This document shows, piece by piece, positions 1-48,225 of a DNA stretch of 48,225 bases. How positions within the stretch are numbered: position 1 is the first letter of the stretch; the number at the start of each line of letters is the position of its first letter. The notes beneath the pieces were generated by a model, which was not told where the DNA came from, made no database searches, and saw only the letters and a program-made list of their open reading frames with translations. Source of the stretch: a virus; the IMG/VR virus record IMGVR_UViG_3300027971_000072, positions 1 to 48,225 of that record; one strand, 5' to 3'. Both the position numbers and the translations under genes were made by a program.

Positions 1-1
1 G

Positions 2-1567
2 CGCGGTGCTATTGATGCGTTCTACGAAGACACTGACAAGCCTGTCATCATTGACAAGTCCCGTGGCTGGCCTATTGGTCAAATCATGGGCGCTATGTCA
101 CAGGTGCTAGGTCGTCAGCCTAAGATCATTGCTACTGTTCGTTCTGTTCCTGACTGTGCAGCCAGCTTCATCCGTGTAGCCAAACCCACAGATCTAGACG
201 AGTTTATGGCGACTGGTCAACTGATGGATCACCTTAAGGCCGCTTACATCTCCCTTCAGAACGGCTACGAGTACGCACCAGAAAACTTCCTGTTTGTTGA
301 ATACGAAGACCTGTTAGCCGACCCCAAAGCGCAGTTAGCCCGTATCCATGAGTTCCTTGAGTTACCTGAGTTTGCCTACGACTTTAATAACATTGACGGC
401 TCAAGCGTAGCTGAAGATGACGAGAACTTGCACGGTCACGCAGGTATGCACGATGTCAAGCCTGTATTGGCGGCGCAGCATAAGCAAGATCCCCGCGATT
501 TATTGAAGCACCACTACTCAGCATTCTGTCAGCCAGAGTTTTGGCTTGAGCGTCCACGCACAGTTCCTGAGTTACATGACCTAGACCTACAGCTTGCCGC
601 ATCCACAATGGGTGACTTTGCTGAAGGCTGGAGACTAGCTCAAAAGTTAGAAGCAGAAGAGCCTAACAATCATCGAGCCGCCTATAACCGTGGCTGGTAC
701 TACCTGCGTCAAGGTCAAATCCAAAAGGGCTACGGCTTGATGGACAGAGGACGAATCGTAGGTGTCTTTGGTAATTCACGCCCTGATGTGCCTACACCCC
801 AATGGGACGGCAAGACAAAGGGTACGGTCATGCTGTATCTGGAAGGCGGTCTGGGCGATCAGATTCACCAGATTCGCTATGCCAAGCTGATTGCAGAGCG
901 TGGCTGTAAAGTTGTTGTTTCCTGCACTGGCCCACTAGCATCATTGTTCCAAGGCGTAGAAGGCGTATCAGCGGTTGTTCAGCACGAGGCTACCTTTGGT
1001 ATCTACCACGACTTCTTTGTGTCTGGAATGTCTGCTGTGGTTCCTCTAGGGTTAGAACTTCGTGACCTGTCTGGTGCGCCATACCTTGAGAAGCCAATGT
1101 CGATCAAAGGCCGTAAAAAACGCATCGGTCTGCGCTGGCAAGGCAACAGTAAGTTTGAACATGAGCATCACAAGAAGTTCCCCTATGAACTTATGTTCGA
1201 CGCAGTAAAAGATGCTGACGCAGAGTTCATTTCATTACAGCGTGACGAGGGCGTAGACGCTTGCCCAGCTTGGGTAAAACAAGTACCATTACAGTCATGG
1301 GAAGACACTAGACAAGCGGTGGCTTCATGTGACTTGGTGATCTCAGCCTGTACCTCTGTCAGTCACTTGGCGGCGGCAATGGGCGTAGAAACATGGGTGG
1401 TAACTCCGATCATGCCTTACTTCTTATATGCAATTGACGGTGATAAAACGCCGTACTACGACAGCATGAAGCTGATTCGCCAAGAGGTTTATGGTGATTG
1501 GACTGCTCCGTTTGACAAGATCAAAGAGCGTGTTGGTTCTAAGCCAGCATTGAGGAGTGTAGCGTGA
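2..1567 (+). CDS. Sulfotransferase-TPR-GT9-like glycosyltransferase fusion, 5' end outside window
   Basis: The frame is open from base 2, so the start lies upstream; the first internal ATG is at 86. The N-terminal part looks like a PAPS-dependent sulfotransferase: a strand with IIDKSRGWP, then KIIATVRSVPDCAASFIRV, which resembles the 3'-phosphate-binding segment, then YEDLLADP. The usual 5'-phosphosulfate loop would be upstream and is not seen. A short TPR-like stretch (EEPNNHRAAYNRGWYYLRQG) follows. The C-terminal half resembles GT9/heptosyltransferase-like proteins (GGLGDQIHQIRYAKLIAERG, IGLRWQGNSKFE, CTSVSHLAAAMGVETWVV). Inference: it could transfer a sugar and a sulfate to the same acceptor. 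The stop overlaps the GTG of the next gene (GTGA). Domain assignment is by motif reading only; the acceptor is unknown. Confidence 0.65.
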   Translation, partial: RGAIDAFYEDTDKPVIIDKSRGWPIGQIMGAMSQVLGRQPKIIATVRSVPDCAASFIRVAKPTDLDEFMATGQLMDHLKAAYISLQNGYEYAPENFLFVEYEDLLADPKAQLARIHEFLELPEFAYDFNNIDGSSVAEDDENLHGHAGMHDVKPVLAAQHKQDPRDLLKHHYSAFCQPEFWLERPRTVPELHDLDLQLAASTMGDFAEGWRLAQKLEAEEPNNHRAAYNRGWYYLRQGQIQKGYGLMDRGRIVGVFGNSRPDVPTPQWDGKTKGTVMLYLEGGLGDQIHQIRYAKLIAERGCKVVVSCTGPLASLFQGVEGVSAVVQHEATFGIYHDFFVSGMSAVVPLGLELRDLSGAPYLEKPMSIKGRKKRIGLRWQGNSKFEHEHHKKFPYELMFDAVKDADAEFISLQRDEGVDACPAWVKQVPLQSWEDTRQAVASCDLVISACTSVSHLAAAMGVETWVVTPIMPYFLYAIDGDKTPYYDSMKLIRQEVYGDWTAPFDKIKERVGSKPALRSVA

Positions 1568-2691
1568 GCTTTAGATACGCCGCTGGGTTTAATTCGCCGG
1601 GGCTAAACACGCTTGTTCAAGGTACGCCTACCTATGTCTACAACTTATATGGTTGGGGTTACAACGCCAATGGGGAATTAGGTTTAGGGAATACAACTTA
1701 TGGTTTTTCTACCCCCCAACAAATTGGATCATTAACTACTTGGGCAACTTTTGCCGTAGGAGGTGCTTCGAGCGGGGCTATTAAAACAGATGGGACATTG
1801 TGGACTTGGGGCGGCAACGGTAATGGGCAATTAGGTCTTGGAAATACAACTTATTATTCATCGCCTAAACAAGTTGGTGCTTTGACTAACTGGGCTGGCA
1901 TAGTTTTTAGTGGTGCAAGCTCAATTGCTGTTAAAACAAATGGTACTTTGTGGTTTTGGGGAAACAACCCGTATGGCAATGGCAATGGCAATACAACCGT
2001 TTACTCGTCACCAGTACAAGTTGGCGCTTTAACTACTTGGTCAAAAGTGGCCGGTGGTAGTAATGCCGTAGGAGCCATTAAAACAGATGGAACAATGTGG
2101 ACTTGGGGGTTTAACCAATTTGGTAAATTGGGTCTTGATGATACAACAAACAGGTCAAGTCCCGTACAAGTTGGTGCTTTGACCACTTGGGCAAATGTTT
2201 TCTTTGGCTCAAGTCATTGTTTGGCAACACAAACAAATGGTAGTTTATGGGCTTGGGGTTATAACGCTTCAGGCCAATTAGGGTTGGGTAATACTACAAA
2301 TTATTCATCTCCAAAACAGGTTGGTTCATTAACAACTTGGTCTACTATTGGTGCTAACACTTATTCTTCGTATGCCATTAAAACTGATGGAACTTTTTGG
2401 AGTTGGGGTGGTAATTCTGAAGGTCAATTAGGTCTTGGTAACATTACTAATTACTCTAGCCCCAAACAAGTTGGTGCGTTAACAACTTGGTCATTTGTTG
2501 GCGCTAGAAGTGCAAGTGTTTCTGCCCTTAAAACTGATGGTACTTTGTGGTCTTGGGGTAATGGTTTTGCTGGTGGATTGGGTACAGGTAGCACAACAAA
2601 CAGATCATCACCCGTGCAGGTTGGAACCTCAACATTATGGTCAAAAATTTCCAACTCAACTAGTGGAAATTATTCCTTTGCGTTAGGTTAA
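1564..2691 (+). CDS. RCC1-repeat seven-bladed beta-propeller protein (first copy)
   Basis: 375 aa starting at a GTG that overlaps the previous stop. The protein is almost wholly built of about seven repeats of roughly 50 residues with the pattern AIKTDGTLWxWGxNxxGQLG followed by LGNTTxYSSPKQVGALTTW. This is the RCC1/BNR-type propeller signature, and seven repeats make a closed propeller. No signal peptide or membrane segment is visible. The coding DNA is visibly richer in A/T-ending codons than the flanking genes, which suggests a recombining cassette. In a phage, such a protein next to sugar-modifying genes and upstream of lysis genes is most simply a virion or host-surface binding protein. 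That role is inferred. Confidence 0.7.
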   Translation: MSFRYAAGFNSPGLNTLVQGTPTYVYNLYGWGYNANGELGLGNTTYGFSTPQQIGSLTTWATFAVGGASSGAIKTDGTLWTWGGNGNGQLGLGNTTYYSSPKQVGALTNWAGIVFSGASSIAVKTNGTLWFWGNNPYGNGNGNTTVYSSPVQVGALTTWSKVAGGSNAVGAIKTDGTMWTWGFNQFGKLGLDDTTNRSSPVQVGALTTWANVFFGSSHCLATQTNGSLWAWGYNASGQLGLGNTTNYSSPKQVGSLTTWSTIGANTYSSYAIKTDGTFWSWGGNSEGQLGLGNITNYSSPKQVGALTTWSFVGARSASVSALKTDGTLWSWGNGFAGGLGTGSTTNRSSPVQVGTSTLWSKISNSTSGNYSFALG

Positions 2692-2693
2692 AA

Positions 2694-3863
2694 ATGGCAA
2701 CACCAGTTTATCCATACACCCAATACTCAGGCATCTGGAACATCAGCAGTCAAGCCAATGCTATTGCGGCTGGAACTTGGCCTAGCCCACCTGCGCCAAA
2801 ATTATTTACGTGGGGTTCTGGAGCAAATGGAGTTTCAGGCCTTGGTAATACGACTTATTATTCTTCTCCAAAACAAGTTGGTGATTTAACAACATGGTTA
2901 ACAGTAACTGCTGGATATTTGTGTTCGTTTGCCATTAAAACAGATGGAACATTATGGTCGTGGGGCCAAAATGATTCAGGACAACTTGGCCTTGGAAACA
3001 TTACTGACTTTTCCAGCCCTAAACAAGTTGGTGCTTTGACAAACTGGTCAGATATACGTTCTTCTTATAGTTCATCTATTGCATTAAAAACTGATGGAAC
3101 TCTTTGGACTTGGGGAAATAATGCATATGGTCAATTAGGGATTGGTACTAGTGGTGCAGGAACTTATAAATCTTCACCTGTACAAGTTGGCGCTTTAACA
3201 ACTTGGTATAAAGTGGATTCTGGATATTTGTGTTCTTTTGCTATAAAGACAGATGGAACATTATGGTCGTGGGGTGGCAATGCTCAAGGACGACTAGGCC
3301 TTGGTAATACGACTTATTATTCTTCTCCAAAACAAGTTGGTGTTTTGACCACTTGGGCAAATATTTCATCTGCAATTGTTAATGGTTCTGTACTTGCAGT
3401 AAAAACTGACGGAACGTTATGGGCTTGGGGCGCTAATACAAATGGTCAATTGGGTCTTGGTAACACAACAAATTACAACTCTCCTGTACAGGTTGGATCT
3501 TTAACAAATTGGTTATCAGTAAAAATTAATCAAGTAAATACCGCCGCTGTTAAAACTGATGGGACATTGTGGACATGGGGTTACAATGCCTCTGGTCAAC
3601 TTGGACTTGGTAATACAACAAATTACTCATCACCTAAACAAGTGGGCGCTTTAACTAATTGGTTATATATTGCAACTGGAACTCAATTAACAAGTTCAAT
3701 AAAAACGAATGGCACACTTTGGAATTGGGGAAGAAATGGTGAAGGCCAACTTGGACTTGGTAACACAACCAATTATTCATCACCCAAACAAGTTGGCACG
3801 TCAACTGGTTGGAATAAAATTGCCGCAGGTGGAGTTCATCAAATTAGTATTCTTACCATTTAA
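2694..3863 (+). CDS. RCC1-repeat seven-bladed beta-propeller protein (second copy)
   Basis: 389 aa, starting two bases after the previous stop. It opens with a short unique N-terminus (MATPVYPYTQYSGIWNIS) and then carries seven RCC1-type repeats (KTDGTLWSWGxNxxGQLGLG and SSPKQVGALT). It is clearly a paralogue of the preceding gene; repeat units are interchangeable at both protein and DNA level. No strong ribosome site precedes the ATG (TTAGGTTAAAAATG), so translation may be coupled to the first copy. The A/T-rich codon use is shared with the first copy. The N-terminal unique part could be the virion-anchoring segment and the propeller the binding head; this is inference. Confidence 0.7.
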   Translation: MATPVYPYTQYSGIWNISSQANAIAAGTWPSPPAPKLFTWGSGANGVSGLGNTTYYSSPKQVGDLTTWLTVTAGYLCSFAIKTDGTLWSWGQNDSGQLGLGNITDFSSPKQVGALTNWSDIRSSYSSSIALKTDGTLWTWGNNAYGQLGIGTSGAGTYKSSPVQVGALTTWYKVDSGYLCSFAIKTDGTLWSWGGNAQGRLGLGNTTYYSSPKQVGVLTTWANISSAIVNGSVLAVKTDGTLWAWGANTNGQLGLGNTTNYNSPVQVGSLTNWLSVKINQVNTAAVKTDGTLWTWGYNASGQLGLGNTTNYSSPKQVGALTNWLYIATGTQLTSSIKTNGTLWNWGRNGEGQLGLGNTTNYSSPKQVGTSTGWNKIAAGGVHQISILTI

Positions 3864-3884
3864 TTTTTTAACAAGGAGTCTTAA

Positions 3885-4295
3885 ATGACACATTATGTAC
3901 AAGTCGTAAACGGCGAAATCAAGCAAGTCTGGGACACACCTCCCACAGAAGGCGTAGGCAATAACGGCTGGCGCAATGCTGTGGAAGTTCGTCCCGCAAT
4001 CACAGCACACCGTCAGGGTTACACTGCCCACCGCTTTGATCTGAACACTGATCCTGTTCAAATCATCTGGGACACATACGAAATCTCCGTGGCTGACCGC
4101 AAAAACGGTATGAAGTCCAACGCAGGTTTTGCATTCCAGCAAGTGGTGATGGAGCAGTCCCGCTTACAGCTTTCTCCTAACGCTAACGAGCAGTACGATG
4201 CTACAGCGGTAGAGACAGCGCGTCAGGCTATGTTGACCAAACAATCCGCTATTGATGCCGCTACGACTCACGACCAGCTTGACGCATTGCTGTAA
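3885..4295 (+). CDS. Hypothetical phage protein, 136 aa
   Basis: Not recognised with certainty. It has a good ribosome site (AAGGAG, 8 nt before the ATG) and a composition like the surrounding late genes rather than the A/T-rich propeller genes. The N-terminal half is beta-rich (MTHYVQVVNGEIKQVWDTPP, PVQIIWDTYEISVADR). The C-terminal half is helical and alanine/glutamine rich and ends with AATTHDQLDALL. Size, position after putative receptor-binding proteins and the two-part build recall small tail-fibre-associated or chaperone proteins, but no motif proves this. Confidence 0.7.
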   Translation: MTHYVQVVNGEIKQVWDTPPTEGVGNNGWRNAVEVRPAITAHRQGYTAHRFDLNTDPVQIIWDTYEISVADRKNGMKSNAGFAFQQVVMEQSRLQLSPNANEQYDATAVETARQAMLTKQSAIDAATTHDQLDALL

Positions 4296-4305
4296 GGGGT
4301 AACGA

Positions 4306-5091
4306 ATGAAACGCATCTTGGTGATGGGTTTACCCGGCGCGGGCAAGACATACCTAGCGCAACACATCCTCGACCACTTGCAAAACGAACGCAAGACGGT
4401 CATGTGGCTTAACGCCGATGATGTGCGTAAGAAGTACAACGACTGGGACTTTTCCCACGAGGGCCGTATTCGCCAAAGCCTGCGTATGCGTGAGTTGGCT
4501 GACAGCTACGATGTTGACTATGTGATTTGCGACTTTGTTGCCCCTCTAGTTGAGATGCGTAATAACTTCAAAGCTGACTGGACTATCTGGGTTGACACCA
4601 TCAATCAAGGTCGTTTTGAAGACACCAACAAGGTGTTTATTCCTCCGAAGGAATATGACTTCAGGATTACTGAGCAGAAGTCTGAGAAGTGGGGTGAGTT
4701 CATTGCCGCGCATATCTTGGATAACCGCCGCCGTCCTGTATTTGACTGGCAGAAAGAAACAGTTCAGATGCTTGGCAGATGGCAACCGTGGCACGCAGGA
4801 CACCGCAAGCTGTTTGAACGGGCACTGGCTAAGACTGGTCAAGTTGTGATCCAGATCAGAGACTGCCAAGGCTGGAACGGCTCTAACCCGTTTGCTGCTA
4901 ATCAGGTTAAAGAGTTTATTAGCCGTGATCTAGACCCACTGTATCAAGGTCAGTACGAAGTTCAACTGGTTCCTAACATTGTCAACATTACCTACGGGCG
5001 TGATGTTGGATACAAGATTGAGCAGGAATCTTTTGACGATGCTACCCACGCTATCTCGGCAACCAAGATACGCAAAGAGATGGGTGTGTGA
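4306..5091 (+). CDS. Adenylylsulfate kinase-like domain fused to HxGH nucleotidyltransferase domain
   Basis: 261 aa. Residues about 1-150 resemble APS kinase (CysC): a P-loop GLPGAGKT at about 8-15 and an NADDVRKKYNDWDFS segment matching the DGDxxR region. APS kinase makes PAPS, the sulfate donor of sulfotransferases. Residues about 158-261 form a nucleotidyltransferase domain: QMLGRWQPWHAGHRKLFERA with the HxGH nucleotide-binding motif, and ISATKIRKEM matching the ISSTxIR motif. The C-terminal part is much shorter than a full ATP sulfurylase and is more like NMN/cytidylyl/adenylyl transferases, so its substrate is open. The stop overlaps the start of the next gene (GTGTGA). Inferred role: PAPS supply for the sulfotransferase at the left end. 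Confidence 0.72.
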   Translation: MKRILVMGLPGAGKTYLAQHILDHLQNERKTVMWLNADDVRKKYNDWDFSHEGRIRQSLRMRELADSYDVDYVICDFVAPLVEMRNNFKADWTIWVDTINQGRFEDTNKVFIPPKEYDFRITEQKSEKWGEFIAAHILDNRRRPVFDWQKETVQMLGRWQPWHAGHRKLFERALAKTGQVVIQIRDCQGWNGSNPFAANQVKEFISRDLDPLYQGQYEVQLVPNIVNITYGRDVGYKIEQESFDDATHAISATKIRKEMGV

Positions 5092-5522
5092 TTGTCTTCA
5101 CCAACGGATGCTTTGATGTGCTTCATCGTGGGCATGTTGAGTATTTGGAGAAATCTAGAGCGTTGGGTGACAAGTTAGTTGTGGGTTTAAACTCAGATGC
5201 GTCTGTTCGGGAACTAAAGCCCGGCAGACCCATCAATTCCCAAGATGACCGAAAAGCTGTGCTGCTGGCGCTTCGCTGGGTAGATGAAGTCATTATCTTT
5301 GACGAACCCACACCGCTTGAGCTAATCCAACGGATTAGTCCTGACATCATTACGAAGGGCGCTGATTACAGCCCCGATCAAGTTGTCGGGTCAAGAATTG
5401 CCAAGCAAACAGTTATCATTCCTTTCTTAGATGGCTATTCATCAACAAGGATAATCAATGCAACTCAAGGGCATAGTAAACAAGGGCTGGGGGTCGGAGC
5501 TAATCTGGGCTACCAACGATAA
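5088..5522 (+). CDS. hldE (C-terminal domain): HldE C-terminal-type D-glycero-beta-D-manno-heptose-1-phosphate adenylyltransferase
   Basis: 144 aa from a GTG at 5088. It is a stand-alone version of the adenylyltransferase half of HldE/RfaE: FTNGCFDVLHRGHVEYLEKS (HxGH motif), VGLNSDASVRELKPGRPIN, WVDEVIIFDEPTPLELIQ, PDIITKGADY and GYSSTRII all match the family in order. The reaction is ATP + heptose-1-phosphate to ADP-heptose. The last ~20 residues after the family's usual end overlap the next gene in another frame by 65 nt, an unusually long overlap. In Enterobacteria this domain is fused behind the kinase; here it is separate and comes first. Related glycerol-3-phosphate cytidylyltransferases are the main alternative, but the heptose-type segments fit better. 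Confidence 0.85.
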   Translation: MIVFTNGCFDVLHRGHVEYLEKSRALGDKLVVGLNSDASVRELKPGRPINSQDDRKAVLLALRWVDEVIIFDEPTPLELIQRISPDIITKGADYSPDQVVGSRIAKQTVIIPFLDGYSSTRIINATQGHSKQGLGVGANLGYQR

Positions 5523-5820
5523 GTACTGCGGAAAGCTGATGACCTTTAAAAAGGATGCTAAGTTTTCCATGCACTTCCATGCAGAAAAAGATGAGACTTG
5601 GCTAGTCCAAGGTGGCTTATTTAAGGTCATCTGGATAGATACCAAAGACGCCAGCCGCCATGAGAAGATCCTTAACATTGGGGACACATGGCATAACCCA
5701 CCATTACTCCCTCACCAGCTAGTTTGCCTAGCAGCAGGTGTGATCTTAGAAGTCTCAACTGCTGATTCCGTAGAAGACAACTATCGAGTTGAGCCGGGGG
5801 ACAGTCAATGCGTATCTTAG
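5458..5820 (+). CDS. Single-domain cupin, probable sugar-phosphate isomerase or binding protein
   Basis: 120 aa small cupin. The metal-site residues are visible: H39, H41 and E46 in HFHAEKDETW, and H86 in PPLLPHQLV. This type is close to mannose-6-phosphate isomerase type II and related sugar cupins. The start at 5458 has an AAGGA-like site seven to nine bases upstream, and it lies 65 nt inside the adenylyltransferase gene. It sits between two genes of ADP-heptose synthesis, so it may act on a sugar phosphate or nucleotide sugar in the same route. Substrate and reaction cannot be read from the sequence. Confidence 0.75.
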   Translation: MQLKGIVNKGWGSELIWATNDKYCGKLMTFKKDAKFSMHFHAEKDETWLVQGGLFKVIWIDTKDASRHEKILNIGDTWHNPPLLPHQLVCLAAGVILEVSTADSVEDNYRVEPGDSQCVS

Positions 5821-6518
5821 TCATCGGTGATGGTTGCATCGACGAGTACCGCTATGGCGAGATACGCAGGGTAAATCCAGAATCTACTGCGCCATTGTTG
5901 AACTTTGAAGACAGTGAAGAGAAACTTGGCATGGCGTTTAACGTGGCTAAGAATCTTAGGTCTTTTGGTGCAGTGGTAGAACTTCTTGTTCCAACTGAAA
6001 TGTCCCGAAAAATTAGGTACATAGACCGTAGAACAGGAGAACATCTACTTAGAGTAGACCATGACGTACAAGCTCAGTCTTGTTTAGTCGGTAGTAAGTA
6101 CATGTTTGATGCCATAGTTATCTCTGACTATGATAAGGGTTTTGTAACCAATGAGGTCATCTGGAAACTGCGGCAGAAGTTTCAAGGGCCTATCTACATG
6201 GATACCAAGAAAAAGAACTTGGCTGATTTTCCCGGCATCTACATCAAGATTAACCAGCGGGAACTGTACGAATCTACATCTATCCCAGATCCAGAACATT
6301 TAATTGTTACTTACGGGGCTAAAGGATGCGGATATAAAGATTCACTCTATCCGGCTAAGGTGATAGAAGTTGTGGATGTTTGCGGGGCAGGCGATGTATT
6401 CCTAGCAGCTATGGTGTACAAGCACATACAGACTGGGGACATGAATATAGCCCTACCATTTGCCAACGAGAAGGCGGCAATATCTTGCCAGAGCATAGGG
6501 GCTGTATGCGTATCCTGA
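5808..6518 (+). CDS. hldE (N-terminal domain): HldE N-terminal-type (PfkB/ribokinase family) heptose-7-phosphate kinase, short form
   Basis: 236 aa. Family features in order: ILVIGDGCIDEYRYGEIRRVNPE at the N-terminus, GMAFNVAKNLRSFGA (the GGAxNVAxNL motif of RfaE kinases), DAIVISDYDKGF, YMDTKKKN, KINQRELYE, and the catalytic DVCGAGDVFLAA anion-hole motif near residue 190. The reaction is phosphorylation of heptose-7-phosphate at C1. At 236 residues it is shorter than the usual ~310-residue kinase domain; the middle region around RKIRYIDRRTGEHLLRVDHD is shortened. It overlaps both neighbours, showing tight co-translation. Activity despite the shortening is uncertain. Confidence 0.82.
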   Translation: MRILVIGDGCIDEYRYGEIRRVNPESTAPLLNFEDSEEKLGMAFNVAKNLRSFGAVVELLVPTEMSRKIRYIDRRTGEHLLRVDHDVQAQSCLVGSKYMFDAIVISDYDKGFVTNEVIWKLRQKFQGPIYMDTKKKNLADFPGIYIKINQRELYESTSIPDPEHLIVTYGAKGCGYKDSLYPAKVIEVVDVCGAGDVFLAAMVYKHIQTGDMNIALPFANEKAAISCQSIGAVCVS

Positions 6519-7261
6519 TTACTGGATATAAAGGTTTTATTGGCCAGAACATGGTCAAAGCCATGTCAGATCACGAGCTAGACTTGTGTGAATGGGGTGA
6601 TGAGTATTCCCTCTATGGAATAGATAGGGTTATTCACTTAGGCGCAATCTCAGATACACGCTGTAATGACTGGGCAGCTTTGCGTAAACAAAACGTGGGC
6701 TTTACCGTTACGCTTATGGAACGGTGTCAGGAGTATGGAATACCTATCCAACTAGCATCTTCAGCTTCAGTCTACGGGCCAGATAACATCACGTTTAAAG
6801 AGACTGATCCGGTAGCCCCTGCCAACATGTACGCAGAATCTAAAGCTTTGATTGAGCAGTATTTTCATAAGATGCAGCCTGTTTCGCCCGTGCAGATCTT
6901 TAGGTACTTTAATGTCTATGGCCCACACGAAGACCATAAAGGCGATCAGGCTTCTCCGTTTCACAAGTTTCGAGAGCAGGCAAAGACTGGGACAATTAAG
7001 ATATTTGAAGGTTCAGAAAACTTTAAACGTGACTTTATCCATGTGGACAAGGTAATTGATGTTCACAAGAAGTTTTTAAAAGTTAACGATTCTGGGATTT
7101 GGAACGTTGGGACGGGAGAAACAATGTCTTTTTTGGATGTTGCTCGCTTGGCAGCAGATGAATTTTCAGCGAAAATAGAAACAATTCCAATGCCTATATT
7201 GGGTGGTTATCAAATGTATACGTGTGCTGACATGACCAAATTGAATGGGATATTAAAGTGA
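6506..7261 (+). CDS. hldD: HldD-type ADP-L-glycero-D-manno-heptose 6-epimerase (SDR family)
   Basis: About 251 aa from the ATG at 6506 (MRILITGYKGFIGQN). This start is chosen because the Rossmann fold begins there; an upstream in-frame ATG at 6380 would add 42 meaningless residues read inside the kinase gene. NAD-binding GYKGFIG, catalytic YAESK (YxxxK) and the HldD-specific stretch YFNVYGPHEDHKG plus FEGSENFKRDFIHVDKV are all present, followed by GIWNVGTGETMSF. HldD converts ADP-D-glycero- to ADP-L-glycero-D-manno-heptose, the LPS inner-core donor. It closes the cassette APS kinase, adenylyltransferase, cupin, kinase, epimerase. GmhA and GmhB homologues are not in the window. Confidence 0.87.
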   Translation: MRILITGYKGFIGQNMVKAMSDHELDLCEWGDEYSLYGIDRVIHLGAISDTRCNDWAALRKQNVGFTVTLMERCQEYGIPIQLASSASVYGPDNITFKETDPVAPANMYAESKALIEQYFHKMQPVSPVQIFRYFNVYGPHEDHKGDQASPFHKFREQAKTGTIKIFEGSENFKRDFIHVDKVIDVHKKFLKVNDSGIWNVGTGETMSFLDVARLAADEFSAKIETIPMPILGGYQMYTCADMTKLNGILK

Positions 7262-7350
7262 GAGACTGGGCCGAAGCATTTATTGCGGCGGCCTGTATAG
7301 TGGCCTTCGTTATTTTTGGCACGTACATCATTGCATGGAGTTTGAGTTGA
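7258..7350 (+). CDS. 30-aa single-pass membrane peptide
   Basis: A GTG at 7258 overlaps the epimerase stop as GTGA. The peptide is a short charged N-terminus (MRDWAEAF) followed by one hydrophobic helix (IAAACIVAFVIFGTYIIAW) and SLS. It ends one base before the next gene. Position at the head of the holin/endolysin group and the membrane helix suggest a lysis accessory peptide, but it has no recognisable family. The tight overlap and the clean membrane segment are the only support. Confidence 0.5.
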   Translation: MRDWAEAFIAAACIVAFVIFGTYIIAWSLS

Positions 7351-7351
7351 T

Positions 7352-7669
7352 ATGGCTGAAGAAACTAAAGAATCTGCAAAAGGCGCGTTTATTGAAAAGA
7401 TTACGTTTGCCATCCTGCCACTACTGTTTTCATGCGTGGTCTATTTAATGTCATCGTTGTCCAATCTGGCGCACGAAGTCACAATACTTAATAGCAAGAT
7501 CAGTCTTGTGGTCACATCAGACAACAAGCAGGCTACCAACACGGGAGCAGAACTTGCCCGCGAGCGCTTGCGTCAAGACTTGTCGTTAGAGATCCAAAAG
7601 AACCGCGATGACATTCAGTACAACCGCCAAAAGATTGCGGTCATTGAAACTAAGTTGGAGAAAAAATAA
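7352..7669 (+). CDS. Membrane-anchored coiled-coil protein of the lysis cassette, 105 aa
   Basis: An N-terminal membrane helix at about residues 18-36 (FAILPLLFSCVVYLMSSL) is followed by a long charged helix rich in heptads (LARERLRQDLSLEIQKNRD, NRQKIAVIETKLEKK). This build is common for small phage proteins between tail and holin genes, acting as holin accessory or spanin-like proteins. There is no lipoprotein box or signal-peptidase site, so a spanin call is not supported. The stop and the start of the holin gene overlap by one base (TAATG). Confidence 0.6.
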   Translation: MAEETKESAKGAFIEKITFAILPLLFSCVVYLMSSLSNLAHEVTILNSKISLVVTSDNKQATNTGAELARERLRQDLSLEIQKNRDDIQYNRQKIAVIETKLEKK

Positions 7670-8163
7670 TGTTTGACATCTTATCTGGTGGTTTACTAGG
7701 CTCTATTTTTGGCGGTGTGTTCCGTCTTGCGCCCGAGGTGCTGAAGTTCTTTGACAAAGCTAATGAGCGGAAACACGAACTGGCTATGTTTGAACAGCAA
7801 TGCCAATTAGAAACGCTACGTGGTCAGCAGAAGCTAGCCGAGATTGGTGCACAGCGCGAAGCCGCTATTGACGTAGGTGTCATGGACGCGTTTAACAACG
7901 CCATAGTATCTCAAGCTGAGATGGCCAAAGCCGCTGGTGGTTGGGCCGCTAGTCTGTCTGCTTCTGTGCGTCCAGTCGTAACTTACTGGGTGCTTTTTGT
8001 CTGGTCATTCATCCACGTATGGTTTGCTTACAACGCATGGTTAGCTGGTGCACCTGCTATAGAAGTGTTCAAGACAATGATGACTCCAGACTTCTCAGCT
8101 TTGCTTGCAGGCACAATAAATTTCTGGTTTTTGGATCGTACTTTAGCTAAACGTGGGCTATGA
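7669..8163 (+). CDS. Three-helix holin, GTA-holin_3TM type
   Basis: 164 aa. The N-terminus has a glycine-rich hydrophobic patch (LSGGLLGSIFGGVFRLAP), then an amphipathic helical region (NERKHELAMFEQQCQLETL), and a C-terminal region with membrane segments (VRPVVTYWVLFVWSFIHVWF, then MTPDFSALLAGTINFWFLD). The SxRPxxTYW motif before the membrane helices is typical of the three-helix holin family also seen in gene transfer agents. It would release the endolysin by permeabilising the inner membrane. The gene overlaps the endolysin gene by four bases, as expected for a lysis operon. Confidence 0.75.
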   Translation: MFDILSGGLLGSIFGGVFRLAPEVLKFFDKANERKHELAMFEQQCQLETLRGQQKLAEIGAQREAAIDVGVMDAFNNAIVSQAEMAKAAGGWAASLSASVRPVVTYWVLFVWSFIHVWFAYNAWLAGAPAIEVFKTMMTPDFSALLAGTINFWFLDRTLAKRGL

Positions 8164-8603
8164 ACCTAGAGTTAGCCGCCAGTCTATGCCGTCAGTTTGA
8201 GGGCTACCGCGCCAAGCCGTATTTATGTCCGGCTGGCGTGGCTACGATTGGCTATGGCTCTACCTATTACGCAGACAAGCGCAAGGTAACTTTAGAAGAC
8301 CCGCCGATGGATGAACCCACGGCTAGGGCGCTTTTGATGATTGAGTTAGAACATACGTACCTACCGGGTGTTCTGCGTAACTGTCCGGGTCTAATTACGG
8401 ATGTGCGTAAGTGCAACGCCATAGTTGACTTTTGTTATAACCTTGGTGTAGGACGCTTGCAAACATCTACGTTAAAGAGGAAAATCAACGCCAATGATTG
8501 GGAAGGAGCCAAGGAACAATTGATGCTCTGGACTAAAGGTGGCGGTAAGGTACTGCCGGGACTACTTAAACGCCGCACGGCTGAGTGCGCTCTACTGGAT
8601 TGA
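8160..8603 (+). CDS. GH24 phage lysozyme (endolysin) with Glu-Cys-Thr triad
   Basis: 147 aa, the usual length of T4-lysozyme-like endolysins. The catalytic region reads QFEGYRAKPYLCPAGVATIG. The spacing is E14 - 8 residues - C23 - 5 residues - T29, which is the E-8-C/D-5-T pattern of this family with Cys in place of the more common Asp. DFCYNLGVGRLQTSTLKRKIN and LPGLLKRRTAECALL match the C-terminal lobe. No signal or SAR segment is visible at the N-terminus, so release probably depends on the holin upstream. The substrate is peptidoglycan, which fits a Gram-negative host. Confidence 0.9.
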   Translation: MNLELAASLCRQFEGYRAKPYLCPAGVATIGYGSTYYADKRKVTLEDPPMDEPTARALLMIELEHTYLPGVLRNCPGLITDVRKCNAIVDFCYNLGVGRLQTSTLKRKINANDWEGAKEQLMLWTKGGGKVLPGLLKRRTAECALLD

Positions 8604-8606
8604 CCG

Positions 8607-10706
8607 ATGCCATTACAAAAAGTTCTGTTCAAGCCGGGTGTAAATAGGGAAAACACTAGGTACACCAATGAGGGCGGTTGGTTTGAGTCCGACAAGGTGC
8701 GGTTTCGCCAAGGCACGCCTGAGAAGATTGGCGGCTGGGCGCGTATCTCTGTGTCTAGCTTTTTGGGAACTTGCCGTTCGCTTTGGAATTGGATTACGCT
8801 TGCTAATCTTAACCTGCTTAGTGTTGGCACAAACCTTAAGTTCTATATTGAAAACGGCGGTCTGTACAACGACATCACGCCTATCCGAACAGCGGACATT
8901 CTAAGCAACCCTTTTAAAACAACTAACCTCAGTACAACCGTGACGGTAACGGATACAGCCCACGGCGCAATAGATGGCGATTTTGTTGCGTTTAGTAATG
9001 CGGCTACTGTGGGTGGGTTAGACCTAAACAACCAATACCAGCTTACTTACGTAGACGCCAACACATACACAATAACTGCAAGCTCTGCGGCCACTTCTAC
9101 AGTAGCGGCTGGGGGCGGTACAACTGTTAGTGCGGTGTATCAGATCAACGTTGGCTTGCCGGTTGAGGTTCCGCTAACTGGCTGGGGCGCTGGCGCTTGG
9201 GGTAATGGTACGTGGGGTAATGGCGGCACATCTACGTCAGCGCTGCGCCTGTGGAGTCAAAGCAATTTTGGTGAAGATTTGGTTTTTGGGTTCCGTGGTA
9301 GTCCAATTTACTATTGGGATGCGGCTTACGGTTTAACACCCTCTATAGTTACTATAACTATTGCGTCTCCTGCGGTAGTGACGTCTAGCCTCACCTTGGT
9401 AAACGGCGCAACTGTTATTTTGACAAACTCCGGCTACCCATCTGCGTTGCCGACTGGCTTAGTTGTGGGAACTACGTACTACGTTAAAAATGTTTCAGGC
9501 AATACGTTTAATTTGGCCGCCACCCCTACAGGCGTAGTTATTAATACAACAGGAACGCAGTCTGGTACGCACTACATCATGCCTAATGCTGTCCCTGTTA
9601 CGTCTTTAGCTGGGGCAAGTAGCGTGCCTTTGATGCAAAACTTCTTGTACGTAGCCGATATAAGCCGTTTTGTGTTTGCGTTTGGCTGCAATGACTACGG
9701 TTCAACCACTCAGAACCCAATGCTTATCCGTTGGTCAGATCAAGAATCTGTGGTTGATTGGGCACCGTCCGCTACTAATCAGGCAGGTAGTGTAACCATA
9801 TCTCACGGCTCAGAAATTGTTACCGCTATCCAGACCCGTCAAGAGATTGTCGTATTTACTGACTCTGCGCTTTATTCTTTGCAATACCTAGGCCCTCCGT
9901 TTGTGTGGGGCACGCAGTTGCTTGGTGACAACATCTCCATCATTGGCCAAAACGCTATTACCCAAGGCTCTGGCATAGTCTATTGGATGGGTACGGACAA
10001 GTTCTACACGTATGACGGTCGTGTGCAAACACTAAACTGCGACCTACGCAAGTACGTCTATCAAGACATTAACTTGAGCCAAAACCAACAAGTTTTTGCA
10101 GGAACTAACGAGGGTTTTAACGAAATCTGGTGGTTCTATTGCTCTGCTAACAGCACAAACATTGACCGGTACGTTATATTTAACTACGCGGAAAACACTT
10201 GGTACTACGGCACGATGGCACGAACCGCATGGCTGGACTCTGGTCTAAGGGATTACCCTATTGCTGCAAACCCCTTAACTGCCACGACGGGCAACGTTGT
10301 TAACCAAGAGTACGGCAACGATAACAATGAGACCGGCACCCCTGCTGCAATTAATGCGTACATCTCTTCGTCCGAGTTTGATATTGGTGATGGCCATAAC
10401 TTTGGTTTTATCTGGCGCATGTTGCCGGACTTGACTTTTTCTGGCTCGGATGCTGCCCCTACCCCTGCTGTTACTTACACGTTGTACCCGATGGTAAACT
10501 CAGGCTCAGGTACAGGGACGGCTGTGGCGGCGGGTGTAAATAAACTAACAGGCGCTTCATACACAATTACTGAAGGTTTTACGGGGCAAGTGTTTACCCG
10601 TGTGCGTGGGCGTCAGATGATCTTAAAAGTGGGCTCTAATCAGCTTGGTACGCAGTGGCAGTTGGGTGCTACCCGTATTGACATTAGACCGGACGGCAGA
10701 CGATGA
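8607..10706 (+). CDS. Large phage structural protein, 699 aa, possibly head-tail or tail-hub
   Basis: The N-terminus MPLQKVLFKPGVNRENTRYT, with DKVRFRQGTPEKIGGW, is a pattern seen in structural proteins of environmental podoviruses. Residues about 100-330 contain short beta repeats with Val/Thr-rich stretches. The C-terminal half has VIFNYAENTWYYGTMART and DIGDGHNFGFIWRMLPDL. There is no membrane segment and no enzyme motif. It resembles, in general build, the beta-rich packaged-DNA-stabilising or tail proteins of P22-like phages, but that is a structural guess. It lies between lysis genes and ejection proteins and overlaps the next gene by four bases. Confidence 0.6.
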   Translation: MPLQKVLFKPGVNRENTRYTNEGGWFESDKVRFRQGTPEKIGGWARISVSSFLGTCRSLWNWITLANLNLLSVGTNLKFYIENGGLYNDITPIRTADILSNPFKTTNLSTTVTVTDTAHGAIDGDFVAFSNAATVGGLDLNNQYQLTYVDANTYTITASSAATSTVAAGGGTTVSAVYQINVGLPVEVPLTGWGAGAWGNGTWGNGGTSTSALRLWSQSNFGEDLVFGFRGSPIYYWDAAYGLTPSIVTITIASPAVVTSSLTLVNGATVILTNSGYPSALPTGLVVGTTYYVKNVSGNTFNLAATPTGVVINTTGTQSGTHYIMPNAVPVTSLAGASSVPLMQNFLYVADISRFVFAFGCNDYGSTTQNPMLIRWSDQESVVDWAPSATNQAGSVTISHGSEIVTAIQTRQEIVVFTDSALYSLQYLGPPFVWGTQLLGDNISIIGQNAITQGSGIVYWMGTDKFYTYDGRVQTLNCDLRKYVYQDINLSQNQQVFAGTNEGFNEIWWFYCSANSTNIDRYVIFNYAENTWYYGTMARTAWLDSGLRDYPIAANPLTATTGNVVNQEYGNDNNETGTPAAINAYISSSEFDIGDGHNFGFIWRMLPDLTFSGSDAAPTPAVTYTLYPMVNSGSGTGTAVAAGVNKLTGASYTITEGFTGQVFTRVRGRQMILKVGSNQLGTQWQLGATRIDIRPDGRR

Positions 10707-11050
10707 GCTACATCATTACGTCTGAGACAGAGCTCAGCAGGATTGCGGCTCCTAGCTTGCCTTTGGCAACAAAAGAATACAGCCCACTGTATATTGACCA
10801 GCTTAACAACGTTTTGCGGCTGTACTTCAACCGACTAGATAACTTGCTGGCGCAGTTGGTTACGTCTGGGATTATTCCGGCAACCACAAATTACACAGTA
10901 GCAACGCTACCAAGTGCGGTTACTTCAGGTGTTGGCGCAAGGTCTTTTGTCACTGATGCTTTAGGCCCAACATTTGGCGCAACGGTTGTTGGCGCAGGTG
11001 CAGTTAAAGTGCCGGTGTACTCTGACGGAGTCGACTGGAAAGTTGGCTAA
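10703..11050 (+). CDS. Small virion-associated protein, 115 aa
   Basis: An N-terminal helical part (SPLYIDQLNNVLRLYFNRLDNLLAQL) is followed by a beta-type C-terminus (ARSFVTDALGPTFGATVVGA, KVPVYSDGVDWKVG). This C-terminal element (xARxFVTDA...FGxxVxGGG...VPVYxDGxxW) recurs at the ends of many phage structural proteins, where it probably serves as an assembly or trimerisation tip. The ATG overlaps the preceding stop as ATGA. Precise role unknown. Confidence 0.6.
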   Translation: MSYIITSETELSRIAAPSLPLATKEYSPLYIDQLNNVLRLYFNRLDNLLAQLVTSGIIPATTNYTVATLPSAVTSGVGARSFVTDALGPTFGATVVGAGAVKVPVYSDGVDWKVG

Positions 11051-11072
11051 AGCAAGTTAAAAATGATATTAT
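11043..11072 (+). promoter_or_regulatory. Possible sigma70-type promoter before the 963-aa gene
   Basis: TTGGCT at 11043-11048 and TATTAT at 11067-11072 are separated by 18 bases (4/6 and 5/6 matches to consensus). The site lies partly in the end of the previous gene and 29 bases before the ATG at 11101, which has a GAGAGG ribosome site. This is the only clear gap in the ejection-protein block, so a local promoter is plausible, but the match could be chance. Confidence 0.3.
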
Positions 11073-11100
11073 CCAACAACCCCCATTTTGAGAGGCAAAA

Positions 11101-13992
11101 ATGAGCCTGCATAAGTTTGCCGAACAGGTAGCCGCCAATGGCCGCGGTGACGACTCTTTACTTGTACACATGACTCCGGACGAAGTCCGGAATTTACAAA
11201 AGTTTGCCGAGGCTAACGGCACAACGCTGACCATCAACCCTGACACTGGTTTGCCCGAAGCCGGGCTTTTGTCTGATCTGTTTAAGTCTATTGCCCCGAT
11301 TGCGCTTGGCGCTTTTTTAGGCCCTGCTGGATTTGGTTTGTCGTCCATGATGGCGGGTGTAGCTACGGGTGGCATTACCGCTTTGGCTACCGGCAGTCTG
11401 TCTCGCGGCCTCATGGCCGGATTGGGTGCGTATGGTGGAGCGGGTCTGGGCGAGAGTTTGATGAGCGCTGGTGGAGGGATGAGCGCGGCCAATGCCGCGA
11501 CTGCCGCTCAAGGACAGTTAGGCGCGACCAATTTGGCGTTAGGCGAAGCTTTGCCTGCACAGGCAGCAGATCAGTTTACAAAAGACGCAATTACGCGCAT
11601 GACGCCTTCTAACGCAGTGTCTGCCGGATTTAACGCAGCTACTGCCAGCCCCGGCGCGGCTCTTGATTTTGCTAAAAACAACCTTAGCAACTTAGCTTAC
11701 GCCGCTTCTCCAATTGCTGCTGGCCTGATGGTTCCAACAACCACAAAACTGCCAGACCCCAAGAGCACGGGCAACATCCGGCAGATGGCTTACAACATCA
11801 ACCCAGATACGGGTAAACCCGACCCTCTGTACGGCATGCGTGAAATGACGCCTGTCAAAGCCAGCGAGTTTGGAAACAAAACATTCCAAGGCCAGCGCGA
11901 TCTGTTCTACCAACAGAATCCAAATCCGTATCAACTTGGGGTAGGGTCTTTAAACCAAGCACCGCAACAGCAGCCAACGCAAATGAACACAGGCGGCATT
12001 GTGGCTTTGGCTGGTGGTGGCGTGCCCGGTTATGCTGGTGGTGGCCCGTTGGTAAACGACCAACAGATTTTTGACTACTTCAAAGGGCTTGACCAAGCCC
12101 AATTAAAATCTGGCGCTCTTGACGCACAAATTGCCGCTGACATGCAAAAATACGATGTTGGCGCTACTGATATTGCAAGGGCCACAGGCACACAGAATCA
12201 ACAAGGCAACTACGAAACACGTTTTGTTAATGCAGTTGCAACCCCAACCACCGATGCTAGCGAGTTTTTAGCCGCAACTAAAGATATTGGTTTAACAGGA
12301 CAGAACTTAAGCACAGCACTTCAAAATTCTGGGTTGTCTCAGTCCGCGCAGTACGCGCTTACACATAATTTAAACGATGCCGCCGGTACTTATGATGCTA
12401 GCGGAAAACCAATTGATTTTTATAACAAGATTGGCTACACCGCAGGTGCGGCCCCCGGCGACCAAGGCGGTTTAGAAGGTTTGTACTCCAACATCAATTA
12501 CTCTGCAAAAGCACTACAAGACCAAATTAACTCTGGGGCGCTCACTGTATACGAAGCGCAAGCTCTTGCGCGGGGTGAAATGGGGCGTGTTGGTGTTAAC
12601 GACAAGGATATTAAAAACGCAACAGGCAAAGATTTTGCTAATTTGTTCACGCCTAAAACAGTTACACCAATTACATCAATTACACCTTTACCTCAGCCAT
12701 TCACAAGCGTAGTCCCCGGCGGCACACAACTCCCCGGCGCTACAACATACGCTAACGGCGCGTACGGCAACTATGGATCTGGCCCCGCTACGGGCGTGGA
12801 CTACCGCGGTAATACAGTATCTATCGCCACCCCCGGCGACATCATTACAAACCCCGACGGCACGCGCACAGTTGTGCCTAACGTTCCCGGTCGTCCATAC
12901 GGCGGCTTTACAGGATCAGAGGGAGTAAAGAGTGCCTATACTGCTGGTGGCGGCAGCTTGGGCTACACAGCCAAAGCGCCAAAAACAATTGACGAGTTTA
13001 ATAAGCTGTACAACAAGCAGACCGGTGACTCACTGGCCGCATACGACTATCTCATGGGTAAAGGCAGTGGTAAATACCCTGTTAAATCCGGTGTGCCCAA
13101 CATTGCTATGCCGTACAACGAGTATGTATTGGGCAAAAAGACAGCCAAACCCGGAGCTAAGACAACAGACAAAGTTACAACAGTTGTAGGAGTGCCCGGA
13201 CAACCACAGACTTACTTTGACGAAGCGGCATACCTTGCGGCCAATCCAGACGTTGCGGCTGAAATCAAAACCGGTAAAACAGCGTCAGGTAAACCAACAA
13301 GGTTAACTTCTGCATACGATCACTACTTGATGTATGGCAAAGCCGAAGGCCGTCCTTTTACTGGCGACTACCAAGGCTACACAACGGCTTTAGCTTTAGC
13401 TAATGCTTCTCAGCAAGGTGGCCCCGGAAATGCTACAAGCGCCACAACTGCGGCAAATACAGTCAGCGACAGCAACACAGCCAATAGCATTACAGGCTTG
13501 GCGGCTCCTGCTAACAGTAGTATCTCTGTATCCGATGCGGTAGCTTCTCCTGCTGATGCCCCTGCTGCTACTGATGGTAGTCCTGATGGTGGCCCTAGTG
13601 GTGATGGTACTGGCGGAGAAGCTCGCGGTGGTTTGATGCCTGACGGTCGGTATCGCTTGGCTAACGGCGGCATGCCCAGCTACGCCATGGGTGGCGGTCT
13701 TGGCTCACTCGGTTCCTACTCTGATGGTGGTCGACTGCTTAAAGGCCCCGGAGACGGCGTGTCTGACAGTATCCCTGCAACAATTGGCAACAAGCAACAA
13801 CCCGCACGCCTTGCCGATGGTGAGTTTGTAATCCCTGCACGCATCGTGTCTGAGTTGGGTAACGGTTCAACAGATGCCGGAGCCAAGAAGCTCTACGCCA
13901 TGATGGATCGTGTGCAACGTGCACGCGGTAAGACCACAGGCAAAAACAAAGTGGCGGCTAACTCCCGTTCTGATAAATATCTTCCCGCTTAA
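11101..13992 (+). CDS. Ejection-type internal virion protein, 963 aa, with C-terminal GDGxSDSIPA/DGEFVIPA motif
   Basis: It has a helical N-terminus, a glycine/alanine-rich hydrophobic region at about residues 56-135 (IAPIALGAFLGPAGFGLSS, MAGVATGGITALATGS), a long low-complexity middle rich in Asn, Gly, Thr and Pro, and a conserved-looking C-terminus: KGPGDGVSDSIPA, LADGEFVIPARIVSELGNG, TDAGAKKLYAMMDRVQRARG. The glycine motif LAGGGVPGYAGGG near residue 305 reappears in the transglycosylase gene downstream (MAGGGVPGYKNG). Such proteins in podoviruses are packaged in the capsid and ejected to help DNA cross the envelope. Role by context and composition; no enzyme motif seen. Confidence 0.6.
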   Translation: MSLHKFAEQVAANGRGDDSLLVHMTPDEVRNLQKFAEANGTTLTINPDTGLPEAGLLSDLFKSIAPIALGAFLGPAGFGLSSMMAGVATGGITALATGSLSRGLMAGLGAYGGAGLGESLMSAGGGMSAANAATAAQGQLGATNLALGEALPAQAADQFTKDAITRMTPSNAVSAGFNAATASPGAALDFAKNNLSNLAYAASPIAAGLMVPTTTKLPDPKSTGNIRQMAYNINPDTGKPDPLYGMREMTPVKASEFGNKTFQGQRDLFYQQNPNPYQLGVGSLNQAPQQQPTQMNTGGIVALAGGGVPGYAGGGPLVNDQQIFDYFKGLDQAQLKSGALDAQIAADMQKYDVGATDIARATGTQNQQGNYETRFVNAVATPTTDASEFLAATKDIGLTGQNLSTALQNSGLSQSAQYALTHNLNDAAGTYDASGKPIDFYNKIGYTAGAAPGDQGGLEGLYSNINYSAKALQDQINSGALTVYEAQALARGEMGRVGVNDKDIKNATGKDFANLFTPKTVTPITSITPLPQPFTSVVPGGTQLPGATTYANGAYGNYGSGPATGVDYRGNTVSIATPGDIITNPDGTRTVVPNVPGRPYGGFTGSEGVKSAYTAGGGSLGYTAKAPKTIDEFNKLYNKQTGDSLAAYDYLMGKGSGKYPVKSGVPNIAMPYNEYVLGKKTAKPGAKTTDKVTTVVGVPGQPQTYFDEAAYLAANPDVAAEIKTGKTASGKPTRLTSAYDHYLMYGKAEGRPFTGDYQGYTTALALANASQQGGPGNATSATTAANTVSDSNTANSITGLAAPANSSISVSDAVASPADAPAATDGSPDGGPSGDGTGGEARGGLMPDGRYRLANGGMPSYAMGGGLGSLGSYSDGGRLLKGPGDGVSDSIPATIGNKQQPARLADGEFVIPARIVSELGNGSTDAGAKKLYAMMDRVQRARGKTTGKNKVAANSRSDKYLPA

Positions 13993-14002
13993 GGAATAGA
14001 TC

Positions 14003-15043
14003 ATGGCAGCAGCATCCCCAACACAGTACCAAGAACAGCGGATAGGTTTTGCAGACCAGATCGCGCCCTATGCAGAAAAACTGCTAGGCACTGCTGAGCT
14101 TTACACCGATCTTGAAGCAAATCCCTACATGCAGTACATGGGGGATCGCACAGCGCAGTTCACTCCTTTACAACAACAGTCGTACGAAAACGCGGCGTTG
14201 ATGCAAACTGCCCCTCAGTTGGGCGATGCCACAGCTATGGCTGGTATGGCAGGCTTGGGCGCACTTAATACGCAGTACACGTTTAACCCATATCAGACAC
14301 AGCAATTTACGGGAAACAACGTTCAAGCGTACATGTCTCCCTACATGCAAAATGTGGTGGACATCCAGCAACGAGAAGCCCAGCGTCAAGCCGATATTGC
14401 AGGAACCCAACAGCAAGCTCAAGCTACTAAAGCCGGTGCATTTGGTGGTAGTCGTGACGCAATCATGCGTTCTGAAGCTGCTCGTAACTTAGCGTTGCAA
14501 AAAGGCGACATTCAAGCCAAGGGTCTGCAAGACGCATACGCGCAAGCTATGGGGCAGTTCAACCAATCCCAAGCGCAGAACTTGGCAGGACAGCAACTAA
14601 ACGCCCAGCAACAACAGTTTGGCGCGGGTCTTGGCCTTCAAGGTATGCAGACAGCCATGACAGGTGCTAAGTCTTTGGCTGACATTGGGCAGACGCAGTA
14701 TGGCCAGAACATGGGGCTACTTAGTTTGCAAAATCAGTTTGGTGGTCAACAGCAACAGCAAACTCAAAACATTCTGAACAATCAGTATCAAGATTTCTTA
14801 AACTACCAGAACCAGCCATACAAGCAGATGGGCTTCATGTCTGACATGATCCGTGGTTTGCCTATGTCTCAGCTATCCTCCACAATGTATCAAACACCCC
14901 CATCAATGTTGCAACAAGTTGCGGGTTTAGGTATCACAGGTAAAGCTTTGGGAGCCTTTAAGAAAGGTGGCGCGGTTCAGGATGTCGAATATAGAGACAA
15001 ACCTGCCGGTCTGGCTGATCTTGCAATCTATAACATGGGCTGA
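14003..15043 (+). CDS. Gln-rich internal virion protein, 346 aa
   Basis: The ribosome site AAGGAA lies before the ATG. The protein is rich in Gln, Met and Ala, with long amphipathic helices (NVVDIQQREAQRQADIAGTQ, AQATKAGAFGGSRDAIMRS), and ends FKKGGAVQDVEYRDKPAGLA. The AxxAGAFGGSRxAIxRSE segment is a recurring motif in environmental podovirus internal proteins that sit beside transglycosylase genes. There are no Cys residues, no membrane helix and no enzymatic motif. It probably assembles with the two flanking ejection proteins. Confidence 0.6.
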   Translation: MAAASPTQYQEQRIGFADQIAPYAEKLLGTAELYTDLEANPYMQYMGDRTAQFTPLQQQSYENAALMQTAPQLGDATAMAGMAGLGALNTQYTFNPYQTQQFTGNNVQAYMSPYMQNVVDIQQREAQRQADIAGTQQQAQATKAGAFGGSRDAIMRSEAARNLALQKGDIQAKGLQDAYAQAMGQFNQSQAQNLAGQQLNAQQQQFGAGLGLQGMQTAMTGAKSLADIGQTQYGQNMGLLSLQNQFGGQQQQQTQNILNNQYQDFLNYQNQPYKQMGFMSDMIRGLPMSQLSSTMYQTPPSMLQQVAGLGITGKALGAFKKGGAVQDVEYRDKPAGLADLAIYNMG

Positions 15044-15048
15044 AGAAC

Positions 15049-17178
15049 ATGGCACTACCAAACGCTGAAAAACTCACATCGCAGATGGCGATGCTGCCTG
15101 ATGCTGCCTTGAAGCAGATGGCCATGATGCATAAGAACGACCCGTACGTTCTTCCCTTGATTATTTCTGAAGATGGCCGTCGCAAGCAGATGCGCCAAGC
15201 CGCGCAAGCACAGATGGCCGGTATGCCACAACCCAAAGTAACCGATGCAGCTTTGGCACAGATGGGCGCTTTGCCTGAAGAACAAGGGATTGGTATGCTC
15301 CCCGCCCCTAACATGCAGCGTATGGCTGACGGGGGTATTGCTGGCTATGGCGATGGTGATGATGTTCCTAAAAGAAACGGCATGGCTATGGGTGGCATGT
15401 ACGACTTTGCCCAACGCAGTGAACCTGTGCTTCGCATGGCGGGCGGTGGTGTGCCCGGGTATAAGAATGGTGTAGCGGTGCCTGCCGACTTGGACGCGTA
15501 CATTGACGAACAAGCCAAACTCAACGGCATCCCCTCAGCTACTCTTCGCGCAGTTATTCAAGCGGAAAGCGGCGGAAAAGTCGACGCTCAAAGCAAGACT
15601 TCTTCAGCGCAAGGTTTGATGCAGTTGATTAACCGCACCTTTACCAAAGGCGGTGGCGATCCAGCAAGACGCAAAGACCCGTTTGAAAACATCCGCGTGG
15701 GTGCTAAAGTTTTGGGTGAAGACGCGGCAGCTTTACGCAAGACGTTGAATCGGGATATTGCCCCAGAGGAACTGTACGCAACTCACGTACTTGGCCGTCC
15801 TACAGGTTCACGCTTGTTGCAAGCGGACTCTAGCATGACGATGGCGCAAGCACTTAAAGCGGCTGATCCAAAGAACGCAGACAACATCATCAAGAGCAAC
15901 TCTAAATTGTTTGGTGATGGTAAGAAGACCGTTGGTGAAGTCATGCAGACGTTCTCTACCAAGATGGCCTCGGCTGTACCTATCGGTACAGCGCAAGCCG
16001 CGCAATCACAAGCAGCCCCAGACTTAGCCTCTCAAATCCCCGGCCAGCGTAGCCCAGCACCTGCTTCTACTTACGACCAGCAGAACTCATACTTTGGTCA
16101 GTTGGCGGACAAAATGGGCATACCCTTAGAGTACCAGCGCAATATTGGTAACACAATGAACGCCCTGAGCGGGTTTACTTCCCCCATCAGTACGGCAAAC
16201 CGCGCTGTTGGTCAGGCGTCTAAAGCATTAGAGGCTACGCCTGAGATGATTGCCAAGGCTGAGCAAGCTAAGAGAGTAGCTGAAACACAGCGTCTGTTGC
16301 CTCCTGCCAAGGTTGGATTGGAAGCGCTTGATGATGCTTCTCAAGCAACTCGTGCTGCTGCGGAAGCAGCCCGTCGTGCCCGTGGTGTAGAGCAAGATGT
16401 GCAAGCGGCCAAAGCCGCAGAACAATCTGTGGACGCGGCAAACATGACTTCAAAGATTGCCCGTACAACAGAAGAAGCCATAGCCGCTGGCCCTAACGCC
16501 CGTGCTTTAGATGCCGCCAAATTAGCTAACGCTTCTAAAGCACTGGCAGGTACACAACTGGCCGAAGAAAAAGTTAAAGGCTTGTTTGGCGAAAGTACGC
16601 GGCCAGAGGTAGGGGAGTCTGTTTCGGGCACATACAATACAACGCTACCCCCCGCAGAAGCCGCGCCTAAGCCTTCCGATTTAATTGCCGCAGCCAAAGA
16701 AACTGTGCCTACCAAAGAGCGTAAGGGTTTTGGCAACGACGACCTGTTGATGCTCGGCTTAAGTTTGTTGGCCAACAAGTCACCTAACTTCATGACTGCT
16801 TTGGGCGAAGCTGGTATTCAGACTTTGGGCGCTAAGAAAGAGCGTGAGAAGGCTGAGACTGACCTTGAGTACAAGGACATCATGAAGAAGTACTACGGCT
16901 CTCTTGGTGCAAAAGCCGAAGCGGATGCTAAAAGTGTGGAGGCTGGTGGTAAGTTTGATGTACAGCGTACACAGCTTGCACTCAACAACACGGAACGTGC
17001 ATACGAGAAATGGTTGACTACGCCCGAAGGTGCTACGGCATCAGCCGACGCGAGAAATGCAGAATTCCGCCGCATTGCAGGCTTGTACTACCCCTTGGCG
17101 GGCGCTGAACTTCCAAGTACAATGGGCGCACCAGCACCCTCTGCCGGATTTAAGGTTTTAGGGAGCCGCCCACAATAA
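15049..17178 (+). CDS. Internal virion protein with SLT-type lytic transglycosylase domain, 709 aa
   Basis: The SLT (lysozyme-like) domain spans about residues 148-265: LNGIPSATLRAVIQAESGGK with catalytic Glu at residue 173, then SSAQGLMQL and ELYATHVLGRPTG. It would cleave murein during DNA entry. Before it lie two glycine motifs (MADGGIAGYGDG and MAGGGVPGYKNG) like that of the 963-aa protein. After it come Ala-rich helices and coiled coil (about residues 390-520) and a conserved-looking end (ERKGFGNDDLLMLGLSLLAN, FMTALGEAGIQTLGAKKERE). The position between ejection proteins supports a virion-borne enzyme rather than a lysis enzyme. Confidence 0.78.
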   Translation: MALPNAEKLTSQMAMLPDAALKQMAMMHKNDPYVLPLIISEDGRRKQMRQAAQAQMAGMPQPKVTDAALAQMGALPEEQGIGMLPAPNMQRMADGGIAGYGDGDDVPKRNGMAMGGMYDFAQRSEPVLRMAGGGVPGYKNGVAVPADLDAYIDEQAKLNGIPSATLRAVIQAESGGKVDAQSKTSSAQGLMQLINRTFTKGGGDPARRKDPFENIRVGAKVLGEDAAALRKTLNRDIAPEELYATHVLGRPTGSRLLQADSSMTMAQALKAADPKNADNIIKSNSKLFGDGKKTVGEVMQTFSTKMASAVPIGTAQAAQSQAAPDLASQIPGQRSPAPASTYDQQNSYFGQLADKMGIPLEYQRNIGNTMNALSGFTSPISTANRAVGQASKALEATPEMIAKAEQAKRVAETQRLLPPAKVGLEALDDASQATRAAAEAARRARGVEQDVQAAKAAEQSVDAANMTSKIARTTEEAIAAGPNARALDAAKLANASKALAGTQLAEEKVKGLFGESTRPEVGESVSGTYNTTLPPAEAAPKPSDLIAAAKETVPTKERKGFGNDDLLMLGLSLLANKSPNFMTALGEAGIQTLGAKKEREKAETDLEYKDIMKKYYGSLGAKAEADAKSVEAGGKFDVQRTQLALNNTERAYEKWLTTPEGATASADARNAEFRRIAGLYYPLAGAELPSTMGAPAPSAGFKVLGSRPQ

Positions 17179-17196
17179 GCTCAAGGATGTTAAATC

Positions 17197-20100
17197 ATGC
17201 CCATTTACAGCGTGCAAGGCCCGGATGGGCGTATCTACGACATCGAGGGGCCTGAAGGCGCGTCCGATGCTGAAGTTATATCGGCGCTTGAACAGCATTT
17301 AGCATCCCAGCCGAAGCCCAAAAAGGGGCTACTTGCCGCCCTTGGCAAAGGCGCTGAGTCTACGCTAAGCGGTCTTCGTACGGGTATTGAAGGCACGTTT
17401 GGTTCTGCCGAAGAAGCTGCTAGGGCCGGCATCCAGCGCGGCGAAGAAATCTCTGGCAAGTATGCTGACCAAGTCAGCATGGAAAAAGTTAAAGAAGCCT
17501 TCAACAAAGATGGTGTTCTTTCTGCCGCCAAAGAAGTCGGCCGTCAAATCCCCTTAGCTATTGCTGAGCAAGCGCCTAACCTTGCCACTTCGTTTGGTGG
17601 TGCTCGTCTCGGTGCTATGGCGGGTACGGCTCTTGGCCCTGCGGGTACTGTGGCTGGCGGTGTGGTCGGTGGATTGGCAGGCGCATTTCTCCCCTCCCTG
17701 ATTCAACAATATGGCGGCAACATTGAGCGCCAAGCTCAAGAGCAAACGGCTCGTGGCGAACCTATCAAGATTGACACAGGTGCTGCCGGAGCCGCAGCCG
17801 TCCCGCAAGCTGCCTTGGATGTAGCGCAAGCGTTTATTCCGTTTGGCGGCAAATTGGTCAGTAAACTGACAGGCATCCCCGAAAAAGCTTTCTTTGGTAA
17901 GACCGCAGAACAAGCGGCTAAACTTGCAGACGAAAAACTGTTGGCCACCCTTGCAAAAGGCACGGCTACTGGCGTGTTGGCCGAAGTGCCAACAGAGATT
18001 GCCCAACAGATGTTGGAACGTGCACAGGCAGGGTTATCCCTAACTTCTCCTGATGCCATGAAGGAATATGGCCAGACCGCCTATCAAGTTGGTTTGCTTG
18101 GCCCTCTTGGAGCAGTTGGTCGGTTATCGGAAAGAGGCGCAGCCCGAGACGAAGTTGCCGCTAGGAAAGCCGCAGAACAAGAAGCCGCCGCACAAGCGGC
18201 TCCTGCACCAGTACCCGCACCGCAAGCCGCACCGGAGGAAGAAAAACCCCCAATGTTGGCACTGCCTGCGCCAGCACCACCTCCTCCCCCCGCACCAGTT
18301 GTAGAGACTGTTCGCCCCGGTGCGGTCATGGGTACTATGGATACAGGTGTGACTCCGGCTGCAACACCTGCTCCTCCTGCACCGCCCAAACCCGACTTAA
18401 ACCGGACGATGGAAGAGTACGACCGACTCAAAGCACAGTTGGCCACCCTTCAAACGCAGATGCAGGAAGCGGCTACCGCTGGCGACACAGCTAAGGTCAA
18501 CGAACTGTATGCACAGTACACGCCCCTTCAAACGCAATTAGAAACCACCGCACAGGCGGTTGAGGGTCTAGGAGGCGTGACACAGACCGCACAGGAACTG
18601 GAGGCACAGTCTAAAGCCGCGCTTTCTAGCATCGACACAAAGATTAAGAACGCCAAGAAGAAGCTTGCGGACGCAGCGCAGCTAGGCTCATTTGATGAGC
18701 TACCCAAACTCACAACCAAACTGGATGAGTTAAACAAAGAACGCGCAGACTTGATGGAAAGCTTCGGTCGAAAGCGCTCAGTCCTTGAAGAAAAAGCCAT
18801 CAACCAAGCACAGCGTGGTCAGACTCGTGAGTTGTTTACCGAGAAAGAAGCGCCTATACCTCCAACGGAGAAGCCCGAAGGCCCAGAGCAGCCCACCACC
18901 GTGCCCGGTATTGCCAAGACGCCTGATGAAGCATTGGAGTTTAAGCCCAAGGCGGTTGATACCCAGTACGAACGTCCCGAAGGTTACGGCTTAAAACGTG
19001 TGTCCGATGACAAGCCAATTCAGTTGGCTATGCAGAAAGACCCAAGGCAATTGGACATTTTTAGCCCTGAGAACATTCAGCGCACAGAGATGACGCCCGA
19101 AGAACGGGAAGCCGCTGACCGCCGTATGGCAGAAGCCACAAACATGTCGGCTGGCCGTGTCTCCCAGTATGTCAAGGATGCTGAAAAGCAGCGCATGACT
19201 CGGGCACTAGATACGCGTCTAAACCTTGCCGGTACGGAAACCAAGCGCGTTGTGTCGGACGAGCAGTACGACATCACGATGAACAACATCAACCGCCTAC
19301 ATAACAAGGTAGTGCTCCCGATTGGTAACGCCAACAAGTCTTGGTTGCAAGAGTTGTACGATGCCGCAGATGTTCACAATGACCTTCTCCAACAGGCAGA
19401 GACAAACAAAAGCTTCGGCCTTCAGCGCAAAATCAAAGCGGCTCTGAATAGGTACAACCGTGTATTGGCCAAGATTACGCCTGTGCGTGAACAAATTGAA
19501 AAAATGTACAAGAGCATGTACGAAGCCACGCCTGCGGCCAAAGCCAGCGTAGTGGCGGCGGAAAAGAAAAAAGCAGGCGAAGAACAGCTTGACACTCTTA
19601 AAATCAGAGATGCCGAAGGCAAAGTCATCGGTGCCAAAGTAAGCCGTGCCGTTAAGACAACCAGACGGATTGAGTCAGGTGATGTCCGCAAAGAGGCGGA
19701 AGACTCTATTCAGATGCGTAGATTGGCGACGTCTCTTGGTATGCAAGAGCCGGAGTATATAAAGCTTGGTGACAACATGGCTAAACGCGTGGCCGCGCTA
19801 CGCGAGCAATATGGCAAAAATGATCCCGAAGTAACTGCGTTCCAGTTGCAGATGAATGACACGCTGGAAGCCAAAGCTATTGAGCTTGGAAGAAAAACTC
19901 CTGAGTACAAGGCTACGCTTGCAGAGCAGACAGATATTGTCAGAGAAGCGCTGTCTCAAAGCACACAAGAAACGCCTTCTAAACGTACAGAGCAAGAGAC
20001 CCGCAGAGTACAACGTGCCCCCAAAGAGCTACGTACAGCCACGGGCGAAGCCGCTAAAGAAAGTTCTGGCATTACCAAAGTCAAGACCCGCAAAGGTACA

Positions 20101-23100
20101 ACTGAAACAGTTGGCCCTGCCCGTACAGGCAAGCCCCCCATGGCGGAGAAGAACCTGCCTAAACCGTTGCGTGTGCCCGGTAAAGTATCCATCAAGGATC
20201 AAGAGCGAATTATTAGAGAGGCCAATGATTCCGATTTGGGTACAGCCTACCGCACCCGTGAAACAGAAGGCGGCACGATTGATGCCAAAGAAGCTGCTGA
20301 CTTTATGGAAAAAGTGCAGAGTAAACTGCCTTCAAACGTGAAGCTGGTATATGCCGCTAACCCCGGCAAGATTCCTGTGGCGCTACTCAAGCGCATGTCA
20401 GAGGAAGGCGTTGATCCAACCGAGGCTATGGTGCAGGGCGCTGTGTTCCGTGACGGCACTATTTTGGTGGTTGGTGACCAGCATGCTGACTTAAAAGACT
20501 TGGAAGCTACTGTCTTCCACGAGATCGTTGGACACTACGGCATCGACACCATCATTGGTATTGAGCGCTTACAGGCATACGCTAACAAGACAGACCTACG
20601 CAAACTGGCCGAAGAAATTGGTGGTCAGAAACTGGTAGACGAAGTCATCAGGACTGCCCAGTTCAATGCAGCGCAGGGCAAGAGCGAAGAAGTCCAAAGA
20701 CTTCAAGTTTTGCGTGAGATTATTGCGCACACCGAAGAAGCTCGCGTAACTGAGAGCTTCAGGGAAAAGGCTGGCCGATGGCTCAAAGAGTTTGTCGGCA
20801 TGATTCGCGCAGGCTTGCGTGATCTGGGCTTTACGTCTTCCTCTGTACTATCAACATCTGACGTCTTCTATGCTTTGAAGCAATCCCGCAAAGCGTTTGA
20901 GAATAAGACAATCGGTGCTTACAGGGCGGCTGATGGCCAAATTGCCTTCCGCACCAAGAAAGAACCCACGCAGTATGGCGCTTCATTCATTGCCAAAGAA
21001 CCTACTCTAAAAGACCAGTTGCTTGGCAACATCATGGGGCTGACTGGCCGTGTTCAGTTCATTGACAAAGACGCGGCCTTGTCTGAGGCATTTAAACGTG
21101 GCGTAGCCAACAACGTCATCACTTCCTTGGAAGCACAAAACGCAGAGTTCTATTTGCGATTCGGCCAACAGCGCAGCCAGTATGCGGGTCAAGCACTGAC
21201 CAACGGAAAACTTATCCTACGCAAAGGCGAAGGCGGTGGCTACGTGTACGACAGCGTCAAGGGCGCTAACATGGTTGAAGTGGCAGAAGCTCTGCACAAG
21301 GGTAAGTTTGCCAATGACTCCGAAGCCGAAGCAATCTTGACTGCGTACGTGGCAGGCGAGCGTGCCAAGGTCAAGGGCTGGCAAAAACTCAACTACGAAA
21401 ACCCTGCTCTGGCTGAAAAAGAGTACAACGACGTCATGCGTCTGCTCAACAGCGACAAGACCAAGAAAGATGCCGTACTGGAAGCCGCACGTATCTACAA
21501 AGAGTTTAATGATGGGCAAGTTGACTTCCTTGTACAGACAGGCGCTATCACTGAAAAGTTGGCCAATGAATTAAAGTCCGTACCTTATATCCCGTACTAC
21601 CGCGTCAACAGCAACAGTGGCAACATTGAGTTGATGGTGGACAAAGAAACGCCTGTGCGTATTGGTAACGTTAAGACTGAGCCACAACTCAAAGAGTTGG
21701 TGGGCGGCAATAAAAACATTTTGCCAATCTTTACAAGCTCGGTTCAAAACACATTCATGTTGACGGACTTGGCACTGCGCAACCAGATGATTAAAGAGTC
21801 TGCGTTTTTGCTTCGCAAGATGGGTATTGCATCAGCGCTTGGAGAAGGTTCTGGCCCCGCAAGCGACAGTACTGTGCGGTTTAAAGTTAATGGCAAAGAC
21901 CACTTTGTGTTCATTGACAAAACACAATTTGGCATCCCTGCAGAACTCATTATCAAGGGCATGGAAGGTATCAAGACCACGATGCCAGCCGCTATCAAAA
22001 TGATGGGTATCCCTGCTGATTTGCTTCGTAAGTTTGTAACACGCAACCCCGCCTACGCTATCCGTCAAGTTGTACGCGATCCTTTGAACGCATGGTTGAC
22101 AACGGGCACAGACGCTACGCCAGTGCTCAGTTCTTTCAAAGAGTTGGCCAGTATGGTGGCCGGACGCAGCGATGTTGAAAACAAACTGATGCGTTCAGGC
22201 GCTATCAGTAGCAACGTGTTTACAGGCGACCAGCGCGATGCAGCCAAGTTCCTCAAAGACATTAGTGCAGGTAAATCTGGTTGGGATAAGTTAGTTGCCA
22301 AGGCGGATGCGTTTGCCATGCAGGGCGATGCTGCTACCCGTGCTGTGATATACAAAGACTCCCTAGCCAAAGGAATGTCCGAGCAAGCAGCGCTTTTGCG
22401 TACGCTAGAGTCCATGAACTTTAGCCGCCGTGGTTTGTCACCAAGCATGCAGGCACTGTCGATCATCATTCCGTTCTTTAACGCGCAGATTCAAGGTTTG
22501 GATGTGCTCTACCGCGCATATACAGGCCAGATGCCGTTCAGCGAACAGCTTAAGATTAAACAAAAGATGGTGTCTCGTGGCTTAATGCTTGCCGCAGGCA
22601 CACTGGCATACGCTGCCCTGATGTCCGATGATGAGGCGTACAAACGCGCCAAGCCTGAAGAGCGCTACGGCAATTGGTTCATGTACATCCCCGGCTTTGA
22701 TGAGCCTGTACGCGTACCTATCCCGTTTGAATTGGGTTACTTGTTCAAAGCGTTGCCCGAAGCTTTGTGGGATATGGCGTCCAACGACGAGAAGGCATCC
22801 AAGGCGGTGGGCGGTTGGCTCAAGTTGGTCGCACAGACCAACCCGTTTAGCTTGCCCCAAGCCATCAAACCCCTCACTGAAGTCTATCTTGGTCAGTCGT
22901 TCTTTGGCGGAGCGATTGAGTCACAGCGTGAGCAGAAGATGCTGGCTGGTGAGCGTGCGCGTGAGTCCACCACAGAGTTTGCCAAGTTGCTCGGTAGCAT
23001 CACAGGAAGCGAAACGATCAAGCAGATCACAGGCAAAGAAGGCTTGTCTCCCATTGGTATCGATTACCTCATCCGTGGTTACACGGGCGGTCTTGGTATT

Positions 23101-23541
23101 GGTATTGTGCAGTTGGCCAACCCGATACTAAACATGGAAATGAAAGAAGACGTTGCCAAGCCCACGCTCAAGGCAAGCAAGACGCCATTCATTGGTGGTC
23201 TGTTCCAGCCCGTTGAAGGCAGGGGAACCCTTGATGAAGCGTACGACATGATGAACAATATTCAGCAAACCAAGGGCTCGTTCAACCGCCTGATGGAACA
23301 GGGCAAAGCAGCAGAGGCCAAAGCCTTTGCACAGGAGCATGCTGAAACCTTGGCACTAGCATCGGTGTCGGGCTCGGTACAGCAAAAATTGGGTGATTTT
23401 GCAAAAATGCGTCGACAGATCGAAGCCGCACCGAAGCTGACCACTGAGCAGAAAGACGAGATGCTGGCGCGTATTGACAAGGCTCAGACCGAGTACGCCA
23501 GAGGCTTTATCAAGGCAGTCGATAAAACCACACGCCAGTAA
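17197..23541 (+). CDS. Giant ejection/polyvalent protein, 2114 aa, with HExxH metallopeptidase motif
   Basis: The N-terminus MPIYSVQGPDGRIYDIEGPE is typical of large phage polyvalent proteins. A glycine-rich hydrophobic region lies at about 138-175 (AMAGTALGPAGTVAGGVVGG). Pro/Ala-rich linker and coiled coil cover about 330-570, and charged helices 600-1000. At residues 1108-1112, FHEIVGHYG gives a zinc-peptidase HExxH motif inside a region LEATVFHEIVGHYGIDTI. The C-terminal third (about 1450-2000) resembles LPD38-type polyvalent segments: VPYIPYYRVNS, RNPAYAIRQVVRDPLNAWL, MLAAGTLAYAALMSDDE, YIPGFDEPVRVPIPFELGYL. It probably travels in the virion and enters the cell with the DNA, where the peptidase may act. 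Ribosome site AAGGATG. It is the largest gene in the window. Confidence 0.7.
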   Translation: MPIYSVQGPDGRIYDIEGPEGASDAEVISALEQHLASQPKPKKGLLAALGKGAESTLSGLRTGIEGTFGSAEEAARAGIQRGEEISGKYADQVSMEKVKEAFNKDGVLSAAKEVGRQIPLAIAEQAPNLATSFGGARLGAMAGTALGPAGTVAGGVVGGLAGAFLPSLIQQYGGNIERQAQEQTARGEPIKIDTGAAGAAAVPQAALDVAQAFIPFGGKLVSKLTGIPEKAFFGKTAEQAAKLADEKLLATLAKGTATGVLAEVPTEIAQQMLERAQAGLSLTSPDAMKEYGQTAYQVGLLGPLGAVGRLSERGAARDEVAARKAAEQEAAAQAAPAPVPAPQAAPEEEKPPMLALPAPAPPPPPAPVVETVRPGAVMGTMDTGVTPAATPAPPAPPKPDLNRTMEEYDRLKAQLATLQTQMQEAATAGDTAKVNELYAQYTPLQTQLETTAQAVEGLGGVTQTAQELEAQSKAALSSIDTKIKNAKKKLADAAQLGSFDELPKLTTKLDELNKERADLMESFGRKRSVLEEKAINQAQRGQTRELFTEKEAPIPPTEKPEGPEQPTTVPGIAKTPDEALEFKPKAVDTQYERPEGYGLKRVSDDKPIQLAMQKDPRQLDIFSPENIQRTEMTPEEREAADRRMAEATNMSAGRVSQYVKDAEKQRMTRALDTRLNLAGTETKRVVSDEQYDITMNNINRLHNKVVLPIGNANKSWLQELYDAADVHNDLLQQAETNKSFGLQRKIKAALNRYNRVLAKITPVREQIEKMYKSMYEATPAAKASVVAAEKKKAGEEQLDTLKIRDAEGKVIGAKVSRAVKTTRRIESGDVRKEAEDSIQMRRLATSLGMQEPEYIKLGDNMAKRVAALREQYGKNDPEVTAFQLQMNDTLEAKAIELGRKTPEYKATLAEQTDIVREALSQSTQETPSKRTEQETRRVQRAPKELRTATGEAAKESSGITKVKTRKGTTETVGPARTGKPPMAEKNLPKPLRVPGKVSIKDQERIIREANDSDLGTAYRTRETEGGTIDAKEAADFMEKVQSKLPSNVKLVYAANPGKIPVALLKRMSEEGVDPTEAMVQGAVFRDGTILVVGDQHADLKDLEATVFHEIVGHYGIDTIIGIERLQAYANKTDLRKLAEEIGGQKLVDEVIRTAQFNAAQGKSEEVQRLQVLREIIAHTEEARVTESFREKAGRWLKEFVGMIRAGLRDLGFTSSSVLSTSDVFYALKQSRKAFENKTIGAYRAADGQIAFRTKKEPTQYGASFIAKEPTLKDQLLGNIMGLTGRVQFIDKDAALSEAFKRGVANNVITSLEAQNAEFYLRFGQQRSQYAGQALTNGKLILRKGEGGGYVYDSVKGANMVEVAEALHKGKFANDSEAEAILTAYVAGERAKVKGWQKLNYENPALAEKEYNDVMRLLNSDKTKKDAVLEAARIYKEFNDGQVDFLVQTGAITEKLANELKSVPYIPYYRVNSNSGNIELMVDKETPVRIGNVKTEPQLKELVGGNKNILPIFTSSVQNTFMLTDLALRNQMIKESAFLLRKMGIASALGEGSGPASDSTVRFKVNGKDHFVFIDKTQFGIPAELIIKGMEGIKTTMPAAIKMMGIPADLLRKFVTRNPAYAIRQVVRDPLNAWLTTGTDATPVLSSFKELASMVAGRSDVENKLMRSGAISSNVFTGDQRDAAKFLKDISAGKSGWDKLVAKADAFAMQGDAATRAVIYKDSLAKGMSEQAALLRTLESMNFSRRGLSPSMQALSIIIPFFNAQIQGLDVLYRAYTGQMPFSEQLKIKQKMVSRGLMLAAGTLAYAALMSDDEAYKRAKPEERYGNWFMYIPGFDEPVRVPIPFELGYLFKALPEALWDMASNDEKASKAVGGWLKLVAQTNPFSLPQAIKPLTEVYLGQSFFGGAIESQREQKMLAGERARESTTEFAKLLGSITGSETIKQITGKEGLSPIGIDYLIRGYTGGLGIGIVQLANPILNMEMKEDVAKPTLKASKTPFIGGLFQPVEGRGTLDEAYDMMNNIQQTKGSFNRLMEQGKAAEAKAFAQEHAETLALASVSGSVQQKLGDFAKMRRQIEAAPKLTTEQKDEMLARIDKAQTEYARGFIKAVDKTTRQ

Positions 23542-23587
23542 AGCCGTCCCTGATCCCGACCTTGGCTCGGGCATCAAACAAACGGTG

Positions 23588-23618
23588 GCCGAGGGCTTTA
23601 TTCAAACCCTCGGCTTTT
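23588..23618. terminator. Rho-independent terminator between convergent blocks
   Basis: A perfect 8-bp stem GCCGAGGG / CCCTCGGC (23588-23595 and 23607-23614) with an 11-nt loop is followed by TTTTA on the + strand. It lies 47 bases after the 2114-aa gene and 46 bases before the stop of the convergent primase-helicase gene. The + strand T tract makes it a terminator for the late block. On the minus strand it is followed by CACCGTTTGTTTG, so it may also act weakly in that direction. Confidence 0.85.
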
Positions 23619-23663
23619 ATAGCCTGCGTGTCAATGCAGGGGACAAAGAACCCCTGCCCCCTT

Positions 23664-26627
23664 TCAAGCCGCTGCCATGGATACTGGATTGATAATTTCT
23701 TCATCCAAGGTAGAGTTCTCTCGTGATATTTTCATTGTAGACACCCGCATCGGTGGGCCACTGGTTCTTGCCATCATGTCTTTCTTGGGCATGTAAGACA
23801 CCACAAACTGCTTCTCAAGTTGGCGCTTGAAGTCAGCGTAACCGAAGCTCATGTTGGAGCAGAAGGTTTTAAGCAGTCGCTCCTCGATGTAGAAGTCTGT
23901 GTGGTTGGCTGTTACGCCGTGTTCCACCCGCCCCATAACTACTGAGCGAGTAGTCGATGCGTCAATCTCAGCAGTACCGCCAAGCAGTGCCACAGCGCCT
24001 GACTTGGAGTTAAAGCGCACCACCACGAACTTGCCGTAGTACTCTTGGATGAAGCCGTTGAGGACATCCTCTGCACTGCGCTTGTTGGTCTTGATGTTGC
24101 CCCGAGCCGTGTTGACACGGGTTATCAGGAAGTCTTTCATCTCGCTCAAGGGGAAGTCGATGATGCCAAGGTGCTTACTGCCCAGAGACAGGCCAGCGGC
24201 CATCATTGCACCGATGCCGGCCATCCAGAAACGCTCGTCATTGGTAGCGTTGAAGTCCTTGTAGCAGTTACGTACGATCTCAGGCACCAAAGTCTTGAGC
24301 ATGGATACGTTTTTAGCCAAAAATCCAGCCAGCTCGTAGCCCACCAAAGCGTAGTTTTTATGCAACGACTTGATGATCTCAATCTCGTGGGGCTCCCATG
24401 ACAGTTCCTCGTCCATGATGAACTCAAGAACACGGCGTAGCTCACCCTCAGACGAGTGCTTGCGTGACCCTGTTAGGTAGTCCACGACGTGGGTATTGGA
24501 GGACATGATGGCCACTGTCTGCCAAGTCGAGAGATTGATACGCTCCTTGTTAGCGCCCGACTCCATACGCTCCTTACCGCGACCCTCGGTCATGTCCAGT
24601 AGGAACTCGGGAAACCACTCAGCATCCTTGCGGTTCTTGGCGGTGATCTCATCCGTTACTAGCGGCATGCTACCAAGCAGTCCAAGGCGTTGTTGCATAG
24701 CAACAGGCGACGTACCCTTACCCGTGCGGTAGTGGACTGGGTGACCCCAAACTGAGGCCGCACCTTCCAGTGCCAGTGACTTACCCGTGCCGGACTCGGT
24801 TGAACCGCAGTGGTAGGTCATCCCATAAATACCCGTAAACCGCATAAAAGGGGCACTGGCGCCTGCCAAAATGATGGAGAGATGTCCGTATAGCCTCTTG
24901 GCAATTAAGAGCTTCATGAACGCAACCCAAGTCTCCATTGAGCCAGTGGGTTTGGTATTGGCCACGATGTTCTCAAGGCCGGGCATCGGCACTTCCACAG
25001 GTGCGCCAGTTGCGCTGAAGATTTTGCCTGCGAAAACAAAAGTATCATTTTCTTGCCAGCCGTAATTGGCAGGCACTTTGACTGGGGATTTTTCGTTGCT
25101 CATTTTTTCCACGCTTGCACGTACGTAATCAAACAAATTCTTGTCGTTGCCTCGACCAAACGATGCCACGATATTCTGGTTGGCCAGTGCCTTGACTGTT
25201 TCGTCTTGACTCACGACAGCCTTCTGAGCCATCGTGATGTTCTGCACACCCTCACGCCTGATGGCCATGAAGTGCACTGTGTGTTCTCCGTTGTGGCTTA
25301 GGATGTCCACAGGGAAAAGATCGTAGGGAATAATCAAAACGCTACGCATGACCTTGTTGCCCTGCGCGTCTTCGTCTTCCTTCTGAATAAAAATGCCACC
25401 ACGCTCACCATACGCATAGCCACGGGGTGCTTCAGGGCGAAGCACTTTCTTGACTTCCTCGTCCATTCCAACGCGGGGTAGCTCCACCACACTTTCAACT
25501 GTGGTCACCGCCATGTCGCGCCCGAAGATCAGCGGGTTTGTAATCTTGCCCCAGTGTGGGCAACTTGGGCAGACTCCGGGGTTTTCCGAGTCCATTTTGG
25601 TGCAGGGGTAGGGGCCTTTGATCTCAGCCAGCTTGGTGCGCATGCGGTCTTCGCTATACGGGTGCATGTCGCTTATCCACTTCGATGCACCCTCGCCATC
25701 CACACAGACCTTCGTCCAAGACAAAATGCCACGCCACAGGGGTTCCATGCCGTCTTCGTCAGCGTGTTCCACGTAGTGTGCGATCTGGCCACAGCCTGTA
25801 CCTGCGCGGGTCTTGACCACGATGTTCTTGAAGCGCGTAACGCTGTTCTCAAACAACTTGACCTGACCTGCGCTTGGTGCGGCTGGCCTAGTACCGGGGA
25901 GCTCAACTACATTGCTAGGCTGCTTGGCTTGAACTTCATACTGCGTACCGATCAGGTTCTTCTCAACCACAGCACGGATGTCGGCCAACTCAAAAACAGC
26001 ACCTTCGCTTACGAAGCGCACGTTAGTCTGCTCACGCACACGCTTCTTGTTCTTGATGCCCTTGTTGATGGTTTCAGGGATGCGCAGAACGCGGGATGCG
26101 TCTGAAGTAACTGTGGGGTCGATGTCCAGCTTGTTCTGGTAGCACATGCGCTTAAACGCTTCGGCCACAGGCTTCCACTCGTTGACATCCACGGCTTCGG
26201 TTAGCGGCCAGTATGCGTGCACACCGCCGCCAGACGCCACCATCCATGGGTCGCCCAGTGCGGACAGCCCAGTGTCTTCGGTGAACTTCATAATGGCCTG
26301 CGCCGCCAGCTTTGCACTTGCGTAGGCCTTGGGCTTGACGTTGCCCTCTGCATCCGGTAAGTCTTTGGGATGGTTGCAATCTACGTCGATGGCAAAGGTC
26401 TTGACCATGTGCACATTTTCAGCAGTCCGCTTGTTCTCGCCTTCCCCAAACGTACCTAACGCAAAGTAAATGTCTTCGCCCGACTTCTTCCATCTGTCAA
26501 TGACAGGTTGTGCTTCCTCCAGTGTGTGAACATAAACGTGTTCTTTTTTTCTTGAAAGTTCCACCACGCAATAACGCCCGTTTCCGGGCGGTGGCAAAAC
26601 AGCCGCTACAAACTCAAGCGGTTCCAT
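23664..26627 (-). CDS. AEP-type primase fused to DUF927/SF3-like helicase, 987 aa
   Basis: The N-terminal domain has marks of an archaeo-eukaryotic-type primase: AIDVDCNHP (D81, D83 metal residues), SGGGVHAYWPL (H137) and SDASRVLRIPETIN near 175-188. A CPSC pair follows (ENPGVCPSCPHWGK). The C-terminal part is a DUF927-like ATPase: STESGTGKSLALE with the P-loop Lys at about 616, MPLVTDEITAKNR as Walker B, and TVAIMSSNTHVVDYL as a sensor. It would prime and unwind DNA at the phage replication fork. It is the last gene of the leftward early block, so it is downstream of the regulator and SSB genes. No separate DnaB-type helicase or DnaG primase is seen, in keeping with this fusion. Confidence 0.8.
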   Translation of the reverse strand: MEPLEFVAAVLPPPGNGRYCVVELSRKKEHVYVHTLEEAQPVIDRWKKSGEDIYFALGTFGEGENKRTAENVHMVKTFAIDVDCNHPKDLPDAEGNVKPKAYASAKLAAQAIMKFTEDTGLSALGDPWMVASGGGVHAYWPLTEAVDVNEWKPVAEAFKRMCYQNKLDIDPTVTSDASRVLRIPETINKGIKNKKRVREQTNVRFVSEGAVFELADIRAVVEKNLIGTQYEVQAKQPSNVVELPGTRPAAPSAGQVKLFENSVTRFKNIVVKTRAGTGCGQIAHYVEHADEDGMEPLWRGILSWTKVCVDGEGASKWISDMHPYSEDRMRTKLAEIKGPYPCTKMDSENPGVCPSCPHWGKITNPLIFGRDMAVTTVESVVELPRVGMDEEVKKVLRPEAPRGYAYGERGGIFIQKEDEDAQGNKVMRSVLIIPYDLFPVDILSHNGEHTVHFMAIRREGVQNITMAQKAVVSQDETVKALANQNIVASFGRGNDKNLFDYVRASVEKMSNEKSPVKVPANYGWQENDTFVFAGKIFSATGAPVEVPMPGLENIVANTKPTGSMETWVAFMKLLIAKRLYGHLSIILAGASAPFMRFTGIYGMTYHCGSTESGTGKSLALEGAASVWGHPVHYRTGKGTSPVAMQQRLGLLGSMPLVTDEITAKNRKDAEWFPEFLLDMTEGRGKERMESGANKERINLSTWQTVAIMSSNTHVVDYLTGSRKHSSEGELRRVLEFIMDEELSWEPHEIEIIKSLHKNYALVGYELAGFLAKNVSMLKTLVPEIVRNCYKDFNATNDERFWMAGIGAMMAAGLSLGSKHLGIIDFPLSEMKDFLITRVNTARGNIKTNKRSAEDVLNGFIQEYYGKFVVVRFNSKSGAVALLGGTAEIDASTTRSVVMGRVEHGVTANHTDFYIEERLLKTFCSNMSFGYADFKRQLEKQFVVSYMPKKDMMARTSGPPMRVSTMKISRENSTLDEEIINPVSMAAA

Positions 26628-26642
26628 GTTTGTCCGCCTTAA

Positions 26643-26825
26643 TCAGAAAAGGTTTTGTTGTTTTGGGTCGATGAACGGGTGTTCGTCTAAAGGGGCAAGT
26701 GCTATAAATCGGCGTAACAATTCTTTCTGCCAGTCTTTGGGCATACCGTGAAGATCAACCATTGCATCAGCGCAAAAGTTAATGAACTCCCTGTTGGTCA
26801 GGGTTCTAGGTTGTATTCCTTGCAT
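26643..26825 (-). CDS. Small hypothetical protein, about 60 aa
   Basis: The start is taken at 26825 (MQGIQPRTLTNREFINFCAD) because GGAGAAGAAT sits directly before it. The in-frame ATG at 26837 lacks a ribosome site and contains that site instead. It overlaps the end of the HTH regulator gene by 28 bases. The protein is acidic-helical (MPKDWQKELLRRFIALAPLD) and ends PFIDPKQQNLF. No family recognised; the operon position suggests a partner of the regulator or of replication. Confidence 0.6.
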   Translation of the reverse strand: MQGIQPRTLTNREFINFCADAMVDLHGMPKDWQKELLRRFIALAPLDEHPFIDPKQQNLF

Positions 26826-27076
26826 ATTCTTCTCCATGCTTGTTGTGCGTCCTTTGAGGACTTCATTATTTCTAAGAGGAGTTCTACGCGGTTTTGATAC
26901 GCGACAAAAACATCCTTACCTTCAAACCAGTTGTACACAGTTTGGCGTGTGACCCCGAGCGCATAAGCAATCTTCGTCACAGGGAAATCCAAATAGATCG
27001 CCCAACGCCCAAGCTGATTGCCGGGCGTTTTCTTTGCAGCCATCACTGCGTCAATTATTTTTTGTGAATAGGCCAT
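26798..27076 (-). CDS. Helix-turn-helix DNA-binding regulator, 92 aa
   Basis: A clear HTH is seen at about residues 32-52: VTKIAYALGVTRQTVYNWFE, with the ALGVTRQTVYNW turn typical of Cro/C1-like and resolvase-like recognition helices. The remainder is helical (RVELLLEIMKSSKDAQQAWR). Small size fits a Cro-like dimeric repressor. It is the only clear HTH of this type in the window, so it is the best candidate to bind the GTCTA-N4-TAGAC sites at 28561, 36691 and 43055; that pairing is inference. An alternative is a host-interaction role unrelated to these sites. Confidence 0.75.
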   Translation of the reverse strand: MAYSQKIIDAVMAAKKTPGNQLGRWAIYLDFPVTKIAYALGVTRQTVYNWFEGKDVFVAYQNRVELLLEIMKSSKDAQQAWRRICKEYNLEP

Positions 27077-27143
27077 AGTGTTTTAGGTGGGGGTACTAAC
27101 TGCTCGTCCGCAAGCATGTTGCACAGCTTTCCCCCCGATTCAA

Positions 27144-28115
27144 TTACTCATCGTCCCAGTCGGACACGATGTCAGCCAGCTTGCCTTTCTTGGCAGGCAC
27201 AGCCGACGGCTTCGCAGACTCCTTGCGGACTTCTGGTTCAGCATCTTCCTCAACTTCAACAGGCTTGGCTTTTGCTTTAGCGGCCTTGGCTCGCTCAGTT
27301 GCAATCGCGGCGTTTTCTTCCTCGTCCATCAACTCACCCATGGGGCGCTTGCCGGGGATTGCCAACGGTGCAGGGGCAGACTTCACACCGTCAGAAGCGG
27401 CAACAGTCATGACAACTGCACGCTTGGCTTCATCGCTTTCGCCTTGAGCCTTGACGATCTCATACTCTTCTGGAGTCAACCAACGATTGGGCGCGAAGTG
27501 CAACTTGGGCGCTTCTGCTTTCGTGTCGAACTTCATACGAGTTACAACCATCTCAGGGCTGATAGGTGGGTTCTGCAAGGCCAAGTTGCGAGCGAAGGCT
27601 TGCAATGGGCGCTTATCTCCGTCTTCCTTACCAAACACCGAAGTGGCTGGCAAAGTCAACTGCAATACTGCACCTTCAATGTTGTTCTCAAGCACCACAG
27701 CCAAGCGTTGTTGGTAGCGGCAGGCGCGGCTGTTGCCTTGACCTGAACCTGCGATATTCTGAGGGCATGACATGCAAGACGTCGCTTGCTTGTTCTCAGC
27801 GGATGCGTCTGGGCGATCACCATCGTTGCTCCAGCAGTCAGGGCCAGTGATGTTATCACCGTCATAAGACTTAGCGTAGAAGATACGGCTGACCTTGGGG
27901 GCAGCCTTGACGATGACGACATCCAAGAAGCGTTCGTCGATAGCGGCAATCTCCTTGCCACCGGCCAGCAAACGGAACACACCACCTTTGATGGAGATGC
28001 GCTGTGTGCTGTTGCCTACGCCGCCGCCCGTCAGGGCTTTGGCTGTCTCAGATAACTCATGGTTGCGTACGAATGAGGGAACATTGGAAGGGTTAAATAG
28101 TGCGATATTTGTCAT
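27144..28115 (-). CDS. Probable single-stranded DNA-binding protein, 323 aa
   Basis: The N-terminal two thirds form a beta-rich domain (ISIKGGVFRLLAGGKEIAAI, LDVVIVKAAPKVSRIFYAKS) with cysteines that may bind zinc (PDCWSND, SCMSCPQN, RACRYQQ). The C-terminal third is disordered and Lys/Ala/Glu-rich (ERAKAAKAKAKPVEVEEDAE) and ends KLADIVSDWDDE. The acidic tip with an aromatic residue is the hallmark of SSBs, used to recruit partners. Placement beside primase-helicase and polymerase genes supports replication. Not an OB-fold proven by sequence alone; a recombination annealing protein is the alternative. Confidence 0.6.
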   Translation of the reverse strand: MTNIALFNPSNVPSFVRNHELSETAKALTGGGVGNSTQRISIKGGVFRLLAGGKEIAAIDERFLDVVIVKAAPKVSRIFYAKSYDGDNITGPDCWSNDGDRPDASAENKQATSCMSCPQNIAGSGQGNSRACRYQQRLAVVLENNIEGAVLQLTLPATSVFGKEDGDKRPLQAFARNLALQNPPISPEMVVTRMKFDTKAEAPKLHFAPNRWLTPEEYEIVKAQGESDEAKRAVVMTVAASDGVKSAPAPLAIPGKRPMGELMDEEENAAIATERAKAAKAKAKPVEVEEDAEPEVRKESAKPSAVPAKKGKLADIVSDWDDE

Positions 28116-28122
28116 GATAAAT

Positions 28123-28536
28123 TTACTTGGTTGGTTTAGTTACGCGAATCTCAAACTCCGTTACAGAGTTCAAGCCCGGCGGGAGAGAGCCCGGGTTCTC
28201 TTCGAGGTACCGTGCCATGTTGGTTTGCGCGATGCGTTTCTCCAGCAAGTCCACGACTTCATGCTCAAGAATAAACTTCTTGAATGAGTCCCAGTCCTGC
28301 GTGTTGTAACGCGTCTTGGTCACCATTGACACAGTTCCAAAGGAAGTCTGCACGGACTTGACGCCCATGGACTTCATTTGGTCTTTCATCGCAAAGCGGA
28401 TTTCATCTTGCTGACCTTTAAGAGTTTCCATTTCGGTGTCGTACTCTTGAGTCAAGCGGTCGATGCGCTCCTTGATTTTGCGATAGATTTTTGCGAGCCT
28501 GTCCAGCGGTACTGGCTCTTGGGTTTCTTCAGACAT
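28123..28536 (-). CDS. Coiled-coil hypothetical protein, 137 aa
   Basis: The first 60 residues are a charged coiled coil (LAKIYRKIKERIDRLTQEYD, then EMETLKGQQDEIRFAMKDQ). The rest is a compact domain with SVQTSFGTVSMVTKTRYN and WDSFKKFILEHEVVDLLEKR. The order coiled coil, then short beta pair, then helix resembles small phage proteins linked to recombination, such as Gam-like or Gp157-like ones, but no motif decides this. It is the first gene after a gap with an operator-like palindrome (28561-28574), and has a CAGGAGAAAG ribosome site. It precedes the SSB gene by seven bases. Confidence 0.65.
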   Translation of the reverse strand: MSEETQEPVPLDRLAKIYRKIKERIDRLTQEYDTEMETLKGQQDEIRFAMKDQMKSMGVKSVQTSFGTVSMVTKTRYNTQDWDSFKKFILEHEVVDLLEKRIAQTNMARYLEENPGSLPPGLNSVTEFEIRVTKPTK

Positions 28537-28560
28537 TGTGCTTTCTCCTGTGTTTGTTTT

Positions 28561-28574
28561 GTCTAAGGTTTGAC
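28561..28574. promoter_or_regulatory. Operator-like site C (GTCTA-N4-TTGAC)
   Basis: GTCTAAGGTTTGAC preceded by TT, nearly a palindrome (one mismatch per arm against GTCTA-N4-TAGAC). It lies 25 bases upstream of the leftward gene starting at 28536, in one of the few gaps of the early block. The surrounding A/T-rich DNA (TTAAAAATTATGTAAAC on the minus strand) may hold a promoter, but no convincing -35/-10 pair was found. Confidence 0.45.
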
Positions 28575-28609
28575 AGTTTACATAATTTTTAACTCAATAC
28601 AACCCCCTT

Positions 28610-30169
28610 TCATGAATTTATTTCTGTGTCGAACATCTCAGTAAGTAAAGAGTTATCACTTACCTTGTCTTGTAATGCTTTAAACATCTTCTTCTCAATC
28701 GGGCTACCCTGAATGTGTATCACAGTAACTTTGTCGGAATCTTGACCTTTGCGGTCGGCTCGTGCTATGCACTGCACGTATTGCTCCACGCTCATGAGTG
28801 GCCCATAAAAAACCACGGTGTCAGCGGCAGTTAGGGTAATCCCGTGTGCGGTAGCTTGCGGTTGCATCACCAACACGCGAGGCTCAGACTCGTTTTGAAA
28901 CCGCCTGATGATGTCTGCGCGTTTGGGCGGGGTCACACTGCCGTGGATGCACTCGTTGGCGATGCCTCTCTTCAAGAGGTGGTTGTGGATGGAGTCGATG
29001 GTGCTACGGAACAAAGCAAAGATGATGACCTTGCGTGTCGTCTCCTCCAAGATTTCCTCAAGCACACCAAGGCGAGGCGCTGAGTCAAACTCCACCACTT
29101 CTTTGTCATCGGTGTAGGCTGCACCACAACTTATCTGTAAGAGCTTGGATACCCCTGCGGCGGCATTGACTGCACTGATCGTTTCGCCTGCCGCATATAC
29201 CATCATCTTGTCTTTGAGAAGGTTGTAATACTTGGCCTGCTGTGGGGTCAGCGGGACTTCACGCGTCATGGTAAGGACAGGGGGTAAATCTAAACACGCT
29301 TCTTTTGTGAAGCGTATTGCAGGTTGCAACGCTTCATGTACCAGTTCTGGTGCGTTTGGTTTAGCCGCCCATTTAAAGAGCGTTACCTTGTGCATGACCT
29401 GATCTCGCCATGCAGTGAAGAACTTGGGCACACCCTCGGGGTTGACCAGTTTAGCCAGACCATACGCATCAGCAGGCGACTGCGATGCGGGTGTACCCGT
29501 CATCATCCACAGGAATGTGTTGGGTTTGATGATGGACTTGAGGGTCTTCCAACGCTTGGTTGTGATGGTCTTGTACGCATTGGCCTCGTCAACAATAACC
29601 AGATCAAAGCGCCCATCGTTATTGATTTCGTCAGCGATCAGATTCAACCCATCGTAGTTGGCAATTACAAATTCGTAATCTTGCTGAACCATCTCGATAC
29701 GGCGACTAGCCTGCGCATGGTGCGCGACGATGGCAGAGCGATGGATGATACTGTTGTTCAAGTCACCAAGCCACGCAGACTGCATGATCGACAAGGGGCA
29801 CAGAATCAAACAACGCCTGACTTCACCACGTTGCATCAAGTAGTCAGCCGCCCACAAAGCTGAGAGTGTCTTACCAGTGCCCGGCTCACTAAACACGAAG
29901 GCTTTTCGGTTAAGCGTCAAAAAAGATGCAGTATCTTTTTGATGTGCCATGGGTTTGTATTTACCCGGCCAGTTGTAGCGCCTAGTGATAGGCGATTGAA
30001 TGTTTTTAACACCTAAGTTACGCAGTACCCGACACTCATCAAGACCCCAATACACGGCCACGTCGTAGCCACCATCCATACGCTCGATGACTTTGTGTTT
30101 TGGGATTACCTGATACTTCTGTGGGTTGCGGGTGCGAAAGACAAGTGCTTTGTCCTCGATGATTTCCAT
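28610..30169 (-). CDS. SNF2/DEAD-type superfamily 2 helicase, 519 aa
   Basis: Helicase motifs in order: motif I FSEPGTGKTLSALWAADYL near residue 95, motif II LVIVDEANAYKT (DEAN), motif III MTGTPASQS, and motifs V-VI in the C-terminal lobe, LTAADTVVFYGPLMSVEQYV followed by QCIARADRKGQ. The QxxxRxxRxGQ ending is typical of SNF2-family phage helicases. It would act in DNA remodelling, replication or recombination. The ribosome site is CGGAGAAAG before the ATG. It is flanked by an HNH-type protein and the SSB group. Confidence 0.88.
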   Translation of the reverse strand: MEIIEDKALVFRTRNPQKYQVIPKHKVIERMDGGYDVAVYWGLDECRVLRNLGVKNIQSPITRRYNWPGKYKPMAHQKDTASFLTLNRKAFVFSEPGTGKTLSALWAADYLMQRGEVRRCLILCPLSIMQSAWLGDLNNSIIHRSAIVAHHAQASRRIEMVQQDYEFVIANYDGLNLIADEINNDGRFDLVIVDEANAYKTITTKRWKTLKSIIKPNTFLWMMTGTPASQSPADAYGLAKLVNPEGVPKFFTAWRDQVMHKVTLFKWAAKPNAPELVHEALQPAIRFTKEACLDLPPVLTMTREVPLTPQQAKYYNLLKDKMMVYAAGETISAVNAAAGVSKLLQISCGAAYTDDKEVVEFDSAPRLGVLEEILEETTRKVIIFALFRSTIDSIHNHLLKRGIANECIHGSVTPPKRADIIRRFQNESEPRVLVMQPQATAHGITLTAADTVVFYGPLMSVEQYVQCIARADRKGQDSDKVTVIHIQGSPIEKKMFKALQDKVSDNSLLTEMFDTEINS

Positions 30170-30180
30170 GCTTTCTCCGT

Positions 30181-30414
30181 TTATTTATTATCTGATCGGT
30201 TTGCTGACTTACTTCGCATTCGAAGGTTACCCTTCGTGGACGTACCGCCTGAGCGCATGGGTTTGATGTGATCTACATCTTTGCCGTCACCCTTGGTGGC
30301 TGCACCTGTCTTCTCCATCATGCGCCTAGCCTTGACTCGACCTGCGCGTTTCTTGATCTGCTCGGGCGTACCTTGGTAGTTGTCGTACTCACTGCGGTAG
30401 TTGCGTGTAGCCAT
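30181..30414 (-). CDS. Small HNH-type nuclease or DNA-binding protein, 77 aa
   Basis: The C-terminal half reads KDVDHIKPMRSGGTSTKGNL followed by RMRSKSANRS. This is the short HNH core (DH...N...N) widespread in phage genomes as a stand-alone protein. The N-terminal half is very basic (QIKKRAGRVKARRMMEKTG). At 77 residues it may bind or nick DNA rather than act as a full endonuclease. It sits directly upstream of the SNF2 helicase on the same strand. Confidence 0.72.
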   Translation of the reverse strand: MATRNYRSEYDNYQGTPEQIKKRAGRVKARRMMEKTGAATKGDGKDVDHIKPMRSGGTSTKGNLRMRSKSANRSDNK

Positions 30415-30422
30415 GATTGCTC

Positions 30423-30734
30423 CTAATGTTTAACAGGGGGTTTAAATAATTCAGCGAGAGAGACATCAGACTCGATGGTCATGAGGCGTACCATCTCGGG
30501 GGACATCTGCTCTACTTTAGCTCTTGCCTCAAAGTTTGCAATCTCTGCTTGCTTTGAAAGTTGCTTAACGATTGTCACCATAACAGCGCCTTCTGTCTTG
30601 CCCATGAGTGAGTTTTTGTTTTTGTCCATCACGTCTTGTAGGGCTTCGGCCATGTTGTTGGCTCTGCCTGTCCACACGTTGACTGTGCGGCCTTCGTCTG
30701 AGTCTGACACGATGTCGATGTCGTAAATGTGCAT
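30423..30734 (-). CDS. Hypothetical protein, 103 aa
   Basis: The start at 30734 (MHIYDIDIVSDSDEGRTVNV) has AAGGAG seven bases upstream. A longer reading from 30842 would overlap the next gene by 98 bases and lacks such a site, so it is not used. The protein begins with a beta part and continues as helices (NNMAEALQDVMDKNKNSLMG, KQAEIANFEARAKVEQMSPE), ending SLAELFKPPVKH. No family recognised. Confidence 0.65.
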   Translation of the reverse strand: MHIYDIDIVSDSDEGRTVNVWTGRANNMAEALQDVMDKNKNSLMGKTEGAVMVTIVKQLSKQAEIANFEARAKVEQMSPEMVRLMTIESDVSLAELFKPPVKH

Positions 30735-30744
30735 AGTTTTCTCC

Positions 30745-31413
30745 TTAATGTTTTGGGTGGTTTTCGCAGGTTGTAACGGGACACCAAGGACACAGCGGTG
30801 AGGGTCTCGGGTTCCATACGCCTGTTGCATGCGCTTGCTCAATCCTAGCTACGCGTTGGCGATACTGCCACCACTCTGCATCGGCTTGGTCAATCGTATA
30901 TGACGCTCTAACCATATCATCCTTGACCACGAACAGCAGTGCTGCGTTGACCTTTCGAATGTGTGGGAAGTGGGCAAATACCATGAGCGCCATCAGTTTA
31001 AGTTGTTCCCGATCTGGGTACTTGTTGTTGCCAGTCTTGTAGTCCACGACCCAGCCAGTTAAGTTCTCGTCGTCAATGATGAGCAAGTCAGCGATACCGC
31101 GAAGCCACACATCTTTGCCAAGGAACTCACAAGGTCGCAAGTCCACAGTCAGCCCCATCTTGTACTCGCACAGCTTTCTTCCGGGCTTGGCGTTCAGGGC
31201 ATCGAGCGTATCCTTGATGAATGCAAACTCAGGCGGTATGGGCTTGCCCTCTTTGATGTAGAGTTCCGCCGCTTCGTGTAGTACCGTGCCGTAGCGCGTC
31301 GCTTCAGTCTCTTGGAACTTGTAGTTCTTCAAGACCTTCACTTCGTGATACCTACGGGCGCAGCCCTCGTAATCCTTGAGGGATGAGTGGCTCCATGTAA
31401 TTGGCTTGGTCAT
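30745..31413 (-). CDS. PD-(D/E)XK nuclease, Cas4/RecB-like
   Basis: From the ATG at 31413 (MTKPITWSHSSLKDYEGCAR). The nuclease core is visible: SHSSLKDYEGCARRYHEVKV, GTVLHEAAELY, RGIADLLIIDD and WVVDYKTGN (the D...DxK triad with Lys), then REQLKLMALMVF. A C-terminal Cys group (PLCPWCPVTTCENH) with the early Cys could hold an Fe-S cluster as in Cas4/AddB-type nucleases. A GTG at 31482 would extend it by 23 residues and overlap the upstream stop (GTGA), so coupled translation from there is the alternative. Likely role: DNA end processing in replication or recombination. Confidence 0.8.
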   Translation of the reverse strand: MTKPITWSHSSLKDYEGCARRYHEVKVLKNYKFQETEATRYGTVLHEAAELYIKEGKPIPPEFAFIKDTLDALNAKPGRKLCEYKMGLTVDLRPCEFLGKDVWLRGIADLLIIDDENLTGWVVDYKTGNNKYPDREQLKLMALMVFAHFPHIRKVNAALLFVVKDDMVRASYTIDQADAEWWQYRQRVARIEQAHATGVWNPRPSPLCPWCPVTTCENHPKH

Positions 31414-31478
31414 TCGTTTTCTTTCAGCGTGGGCTAGGGTGTGGGCGGTGAGGGTAGTTAGTAAAAATACACGCCGCT

Positions 31479-31784
31479 TCACTCGAACTTCGCAGTCTTT
31501 ATGGCTACTGTTAATCGGTTGGCAAACTGTGTGACAAACGCCTCGTTTTTATTGAGATCATATTGCCCCATGTCTTCCAGTATGGCGTGGACAACCTCAT
31601 GCCAGAACGTATCAGCCAACTCATCCTTGCTGAACTTACGCCCTGTGATGTTACTTGTCCTACCAAGCCGGATGCACTGCTCTGGGTAGAACGTGCGCCC
31701 CATATCTCGGCGGTGAAGCATGGCTTCCACCACCTCCACGCTATACCATTTCTTTCCCACACGCATACGCGTTGGCAATCTCAT
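31479..31784 (-). CDS. Small HExxH metallopeptidase-like protein, 101 aa
   Basis: FWHEVVHAILEDMGQYDL carries an HExxH zinc motif followed by a helix with NEAFVTQFANRL, an arrangement like SprT/ImmA-type small peptidases (HExxH then a downstream Glu). The N-terminus (KKWYSVEVVEAM, GRTFYPEQCIRLGR) is a small beta part. The substrate is unknown; in phages such proteins are usually anonymous. The gene lies between the nuclease and DNA polymerase genes, overlapping the former when the latter is read from its GTG. Confidence 0.65.
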   Translation of the reverse strand: MRLPTRMRVGKKWYSVEVVEAMLHRRDMGRTFYPEQCIRLGRTSNITGRKFSKDELADTFWHEVVHAILEDMGQYDLNKNEAFVTQFANRLTVAIKTAKFE

Positions 31785-31795
31785 ACTTTCCCCTT

Positions 31796-33766
31796 TTAGT
31801 TTTTTGCTAACCCATATCGACGATGCGCGCCACCGTCAGCGTCCAGTGGAATACCCTTCATGTAGGGCGGCTCCATAGTCATCTGAGCCAAGACCCAAGT
31901 CTTAGCTTCCTCAACCTCTGCCTCGGGCACAACAACGATCTGCTCGTCATGCACCGTTCCCGCCACAAAGTATCTCTTTGCAGTTCGTAGCATCCCATCC
32001 GTCATCACAATACGTGCAGTGCCCTGCACCACATTGTTCGTGATCTTGCCTGCGTACAGCTTGGTAGCGTCTGGCCCGTATACCCACTGGCTCCTACCTT
32101 TGTCATCCTTCTCTTGTCGCAGGTCTGGGTAGAGCAAGCTCATGCCGTTTGGCAAAACTATCTCCCCCTTCTTGAAGGTAATACATTTATACACGAACTC
32201 TTTGCCATCTGCAAGCGATGTTTGAATCAGGCCAGAGCACATGTCCCAGAAGCTCACAACGGGGTGCGCTGTAGCCCTGTACTTGTCGATGATCTTCTTG
32301 GCCGCTACGCAGTGAATGAGTAGCTCCAGATCGGTACAGGTGTGCGGTATCTCCATCATCTTCTTGTGGTTGTCATCCCACTCAAGGAACTTGTCGATGT
32401 ACCGGCCATCCACGCCTAGCTTCTTTGCAAAGTCTTTCTCGTACCTAACGGGCGGTGCACCAAGGAATCCGACAAGAAGTTGCGACGCAAACGCCGCCCA
32501 CCCAAGTCCGTAGCCACACCCAAGGAGCGCACTTTTCGCAGACTGCCGTAGGTCTGGATGTGACTCCTTACTAAGTCCGGGTATGTTAAACATCTGCGCT
32601 CCGAACGCGGCATAAGGGTCACCGCCTGCCCTGAAGATTGTGAGCATATCTTGGTAATCCGAAAGCCACGCGAGTACTCGCGGTTCAATCTGCGAAAGAT
32701 CCCCCACAACGAGTTGGTATCCTTCGGGAGCCATAATTGCTTTGCGTAGGAACGAACCTCGCTTGAGGTTTTGCATGTTGATGGCCGAGCCCTTGGCCGC
32801 CGTCCACCTACCCGTCTGCGCACCGTAGTAGGAGAGAGGTACTGGTAAGGCGCCACGTTGACTAATGTCGAGAAACCGCTGAGCACGGGTACGCTCGGTG
32901 GTAGATTTAACCCGAAGACGCGCTTCACAAAGTAGGGCAACGTCTTCACGTTCACCGTTAAGGAGCGTTTGGAATAGGGCATCGTTTTTAGCGAGGGCAA
33001 GCGCTTGCTTCCCAGTCGTCTTACTGATCTTGGTTGGCGGAACCACATTGAGTTTCTCAAGTAGTGCAGCAAACTTCGGGTTCGATGCCAGCGCAGTTTC
33101 TTCCACGCCGAGCTTTTGTAGTAGGGCTTCACGTTTTTCTTTCTCCTGTTCGATTGCGTTATGTAGCATGAGGGCGTCAAGCTGCAACACTGGGCGTGTG
33201 TACATCTTGAGTGTCATGTCGATGAGCCTGAGTTCGCTAGACGGGTAGCCCTTGACCAAGCGTGTAAAGATTTGCTCACACAAGTACACATCGTGTGCGC
33301 AGTACTCCGCTAACTCCTGCTCCATAGAAGGTGCAAGTTCCGTATAGCCGTTGGTTGTGTACACAGCCGTACCCTTGGGCGGTAGGCCGAAAGCCTCGGC
33401 CAGCTTCATCAATGAATTGCCAACCTCAACACCCCGTAGAGCACGAGCCATGGACAAAGTATCAAAGATAAAGCATGGATGCCAGTCATATACCCATTCC
33501 AATATAGATATATCGAACTGAGCGTTATGAGCCAGAACAGCAGTAGTAGAAGGATCATAGCCAGCCAAGACACGCGGGAGTGTAGTGTGTTTGCACCACT
33601 TTGTTTTTGTATCTGTTCCGTACTCATGGATACAGGCTCCAAAGGCTTTGAATCTTGGGTCACGTATGTACTCCTCTGTTGTCATCTTACTCAGCGTGTA
33701 ACCATCCTTGGTATTCCACGCCGTCTCAAAATCGATTGTTATTATTCGTTCGTATGGTGCGCTCAA
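31796..33766 (-). CDS. polA: Family A DNA polymerase with 3'-5' exonuclease domain, 656 aa
   Basis: The N-terminal exonuclease has ITIDFETAW (Exo I), LAHNAQFDISILEWV (Exo II) and YCAHDVYLCEQIF (Exo III). Polymerase motif A is VVGDLSQIEPRVLAWLSDY, motif B RQSAKSALLGCGYGLGW, and motif C GTVHDEQIVVV (HDE). All key residues are present, so proofreading and synthesis should both work. It is the phage replicative polymerase. The gene is tightly packed: the upstream gene overlaps its start by four bases (ATGA). Confidence 0.93.
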   Translation of the reverse strand: MSAPYERIITIDFETAWNTKDGYTLSKMTTEEYIRDPRFKAFGACIHEYGTDTKTKWCKHTTLPRVLAGYDPSTTAVLAHNAQFDISILEWVYDWHPCFIFDTLSMARALRGVEVGNSLMKLAEAFGLPPKGTAVYTTNGYTELAPSMEQELAEYCAHDVYLCEQIFTRLVKGYPSSELRLIDMTLKMYTRPVLQLDALMLHNAIEQEKEKREALLQKLGVEETALASNPKFAALLEKLNVVPPTKISKTTGKQALALAKNDALFQTLLNGEREDVALLCEARLRVKSTTERTRAQRFLDISQRGALPVPLSYYGAQTGRWTAAKGSAINMQNLKRGSFLRKAIMAPEGYQLVVGDLSQIEPRVLAWLSDYQDMLTIFRAGGDPYAAFGAQMFNIPGLSKESHPDLRQSAKSALLGCGYGLGWAAFASQLLVGFLGAPPVRYEKDFAKKLGVDGRYIDKFLEWDDNHKKMMEIPHTCTDLELLIHCVAAKKIIDKYRATAHPVVSFWDMCSGLIQTSLADGKEFVYKCITFKKGEIVLPNGMSLLYPDLRQEKDDKGRSQWVYGPDATKLYAGKITNNVVQGTARIVMTDGMLRTAKRYFVAGTVHDEQIVVVPEAEVEEAKTWVLAQMTMEPPYMKGIPLDADGGAHRRYGLAKN

Positions 33767-34038
33767 CTGTTCTTCTCCTTGAGTTTGGCTTCAATGGCGT
33801 CGTAAAAAAGACCCCATCCATCCATACTGTGTTTCTTGTATATCTCCTGTTGCTCCTCATCCGTCAGCCCAACCCAAGGTCTTAAAGTCTTTTGCACGTC
33901 AGCCTGAGCCGCCATGCCATCCTCGTATCCTTTGGAATACACCTCGTTGTCAGCATCAATCAGTTGTTTGATAAGGTTCAAGCTCTCTTCACAGACTTTG
34001 GTCAAGCTCTCTACAGCAATAGCACGTTTGATAATCAT
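33763..34038 (-). CDS. Hypothetical protein, 91 aa
   Basis: Ribosome site AAGGAGAAAC before the ATG; its stop overlaps the polymerase ATG (ATGA). The protein is helical throughout (VESLTKVCEESLNLIKQLID) with LRPWVGLTDEEQQEIYKKHS, a motif frequent in small phage proteins of early operons. No known function. Confidence 0.65.
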   Translation of the reverse strand: MIIKRAIAVESLTKVCEESLNLIKQLIDADNEVYSKGYEDGMAAQADVQKTLRPWVGLTDEEQQEIYKKHSMDGWGLFYDAIEAKLKEKNS

Positions 34039-34047
34039 GGTTTCTCC

Positions 34048-34344
34048 TTAGTTAAAGTTTTCTTTTGGCGGTGCGCCTAGGACGTTTAGAAAGCCGAAAA
34101 AATCGTTTGCCGCCAACATGAGTTGCGACGCCTCCATCTCGTTACAGTTTAGGGTAACGACTCCTGCGACTTGGTCTTCAGCGCGTCCTATGATGAACAC
34201 GCCCTGTGCTTTGCCTTCGCCATAGCACATCACGATCTTATGAATCAATAATCTGAAATGGTGTTGCTCCTCATCTGACATGGCCTCGACTCTGCGCTCG
34301 AGTTCTTCCTCTGTCATCGAGAAGTCACCGTGAACGTAGCTCAT
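34048..34344 (-). CDS. Hypothetical protein, 98 aa
   Basis: Ribosome site GAAGGAGAAGC before the ATG. An acidic N-terminal helix (MTEEELERRVEAMSDEEQHH) is followed by a beta part (QGVFIIGRAEDQVAGVVTL) and EASQLMLAANDFFGFLN. It overlaps the VRR-NUC gene end by 20 bases. No family recognised. Confidence 0.65.
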   Translation of the reverse strand: MSYVHGDFSMTEEELERRVEAMSDEEQHHFRLLIHKIVMCYGEGKAQGVFIIGRAEDQVAGVVTLNCNEMEASQLMLAANDFFGFLNVLGAPPKENFN

Positions 34345-34648
34345 TTTGCTTCTCCTTCAGTAGTAGTTCTAAGTCAGGGATGTTGTGCTCACGGGCAATG
34401 AACACTGTGCCGCCATGGTTGAGGATGGCGTTAAGCTCCCTGTCTTGGAGGGCTGTGGTTGTGCCCTTGCCTGCCTTACATTCAATGGCGATGAAGTGTC
34501 CGTCCATACAGCCAATGATGTCAGGTATCCCTGCACGGCCAAAGCCGTTAGCAGGGGGCATGAAGTGGTATATACCCATGGTATCAAGCAGTTTCCTCAC
34601 TGCCGTCTTCACTTTCGCTTCCGGTGTATTCGCCATAATAGTTCGCAT
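34325..34648 (-). CDS. VRR-NUC domain nuclease, 107 aa
   Basis: A compact VRR-NUC fold: KVKTAVRKLLDTMGIYHFMP, then FGRAGIPDIIGCMDGHFIAI with the catalytic Asp, then ECKAGKGTTTALQDRELNAI with E-x-K, and HGGTVFIAREHN. This family comprises stand-alone phage Holliday-junction-type or flap nucleases. The start at 34648 or the inner ATG at 34636 (MANTPEAKVK) are both possible; neither has a strong ribosome site, so translation is probably coupled to the overlapping upstream gene. Confidence 0.85.
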   Translation of the reverse strand: MRTIMANTPEAKVKTAVRKLLDTMGIYHFMPPANGFGRAGIPDIIGCMDGHFIAIECKAGKGTTTALQDRELNAILNHGGTVFIAREHNIPDLELLLKEKQNELRSR

Positions 34649-35153
34649 TCATAAGTTCAGAGTAGTTAAAGTGTTCACCAATACAGTCAAGGATGGTGAT
34701 GTCAGGGCCTTCGGTATCAAACACAGTGTCGTTATAGATGTACTTGTACTTGGGCACAGAGATGCGGTTGTACGCAAACTCCAAGCCTATGGCTGTCGGC
34801 TTCCACAGTCCTGCCGTACGGCTCTTCGCACCCTGCACAGGCGCATCCAGTACCATGCCCCAGTGCCGCAACGTACCTATCTGCGGGGCACGTAGCATCC
34901 AGTCAGGTGCAGTGCGTTGTACGTCAATCCAGCCGTCTTCACGCGGGTCTTGCAAGCATAACCAGATCAGATGACGTGCCATGTTTGCGTTGATACCGCG
35001 CCTGTACAGCTTACCCCACCTGTCGCACACAGGGCAGTGACCACCTTCGCTTTTGATAACGCTGTGCCAAATAGCGCCCGCTTGCTCAAGCGTAGCACCC
35101 TCGTACAGCGCGGTGTAGTTCGGCTCTGTGCCGTCTTCAGTAAGTTCAATCAT
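34584..35153 (-). CDS. Hypothetical protein with CPVC pair, 189 aa
   Basis: Ribosome site AAGGAGAAATT before the ATG. EGGHCPVCDRWGKLYRRGIN, with a nearby His, suggests a small zinc site. The following part (NANMARHLIWLCLQDPREDG) looks like a winged-helix-type region and APQIGTLRHWGMVLDAPVQG is a Trp-rich loop. The end is acidic (GEYTGSESEDGSEET). Not recognised. It overlaps the VRR-NUC gene by 65 bases and the upstream gene by eight. Confidence 0.65.
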   Translation of the reverse strand: MIELTEDGTEPNYTALYEGATLEQAGAIWHSVIKSEGGHCPVCDRWGKLYRRGINANMARHLIWLCLQDPREDGWIDVQRTAPDWMLRAPQIGTLRHWGMVLDAPVQGAKSRTAGLWKPTAIGLEFAYNRISVPKYKYIYNDTVFDTEGPDITILDCIGEHFNYSELMNANYYGEYTGSESEDGSEETA

Positions 35154-35460
35154 TAATTTCTCCTTGTCTTTGGTTTAAAAATATAGCGTCATCGTGGTTG
35201 CTTATCCGTTCAAGCGATCGCCTCCCAGAGTTTGCGGGTTTTGGGCAGTTCTCAGGCACGTCAACAACGACCCATACTGCCGACAATGTGTTGCGGAAGA
35301 CAGACTTCTCCCATCGATCGATGTACACACCAAAGACACTCTCCAATGCTTTGTTGACAACGCGCTTGTCTATGCCAGTTATATCGGCTATCTCGCGTGA
35401 CTTCAAACCCTCGGGGTGTCTTTTGAGTAGCTCACGAATGATGTTGTGATTACTCTTCAC
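35146..35460 (-). CDS. Winged helix-turn-helix protein, 104 aa
   Basis: GTG start at 35460 with AAAGGAG upstream. The N-terminus reads NIIRELLKRHPEGLKSREIA followed by DITGIDKRVVNKALES, a clear winged-HTH recognition unit. The rest is a beta wing (RNTLSAVWVVVDV) and a basic tail. It may be a transcriptional regulator or DNA-binding accessory. Overlaps neighbours on both sides. Confidence 0.65.
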   Translation of the reverse strand: MKSNHNIIRELLKRHPEGLKSREIADITGIDKRVVNKALESVFGVYIDRWEKSVFRNTLSAVWVVVDVPENCPKPANSGRRSLERISNHDDAIFLNQRQGEIND

Positions 35461-35680
35461 GTTTCAGGCTCCTTTCTTTTTCTTTGGCGTCTATGCAGTC
35501 TTTGCAAATAAATTTGTGTAGCCCCGCTGTTATTCGAAGAAACCCGCCACGAGGGTCTTTGTCTTTTTGGCATTTCCAGCACATTTTCCATTTGCTGTTC
35601 ATGACGCGCTCGTTGTGGCGCTTTGCAGATGTAGCAAATAGGTTTTCAGCCACTACGCTTAAACGTCCTTGTCCTCTCAT
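35450..35680 (-). CDS. Small zinc-ribbon protein, 76 aa
   Basis: Ribosome site AAGGAGAAACC before the ATG at 35680. Two CxxC pairs, KMCWKCQKDKD and KFICKDCIDAK, spaced by about 20 residues make a treble-clef or ribbon zinc site. The N-terminal 25 residues are basic (RHNERVMNSKWK). Possible nucleic-acid binding; no family identified. Confidence 0.6.
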   Translation of the reverse strand: MRGQGRLSVVAENLFATSAKRHNERVMNSKWKMCWKCQKDKDPRGGFLRITAGLHKFICKDCIDAKEKERSLKREE

Positions 35681-35829
35681 GGTTTCTCCTTCAGCACGGC
35701 TTCAAGCCTGTCTAGGGCAGCATCCCATACATCATAGTCGTGGGACTCATTAAAGGCGCTGAAAGCGGCTCTAGCCGTCTTCTCAACACGCTCGAGGTAC
35801 TCCATGCGTTTCTGTTCTTCATCAGTCAT
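35677..35829 (-). CDS. Small hypothetical protein, 50 aa
   Basis: The ATG at 35829 is preceded by GGAGG inside the end of the upstream gene; the stop overlaps the next ATG (ATGA). The protein is one charged helix pair (MTDEEQKRMEYLERVEKTAR and DAALDRLEAVLKEKP). The perfect coupling on both sides is the main reason to accept it. Confidence 0.6.
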   Translation of the reverse strand: MTDEEQKRMEYLERVEKTARAAFSAFNESHDYDVWDAALDRLEAVLKEKP

Positions 35830-35830
35830 G

Positions 35831-36448
35831 TCAGCCTCCAAACATTTGCTTCAAGTGGTCATACAACTCACGCGCTTGGTACACAGTCATGTCCTTCAGG
35901 ATTTCCTCTGGTGTCTTGATGCGTACAAGGGATGTAAAGCGTTTGTTTACAGACCCGCCCATGGCATAAGCGGCAGCATCAAGCGCTTCTTGGCTAGGCA
36001 TAGGGGTGTTCTCTAGCTTCTCTCGTAGCAACGCACCGATACCTGTCGCGGCTCTCTTCTCGTACTTGCGCTTGGGTTTAATTTCTTCAGGTTTAGATAC
36101 GAGGGTCAGGGTTTTCTTCTTGGTCTTCAATGGGCGGTACTCAGGCACGATGGTGATGTATCGGCCACGATCATCGCGCTCAGCTAACCCTTGCTTGGCA
36201 AACTGCGCAAGGAGCGAGCCTACCGAACTTGACTTGTATCCCAAACGCTCCATTGATGCACATATCTCAGCCGAGGTTTCATTGGGGTGGTGCTGTACGT
36301 ATTCAAACGTAGCGCGGGTTACGTTGTTGGTGACACCAAAAATCTTCTTACCCTGTGTGTTTGTTTGTGTGGTTTGCATATCTTCTTTCTCCCAGTCGTT
36401 GATTGTGGTTTTGAGTGCGTTAGATAACGCGGTTTGCATATCAGGCAT
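35831..36448 (-). CDS. Winged-HTH-containing protein, 205 aa
   Basis: The start at 36448 (MPDMQTALSNALKTTIND) has a strong GGAGG about nine bases upstream; a longer reading from 36553 runs through the upstream gene in another frame and is rejected. The middle holds a winged HTH (TRATFEYVQHHPNETSAEIC, then SVGSLLAQFAKQGLAERDDR). A basic linker (KPKRKYEKRA) leads to a C-terminal helical domain (PEEILKDMTVYQARELYDHL). Probably DNA-binding; the target is unknown. Confidence 0.65.
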   Translation of the reverse strand: MPDMQTALSNALKTTINDWEKEDMQTTQTNTQGKKIFGVTNNVTRATFEYVQHHPNETSAEICASMERLGYKSSSVGSLLAQFAKQGLAERDDRGRYITIVPEYRPLKTKKKTLTLVSKPEEIKPKRKYEKRAATGIGALLREKLENTPMPSQEALDAAAYAMGGSVNKRFTSLVRIKTPEEILKDMTVYQARELYDHLKQMFGG

Positions 36449-36662
36449 TTGTGAATCCCTCCAATAAAATAATGCCAATGATGATGGTGGCGATGAACAC
36501 CAGTGATTGGACGCACGCAAGTGCTTCCTCGGACATGCCTTGCCGATCTCCAAGCAAGATGCCCTGTATCCAGTCAGATTCGGGCGTAGTTTGGGGTGGC
36601 GGAGGCGTGTAAATTAGGCCGATCTTGACCTTTCCTGTGTCGTAGGGTGTGTGTTTTTGCAT
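36441..36662 (-). CDS. Small membrane protein with C-terminal helix, 73 aa
   Basis: Ribosome site AAGGAGAAAGC before the ATG. The N-terminal half is polar and Pro-rich (IYTPPPPQTTPESDWIQG). The C-terminal half is one membrane helix (CVQSLVFIATIIIGIILLEG). It is the first gene behind the promoter/operator at 36684-36713, so it would be made as soon as that promoter opens. Function unknown; an early host-membrane effector is possible. Confidence 0.6.
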   Translation of the reverse strand: MQKHTPYDTGKVKIGLIYTPPPPQTTPESDWIQGILLGDRQGMSEEALACVQSLVFIATIIIGIILLEGFTNA

Positions 36663-36683
36663 AGCTTTCTCCTTAGTTTTGCC

Positions 36684-36713
36684 ATTATTTGTCTAGGCTT
36701 AGACAAAAGTCAA
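36684..36713 (-). promoter_or_regulatory. Sigma70-type promoter with operator palindrome in the spacer
   Basis: On the minus strand TTGACT (36713-36708) and AATAAT (36689-36684) are 18 bases apart, five of six matches each. The perfect arms GTCTA-N4-TAGAC (36691-36704) fill the spacer, where a bound repressor would block RNA polymerase. It drives the leftward genes from 36662 on. The same palindrome class occurs at 43055 and 28561. Confidence 0.65.
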
Positions 36714-36769
36714 GGGAAATTCCCCTGCGTTTAGGGAATTCCCGCACGAAAAAGAGTTGTTGATAGTAG

Positions 36770-36862
36770 TCAGAAGGGACGCCAGTACAAGAGGTCAAGG
36801 GCAAGCACCATGACCGCTAACAAAAGTACTACTCTCTCAAACTTTTCATAGGGTGTCATCAT
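36770..36862 (-). CDS. 30-aa single-helix membrane peptide
   Basis: ATGATG start at 36862 with GGAGGAGACG before it. The peptide MMTPYEKFERVVLLLAVMVL with ALDLLYWRPF is one hydrophobic helix with charged ends. Its start overlaps the stop of the upstream 60-aa gene. Too short for family assignment, but ribosome site, coupling and composition are convincing. Confidence 0.55.
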   Translation of the reverse strand: MMTPYEKFERVVLLLAVMVLALDLLYWRPF

Positions 36863-37041
36863 GACTCGTCTCCTCCAAAGTCCCAAAGCTCAGGGTACAG
36901 TAGTTTTACAACAGCCTTGGCGGTGTCGATGTCAAGGGTCAAGTCCTCGATCCACGACCCGTCATCAATGTAGTTGTCAGCAGACTGCATGAGGTTCGTC
37001 AAAGCGTTACTCAGCAGTTCAATCTTTTCTTTGTCAGTCAT
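36859..37041 (-). CDS. Small acidic hypothetical protein, 60 aa
   Basis: Starts MTDKEKIELLSNALTNLMQS and ends LYPELWDFGGDES. It overlaps the upstream gene by four bases (ATGA), and the 30-aa peptide gene begins at its stop. All-helical and acidic; no family recognised. Confidence 0.6.
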   Translation of the reverse strand: MTDKEKIELLSNALTNLMQSADNYIDDGSWIEDLTLDIDTAKAVVKLLYPELWDFGGDES

Positions 37042-37418
37042 TTAAATGTCTCCTTGATATAGTCGTTTGCTTCGCGCTTGGTATCGAACCCTCGATACTC
37101 GCCCTCCTCATCTATCCACTCACCCGTAAAGTTCTTGCCGAAGATGGCCCAGATATCACCTACCCTCTCAGGCTCCCAACAGTTGCGGTCATTGAAACCA
37201 TCCATGTAAATTTCATGCACGATCTTCTTACAGGTTGTGTCGTCATACCCTGTCAGGCGTTCAAGTTCTGCGGGGTGATTCTCCTCTAGTAGATCAATGA
37301 TCTTGTCTTTCAGTCGTCCCATTTCTTCCTCCCTTTCTTCTTCCTCGTATGCTTGTTTGTCAATTTTGCGTTGGTGTTCGGCCAGTAGGCCATCGTAGTA
37401 GCTATCTAATCCGTTCAT
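37038..37418 (-). CDS. Acidic hypothetical protein, 126 aa
   Basis: The start at 37418 (MNGLDSYYDGLLAEHQRKID) is preferred: GGGAG lies five bases upstream and the ATG overlaps the previous stop as ATGA. The ATG at 37430 lacks such a site. A Glu-rich helix (YEEEEREEEMGRLKDKIIDL) is followed by DTTCKKIVHEIYMDGFNDRN and a C-terminal beta part with GFDTKREANDYIKET. No known family. Confidence 0.62.
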   Translation of the reverse strand: MNGLDSYYDGLLAEHQRKIDKQAYEEEEREEEMGRLKDKIIDLLEENHPAELERLTGYDDTTCKKIVHEIYMDGFNDRNCWEPERVGDIWAIFGKNFTGEWIDEEGEYRGFDTKREANDYIKETFK

Positions 37419-37594
37419 ACATACTCCCATGATGTTTCAGTTACACAGTCAACATTCCAGTCACCCCCGCCCGTAGGCTCGAAGTCACTGCCGTCCATGG
37501 CTACAGCTAACGCTCGCGCCTCCTCTTCATTCTCTGCCTCGACGATGGCGTCACACCATACGACGTAGCTTGCTTGTATGTAATAGCGTTTCAT
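37415..37594 (-). CDS. Small hypothetical protein, 59 aa
   Basis: ATG at 37594 with AAGGAGAAAGT upstream. MKRYYIQASYVVWCDAIVEA is followed by ENEEEARALAVAMDG; a beta strand pair then a helix with EAExEEEARxxA is typical of a small phage family of unknown role. Its leader contains the 35-nt element shared with 40485-40519. Confidence 0.62.
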   Translation of the reverse strand: MKRYYIQASYVVWCDAIVEAENEEEARALAVAMDGSDFEPTGGGDWNVDCVTETSWEYV

Positions 37595-37597
37595 TTA

Positions 37598-37632
37598 CTT
37601 TCTCCTTTATAAAATCGGGTCACAGTGACCCG
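37598..37632 (-). repeat. 35-nt leader repeat, copy 1 (hairpin 1 plus ribosome site)
   Basis: Includes the palindrome CGGGTCACAGTGACCCG (37616-37632). On the minus strand it is followed by ATTTTATAAAGGAGAAAG, so one unit contains a hairpin with a short T tract and the ribosome site of the next gene. It is identical over 35 nt to 40485-40519. It begins two bases after the stop of the peptidase gene. Confidence 0.8.
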
Positions 37633-37633
37633 C

Positions 37634-38770
37634 TTATGCTTCACAGTGAATCGCATCGAACAGTGTGCACAGCACAGTCGGTGCATCGTAGGTACGCGCC
37701 TGTATCAGCGCTTCTTGTAATAATTCGTCAGTCAGTAGCCTGCGGTTGAGGAACCGCAAAGCTAGGTCAGGTTGTTCGGGGTAAACCGCCTCGCTGATCT
37801 GCTCAAGTAGGAAGTCGTAGCTCCCCGCCATCGCATCGTATAGGCCATCGAGTAAGTCCTCGGTCTGCCAGTAGTCATCGTCTTGCCAGTTGGCAAAGTA
37901 TTTGCTTTGGTTGATGTCGCGTTTGCCTGTGTTGTCATACACGCCGTAGTTAGTCCACCATGCAGTGTCGTACTTGGTCTTCTTGTACTCAGGCACAGTC
38001 GGGTCACGATCGACAGGCAGCTTGTCCCACTCAACTTGCAGTACCGCTTGAGACAGTAACTCGTAGTGTGCGATGTTGAGACACTCTTGCTGACTGTGCT
38101 CGTGGTCGTAGCCCACGCTGATGTTGGTGCACTCGGGGATGATGTCAACAAACTCTGCGGTATCCGTATACACGCCAGTGTCATCGGTTGTGTACATCAG
38201 ATTCTCATCGTGTAGGTTAAGCGCATCGGCCAACGCCTGACAGAATGTATCGGATGCACATCGACCCCAACCCTGATGACTGATGATGCTATCTGTACCT
38301 CTGCGATCAAACGCTATGGCTCTGTCGAACTGCTTGAGTAGGTCAGCGTGGTTCTTCTCAAGATGCTTAGCACCGATACCCCCACACTCCTCGCCTTGAC
38401 TGAAGATATAGTAGCCGTTGATACCTGAGTGAATCATGTGCATGAGCATGGCCACACCCGCACCATCGTCAGCACCAAGCGGTGCTCCATCTGCGTACCA
38501 CATAGATGCAGTCTTCCTGATCTTGTTGGCTCCGACCTCACGATGCACTGTGTCAACGTGAGCGATGAACAATGTCTTACTGCCTGCGATGCGGTTGTCG
38601 ATGTGCAGATTGCCTGCCCCATCCACAGATGTGAAGCCTTTGAGTGTAGGAGGTAGTGCGTTGAATAGCCACTCGGTAAAGTCAGAGACAGCGACAGTAT
38701 TGTGCGGACGCTTGACAGACAACGCACGAGCTAGGGTTTTGTGTAGTATTGATTTCTTGTTCATGTTCAT
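37634..38770 (-). CDS. M20/M28-family-like zinc peptidase, 378 aa
   Basis: The metal-site order of di-zinc amino/carboxypeptidases is visible: LFIAHVDTVHRE (H71, D73), PLGADDGAGVAML (bridging Asp at 101), FSQGEECGGIGAKH (E127 catalytic, E128 ligand), AIAFDRRG (Asp) and VGYDHEHSQQE (final His). The N-terminal ~250 residues make the peptidase; the remainder (YDTAWWTNYGVYDN onward) is extra. The substrate is unknown; a peptide or acyl-amino-acid hydrolase working on host peptides is plausible. It shares ATGA with the upstream large acidic protein gene. A peptidase of this class in an early operon is unusual. Confidence 0.75.
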   Translation of the reverse strand: MNMNKKSILHKTLARALSVKRPHNTVAVSDFTEWLFNALPPTLKGFTSVDGAGNLHIDNRIAGSKTLFIAHVDTVHREVGANKIRKTASMWYADGAPLGADDGAGVAMLMHMIHSGINGYYIFSQGEECGGIGAKHLEKNHADLLKQFDRAIAFDRRGTDSIISHQGWGRCASDTFCQALADALNLHDENLMYTTDDTGVYTDTAEFVDIIPECTNISVGYDHEHSQQECLNIAHYELLSQAVLQVEWDKLPVDRDPTVPEYKKTKYDTAWWTNYGVYDNTGKRDINQSKYFANWQDDDYWQTEDLLDGLYDAMAGSYDFLLEQISEAVYPEQPDLALRFLNRRLLTDELLQEALIQARTYDAPTVLCTLFDAIHCEA

Positions 38771-40482
38771 TCTCCTTGTGTTTCTAAGTATTTGTTTGCG
38801 ATCTCGTTGGCTTGTGCCATCAGCGTGGTGCTGAGTTCGTTGCGGATCTGTTTGGTAAACACATCGTTGTCCATAGCACTAACAAAGGCACTACCGAAGG
38901 TGCGCTCAGCGAGTAGCACCTTGCCATCGAGCGTATAGGTCAGGCTGATCTTGACGTTAAAGTTGCCAACCGAGTAGTCCCATATCATCAGCACCTTGTC
39001 GAGCATCTCCATCGTCAACACAGTAGGCACAGGCTTGTCAGTAGCATCGGGCTCGTCCTCGGCATCGTCCTGCTCGGGTGCATAGTCCTTGTGATAGCGC
39101 GCATCGTTGATCTCAACCCAATCGGTACAGTCGTCAGAGTACCAGTTGCACGACTGCTCGCACTGCCATCCGTCCTCGGTCAAGCCGTACTCATCGGTGT
39201 CCTCGAACCTACAGATGCGCTCATCGTCTATCGTGTACCAGTCGCCGTTGATCTCGATGGCCTCCTCCATGTGCTCGTAGTCGCCATTCTCAAGCTCAAC
39301 GATCTCGTTGTCATCGAGGTAGTCCTCGTCATAGTGGTTGGAGCTTGACTCGACATACACCACGTTGTCGTTGTGTACATAGTACTGATTGCCTCGTCTG
39401 CCGTACACATAGGTGTAGTCGTTGTTGAGACATGACTCACAGACACGCACATCCTCACCGCGCTCAACCCAGTAGCCATCATCGTCATCGGTGTCGTCAC
39501 CACAGCAAGCGCACTCGAAAGAGTTCTCATCCTCCTCATCGTTGGTGGGATACCCGCCAGTGTTCTCGCATATCCATGAGCCATCCGAGTCGATCACAAG
39601 CCAGCGCTCATGCTCGTTGACCTCAACGTGACGCTCACCGCCATCAAGGTAGGGTGCGAGGAACGCATCCCTTGCAGGGTGATACGCTAGCTTCTCACCA
39701 TCACGCCAGTAGCTCTCCTTGGTGTAGCCCTGTTCCTTGAGCCACGTATCCATGCCGTCATCTGTCTGACTGTACGAAGACTCACTGGAAGGACGCAAGT
39801 AACTGCGAACGAAATACTTGACGCCATCCATAGGGCTCGTCATGCACAGAGCACGACCCATCGTCGCATCACCCTCGATGCGAACCGCCATGTGCCATCC
39901 GAACTTCGGGTCATACGTCTCATACGGGTGACGCATCACGCCATCATCACACTTGATACCATGATCCTCGCTCCACACCATGCACGACTTGGGGCCACGA
40001 TGTAGGTGGTAGATCATCTCGGCTGTGGTGTGTACGAGTTGGAAGCGGGCTGATGAACCATGGCGTGAGACAAGATCACGAATGATGTGATCGGGTAAGT
40101 AGAAATGGCGGTTGAGATACTTGCCCACCGAAGTCACAGTCTGAATATCTTTCTGACCCTTGACCTCGTTCTGTGTGTAAGCGATCTTGGACTTGTCGCC
40201 TTGGGATATGTGTGGCCACTCAAGGAACAACTGATGCCAGTCTTTGGGACGGGCTAACTTGATTGCTGCCTCGATCACAGGGTGCAAGGGGTAGCGTTCT
40301 ATCTCACGAGTAATCCACGACCTAGCCTCGCGCTTGTCTGCAATTTTTCTGGACTCGTACGGACACTCAGCGTTGAGCCACTGAATCCTGAGATTGTGGT
40401 TCACAGTACGCACCGCACCTCGTGCCAGTGCAAAGTTATCCCACATAGTGATGGGGTCGTATGTGTTGTTTGTTGTAGTCAT
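38767..40482 (-). CDS. Large acidic Cys-containing protein of unknown function, 571 aa
   Basis: Not recognised. Residues 1-300 look like an ordered domain (HQLFLEWPHISQGDKSKIAY, LVHTTAEMIYHLHRGPKSCM, GWHMAVRIEGDATMGRALCM). From about 320 a Cys cluster (SFECACCGDDTDDDD, VRVCESCLNND) suggests zinc binding. An extremely acidic Tyr/Asp/Asn-rich stretch to about 485 follows, with repeated W/Y-x-D motifs (DEDYLDDNEIVELENGDYEH). The last 90 residues are an ordinary alpha/beta tail (VLTMEMLDKVLMIWDYSVGN). The acid-rich part resembles DNA-mimic or nucleic-acid-competitor proteins in charge only. It is the largest unknown in the early block and has the 35-nt leader repeat directly before it. Confidence 0.7.
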   Translation of the reverse strand: MTTTNNTYDPITMWDNFALARGAVRTVNHNLRIQWLNAECPYESRKIADKREARSWITREIERYPLHPVIEAAIKLARPKDWHQLFLEWPHISQGDKSKIAYTQNEVKGQKDIQTVTSVGKYLNRHFYLPDHIIRDLVSRHGSSARFQLVHTTAEMIYHLHRGPKSCMVWSEDHGIKCDDGVMRHPYETYDPKFGWHMAVRIEGDATMGRALCMTSPMDGVKYFVRSYLRPSSESSYSQTDDGMDTWLKEQGYTKESYWRDGEKLAYHPARDAFLAPYLDGGERHVEVNEHERWLVIDSDGSWICENTGGYPTNDEEDENSFECACCGDDTDDDDGYWVERGEDVRVCESCLNNDYTYVYGRRGNQYYVHNDNVVYVESSSNHYDEDYLDDNEIVELENGDYEHMEEAIEINGDWYTIDDERICRFEDTDEYGLTEDGWQCEQSCNWYSDDCTDWVEINDARYHKDYAPEQDDAEDEPDATDKPVPTVLTMEMLDKVLMIWDYSVGNFNVKISLTYTLDGKVLLAERTFGSAFVSAMDNDVFTKQIRNELSTTLMAQANEIANKYLETQGE

Positions 40483-40484
40483 TG

Positions 40485-40519
40485 CTTTCTCCTTTATAAA
40501 ATCGGGTCACAGTGACCCG
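40485..40519 (-). repeat. 35-nt leader repeat, copy 2 (hairpin 2 plus ribosome site)
   Basis: Exact match to 37598-37632. The palindrome CGGGTCACAGTGACCCG is at 40503-40519, directly next to the stop codon at 40520-40522 of the membrane-protein gene. The T tract and AAGGAGAAAG ribosome site for the 571-aa gene follow on the minus strand. Confidence 0.8.
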
Positions 40520-40708
40520 TTAGTTGGTTGCCTCAGTTACAAAATAGTCGAACACCTGATATGCCAAGCCATGCGTACCGATGGTGTACATAGCTAGCCA
40601 CAGGTATCCAACGCCTACCTCTAGCATCATCGTGAACCCGATGAATACCAACAGCATGAAGATGGCTGTCAGCATGAGCGTGAGTGTCTTATCTACTTTT
40701 GTTTTCAT
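40520..40708 (-). CDS. Two-helix small membrane protein, 62 aa
   Basis: MKTKVDKTLTLMLTAIFMLL followed by VFIGFTMMLEVGVGYLWLAM shows two membrane segments; the tail is YQVFDYFVTEATN. Ribosome site TAAGGAGAAAGT. The leader upstream (40709-40788) can form competing hairpins, suggesting control at the RNA level. Role unknown; a membrane effector of the early phase is a guess. Confidence 0.62.
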   Translation of the reverse strand: MKTKVDKTLTLMLTAIFMLLVFIGFTMMLEVGVGYLWLAMYTIGTHGLAYQVFDYFVTEATN

Positions 40709-40732
40709 TTACTTTCTCCTTAAGTTACAAGT

Positions 40733-40786
40733 GCCGTGTGAGTTTCAAGGTAGGGTGCGACTGCCACACGGCGAAGCAGTCACACT
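40733..40786 (-). promoter_or_regulatory. Leader with two mutually exclusive hairpins before the 62-aa membrane protein gene
   Basis: On the minus strand a first stem pairs GTGTGACTGC with GCAGTCGCAC (one mismatch, 40786-40777 with 40764-40755). A second perfect 8-bp stem pairs GCCGTGTG (40772-40765), which lies in the loop and edge of the first, with CACACGGC (40740-40733). The two cannot form together. The ribosome site AAGGAG follows 11 bases after the second stem. This resembles an attenuator or RNA switch; no known family was recognised. Confidence 0.45.
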
Positions 40787-40788
40787 TT

Positions 40789-40805
40789 CGGGTCACTGTG
40801 ACCCG
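40789..40805. repeat. CGGGTCA hairpin repeat, copy 3, overlapping a stop codon
   Basis: CGGGTCACTGTGACCCG. The TGA stop of the 238-aa gene (40793-40795) lies inside it, so the last codons (Gly-Ser-Gln-stop) come from the repeat. On the + strand it is followed by TTTTTG; on the minus strand by GAAAGTG, so a terminator role there is weak. Confidence 0.8.
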
Positions 40806-41509
40806 TTTTTGTTCAGCCCATGCCACGTTGCAGGCACAGGCTCGCTGTCATCTAGTACATCCATCAGGTCAAGCGCATACTTAATCTGCCTGACCTTGGC
40901 TTCGTTGTCCTCATGCGGGTCAAGGTCTAGCGTCTGCTGTGCCATGGCCAAGTCTTTTAGTGTGCGGTTCTTCAACCGCGTAACTTGTTTGGCGTGTAGG
41001 TCAGCAGGGATAAGGCGTTGGAATGGGATTTTGATTTTCGCCTTTGGCTTACGTTCGATCTCTTGGAATAGCGTGATGACCCGATCTTTTATCTTCTGCG
41101 GTATCCAATCAGTCCAGTGCTTGCCATCGTTGATGAGTTTCTTTTCCTCCGCGATCATGCTCGGTGTCTTTCGATCTTGCTTGCAATGGTTTGTCATTTT
41201 CGCCTTGAGTGCGTTGAGTACAGTCAGGTATGCTTCGAGCGCATCGCGCCTCGCCTCATCATTTTCGCAACCTTTGTAACGCAACATACCCTGCACATTT
41301 TCGCGCTCTGTATTTAACGGCTCAGTGAACTCACGCCAAAGCCGTGTGAGTTGAATCGTTCTTGCGTTCTCTGACTTGTGTTCGGCTTGTTGTTCGGCTA
41401 CGATTTTCTTGATGTACTCGGCTTGCATCGGGGGTGTCTTTCGCTTGAGCAAGCGTGTGTGTAGCTGATTCGGGGTCAGTTTCATGTAGTGTTTGTATGA
41501 GGTATCCAT
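40793..41509 (-). CDS. Basic helical protein beside the candidate origin, 238 aa
   Basis: The start at 41509 (MDTSYKHYMKLTPNQLHTRL) follows TTGGAGAAAATC; a longer reading from 41707 would run through the inverted repeat arm and the upstream region, has no ribosome site and is rejected. The protein is highly charged and helical (IVAEQQAEHKSENARTIQLT, ARRDALEAYLTVLNALKAKM, KPKAKIKIPFQRLIPADLHA). No family recognised. The gene contains four copies of the octamer ATTTTCGC and is preceded by the 29-nt inverted repeat. Inference: it could be an origin-binding or replication-initiating protein; nothing in it proves this. Confidence 0.62.
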   Translation of the reverse strand: MDTSYKHYMKLTPNQLHTRLLKRKTPPMQAEYIKKIVAEQQAEHKSENARTIQLTRLWREFTEPLNTERENVQGMLRYKGCENDEARRDALEAYLTVLNALKAKMTNHCKQDRKTPSMIAEEKKLINDGKHWTDWIPQKIKDRVITLFQEIERKPKAKIKIPFQRLIPADLHAKQVTRLKNRTLKDLAMAQQTLDLDPHEDNEAKVRQIKYALDLMDVLDDSEPVPATWHGLNKNGSQ

Positions 41510-41543
41510 GATTTTCTCCAAGTAGGTAATGAGGTATCCGTGA

Positions 41544-41572
41544 ATTTTCGCAACTATCCGCAAGGTCAGACA
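41544..41572 (+). repeat. 29-nt inverted repeat, left arm
   Basis: Begins ATTTTCGCAACTATCC and ends GGTCAGACA. Perfect reverse complement of 41789-41817. Lies 34 bases upstream of the start of the leftward 238-aa gene. Confidence 0.9.
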
Positions 41573-41788
41573 CTCGGCAGACCGCATGAACGCTAGTATA
41601 CAAGGAAAAGTGTCCAAGTATCTATCTGTTTTGAGAAATACTAACCGCTTAGGGAAAGTTAAAGGGCTGGCGAGCTTGCGAGAATTTGCACACATATACA
41701 AACACACTCCTATATATAAATATATATTTAAATAGATAGATAGATAGACAGTTTTTGCTGGACGCTAGTGTTGATGCGGTGTTGCGGA

Positions 41789-41817
41789 TGTCTGACCTTG
41801 CGGATAGTTGCGAAAAT
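41789..41817 (-). repeat. 29-nt inverted repeat, right arm
   Basis: Begins TGTCTGACC and ends GGATAGTTGCGAAAAT. All 29 bases pair with the left arm; the match stops sharply on both sides. Confidence 0.9.
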
Positions 41818-41852
41818 ATGGATAGGTAGTTTTTTGGTATGATTTTCGCCTT

Positions 41853-42032
41853 TCAAGATTTTCGGGTCATCGTGACCCGAATTTCGGCTCGTGCTTCCAT
41901 GTCTTCGACACGCCTGAGCATGAGGGTTCTGCGTTCGTCACGCCTGATGCGTTCTTCTAGCTTGGGGCGTTGCTCGTTGTTCCACTTAGCGAGTGCGACT
42001 TCTTTGGGTGAGTAGTGTTTGAATTTGGACAT
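41853..42032 (-). CDS. Small basic protein, 59 aa, C-terminus encoded by a hairpin repeat
   Basis: ATG at 42032 after AAGGAAAATAGC. MSKFKHYSPKEVALAKWNNE and RPKLEERIRRDERRTLMLRR form a strongly basic helical protein. The last residues (IRVTMTRKS) are read through repeat copy 4 (41863-41879), so the repeat has become coding. Function unknown; the basic helices could bind nucleic acid. Confidence 0.62.
   Translation of the reverse strand: MSKFKHYSPKEVALAKWNNEQRPKLEERIRRDERRTLMLRRVEDMEARAEIRVTMTRKS
41863..41879. repeat. CGGGTCA hairpin repeat, copy 4, inside a coding region
   Basis: CGGGTCATCGTGACCCG. The 7-bp stem is intact while the three loop bases differ (TCG instead of CAG or CTG), which favours a structural role. 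It is within the last codons of the 59-aa gene. Confidence 0.8.
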
Positions 42033-42049
42033 GCTATTTTCCTTTGGGT

Positions 42050-42220
42050 TTAGTTTTTGTACAGGTCAAGCCACACGAGGGCTTCACGCTTTGTATTGCA
42101 GTAGCGAATGACTTGATCGCCTACCTTAACGACCCACTCAACCATGGCGGTTGTGCGTCCGTTGTATGACTCCTTGCGGTAAAGGGACGCCTTACCTTGA
42201 GTTTGTTTTAGTTCGAGCAT
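42050..42220 (-). CDS. Small hypothetical protein, 56 aa
   Basis: ATG at 42220 after AAAAGGAGAACCACA. MLELKQTQGKASLYRKESYN, then AMVEWVVKVGDQVIRYC, then NTKREALVWLDLYKN: a small beta sheet followed by a helix. Clean spacing to both neighbours. No family recognised. Confidence 0.6.
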   Translation of the reverse strand: MLELKQTQGKASLYRKESYNGRTTAMVEWVVKVGDQVIRYCNTKREALVWLDLYKN

Positions 42221-42256
42221 TGTGGTTCTCCTTTTGAATAGACAAGAAACGAAACA

Positions 42257-42279
42257 CCGAGAGAAGCTCTTTCTCTCGG
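42257..42279 (-). other. Intergenic hairpin with 9-bp perfect stem
   Basis: CCGAGAGAA / TTCTCTCGG with a 5-nt loop, followed on the minus strand by TGTTTCGTTTCTTG. It lies between the 129-aa gene and the 56-aa gene, just after repeat copy 5, so two hairpins stand in a row. Terminator or RNA-processing element. Confidence 0.5.
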
Positions 42280-42294
42280 GCTCGCAGAAAAAAT

Positions 42295-42311
42295 CGGGTC
42301 ACTGTGACCCG
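42295..42311 (-). terminator. CGGGTCA hairpin repeat, copy 5, with T tract on the minus strand
   Basis: CGGGTCACTGTGACCCG, four bases after the stop of the 129-aa gene. On the minus strand it is followed by ATTTTTTC, making a standard Rho-independent terminator shape. It is the family member with the best terminator form. Confidence 0.65.
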
Positions 42312-42315
42312 AAAA

Positions 42316-42705
42316 TCATGCAACGAGAACCGCCAAGGCTTTGCGTTGCTGTGCAGGGGTGAGTTTGCCAAAGGCTTTGATGATTTTCGCAACAGGGTCA
42401 TCGGCTTCTTTCTTGCCACTCGACGCCCTGCGCGTAGTTCCCTCGATCATGTGCATCGTGTCACGCACCACAGTCTTCGTGGACTCGTACTTCGGGTGAC
42501 TCGTGATGAGGGACACCTTGCCTGTGACTTCATGCACCTTGAAACCCTCCTTGCCCACGCCCATTTTCTCGCAAGCCCATTCGATCACAATGGGTCTGCA
42601 CGCCTCGACTGTCGCATACCCTGCATCTTGCATGCCCTTGATGAGCTTGATGCGTGAATCAGCGAATGTGTTGAGTGTGCTAAATGCTTTTGCTTTGTTT
42701 GTCAT
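42316..42705 (-). CDS. First gene of the leftward block, hypothetical, 129 aa
   Basis: Ribosome site CAAGGAGAAAC before the ATG. Helical and basic (ADSRIKLIKGMQDAGYATVE, CRPIVIEWACEKMGVGKEGF), with a C-terminal PVAKIIKAFGKLTPAQQRKA. As the first gene behind the divergent control region it is probably expressed earliest. Many phages place host-takeover genes here, but no family was recognised. Operator-like half-site D lies 39 bases upstream. Confidence 0.65.
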   Translation of the reverse strand: MTNKAKAFSTLNTFADSRIKLIKGMQDAGYATVEACRPIVIEWACEKMGVGKEGFKVHEVTGKVSLITSHPKYESTKTVVRDTMHMIEGTTRRASSGKKEADDPVAKIIKAFGKLTPAQQRKALAVLVA

Positions 42706-42802
42706 GTTGTTTCTCCTTGAGGTTGATTGAATTGCCTAGGGCTGACTACCTTAGACAACTTCTATTGTGCATACACCCTGTTTTGATAGGCATCGAGAGC
42801 CT

Positions 42803-42835
42803 TTTTCGGGGTGTTTTCGGGGCATTTTCGGGTCA
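42803..42835 (+). repeat. Three tandem 11-nt repeats
   Basis: TTTTCGGGGTG, TTTTCGGGGCA, TTTTCGGGTCA in direct succession. The third runs into hairpin repeat copy 6. Regular 11-base spacing puts each unit on the same helix face, as for iterons or operator arrays. Confidence 0.65.
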
Positions 42836-42845
42836 CTTTGACCCT
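42829..42845. repeat. CGGGTCA hairpin repeat, copy 6 (degenerate outer pair)
   Basis: CGGGTCACTTTGACCCT: six inner stem pairs kept, outermost pair lost, loop CTT. The only copy not next to a stop codon. Confidence 0.6.
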
Positions 42846-43029
42846 GTTTTGGGGTGTTTTTGGCGTTTCTTGACCCCCACCCACCCCCCACCACCACAAA
42901 TAGACGATACCCCCTGCCGTCACATACGAACACTGTTCCATAACCGCACAGCAAACTTCGCAGAAACTAACTAAAAACAAAATATACAAAATTAAAATTC
43001 CTACAAACCAAAGTATTCACTACAAAAAT

Positions 43030-43059
43030 TTTATAAAAATTCAGAAATACCTTTGTCTA
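43030..43059 (-). promoter_or_regulatory. Leftward sigma70-type promoter at the divergent region
   Basis: On the minus strand TAGACA (43059-43054) and TATAAA (43035-43030) are 18 bases apart, five of six matches each. It points toward the leftward early genes from 42705. Operator A overlaps its -35 box. Confidence 0.55.
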
Positions 43060-43068
43060 ACGTTAGAC
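43055..43068. promoter_or_regulatory. Operator A: perfect 14-bp palindrome
   Basis: GTCTAACGTTAGAC, perfect. It overlaps the -35 of the leftward promoter and lies 53 bases before the TerS ATG, so a bound repressor could act on both blocks. Confidence 0.6.
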
Positions 43069-43085
43069 TCCCCTCTGTACAGACG

Positions 43086-43116
43086 AAAAAAAGCCCCGAA
43101 CCTTTCGATTCGGGGC
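43086..43116 (-). terminator. Minus-strand hairpin terminator just before TerS
   Basis: GCCCCGAA / TTCGGGGC, an 8-bp perfect stem with an 8-nt loop. On the minus strand it is followed by TTTTTTTCG. It would stop leftward antisense transcripts coming from the packaging genes. On the + strand the same hairpin sits four bases before the TerS ATG and could shield its ribosome site. Confidence 0.75.
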
Positions 43117-43120
43117 AAAG

Positions 43121-43828
43121 ATGGCAACTGAAACCATCAAGGAGAAAGCAAGCGAACTTGATGAGTTTGGCCAAAGGCCAAAACGATCTTGCGCACCCAC
43201 TCCATTTAAGTGTACATTATCTACATCGCAGGTTCAAGGGCTTATGCGCAGAATGTTAGATCACTTAATCAATTTCGAACCCGAAGTGCACGATCACTTA
43301 GGCGACTTCGTCCCTATGGATAAGACAGATCCGGCGGATGCCGTGGATGGAATGTCTAATACTGTAGACTGGTTAAAAGAGTTGGGCGCTGTGGACACAG
43401 ATACTTTGGTCAATGAGCACCAAAGTCAAGCAGCACGTACTGCTTTCACTAACATTGTCACCGCCAAACCCGCGGAAATGACGCATACCTCTCTGGCAAA
43501 TATCAAAACGCCAGAAGCCGTGCAGCGCTTAGTCGGTATGCTTTCCGCCTACGACTGGGAGTTTGTACAGCAGGCCAAAGAGATCAGAGGCTACACAGTG
43601 GCCAAGCTGGTGGAAGAAACTGAACACCCCAACGCCAACATCCGCCTTAAAGCGCTTGGTCTTCTAGGAAAAGTTACGGAAGTCGGGTTGTTCACAGAGA
43701 AGATTGAAGTCAAGAAGATGGAGATGTCGGACACCGAGTTAGAAGCTCGAATCAAGGAGAAGCTCAACAGGTTTATGGGTGTGATCGACGTGATCGACGT
43801 TACGGAAGACAAGCCAGATGAAGCGTGA
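43121..43828 (+). CDS. terS: Probable terminase small subunit, 235 aa
   Basis: Directly before and overlapping TerL by 11 bases. The C-terminal half (YDWEFVQQAKEIRGYTVAKL, RLKALGLLGKVTEVGLFTEK, MSDTELEARIKEKLNRFMG) has the build of small terminases of environmental phages: helical DNA-binding part, then a charged coiled helix. There is no typical Shine-Dalgarno; a hairpin occupies the space before the ATG. It would recognise the packaging site, which is often in or next to this gene. Confidence 0.72.
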   Translation: MATETIKEKASELDEFGQRPKRSCAPTPFKCTLSTSQVQGLMRRMLDHLINFEPEVHDHLGDFVPMDKTDPADAVDGMSNTVDWLKELGAVDTDTLVNEHQSQAARTAFTNIVTAKPAEMTHTSLANIKTPEAVQRLVGMLSAYDWEFVQQAKEIRGYTVAKLVEETEHPNANIRLKALGLLGKVTEVGLFTEKIEVKKMEMSDTELEARIKEKLNRFMGVIDVIDVTEDKPDEA

Positions 43829-45359
43829 CGCTTTTACAACACTGAGTAAGATTGAGCTTGAGGCCATGCAGAAGGCTTTGCCGTTCATGTCCGTACAGGA
43901 AAAGATGGAACTCTTTGAGGATTTAGAACTTAGAGAGAAACGCGCCAGCCTAAAAGCTGCCAGTACCAACATGCTAGGGTTTGCTACCGCGGTATACCCC
44001 GGATTCAAAGTTGGCCCCCACCACAAGAAGCTGGCCAAGATATTTACAGACGTAGTTGAGGGCAGGAAAAAGCGCGTGATTATCAACATCGCGCCACGTA
44101 TGGGTAAGTCTGAATTCAGTTCTTACCTGTTCCCTGCGTACTTTCTAGGTAAATACCCTGAGAAGAAGATCATCATGGGCACGCACACTGCGGGTTTATC
44201 TGAAGACTTCGGGCGGCGCATACGTAACTTGATTGATTCTGATGAATACAGAGAAGTTTTCCCCAATACGATGGTGGCAGACGATCAAAAGGCTGCCGGT
44301 AAGTGGTCTACCAGCGCTGGCGGTCAGTATTATGCTGCTGGTGTCGGGGGTGCTCTTGCTGGTCGTGGTGCTGATCTGTTCGTTATTGATGACCCTCACT
44401 CGGAGCAGGACGTAAAGTCTAACTCTCGACTTGCGTTTGATACAGCTTGGTCTTGGTTCCAAACGGGCCCACTACAGCGTTTGATGCCGGGTGGTGGGAT
44501 TATCATTGTGATGACCCGTTGGTCGCTCCTAGACTTGACTGGGCGCCTGATTGACTACCAAACCAAGAACCCAGAGGCTATTCCGTGGGAAATAGTGGAG
44601 TTGCCGGCCATTTTGAACGAGGACGAAGAGGACGAGAAGTCACTTTGGCCTGAACAATGGTCACTTGAGGCGTTAAAGTCCACAAAAGCCAGTATTGACC
44701 CGCGTTATTGGAACGCGCAGTATATGCAGCAGCCCACATCTGAGAACTCGGCTATCGTTTCACGCAAGATGTGGCGTATTTGGGAGCCAGATGACCCACC
44801 AAGGTGCGAATACATCATCCAGTCATGGGATACGGCGTTTGAGACCAAGAACACATCCGACTATTCAGCCTGCACAACGTGGGGCATTTTTTATAACGAG
44901 GAAGAAAATGACTCGCCTCAACTTATCCTGCTCGACGCTTTTAAAGACCGGATGGCTTTTCCCGAACTCAAGGTTGTTGCGCTCAAGCAATACAAAGAGT
45001 GGGAACCCGACGCGTTCATTGTGGAGAAAAAGGCATCTGGGGGGCCGTTGATTCAAGAACTGCGGGCGTTGGGAATACCAGTCCAAGAGTTCAGCCCATC
45101 AAGGGGAAATGACAAGATGGTGCGCGTCAACGCAGTTGCAGATTTATTCAGCAGTGGTAAAGTCTGGGCACCCGACACACGCTGGGCACGGGAAGTAATT
45201 GAAGAGTTGGCCGCGTTCCCAGTTGGGGAGCACGACGACTTCGTGGATACAACCACACAGGCGTTGCTGCGCTTTAGGCAAGGCGGCTTTATTGCTTTAG
45301 ACACAGACGAGCGAGACGACCCTGCAATCTTTCGCCGTAAGACACACGCATACTACTAG
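43818..45359 (+). CDS. terL: Terminase large subunit, 513 aa
   Basis: ATPase motifs: INIAPRMGKSEFSSYLFPAY with P-loop Lys at residue 97, ADLFVIDDPHSEQD as Walker B, and GIIIVMTRWSLLD as motif III. Nuclease domain: IQSWDTAFETKNTSDYSACT with the first Asp, AFIVEKKASGGPLIQEL, and VGEHDDFVDTTTQALLRFRQ with the final Asp pair. All motifs are complete. It drives DNA into the prohead and cuts the concatemer. Followed after eight bases by the portal gene. Confidence 0.93.
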   Translation: MKRDAFTTLSKIELEAMQKALPFMSVQEKMELFEDLELREKRASLKAASTNMLGFATAVYPGFKVGPHHKKLAKIFTDVVEGRKKRVIINIAPRMGKSEFSSYLFPAYFLGKYPEKKIIMGTHTAGLSEDFGRRIRNLIDSDEYREVFPNTMVADDQKAAGKWSTSAGGQYYAAGVGGALAGRGADLFVIDDPHSEQDVKSNSRLAFDTAWSWFQTGPLQRLMPGGGIIIVMTRWSLLDLTGRLIDYQTKNPEAIPWEIVELPAILNEDEEDEKSLWPEQWSLEALKSTKASIDPRYWNAQYMQQPTSENSAIVSRKMWRIWEPDDPPRCEYIIQSWDTAFETKNTSDYSACTTWGIFYNEEENDSPQLILLDAFKDRMAFPELKVVALKQYKEWEPDAFIVEKKASGGPLIQELRALGIPVQEFSPSRGNDKMVRVNAVADLFSSGKVWAPDTRWAREVIEELAAFPVGEHDDFVDTTTQALLRFRQGGFIALDTDERDDPAIFRRKTHAYY

Positions 45360-45367
45360 GAACACAC

Positions 45368-47866
45368 ATGGCAACAAACATCGACAAAGCGCTATACCAA
45401 CAACCCATGGGCATTGACGCGCTTGGAGAACAAGAATCCCCCTTGGAGATCGAGATTGTTGATCCCGAAGAAGTCACGATTGGCATGGACGGATTAGAGA
45501 TCACTCTCACGCCCGGAGAAGATGATGGCGAAGAAGGCTTTGGTGATAACTTGGCTGAGTACATTAAAGATGGTGCTCTGCAGTCGCTAGCGGGTGACTT
45601 GGTGTCTGATATTGACAACGACAAGAATGGCCGCAAAGATTGGGAGAAGACGTACGTTGATGGTCTTAAGCTCTTAGGCTTGCAGATAGAAGAACGCACT
45701 GAACCTTGGAACGGCGCATGCGGTGTGTTCCACCCCATGATTACAGAAGCCGTTGTGCGCTTCCAAGCAGAGACAATTACTGAGACGTTCCCAGCCCAAG
45801 GGCCTGTGCGTAGCAAACTTATTGGCAAAGAAACGCCAGAGATGAAAGAAGTTGCGTCCAACGTTGAAGACGACATGAACTATGAGTTGACGGAAGTCAT
45901 GACGGAGTACCGCGCTGAACACGAGCGTATGCTCTGGTCACTGCCAGCCACAGGCTCAGCGTTTAAGAAGGTCTACTATGATCCCAATTTGGGACGTCAA
46001 GTGTCTATGTTTATTCCTGCGGAAGATATGTATCTGCCGTATGGCACAACGGATTTGGATACTTGCTACCGCATCACGCACGTCATGCGCAAGACCAAGA
46101 ACGAGATCATCAAGCTTCAGCAAGCAGGCTTTTATCTTGACATTGACTTACCTGACGCGCCCAGAGACTTGACAGACATTCAGAAAGCCAAGGACAAAGA
46201 GACTGGCTTTAGTGATCTGAACGACGACCGCTACACCTTGTACGAGTGCCATGTAGATTTGAACCTCGAAGGTTACGAGGACAAGGACGACTCTGGCGAA
46301 GAGACAGGCATCATGTTGCCATACGTTGTCACGTTGATTAAAGGCTCCAACGACATCCTGTCAATCCGCCGCAACTGGAAGGAAGATGATGACCTCAGAC
46401 TCAAGCGCCAGCACTTTGTTCACTACCAATATATTCCGGGTTTTGGAGCTTACGGCTTCGGGTTGTTCCATCTTATCGGAGGCTTTGCTAAATCCGCTAC
46501 ATCCCTCATGCGACAACTTGTCGATGCAGGAACACTTAGCAACTTGCCCGGCGGACTCAAGACACGCGGTCTGCGCATCAAAGGCGATGACACACCAATC
46601 GCACCCGGAGAGTTCCGTGACGTAGACGTTGGCTCGGGCACAATCCGCGACAACATCTTACCGCTCCCATACAAGGAGCCAAGCGCTACTCTGTTTAACT
46701 TAATGCAGACAATTGTTGACGAAGGCCGACGTTTTGCAGCAACGGCGGATATGAAGGTGTCTGACATGAGCGCTAACGCGCCCGTGGGTACAACGTTGGC
46801 TCTCTTGGAGCGTCAACTGAAGGTGATGACTGCGGTGCAGGCTCGTGTGCACTTTGCATTGAAGCAAGAGTTCAAGCTTCTCAAGAACATCATCCGCGAC
46901 TACACAGACGCGGACTACACATACACACCCGAGTACGGCACTCGCAAAGCTAAGAAAGCCGACTACGACTTGGTGGACGTTATCCCCGTGTCAGACCCTA
47001 ACGCTGCGACTATGTCTCAGCGCGTTATCCAGTATCAAGCCGTCATTCAGATGGCGCAGATGGCTCCAGACATTTACAACTTACCCGAGCTACACCGCGG
47101 TATGTTGAACGTGTTAGGTATTAAAAACGCTGAGAAACTTGTGCCAATTAAAGAGGACATGAAGCCGACTGACCCCGTGCAAGAGAATCAAAATGCACTC
47201 AAGGGTACGCCGCTTAAAGCGTTTTTGCATCAAGATCACGCTGCGCACATTCAAGTACACATGATGCTGATGCAAGACCCGATGATGATGCAGTTTATTG
47301 GCCAAAATCCACAGGCTCCCAAGATCATGGGCGCAATCACGGCGCACATTGCAGAGCACGTCGGTTACCAGATGCGCCAGCAGATCGAGCAGCAGCTCGG
47401 TATGCCCCTGCCACCCGAAGACGAGAAGTTGCCACCACAGGTGGAGATCGCGTTGTCGGGCATGATGGCTCAAGCGGCCAACCAAGTGATGATGCAAAAC
47501 AAAGCCAAGGCTGCGCAGATGCAGGCACAGCAACAGATGCAAGACCCAGTCATGCAGTTGCAGATGCAGGAACTCCAACTCAAGGGCCAAGAGCTAGAGT
47601 TGAAGAAACAGAAAATCATGATGGATGCTGCAGCCAAGGCCGATGCACAGGCTTTGAAAGAGCAAGAAGTCAGCGGCAAACTGGAGTTAGACGCTCTTCG
47701 CACAGGTGCGCAAATTAAAGAGAGCGAATTTAAGCAACAGTTTGAACAAGAACGTGCCGGTATCCAAATTGGTGCCGACATTGCAAAGAGTAAAGCCCAG
47801 ATGGATTTACAAGCGCGTACTGCTGCGCTCTCAAATAGCAGCAAACAACGCGAGCCTAAATCATGA
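45368..47866 (+). CDS. Portal protein, 832 aa
   Basis: The position after TerL, the size and the segments WNGACGVFHPMITEAVVRFQ, SLPATGSAFKKVYYDP, YGFGLFHLIGGFAKSATSLM and GTTLALLERQLKVMTAVQAR match the portal family of environmental podo- and siphoviruses. The C-terminal ~200 residues are rich in Met and Gln with long coiled helices (MQLQMQELQLKGQELELKKQ), a portal barrel-like tail. Overlaps the next gene by four bases. Confidence 0.85.
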   Translation: MATNIDKALYQQPMGIDALGEQESPLEIEIVDPEEVTIGMDGLEITLTPGEDDGEEGFGDNLAEYIKDGALQSLAGDLVSDIDNDKNGRKDWEKTYVDGLKLLGLQIEERTEPWNGACGVFHPMITEAVVRFQAETITETFPAQGPVRSKLIGKETPEMKEVASNVEDDMNYELTEVMTEYRAEHERMLWSLPATGSAFKKVYYDPNLGRQVSMFIPAEDMYLPYGTTDLDTCYRITHVMRKTKNEIIKLQQAGFYLDIDLPDAPRDLTDIQKAKDKETGFSDLNDDRYTLYECHVDLNLEGYEDKDDSGEETGIMLPYVVTLIKGSNDILSIRRNWKEDDDLRLKRQHFVHYQYIPGFGAYGFGLFHLIGGFAKSATSLMRQLVDAGTLSNLPGGLKTRGLRIKGDDTPIAPGEFRDVDVGSGTIRDNILPLPYKEPSATLFNLMQTIVDEGRRFAATADMKVSDMSANAPVGTTLALLERQLKVMTAVQARVHFALKQEFKLLKNIIRDYTDADYTYTPEYGTRKAKKADYDLVDVIPVSDPNAATMSQRVIQYQAVIQMAQMAPDIYNLPELHRGMLNVLGIKNAEKLVPIKEDMKPTDPVQENQNALKGTPLKAFLHQDHAAHIQVHMMLMQDPMMMQFIGQNPQAPKIMGAITAHIAEHVGYQMRQQIEQQLGMPLPPEDEKLPPQVEIALSGMMAQAANQVMMQNKAKAAQMQAQQQMQDPVMQLQMQELQLKGQELELKKQKIMMDAAAKADAQALKEQEVSGKLELDALRTGAQIKESEFKQQFEQERAGIQIGADIAKSKAQMDLQARTAALSNSSKQREPKS

Positions 47867-48057
47867 TTCAAGACTTCGTACGCGTATTACGTGAAAAAAT
47901 GCGCACTGACATGAACAACTATGCCGACGACTTGGCTGGTGGTTCGTGTCGTACTTTTGAAGAGTACCAAAAACTCTGCGGGATTATTCAGGGTCTAGCC
48001 CTCGCAGAGCGTTATCTACTTGACCTTGCGCAGAAAGTTGAAGAATCCAATGAGTGA
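47863..48057 (+). CDS. Small hypothetical protein, 64 aa
   Basis: ATG overlaps the portal stop (ATGA). Helical (MIQDFVRVLREKMRTDMNNY, FEEYQKLCGIIQGLALAERY). Such small proteins often follow portal genes in this phage type; role unknown. It overlaps the following gene by eight bases. Confidence 0.7.
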   Translation: MIQDFVRVLREKMRTDMNNYADDLAGGSCRTFEEYQKLCGIIQGLALAERYLLDLAQKVEESNE

Positions 48058-48225
48058 TCTTGATTTCTCCCCCGGTGCTTTTGCACTGCCTGAACCCATC
48101 CAATCTTTGGATGCACCCGAGCCTGATGCTTCAGACGAAATGAAAGCCACGCAACTTCCCACCCCAACAGGTTGGAAGATTCTTTGCGCTGTGCCAGATG
48201 TCGACGAGAAGATTGCAGGATCAAA
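48050..48225 (+). CDS. Probable GroES-like co-chaperonin, 3' end outside window
   Basis: ATG at 48050. An acidic N-terminal extension (MSDLDFSPGAFALPEPIQSL) leads to LPTPTGWKILCAVPDVDEKI and AGS, which has the pattern of the GroES/Hsp10 first strand as found in phage co-chaperonins (PxxxRxLV...EEKxxGG). Phage GroES-like proteins help host GroEL fold the capsid protein. Only about 58 residues are in view, so this is a motif-level call. Confidence 0.55.
   Translation, partial: MSDLDFSPGAFALPEPIQSLDAPEPDASDEMKATQLPTPTGWKILCAVPDVDEKIAGS

Follow-up and report, generated by a model that had tools for sequence, protein, structure and literature searches.

The two kinds of enzyme that come together in the phage protein described here are already known. 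On one side are sulfotransferases of the PF13469 type such as TPST1/2, in which the catalytic Glu lies in the GEETR segment. On the other are GT-B glycosyltransferases (GTs), comprising the lipopolysaccharide (LPS) heptosyltransferases WaaC and WaaF (GT9, PF01075) and the bacterial autotransporter heptosyltransferases (BAHT), among them TibC, a protein O-heptosyltransferase whose catalytic base is Asp110 (PMC4358343). Heptosyltransferases carry the signature D261(T/S)(G/A)xxH266, though WahF has Ser at the Asp261 position (PMC3559599), and the D261A substitution lowers WaaC activity about 2000-fold (PMC5713226). In phages, cysC genes of freshwater viromes have been interpreted as assimilatory sulfate reduction (PMC10914622), and the role of phage sulfotransferases has been termed unclear (PMC10580990). 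In searches of the open-access literature on phage sulfotransferases with glycosylation, we found no module of the kind reported below; the fusion of these enzymes in a phage and its gene linkage look new.

Here, we analyzed the whole linear virus record IMGVR_UViG_3300027971_000072 (48,225 bases; the window). The features discussed are as follows, with residues numbered after an intact 589-aa relative (locus L008), in which residue 69 corresponds to amino acid 1 of the window protein.

2..1567, + strand: fused sulfotransferase-TPR-GT gene; visible part 521 aa, 5' end lost at the record edge
2..556, + strand: sulfotransferase domain, residues 69-253 (Pfam, conservation, fold)
56-58, + strand: Lys87, sulfotransferase domain
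140-142, + strand: Arg115, sulfotransferase domain, 3'-phosphate pair
164-166, + strand: Ser123, sulfotransferase domain, 3'-phosphate pair
575..757, + strand: TPR-like helical link, about residues 260-320 (weak Pfam TPR; helices H261-H317 in the model)
821..1552, + strand: GT-B (GT9-like) domain, residues 342-585 (fold, alignment)
857-859, + strand: Asp354, WaaC Asp13 position (alignment)
1349-1351, + strand: Cys518, WaaC Asp261 position (alignment)
1364-1366, + strand: His523, WaaC His266 position (alignment)
1564..2691, + strand: RCC1-repeat beta-propeller protein (Pfam, sequence, linkage)
2694..3863, + strand: second RCC1-repeat protein (N-terminal QYSGIWN...AIAAGTWP segment)
3885..4295, + strand: 136-aa conserved neighbour (57/62 loci)
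4306..5091, + strand: APS-kinase-like domain fused to an NMNAT/cytidylyltransferase-like domain, phrog_10255 (Pfam, profiles)
5088..5522, + strand: HldE domain II-like heptose-1-phosphate adenylyltransferase, optional (163 bits versus a cut-off of 181.5)
5458..5820, + strand: cupin, phrog_7851, optional (family match, linkage)
5808..6518, + strand: short HldE domain I-like (PfkB) kinase, optional (family matches)
6506..7261, + strand: HldD-like epimerase, optional (family matches)

Relative to intact copies, the record edge removes 68 N-terminal residues from a protein of about 590 aa; these copies start 68 residues earlier, with MNKTLHFLSGIPRSGSTVLAAILNQNP. A scan found 106 related viral-contig stretches, and the 80 loci kept carry mostly full-length genes (67 to 99% identity). 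Because so many intact copies exist among the relatives, a chance frame or a frameshift artefact at 2-1567 is ruled out. The full gene encodes, in order, the sulfotransferase, the TPR-like link, and the C-terminal GT-B domain. Pfam, fold, and intact relatives thus agree with the initial annotation that these three parts share one frame, and domain order and folds support its proposal that one polypeptide could carry both a sulfotransferase and a glycosyltransferase. The two enzyme types are well supported; the catalytic activity of the fused protein is predicted from them. Many freshwater phages carry the fused gene, and no INPHARED record covered 80% of the query, nor was the fusion seen there. 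A phmmer search of the truncated protein against the PDB returned chance TPR-type matches only, and profiles were needed for the comparisons below.

The N-terminal part of the window protein matched Sulfotransfer_3 (1.4e-10) and also Sulfotransfer_1 above the Pfam cut-offs, and the family test (PF13469/PF00685) gave 60.6 bits against a cut-off of 27. The 5'-PSB loop lies upstream of the start of the record, out of sight of the initial annotation; intact copies show it as IPRSGSTVLAA. Across 31 diverse sequences, G10, R13, S14, G15, W91, R115, and S123 are invariant, and the eight-residue spacing of the last two matches the 3'-phosphate site of PAPS enzymes. Since the N-terminal half of the first full-length model was poor, this domain was remodelled from a diverse alignment (mean pLDDT, 93.6). 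Its top structural matches were TPST1/2 (Z 19.3 to 18.4, the former for TPST1; rmsd 3.5 to 3.9; 238 to 242 residues), followed by the olefin-synthase and CurM sulfotransferases (Z 16.0 and 15.9) and the heparan 3-O-sulfotransferases (Z about 14). TPST1 was also the best PDB sequence match of the profile (2.1e-12). Loop, Arg/Ser pair, family score, and modelled fold together indicate a half that is probably PAPS dependent, with an intact PAPS site.

The phage protein shares with TPST1/2 the whole-domain fold, the PRSG loop, and the Lys and Arg/Ser PAPS contacts. In contrast, identity is about 15%, the phage protein is soluble and fused to a GT, and in the profile alignment with TPST1 the GEETR segment faces other residues. 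Because this catalytic Glu segment is not kept, we do not file the sulfotransferase half as a TPST despite its TPST-like fold. This difference also bears on the idea of two separate protein modifications, tyrosine sulfation and sugar transfer, on the same or different proteins. While fold and profile comparisons both clearly rank TPST1/2 first and the two halves also exist as separate genes, the substitution of the GEETR region across the phage family, RCC1 tyrosines that by reading lie in no acidic context, and the repeated pairing of the halves, which suggests a shared product, make this idea quite improbable. Closer to home, phrog_27463 of cyanophages S-SKS1 and S-SRM01 belongs to the same sulfotransferase family as the fused protein but stands alone in those phages.

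Downstream of the sulfotransferase domain, Pfam gave a weak TPR match (residues 199-242 of the window protein) and nothing above its cut-off for the C-terminal part. The intact relative in L008 scored 11.1 bits for PF01075 (cut-off 22), and a bacterial homologue of the C-terminal part (L111) scored 32.6 bits, above the cut-off. In the full-length model (mean pLDDT 71, C-terminal half mostly 80 to 90), residues 342-582 matched WaaC (Z 15.4, 227 residues), TibC (14.9), WaaF (14.4), and a GT9 of V. parvula (14.2). Fold comparison therefore bears out the initial assignment of both halves, a TPST-like N-terminal domain and a GT-B C-terminal domain for which WaaC and TibC rank among the best matches. 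The WaaC Asp13 position is Asp in all 17 fused-clade copies and in 46 of the 47 split copies, the remaining one having a gap, and the His266 position is conserved. The signature reads CTSVSH in the phage GT, with His kept and Asp replaced by Cys; all phage copies share this Cys (47 split and 17 fused-clade copies plus S-SRM01), whereas 30 of the 32 bacterial TPR-GT9 homologues keep Asp. Lys459 could be read as the equivalent of WaaC K192, in a column that aligned unreliably.

Relative to WaaC/WaaF, then, the phage GT keeps the fold and the Asp13 and His266 positions but differs in the Cys, in falling below the Pfam GT9 cut-off, and in its TPR link. With BAHT it shares the GT-B fold and a catalytic Asp in a loop of the same type (PMC4358343) and, as far as is proposed here, a protein acceptor; however, identity is about 11%, the phage enzyme is fused to a sulfotransferase, and its acceptor would be RCC1 rather than an autotransporter. 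Bacterial TPR-GT9-like proteins belong to the same GT family (E down to 5e-53), which is common in bacteria (72/299 sampled genomes of one phylum). Two of them (L117 and L128) also carry a Sulfotransfer_3 domain, so the fusion is not unique to phages; these chains have the reverse domain order, keep Asp at the 261 position, and fall elsewhere in the GT tree.

The donor sugar is a point on which the initial annotation was more specific, placing ADP-heptose genes 2.7 kb downstream of the fused gene and naming a sulfated heptose as the logical product. A sugar-nucleotide block does start at that distance, but its first gene (4306-5091) is the APS-kinase-like/nucleotidyltransferase fusion, and heptose-type genes proper start 3.5 kb downstream. 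For the HldE/HldD genes (5088-7261), NCBIfam bits/cut-offs were 163/181.5, 104.5/345, and 195.2/274.6, all below the cut-offs and still the best matches. The HldE domain I-like product (5808-6518) has 236 aa against a 315-position model, which it matches in three stretches; we read it as a trimmed sugar kinase. The phrog_7851 cupin, labelled cysteine dioxygenase, is encoded between the two HldE-type genes and co-occurs with them. We recognised neither gmhA nor gmhB in the record.

Only 13/45 fused-gene loci have the heptose block, ruling it out as a constant partner of the fused gene; heptose genes occur in 10/48 loci of a second phage group with split genes (see below). These frequencies and the heptosyltransferase fold with its Asp13 and His266 positions are what can be said for an ADP-heptose donor and a sulfated heptose on protein or LPS, a reading that overlaps with those of tail-protein and host-glycan modification. 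Most loci lack the block, however, gmhA and gmhB are missing from the genes recognised, and all phage copies have Cys at a position whose replacement is costly in WaaC, though occupied by Ser in WahF. Given the optional genes and the Cys, a sulfated heptose is possible but not proven, and we consider it unlikely.

The neighbours that do recur are RCC1-repeat genes, found near the fused gene in 73/76 loci with enough sequence and directly upstream of it in 69/74. The RCC1 gene that directly follows has a four-base stop/start overlap in 39/59 loci, as in the window, where the fused gene's TGA stop and the GTG start of RCC1 share four bases. Multicopy arrays of RCC1 genes flank the fused gene on either side, amounting to 239 ORFs in 83 loci. 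Upstream of them lie further structural-type tail-region genes, named by sequence and position and without family matches; from this gene position, the RCC1 proteins are probably part of the virion. The 136-aa neighbour (3885-4295) had no family match and is likely, from its position, of the tail-fibre-assembly type. Since the sampled loci are related to one another, the counts overstate independence, and an RCC1-anchored scan had little value as an independent test, as it returned the same phage group. In some relatives, ORFs read as homing-endonuclease-like lie directly behind the fused gene or inside the RCC1 array (L037:9572-10126 and 18 loci of cluster 15; L109:2671-3303).

In the second phage group, GT and sulfotransferase are separate adjacent genes (identity about 37% and 27 to 32%, respectively) in the order GT-sulfotransferase, the reverse of the fusion. 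An origin of the fusion by simple stop loss between two genes is therefore unlikely. Among loci of at least 9 kb in this group, the split pair and RCC1 were each present in 44/44 and the APS-kinase-like gene in 28/44, and RCC1 ended 4 to 62 bases before the GT in 39/43. Fifty-seven long loci were recruited through the APS-kinase-like gene; the sulfotransferase was present in 22 of them, and GT and RCC1 co-occurred (16/0/2/39; Fisher 2.6e-12, relatedness not corrected for), with the fused gene elsewhere on the contig in both exceptions.

Related arrangements were observed in cultured and marine phages. Cyanophage S-SRM01 has, in order, a long tail fibre distal subunit, two RCC1 genes, TPR-GT, a 2OG oxygenase, RCC1, and the sulfotransferase, with a beta-1,4-glycosyltransferase and an epimerase near the module. 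BUCT-ZZ01 has tail fibre, RCC1, and GT, and marine AG-345-E08 has RCC1, 2OG oxygenases, GT, RCC1, and sulfotransferase. The RCC1 proteins are gp335, gp337, and gp344 in S-SRM01 and UTS52180.1 in BUCT-ZZ01, a Synechococcus phage whose host is PCC 7942. As an exception, podovirus ctDrO704 has the GT near a capsid gene and no RCC1. The bacterial contig L111 carries, by reading of its sequences, cysD-, cysN-, and cysC-type genes; its sulfotransferase and its TPR-GT9 each stand alone, and GT41-type and GT2 genes are also present. The phage fusions group in a single clade of the GT tree (0.99), with the L111 gene as sister (0.78) and the split group next (0.94). The bacterial fusions are placed elsewhere, indicating that sulfotransferase and GT were joined at least twice. 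The initial observation is thus confirmed and widened to a recurrent module of an RCC1 propeller, a GT9-like GT, and a sulfotransferase, which is often joined by an APS-kinase-like gene and in some loci by donor-sugar genes. In the marine and cyanophage versions, 2OG-Fe(II) oxygenases flank the GT (L420:5471-8535; L409:7614-8072), where hydroxylation could precede glycosylation.

That the RCC1 linkage holds across several diverged groups, whether the two halves are fused or split and whichever comes first, speaks against a mere passenger, that is, a cargo enzyme in a variable region whose substrate is a small molecule or protein of the host. Homing-endonuclease and methyltransferase genes also come and go around the fused gene, as such a passenger would; still, we judge this explanation very improbable.

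The APS-kinase-like gene is present in 51/55 fused-gene loci with enough sequence. It occurs in two forms that occupy the same site in different phages, short or fused to the nucleotidyltransferase, with the kinase domain common to both. The window gene (4306-5091) scored 37.8 bits for Pfam APS_kinase (cut-off 21.1) and 41.5 bits for NCBIfam PRK05541.1, below the cut-off of 127; the best PDB relatives of the kinase profile were all APS kinases (2.6e-14). The CysC motifs DGDN and EN.RR are absent from the kinase, which has NADD/NADE and EQARR or RQSLR instead, and homologues also occur in phages without this sulfotransferase; in INPHARED, records for the kinase and sulfotransferase queries do not overlap among the matches listed. 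For these reasons, PAPS supply by this gene is only plausible. Like the cysC genes of freshwater viromes it is an APS-kinase-type gene on freshwater phages, but those were read as assimilatory sulfate reduction (PMC10914622), whereas the homologue here lies near a PAPS-type sulfotransferase. Stenotrophomonas phage Bhz60 has the same kinase-nucleotidyltransferase architecture, adjoining a NADAR gene.

The constant neighbours, RCC1 and the APS-kinase-like gene, point to virion proteins as the acceptor and to PAPS supply. Together with the intact PAPS site, the TPST-like fold, a GT-B domain nearest to WaaC and TibC, the split group, S-SRM01, BUCT-ZZ01, AG-345-E08, and L111, they lead us to favour, at somewhat short of even confidence, glycosylation and sulfation of tail-region proteins, most likely RCC1, by a bifunctional phage enzyme. 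The TPR-like link and GT9-like half would bind the acceptor, most likely the co-encoded RCC1 beta-propellers, and the GT would transfer a sugar from a nucleotide sugar, with ADP-heptose as a candidate donor. The PAPS-dependent half would then sulfate that sugar or a nearby side chain. In the infected cell, the APS-kinase-like neighbour may raise PAPS and the optional heptose block donor supply. The outcome would be a charged, variable adhesin decoration for receptor binding, stability, or escape. Acceptor, donor, PAPS supply, order of steps, and benefit are all proposed on the basis of gene content and similarity. Against modification of tail proteins, the linkage may reflect only a variable tail-region cassette, the ctDrO704 GT lacks RCC1, and the kinase lacks CysC motifs and has homologues without this sulfotransferase.

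Alternatively, the enzyme may act on a glycan of the host surface (LPS core or capsule), to which the GT9-like half would add a residue that the other half sulfates, so that the receptor is changed and other phages are excluded. The top fold match, WaaC, is an LPS heptosyltransferase I, some loci have heptose and epimerase genes downstream, and S-SRM01 has its beta-1,4-glycosyltransferase and epimerase near by. However, the gene sits inside a tail-gene array and is coupled to RCC1, not to the optional sugar genes, and the sulfotransferase is nearest to protein sulfotransferases, making a host glycan a rather unlikely target.

Extending tail-protein modification beyond this locus, we offer as a doubtful but possible generalization that tailed phages have a complete sulfation pathway of their own, made up of APS kinase for PAPS, sulfotransferase, glycosyltransferase, and in some cases donor-sugar genes, and use it to attach sulfated sugars to their RCC1 tail proteins, that fused and split forms arose more than once, and that some cysC-type genes serve sulfation and not sulfate assimilation. 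If true, phages would encode a route of their own to sulfated virion glycoproteins, for which we found no description. The sulfotransferase family phrog_27463, listed as unknown, and the tail-region RCC1 arrays would then gain a function, as might some of the phage cysC-type genes at present assigned to sulfate assimilation. The proposal is directly testable, since S-SRM01 and BUCT-ZZ01, which have the module or half of it, are cultured cyanophages.

Two minor observations concern the distribution of these genes. A second, stand-alone sulfotransferase lies downstream of the fused gene or kinase in L156 and L182 and on the contigs of L162, L164, and L039. Four loci with the fused gene beside RCC1 (L107, L108, L109, and L110) come from contigs assigned to MAGs of Halothiobacillus, Betaproteobacteria, Phycisphaerales, and Methylobacter, but resemble phage sequence that was binned together with bacterial DNA.

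Follow-up and report, generated by a model that had tools for sequence, protein, structure and literature searches.

A phage gene module predicted to make ADP-heptose, with a cupin probably taking the place of GmhA

The window analyzed here, a 48.2-kb linear viral fragment (IMGVR_UViG_3300027971_000072, 48,225 nucleotides), is from a freshwater phage and carries a gene module at 5088-7261 that would make ADP-heptose, a donor of bacterial surface sugar, from sedoheptulose-7-phosphate, with a cupin in the place of GmhA and a product that may feed phage-directed glycosylation. We put the probability of this reading at roughly two in three. The module consists of four genes with functions predicted from their sequences: a transferase, a cupin, a short kinase and an HldD (Table 1). 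In the proposed route, the cupin would convert sedoheptulose-7-phosphate from the host pentose-phosphate pathway to D-glycero-D-manno-heptose-7-phosphate, the compact HldE kinase would turn this into heptose-1,7-bisphosphate, and a phosphatase, probably the host's, would yield heptose-1-phosphate. The HldE transferase would then form ADP-D,D-heptose and HldD would give ADP-L,D-heptose, and ADP-heptose could serve a phage-directed glycosylation, either of the host surface or of a protein in the virion.

A preliminary description of the DNA, made from the sequence alone, had placed five overlapping genes of a phage-borne ADP-heptose cassette here. The phage origin and all five open reading frames were confirmed, as was the occurrence of HldE kinase and transferase as separate genes with the transferase first. 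The cassette itself stood for four genes only, as the first gene (4306-5091) is also present in hld-negative relatives.

Table 1. Predicted features of the module and its neighborhood
Feature	Coordinates	Strand	Matches or basis
Sulfotransferase + TPR + GT-B-like glycosyltransferase; core-gene neighbor, 5' end lost at contig start	2..1567	+	PF13469 E 1e-10
RCC1-repeat protein, phage tail-type; neighbor	1564..2691	+	WD40_RLD E 5e-61, phrog_4219 and phrog_20500 tail
Second RCC1-repeat protein, phage tail-type; neighbor	2694..3863	+	WD40_RLD E 7e-69, phrog_7220, phrog_20500, phrog_11922 tail
APS-kinase-like P-loop + NMNAT-like nucleotidyltransferase fusion; neighbor outside module	4306..5091	+	phrog_10255, APS_kinase
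Predicted HldE C-terminal-type D-glycero-beta-D-manno-heptose-1-phosphate adenylyltransferase, stand-alone	5088..5522	+	TIGR02199, phrog_7878, PDB 5x9q
Cupin, proposed sedoheptulose-7-phosphate isomerase in GmhA's place	5458..5820	+	phrog_7851, genomic context
Predicted compact HldE N-terminal-type heptose-7-phosphate kinase, 236 aa	5808..6518	+	TIGR02198, phrog_8133, fold
Predicted HldD-type ADP-glyceromanno-heptose 6-epimerase, shortened N-terminal cofactor region, 251 aa	6506..7261	+	TIGR02197, PDB 1eq2

A proposed cupin substitute for GmhA

The cupin matches phrog_7851 (E 4e-39) and, weakly, Cupin_2, MannoseP_isomer and Lyx_isomer. All of its cupin profile matches are weak; they include aldose-ketose isomerases (mannose-6-phosphate, D-lyxose and L-ribose isomerases), and among PDB matches non-isomerases such as oxalate decarboxylase score best. 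Aldose-ketose isomerization is the kind of chemistry done by GmhA. The expected cupin metal ligands (H39, H41, E46, H86) are invariant in 28 homologues, and the family has motifs of its own (WGxE, YCGK, EfST, DsyR). Its members in cyanophages are presently labeled 'cysteine dioxygenase', 'putative nucleotidyltransferase' or plain cupin, and would receive an enzyme name if our reading is correct. A non-exhaustive search of the open-access literature found no precedent for a cupin phosphoheptose isomerase.

The cupin is linked to the kinase in all 18 loci from the lineage of the window, in 37 of 41 other viral loci (4-kb flanks) and in 6 of 7 isolate or single-cell phage records. SIS-type GmhA (TIGR00441) was detected in none of 45 phage records, complete cyanophages included, and a home-made GmhA HMM found nothing in 71 kinase-bearing phage loci. 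The window likewise contains no recognizable SIS-type GmhA and no GmhB, as the preliminary description had noted. Its corollary, that heptose-7-phosphate must come from the host, is not supported, as the cupin is probably better explained as the isomerase itself.

The main argument for this comes from cellular genomes. Ten DPANN/Patescibacteria MAG loci have cupin-HldD-kinase-GmhB-transferase operons without GmhA (GmhB was recognized in nine). Among 28 genomes of the sampled archaeal phylum with an HldE kinase (at least 280 bits), 17 had GmhA only, 7 the cupin only, 1 both and 3 neither (Fisher p 7e-4; the counts are uncorrected for kinship and MAG incompleteness). Linked to the kinase, the cupin was found in 7 cases, GmhA in 16, and both in none. 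The two genes also trade places in otherwise identical surroundings: loci L252 and L253 read cupin-HldD-kinase-GmhB/transferase, versus GmhA-HldD-kinase-GmhB/transferase in L254, and the kinase is fused to the cupin in L247, L248 and L249, versus GmhA in L250 and L251. In L224, the cupin is fused to HldD. Four loci from cellular assemblies (L192/L193, L204/L266) resemble contigs of phages that ended up in cellular bins, and the cellular evidence was therefore restricted to the DPANN-type operons.

Some observations count against replacement. An Acidimicrobiaceae MAG locus (L222) has cupin, kinase and transferase, followed some 1 kb downstream by a GmhA-like gene, and some cupin-bearing genomes have GmhA elsewhere in the genome. 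In addition, the cupins of the archaea and that of the window are members of one family but lie on distant branches, so that we infer the function of the latter from theirs. With these points taken into account, the exchange in operons and kinase fusions suggests that the cupin probably replaces GmhA as sedoheptulose-7-phosphate isomerase, and that the phage probably starts from this compound and not from imported heptose-7-phosphate.

Cupins of the RmlC kind act on nucleotide sugars. The window's cupin could accordingly tailor a nucleotide sugar (for example, as a 3,5-epimerase), with heptose-7-phosphate salvaged from the host GmhA, and both the phages without SIS-type GmhA and the coexistence of cupin and GmhA-like gene in L222 would fit such a role. 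We consider this unlikely, because archaeal operons that are otherwise identical contain either cupin or GmhA, and the kinase is found fused to the one or the other. Moreover, 92 of 121 Prochlorococcus-family genomes have no GmhA at E ≤ 1e-10, yet the module occurs in phages of this group. If the cupin is instead the isomerase, module-bearing phages would draw on a common metabolite, and not on host heptose, for their sugar.

The phosphatase step

No GmhB or other phosphatase was recognized in the window, so this step would be supplied by the host or by a gene that escaped recognition. Many relatives have a linked mini-HAD or GmhB-type phosphatase. The mini-HAD profile TIGR01689, without a match in the window, does have matches in members of its lineage (L017, L018, L024) and in cyanophages. 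The cyanophage gene concerned, phrog_1238 (T4-GC 306), is annotated as "phosphoheptose isomerase" but was rejected as a GmhA: it has HAD motifs (DIDGT, TAR, KP, IDDK), its matches include EcbF/BcbF phosphatases (TIGR01689, E 1e-8) as well as PDB 9iqw (E 2e-20), and a search with TIGR00441 gave no match in the cyanophage genomes that carry it. Judged by these features, it is a misannotated mini-HAD phosphatase in the GmhB slot; if that holds, one of the genes that have been counted as viral metabolic genes would have its label corrected. We did not take the mini-HAD as defining for the module, since it is variable in the window's lineage and T4-GC 306 is missing from the published list of seven clusters that co-occur in cyanophages (PMC3037559).

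It is fairly probable that phrog_7851-type cupins are a second, non-homologous phosphoheptose isomerase in phages and DPANN archaea and that, together with the mini-HAD, they would complete a compact five-gene phage pathway from sedoheptulose-7-phosphate, usable in hosts that lack GmhA. Phages and DPANN archaea could then make heptose without GmhA.

Transferase, kinase and epimerase

The identities first proposed for the other three module genes held up in profile searches, which gave heptose-pathway families as best matches. The transferase has TIGR02199 as best profile match (E 4.3e-48, 162.8 bits, curated cut-off 181.5) and also matches phrog_7878 (E 9e-35); its best PDB match is 5x9q (E 8e-33), and it has the H-x-G-H motif (as CFDVLHRGH). 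The kinase matches TIGR02198 (E 5.7e-30, 104.5 bits, below the curated equivalog cut-off of 345 bits of this 315-position model) and phrog_8133 (E 1e-73). Its predicted model (pLDDT 94.3) is closest in fold to HldA (4e8y/4e84, E 8e-20), clearly ahead of other sugar kinases. It carries the RxxPExxxP, SDYxKG, NxxE and GAGD motifs, and the PE, GMxxNV, SDYxKG, NxxE and GxGD positions are invariant across 47 homologues. The epimerase has TIGR02197 as best profile match (E 7.5e-58, 196 bits, cut-off 274.6) and 1eq2, an HldD, as best PDB match (E 2e-42), with the YxxxK and HKG motifs retained. None of the three reaches its NCBI curated equivalog cut-off, the transferase being somewhat divergent and the other two proteins short.

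The missed cut-offs and the shortened kinase and epimerase would also fit a drift of the three enzymes to a related substrate, giving another ADP- or NDP-sugar, with the cupin isomerizing a related ketose phosphate, and some cyanophage clusters contain extra sugar genes (transketolase-like, alcohol dehydrogenase, carbamoyltransferase). Such a drift appears more doubtful still than salvage from the host, in view of the linkage of three heptose-pathway families, the phosphatases in many relatives, the structural match of the kinase to HldA, and the retained heptose-kinase and HldD motifs.

Selection and neighboring genes

The full set of four module genes occurs in 18/18 well-flanked relatives, and all four are under purifying selection (dN/dS ~0.04-0.15, where dS is unsaturated). 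The low dN/dS, the invariant active-site residues and the retention of the same gene set, in shuffled order, in unrelated phages make it very improbable that the module is non-functional cargo carried for packaging, the 'stuffer DNA' raised as a possibility for cyanophage LPS genes (PMC3037559), even though many members of this lineage lack it (among loci of the upstream glycosyltransferase, 31 are hld-negative and 19 hld-positive).

The P-loop/NMNAT gene and the upstream glycosyltransferase were considered as module members and rejected, since both occur in hld-negative relatives; they are core genes of the phage lineage. The product of the former matches phrog_10255 (E 2e-50), APS_kinase (E 2e-9) and archaeal NMNAT (E 1e-6). 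This gene, or a kinase-only form of it, was found in 31 relatives without any detected hld gene, and it has relatives in Stenotrophomonas/Xanthomonas phages, one of them beside a NADAR gene. The glycosyltransferase (589 aa in relative L009) had been suggested as a GT9-like user of ADP-heptose. A dedicated partnership is not supported, since the glycosyltransferase is retained in hld-negative relatives, and its GT9 identity is putative: its best NCBIfam match had an E-value of 0.066, there was no PDB profile match, and the GT-B-like structural matches (LpxB/WaaC/TibC, E 6e-4 to 2e-2) were obtained with a poor model (pLDDT 54).

Comparison with known systems

The kinase, adenylyltransferase and epimerase steps are common to the window and the canonical Gram-negative GmhA-HldE-GmhB-HldD pathway. 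The window differs in the cupin standing in for the absent SIS-type GmhA, in the missing recognized phosphatase, in the split, transferase-first HldE, and in a kinase shorter by about 80 residues. The DPANN archaeal operons (L219, L224, L225, L252, L253, also L216) share the cupin family, linked to HldD, kinase and transferase without GmhA; they are cellular, not phage, with a full-length kinase and a canonical GmhB that is often fused to the transferase. Cupin-type isomerases (type II phosphomannose, D-lyxose, L-ribose) share the fold and metal-ligand pattern of the window's cupin, which differs as a separate family with its own motifs and a proposed seven-carbon substrate.

Closest is the cyanophage 'LPS gene' cluster (T4-GC 304/305/306/307/308 in P-SSM2, S-SSM7, S-SM2 and S-CAM1), with the same transferase, short kinase, cupin and HldD at ~35-50% protein identity and, in several phages, the transferase upstream of the kinase. 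The window phage is smaller and freshwater, its terminase is nearest to the pelagiphage HTVC027P/HTVC023P group, the mini-HAD gene is absent, HldD is on the same strand, and there is no carbamoyltransferase neighbor. It has the linked stand-alone transferase, short kinase, phrog_7851 cupin and HldD that make up the cyanophage module. Co-occurrence of these four genes in cyanophages was already reported (T4-GC 304/305/307/308; Sullivan 2010, PMC3037559). The gene set itself is therefore known from ocean phages, and what is new is the reading of the cupin and of phrog_1238.

Gene identities and limits of the module

Profile searches confirmed the transferase, kinase and HldD genes called in the preliminary description, and the open reading frames (ORFs) lie where it placed them (see table). 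None of these three window proteins reaches the NCBI equivalog cut-offs. Compared with the TIGR02198 model, the kinase is some 80 residues short, and in HldD the N-terminal cofactor-binding region is incomplete. Structure prediction for the kinase gave a pLDDT of 94, with HldA, the heptose-7-phosphate kinase, as closest solved folds. Catalytic motifs are kept among homologues (alignments of 16 to 47 sequences), and all four module genes are under purifying selection. The viral record, linear and 48,225 bases long, is probably incomplete.

Features of the window and of related loci
Feature	Location	Strand	Remark
Sulfotransferase-TPR-GT-B-like protein	window 2-1567
P-loop/NMNAT-like	window 4306-5091	+	first of five overlapping ORFs
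HldE transferase	window 5088-5522	+	TIGR02199, E 4e-48
Cupin	window 5458-5820	+	named profile matches weak
HldE kinase	window 5808-6518	+	TIGR02198, E 6e-30
HldD	window 6506-7261	+	TIGR02197, E 7.5e-58
P-loop/NMNAT-like	L098 7108-7892
P-loop/NMNAT-like	L011 6847-7290
Methyltransferase-like insertion	L018 5415-5981
Methyltransferase-like insertion	L015 3566-4153
Methyltransferase-like insertion	L022 6260-6841
Mini-HAD labelled phosphoheptose isomerase (cyanophage type)	L028 9719-10063
Cupin-kinase-transferase beside GmhA-like gene	L222 7872-10515

The lineage was scanned with the upstream glycosyltransferase as query. Among relatives that could be judged, 19 carried hld genes and 31 did not, near-identical contigs being kept in the counts. 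Because both groups share the P-loop gene (or a form with the kinase alone), the RCC1-repeat proteins and the glycosyltransferase, only four genes (5088-7261) make up the module, which is accessory and sits between the P-loop gene and the lysis genes. The argument for the glycosyltransferase as the module's dedicated partner, as first proposed, therefore falls, and profile and fold comparisons did not establish the GT9 identity suggested for it.

Adjoining RCC1-repeat tail proteins, a single protein combines a sulfotransferase domain, TPR and a GT-B-like domain; relatives of its glycosyltransferase part occur in more than 200 viral loci. In the lineage, the P-loop (APS-kinase-like) and NMNAT-like parts may be fused or encoded by separate genes, and the kinase also occurs by itself. 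A Stenotrophomonas phage has a distant relative next to a NADAR gene. The protein may be connected with NAD, or may help to supply PAPS to the sulfotransferase domain. Some relatives have a methyltransferase-like gene directly ahead of the P-loop gene.

The cupin as candidate for the GmhA step

Linkage of cupin and kinase was seen in every well-flanked locus of the window lineage (18 of 18), in 37 of 41 viral loci outside it, taken with 4-kb flanks, and in 6 of 7 phage records from isolates or single cells. The residues expected to bind metal in the cupin do not vary. In DPANN archaea and one Patescibacteria MAG, a cupin homologue is the first gene of operons that also encode HldD, HldE kinase, GmhB and HldE transferase; ten such loci are without GmhA, and GmhB was recognised in nine of them. 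Of 148 genomes of the sampled archaeal phylum, 28 have a strong match to HldE kinase, scoring at least 280 bits. GmhA without the cupin was found in 17 of these and the cupin without GmhA in 7, while 1 had both genes and 3 had neither (Fisher p 7e-4, with incomplete MAGs and genome relatedness ignored). The kinase-linked gene was the cupin in 7, GmhA in 16 and both in none. The first gene is the sole difference between L252 and L253 (cupin-HldD-kinase-GmhB/transferase) and L254 (GmhA-HldD-kinase-GmhB/transferase). Fusion proteins join the kinase to the cupin in three loci (L247, L248, L249) and to GmhA in two (L250, L251), and L224 has the cupin fused to HldD.

The simplest reading of this genomic context is that the cupin does the GmhA step. 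The cupin weakly resembles isomerases of mannose-6-phosphate, D-lyxose and L-ribose, which fits that role because the aldose-ketose chemistry is the same, although other cupins, for example oxalate decarboxylases, match the window cupin equally or better. The archaeal cupins lie on a branch distant from it.

Of 23 loci from the genome collection that combine the cupin with two or more other module genes, one (L222, an Acidimicrobiaceae MAG contig) has a GmhA-like gene as well. There, that gene and a HAD/nucleotidyltransferase fusion come after cupin, kinase and transferase; the region may hold two adjoining nucleotide-sugar sets.

A mini-HAD phosphatase labelled as an isomerase

A further gene of the cyanophage cluster, T4-GC 306 (phrog_1238), is annotated there as phosphoheptose isomerase. 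We reject this assignment: conserved DIDGT, TAR, KP and IDDK motifs and matches to TIGR01689, a capsule phosphatase family (E 1e-8), and PDB 9iqw (E 2e-20) identify a mini-HAD phosphatase. The GmhA profile matched none of 45 module-carrying phage records, complete cyanophage genomes among them. Because mini-HAD and canonical GmhB-like phosphatase alternate among other viral loci (11 and 12, respectively, both in one locus only), the mini-HAD is most likely to perform the GmhB step. In the window lineage it is present in L017, L018 and L024; it was not found in the window.

Proposed pathway and use of the sugar

Five steps would correspond to five genes: cupin, kinase, mini-HAD or GmhB, transferase and HldD. 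Because the window encodes four of them, with no phosphatase for the pathway recognised, that step would come from the host or from an unrecognised gene. With the cupin read as doing the GmhA step, the dependence on host heptose-7-phosphate put forward earlier is not supported. No GmhA was detected at E <= 1e-10 in 92 of 121 sampled genomes of the Prochlorococcus family, a result in favour of cyanophages having a self-contained pathway; for the window phage, host GmhA is a possible alternative. The tail-type RCC1-repeat neighbours in the window, and tail-fibre genes adjoining the cyanophage clusters, suggest virion decoration, but host-surface modification would fit as well.

Relation to known viral clusters

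Viral contigs often encode the kinase: of the first 600 candidates in a profile-guided scan, 564 were confirmed. The order of the module genes in such contigs is shuffled. L192/L193 and L204/L266 are phage-like contigs that seem to have been assigned to cellular genomes (Neomarinimicrobiota, Prochlorococcus) during binning, and L202 is a phage-like heptose cassette within a Bifidobacterium breve MAG contig.

The same four-gene set was found in Prochlorococcus and Synechococcus phages. Transferase, kinase, cupin and epimerase correspond, in that order, to T4-GC 304, 305, 307 and 308, whose co-occurrence in P-SSM2, S-SM2 and S-SSM7 is already reported (Sullivan et al., 2010; PMC3037559). The LPS genes of P-SSM2 were earlier proposed to remodel the surface as a defence against rival phages (reviewed in PMC2984593). 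The literature also lists gmhA among viral metabolic genes (e.g., PMC9238414), and some of these entries may be phrog_1238 misannotations. The module is real, under selection and of a kind already described; what is new is the corrected mini-HAD annotation and a specific enzyme assignment for the cupin, predicted from context.
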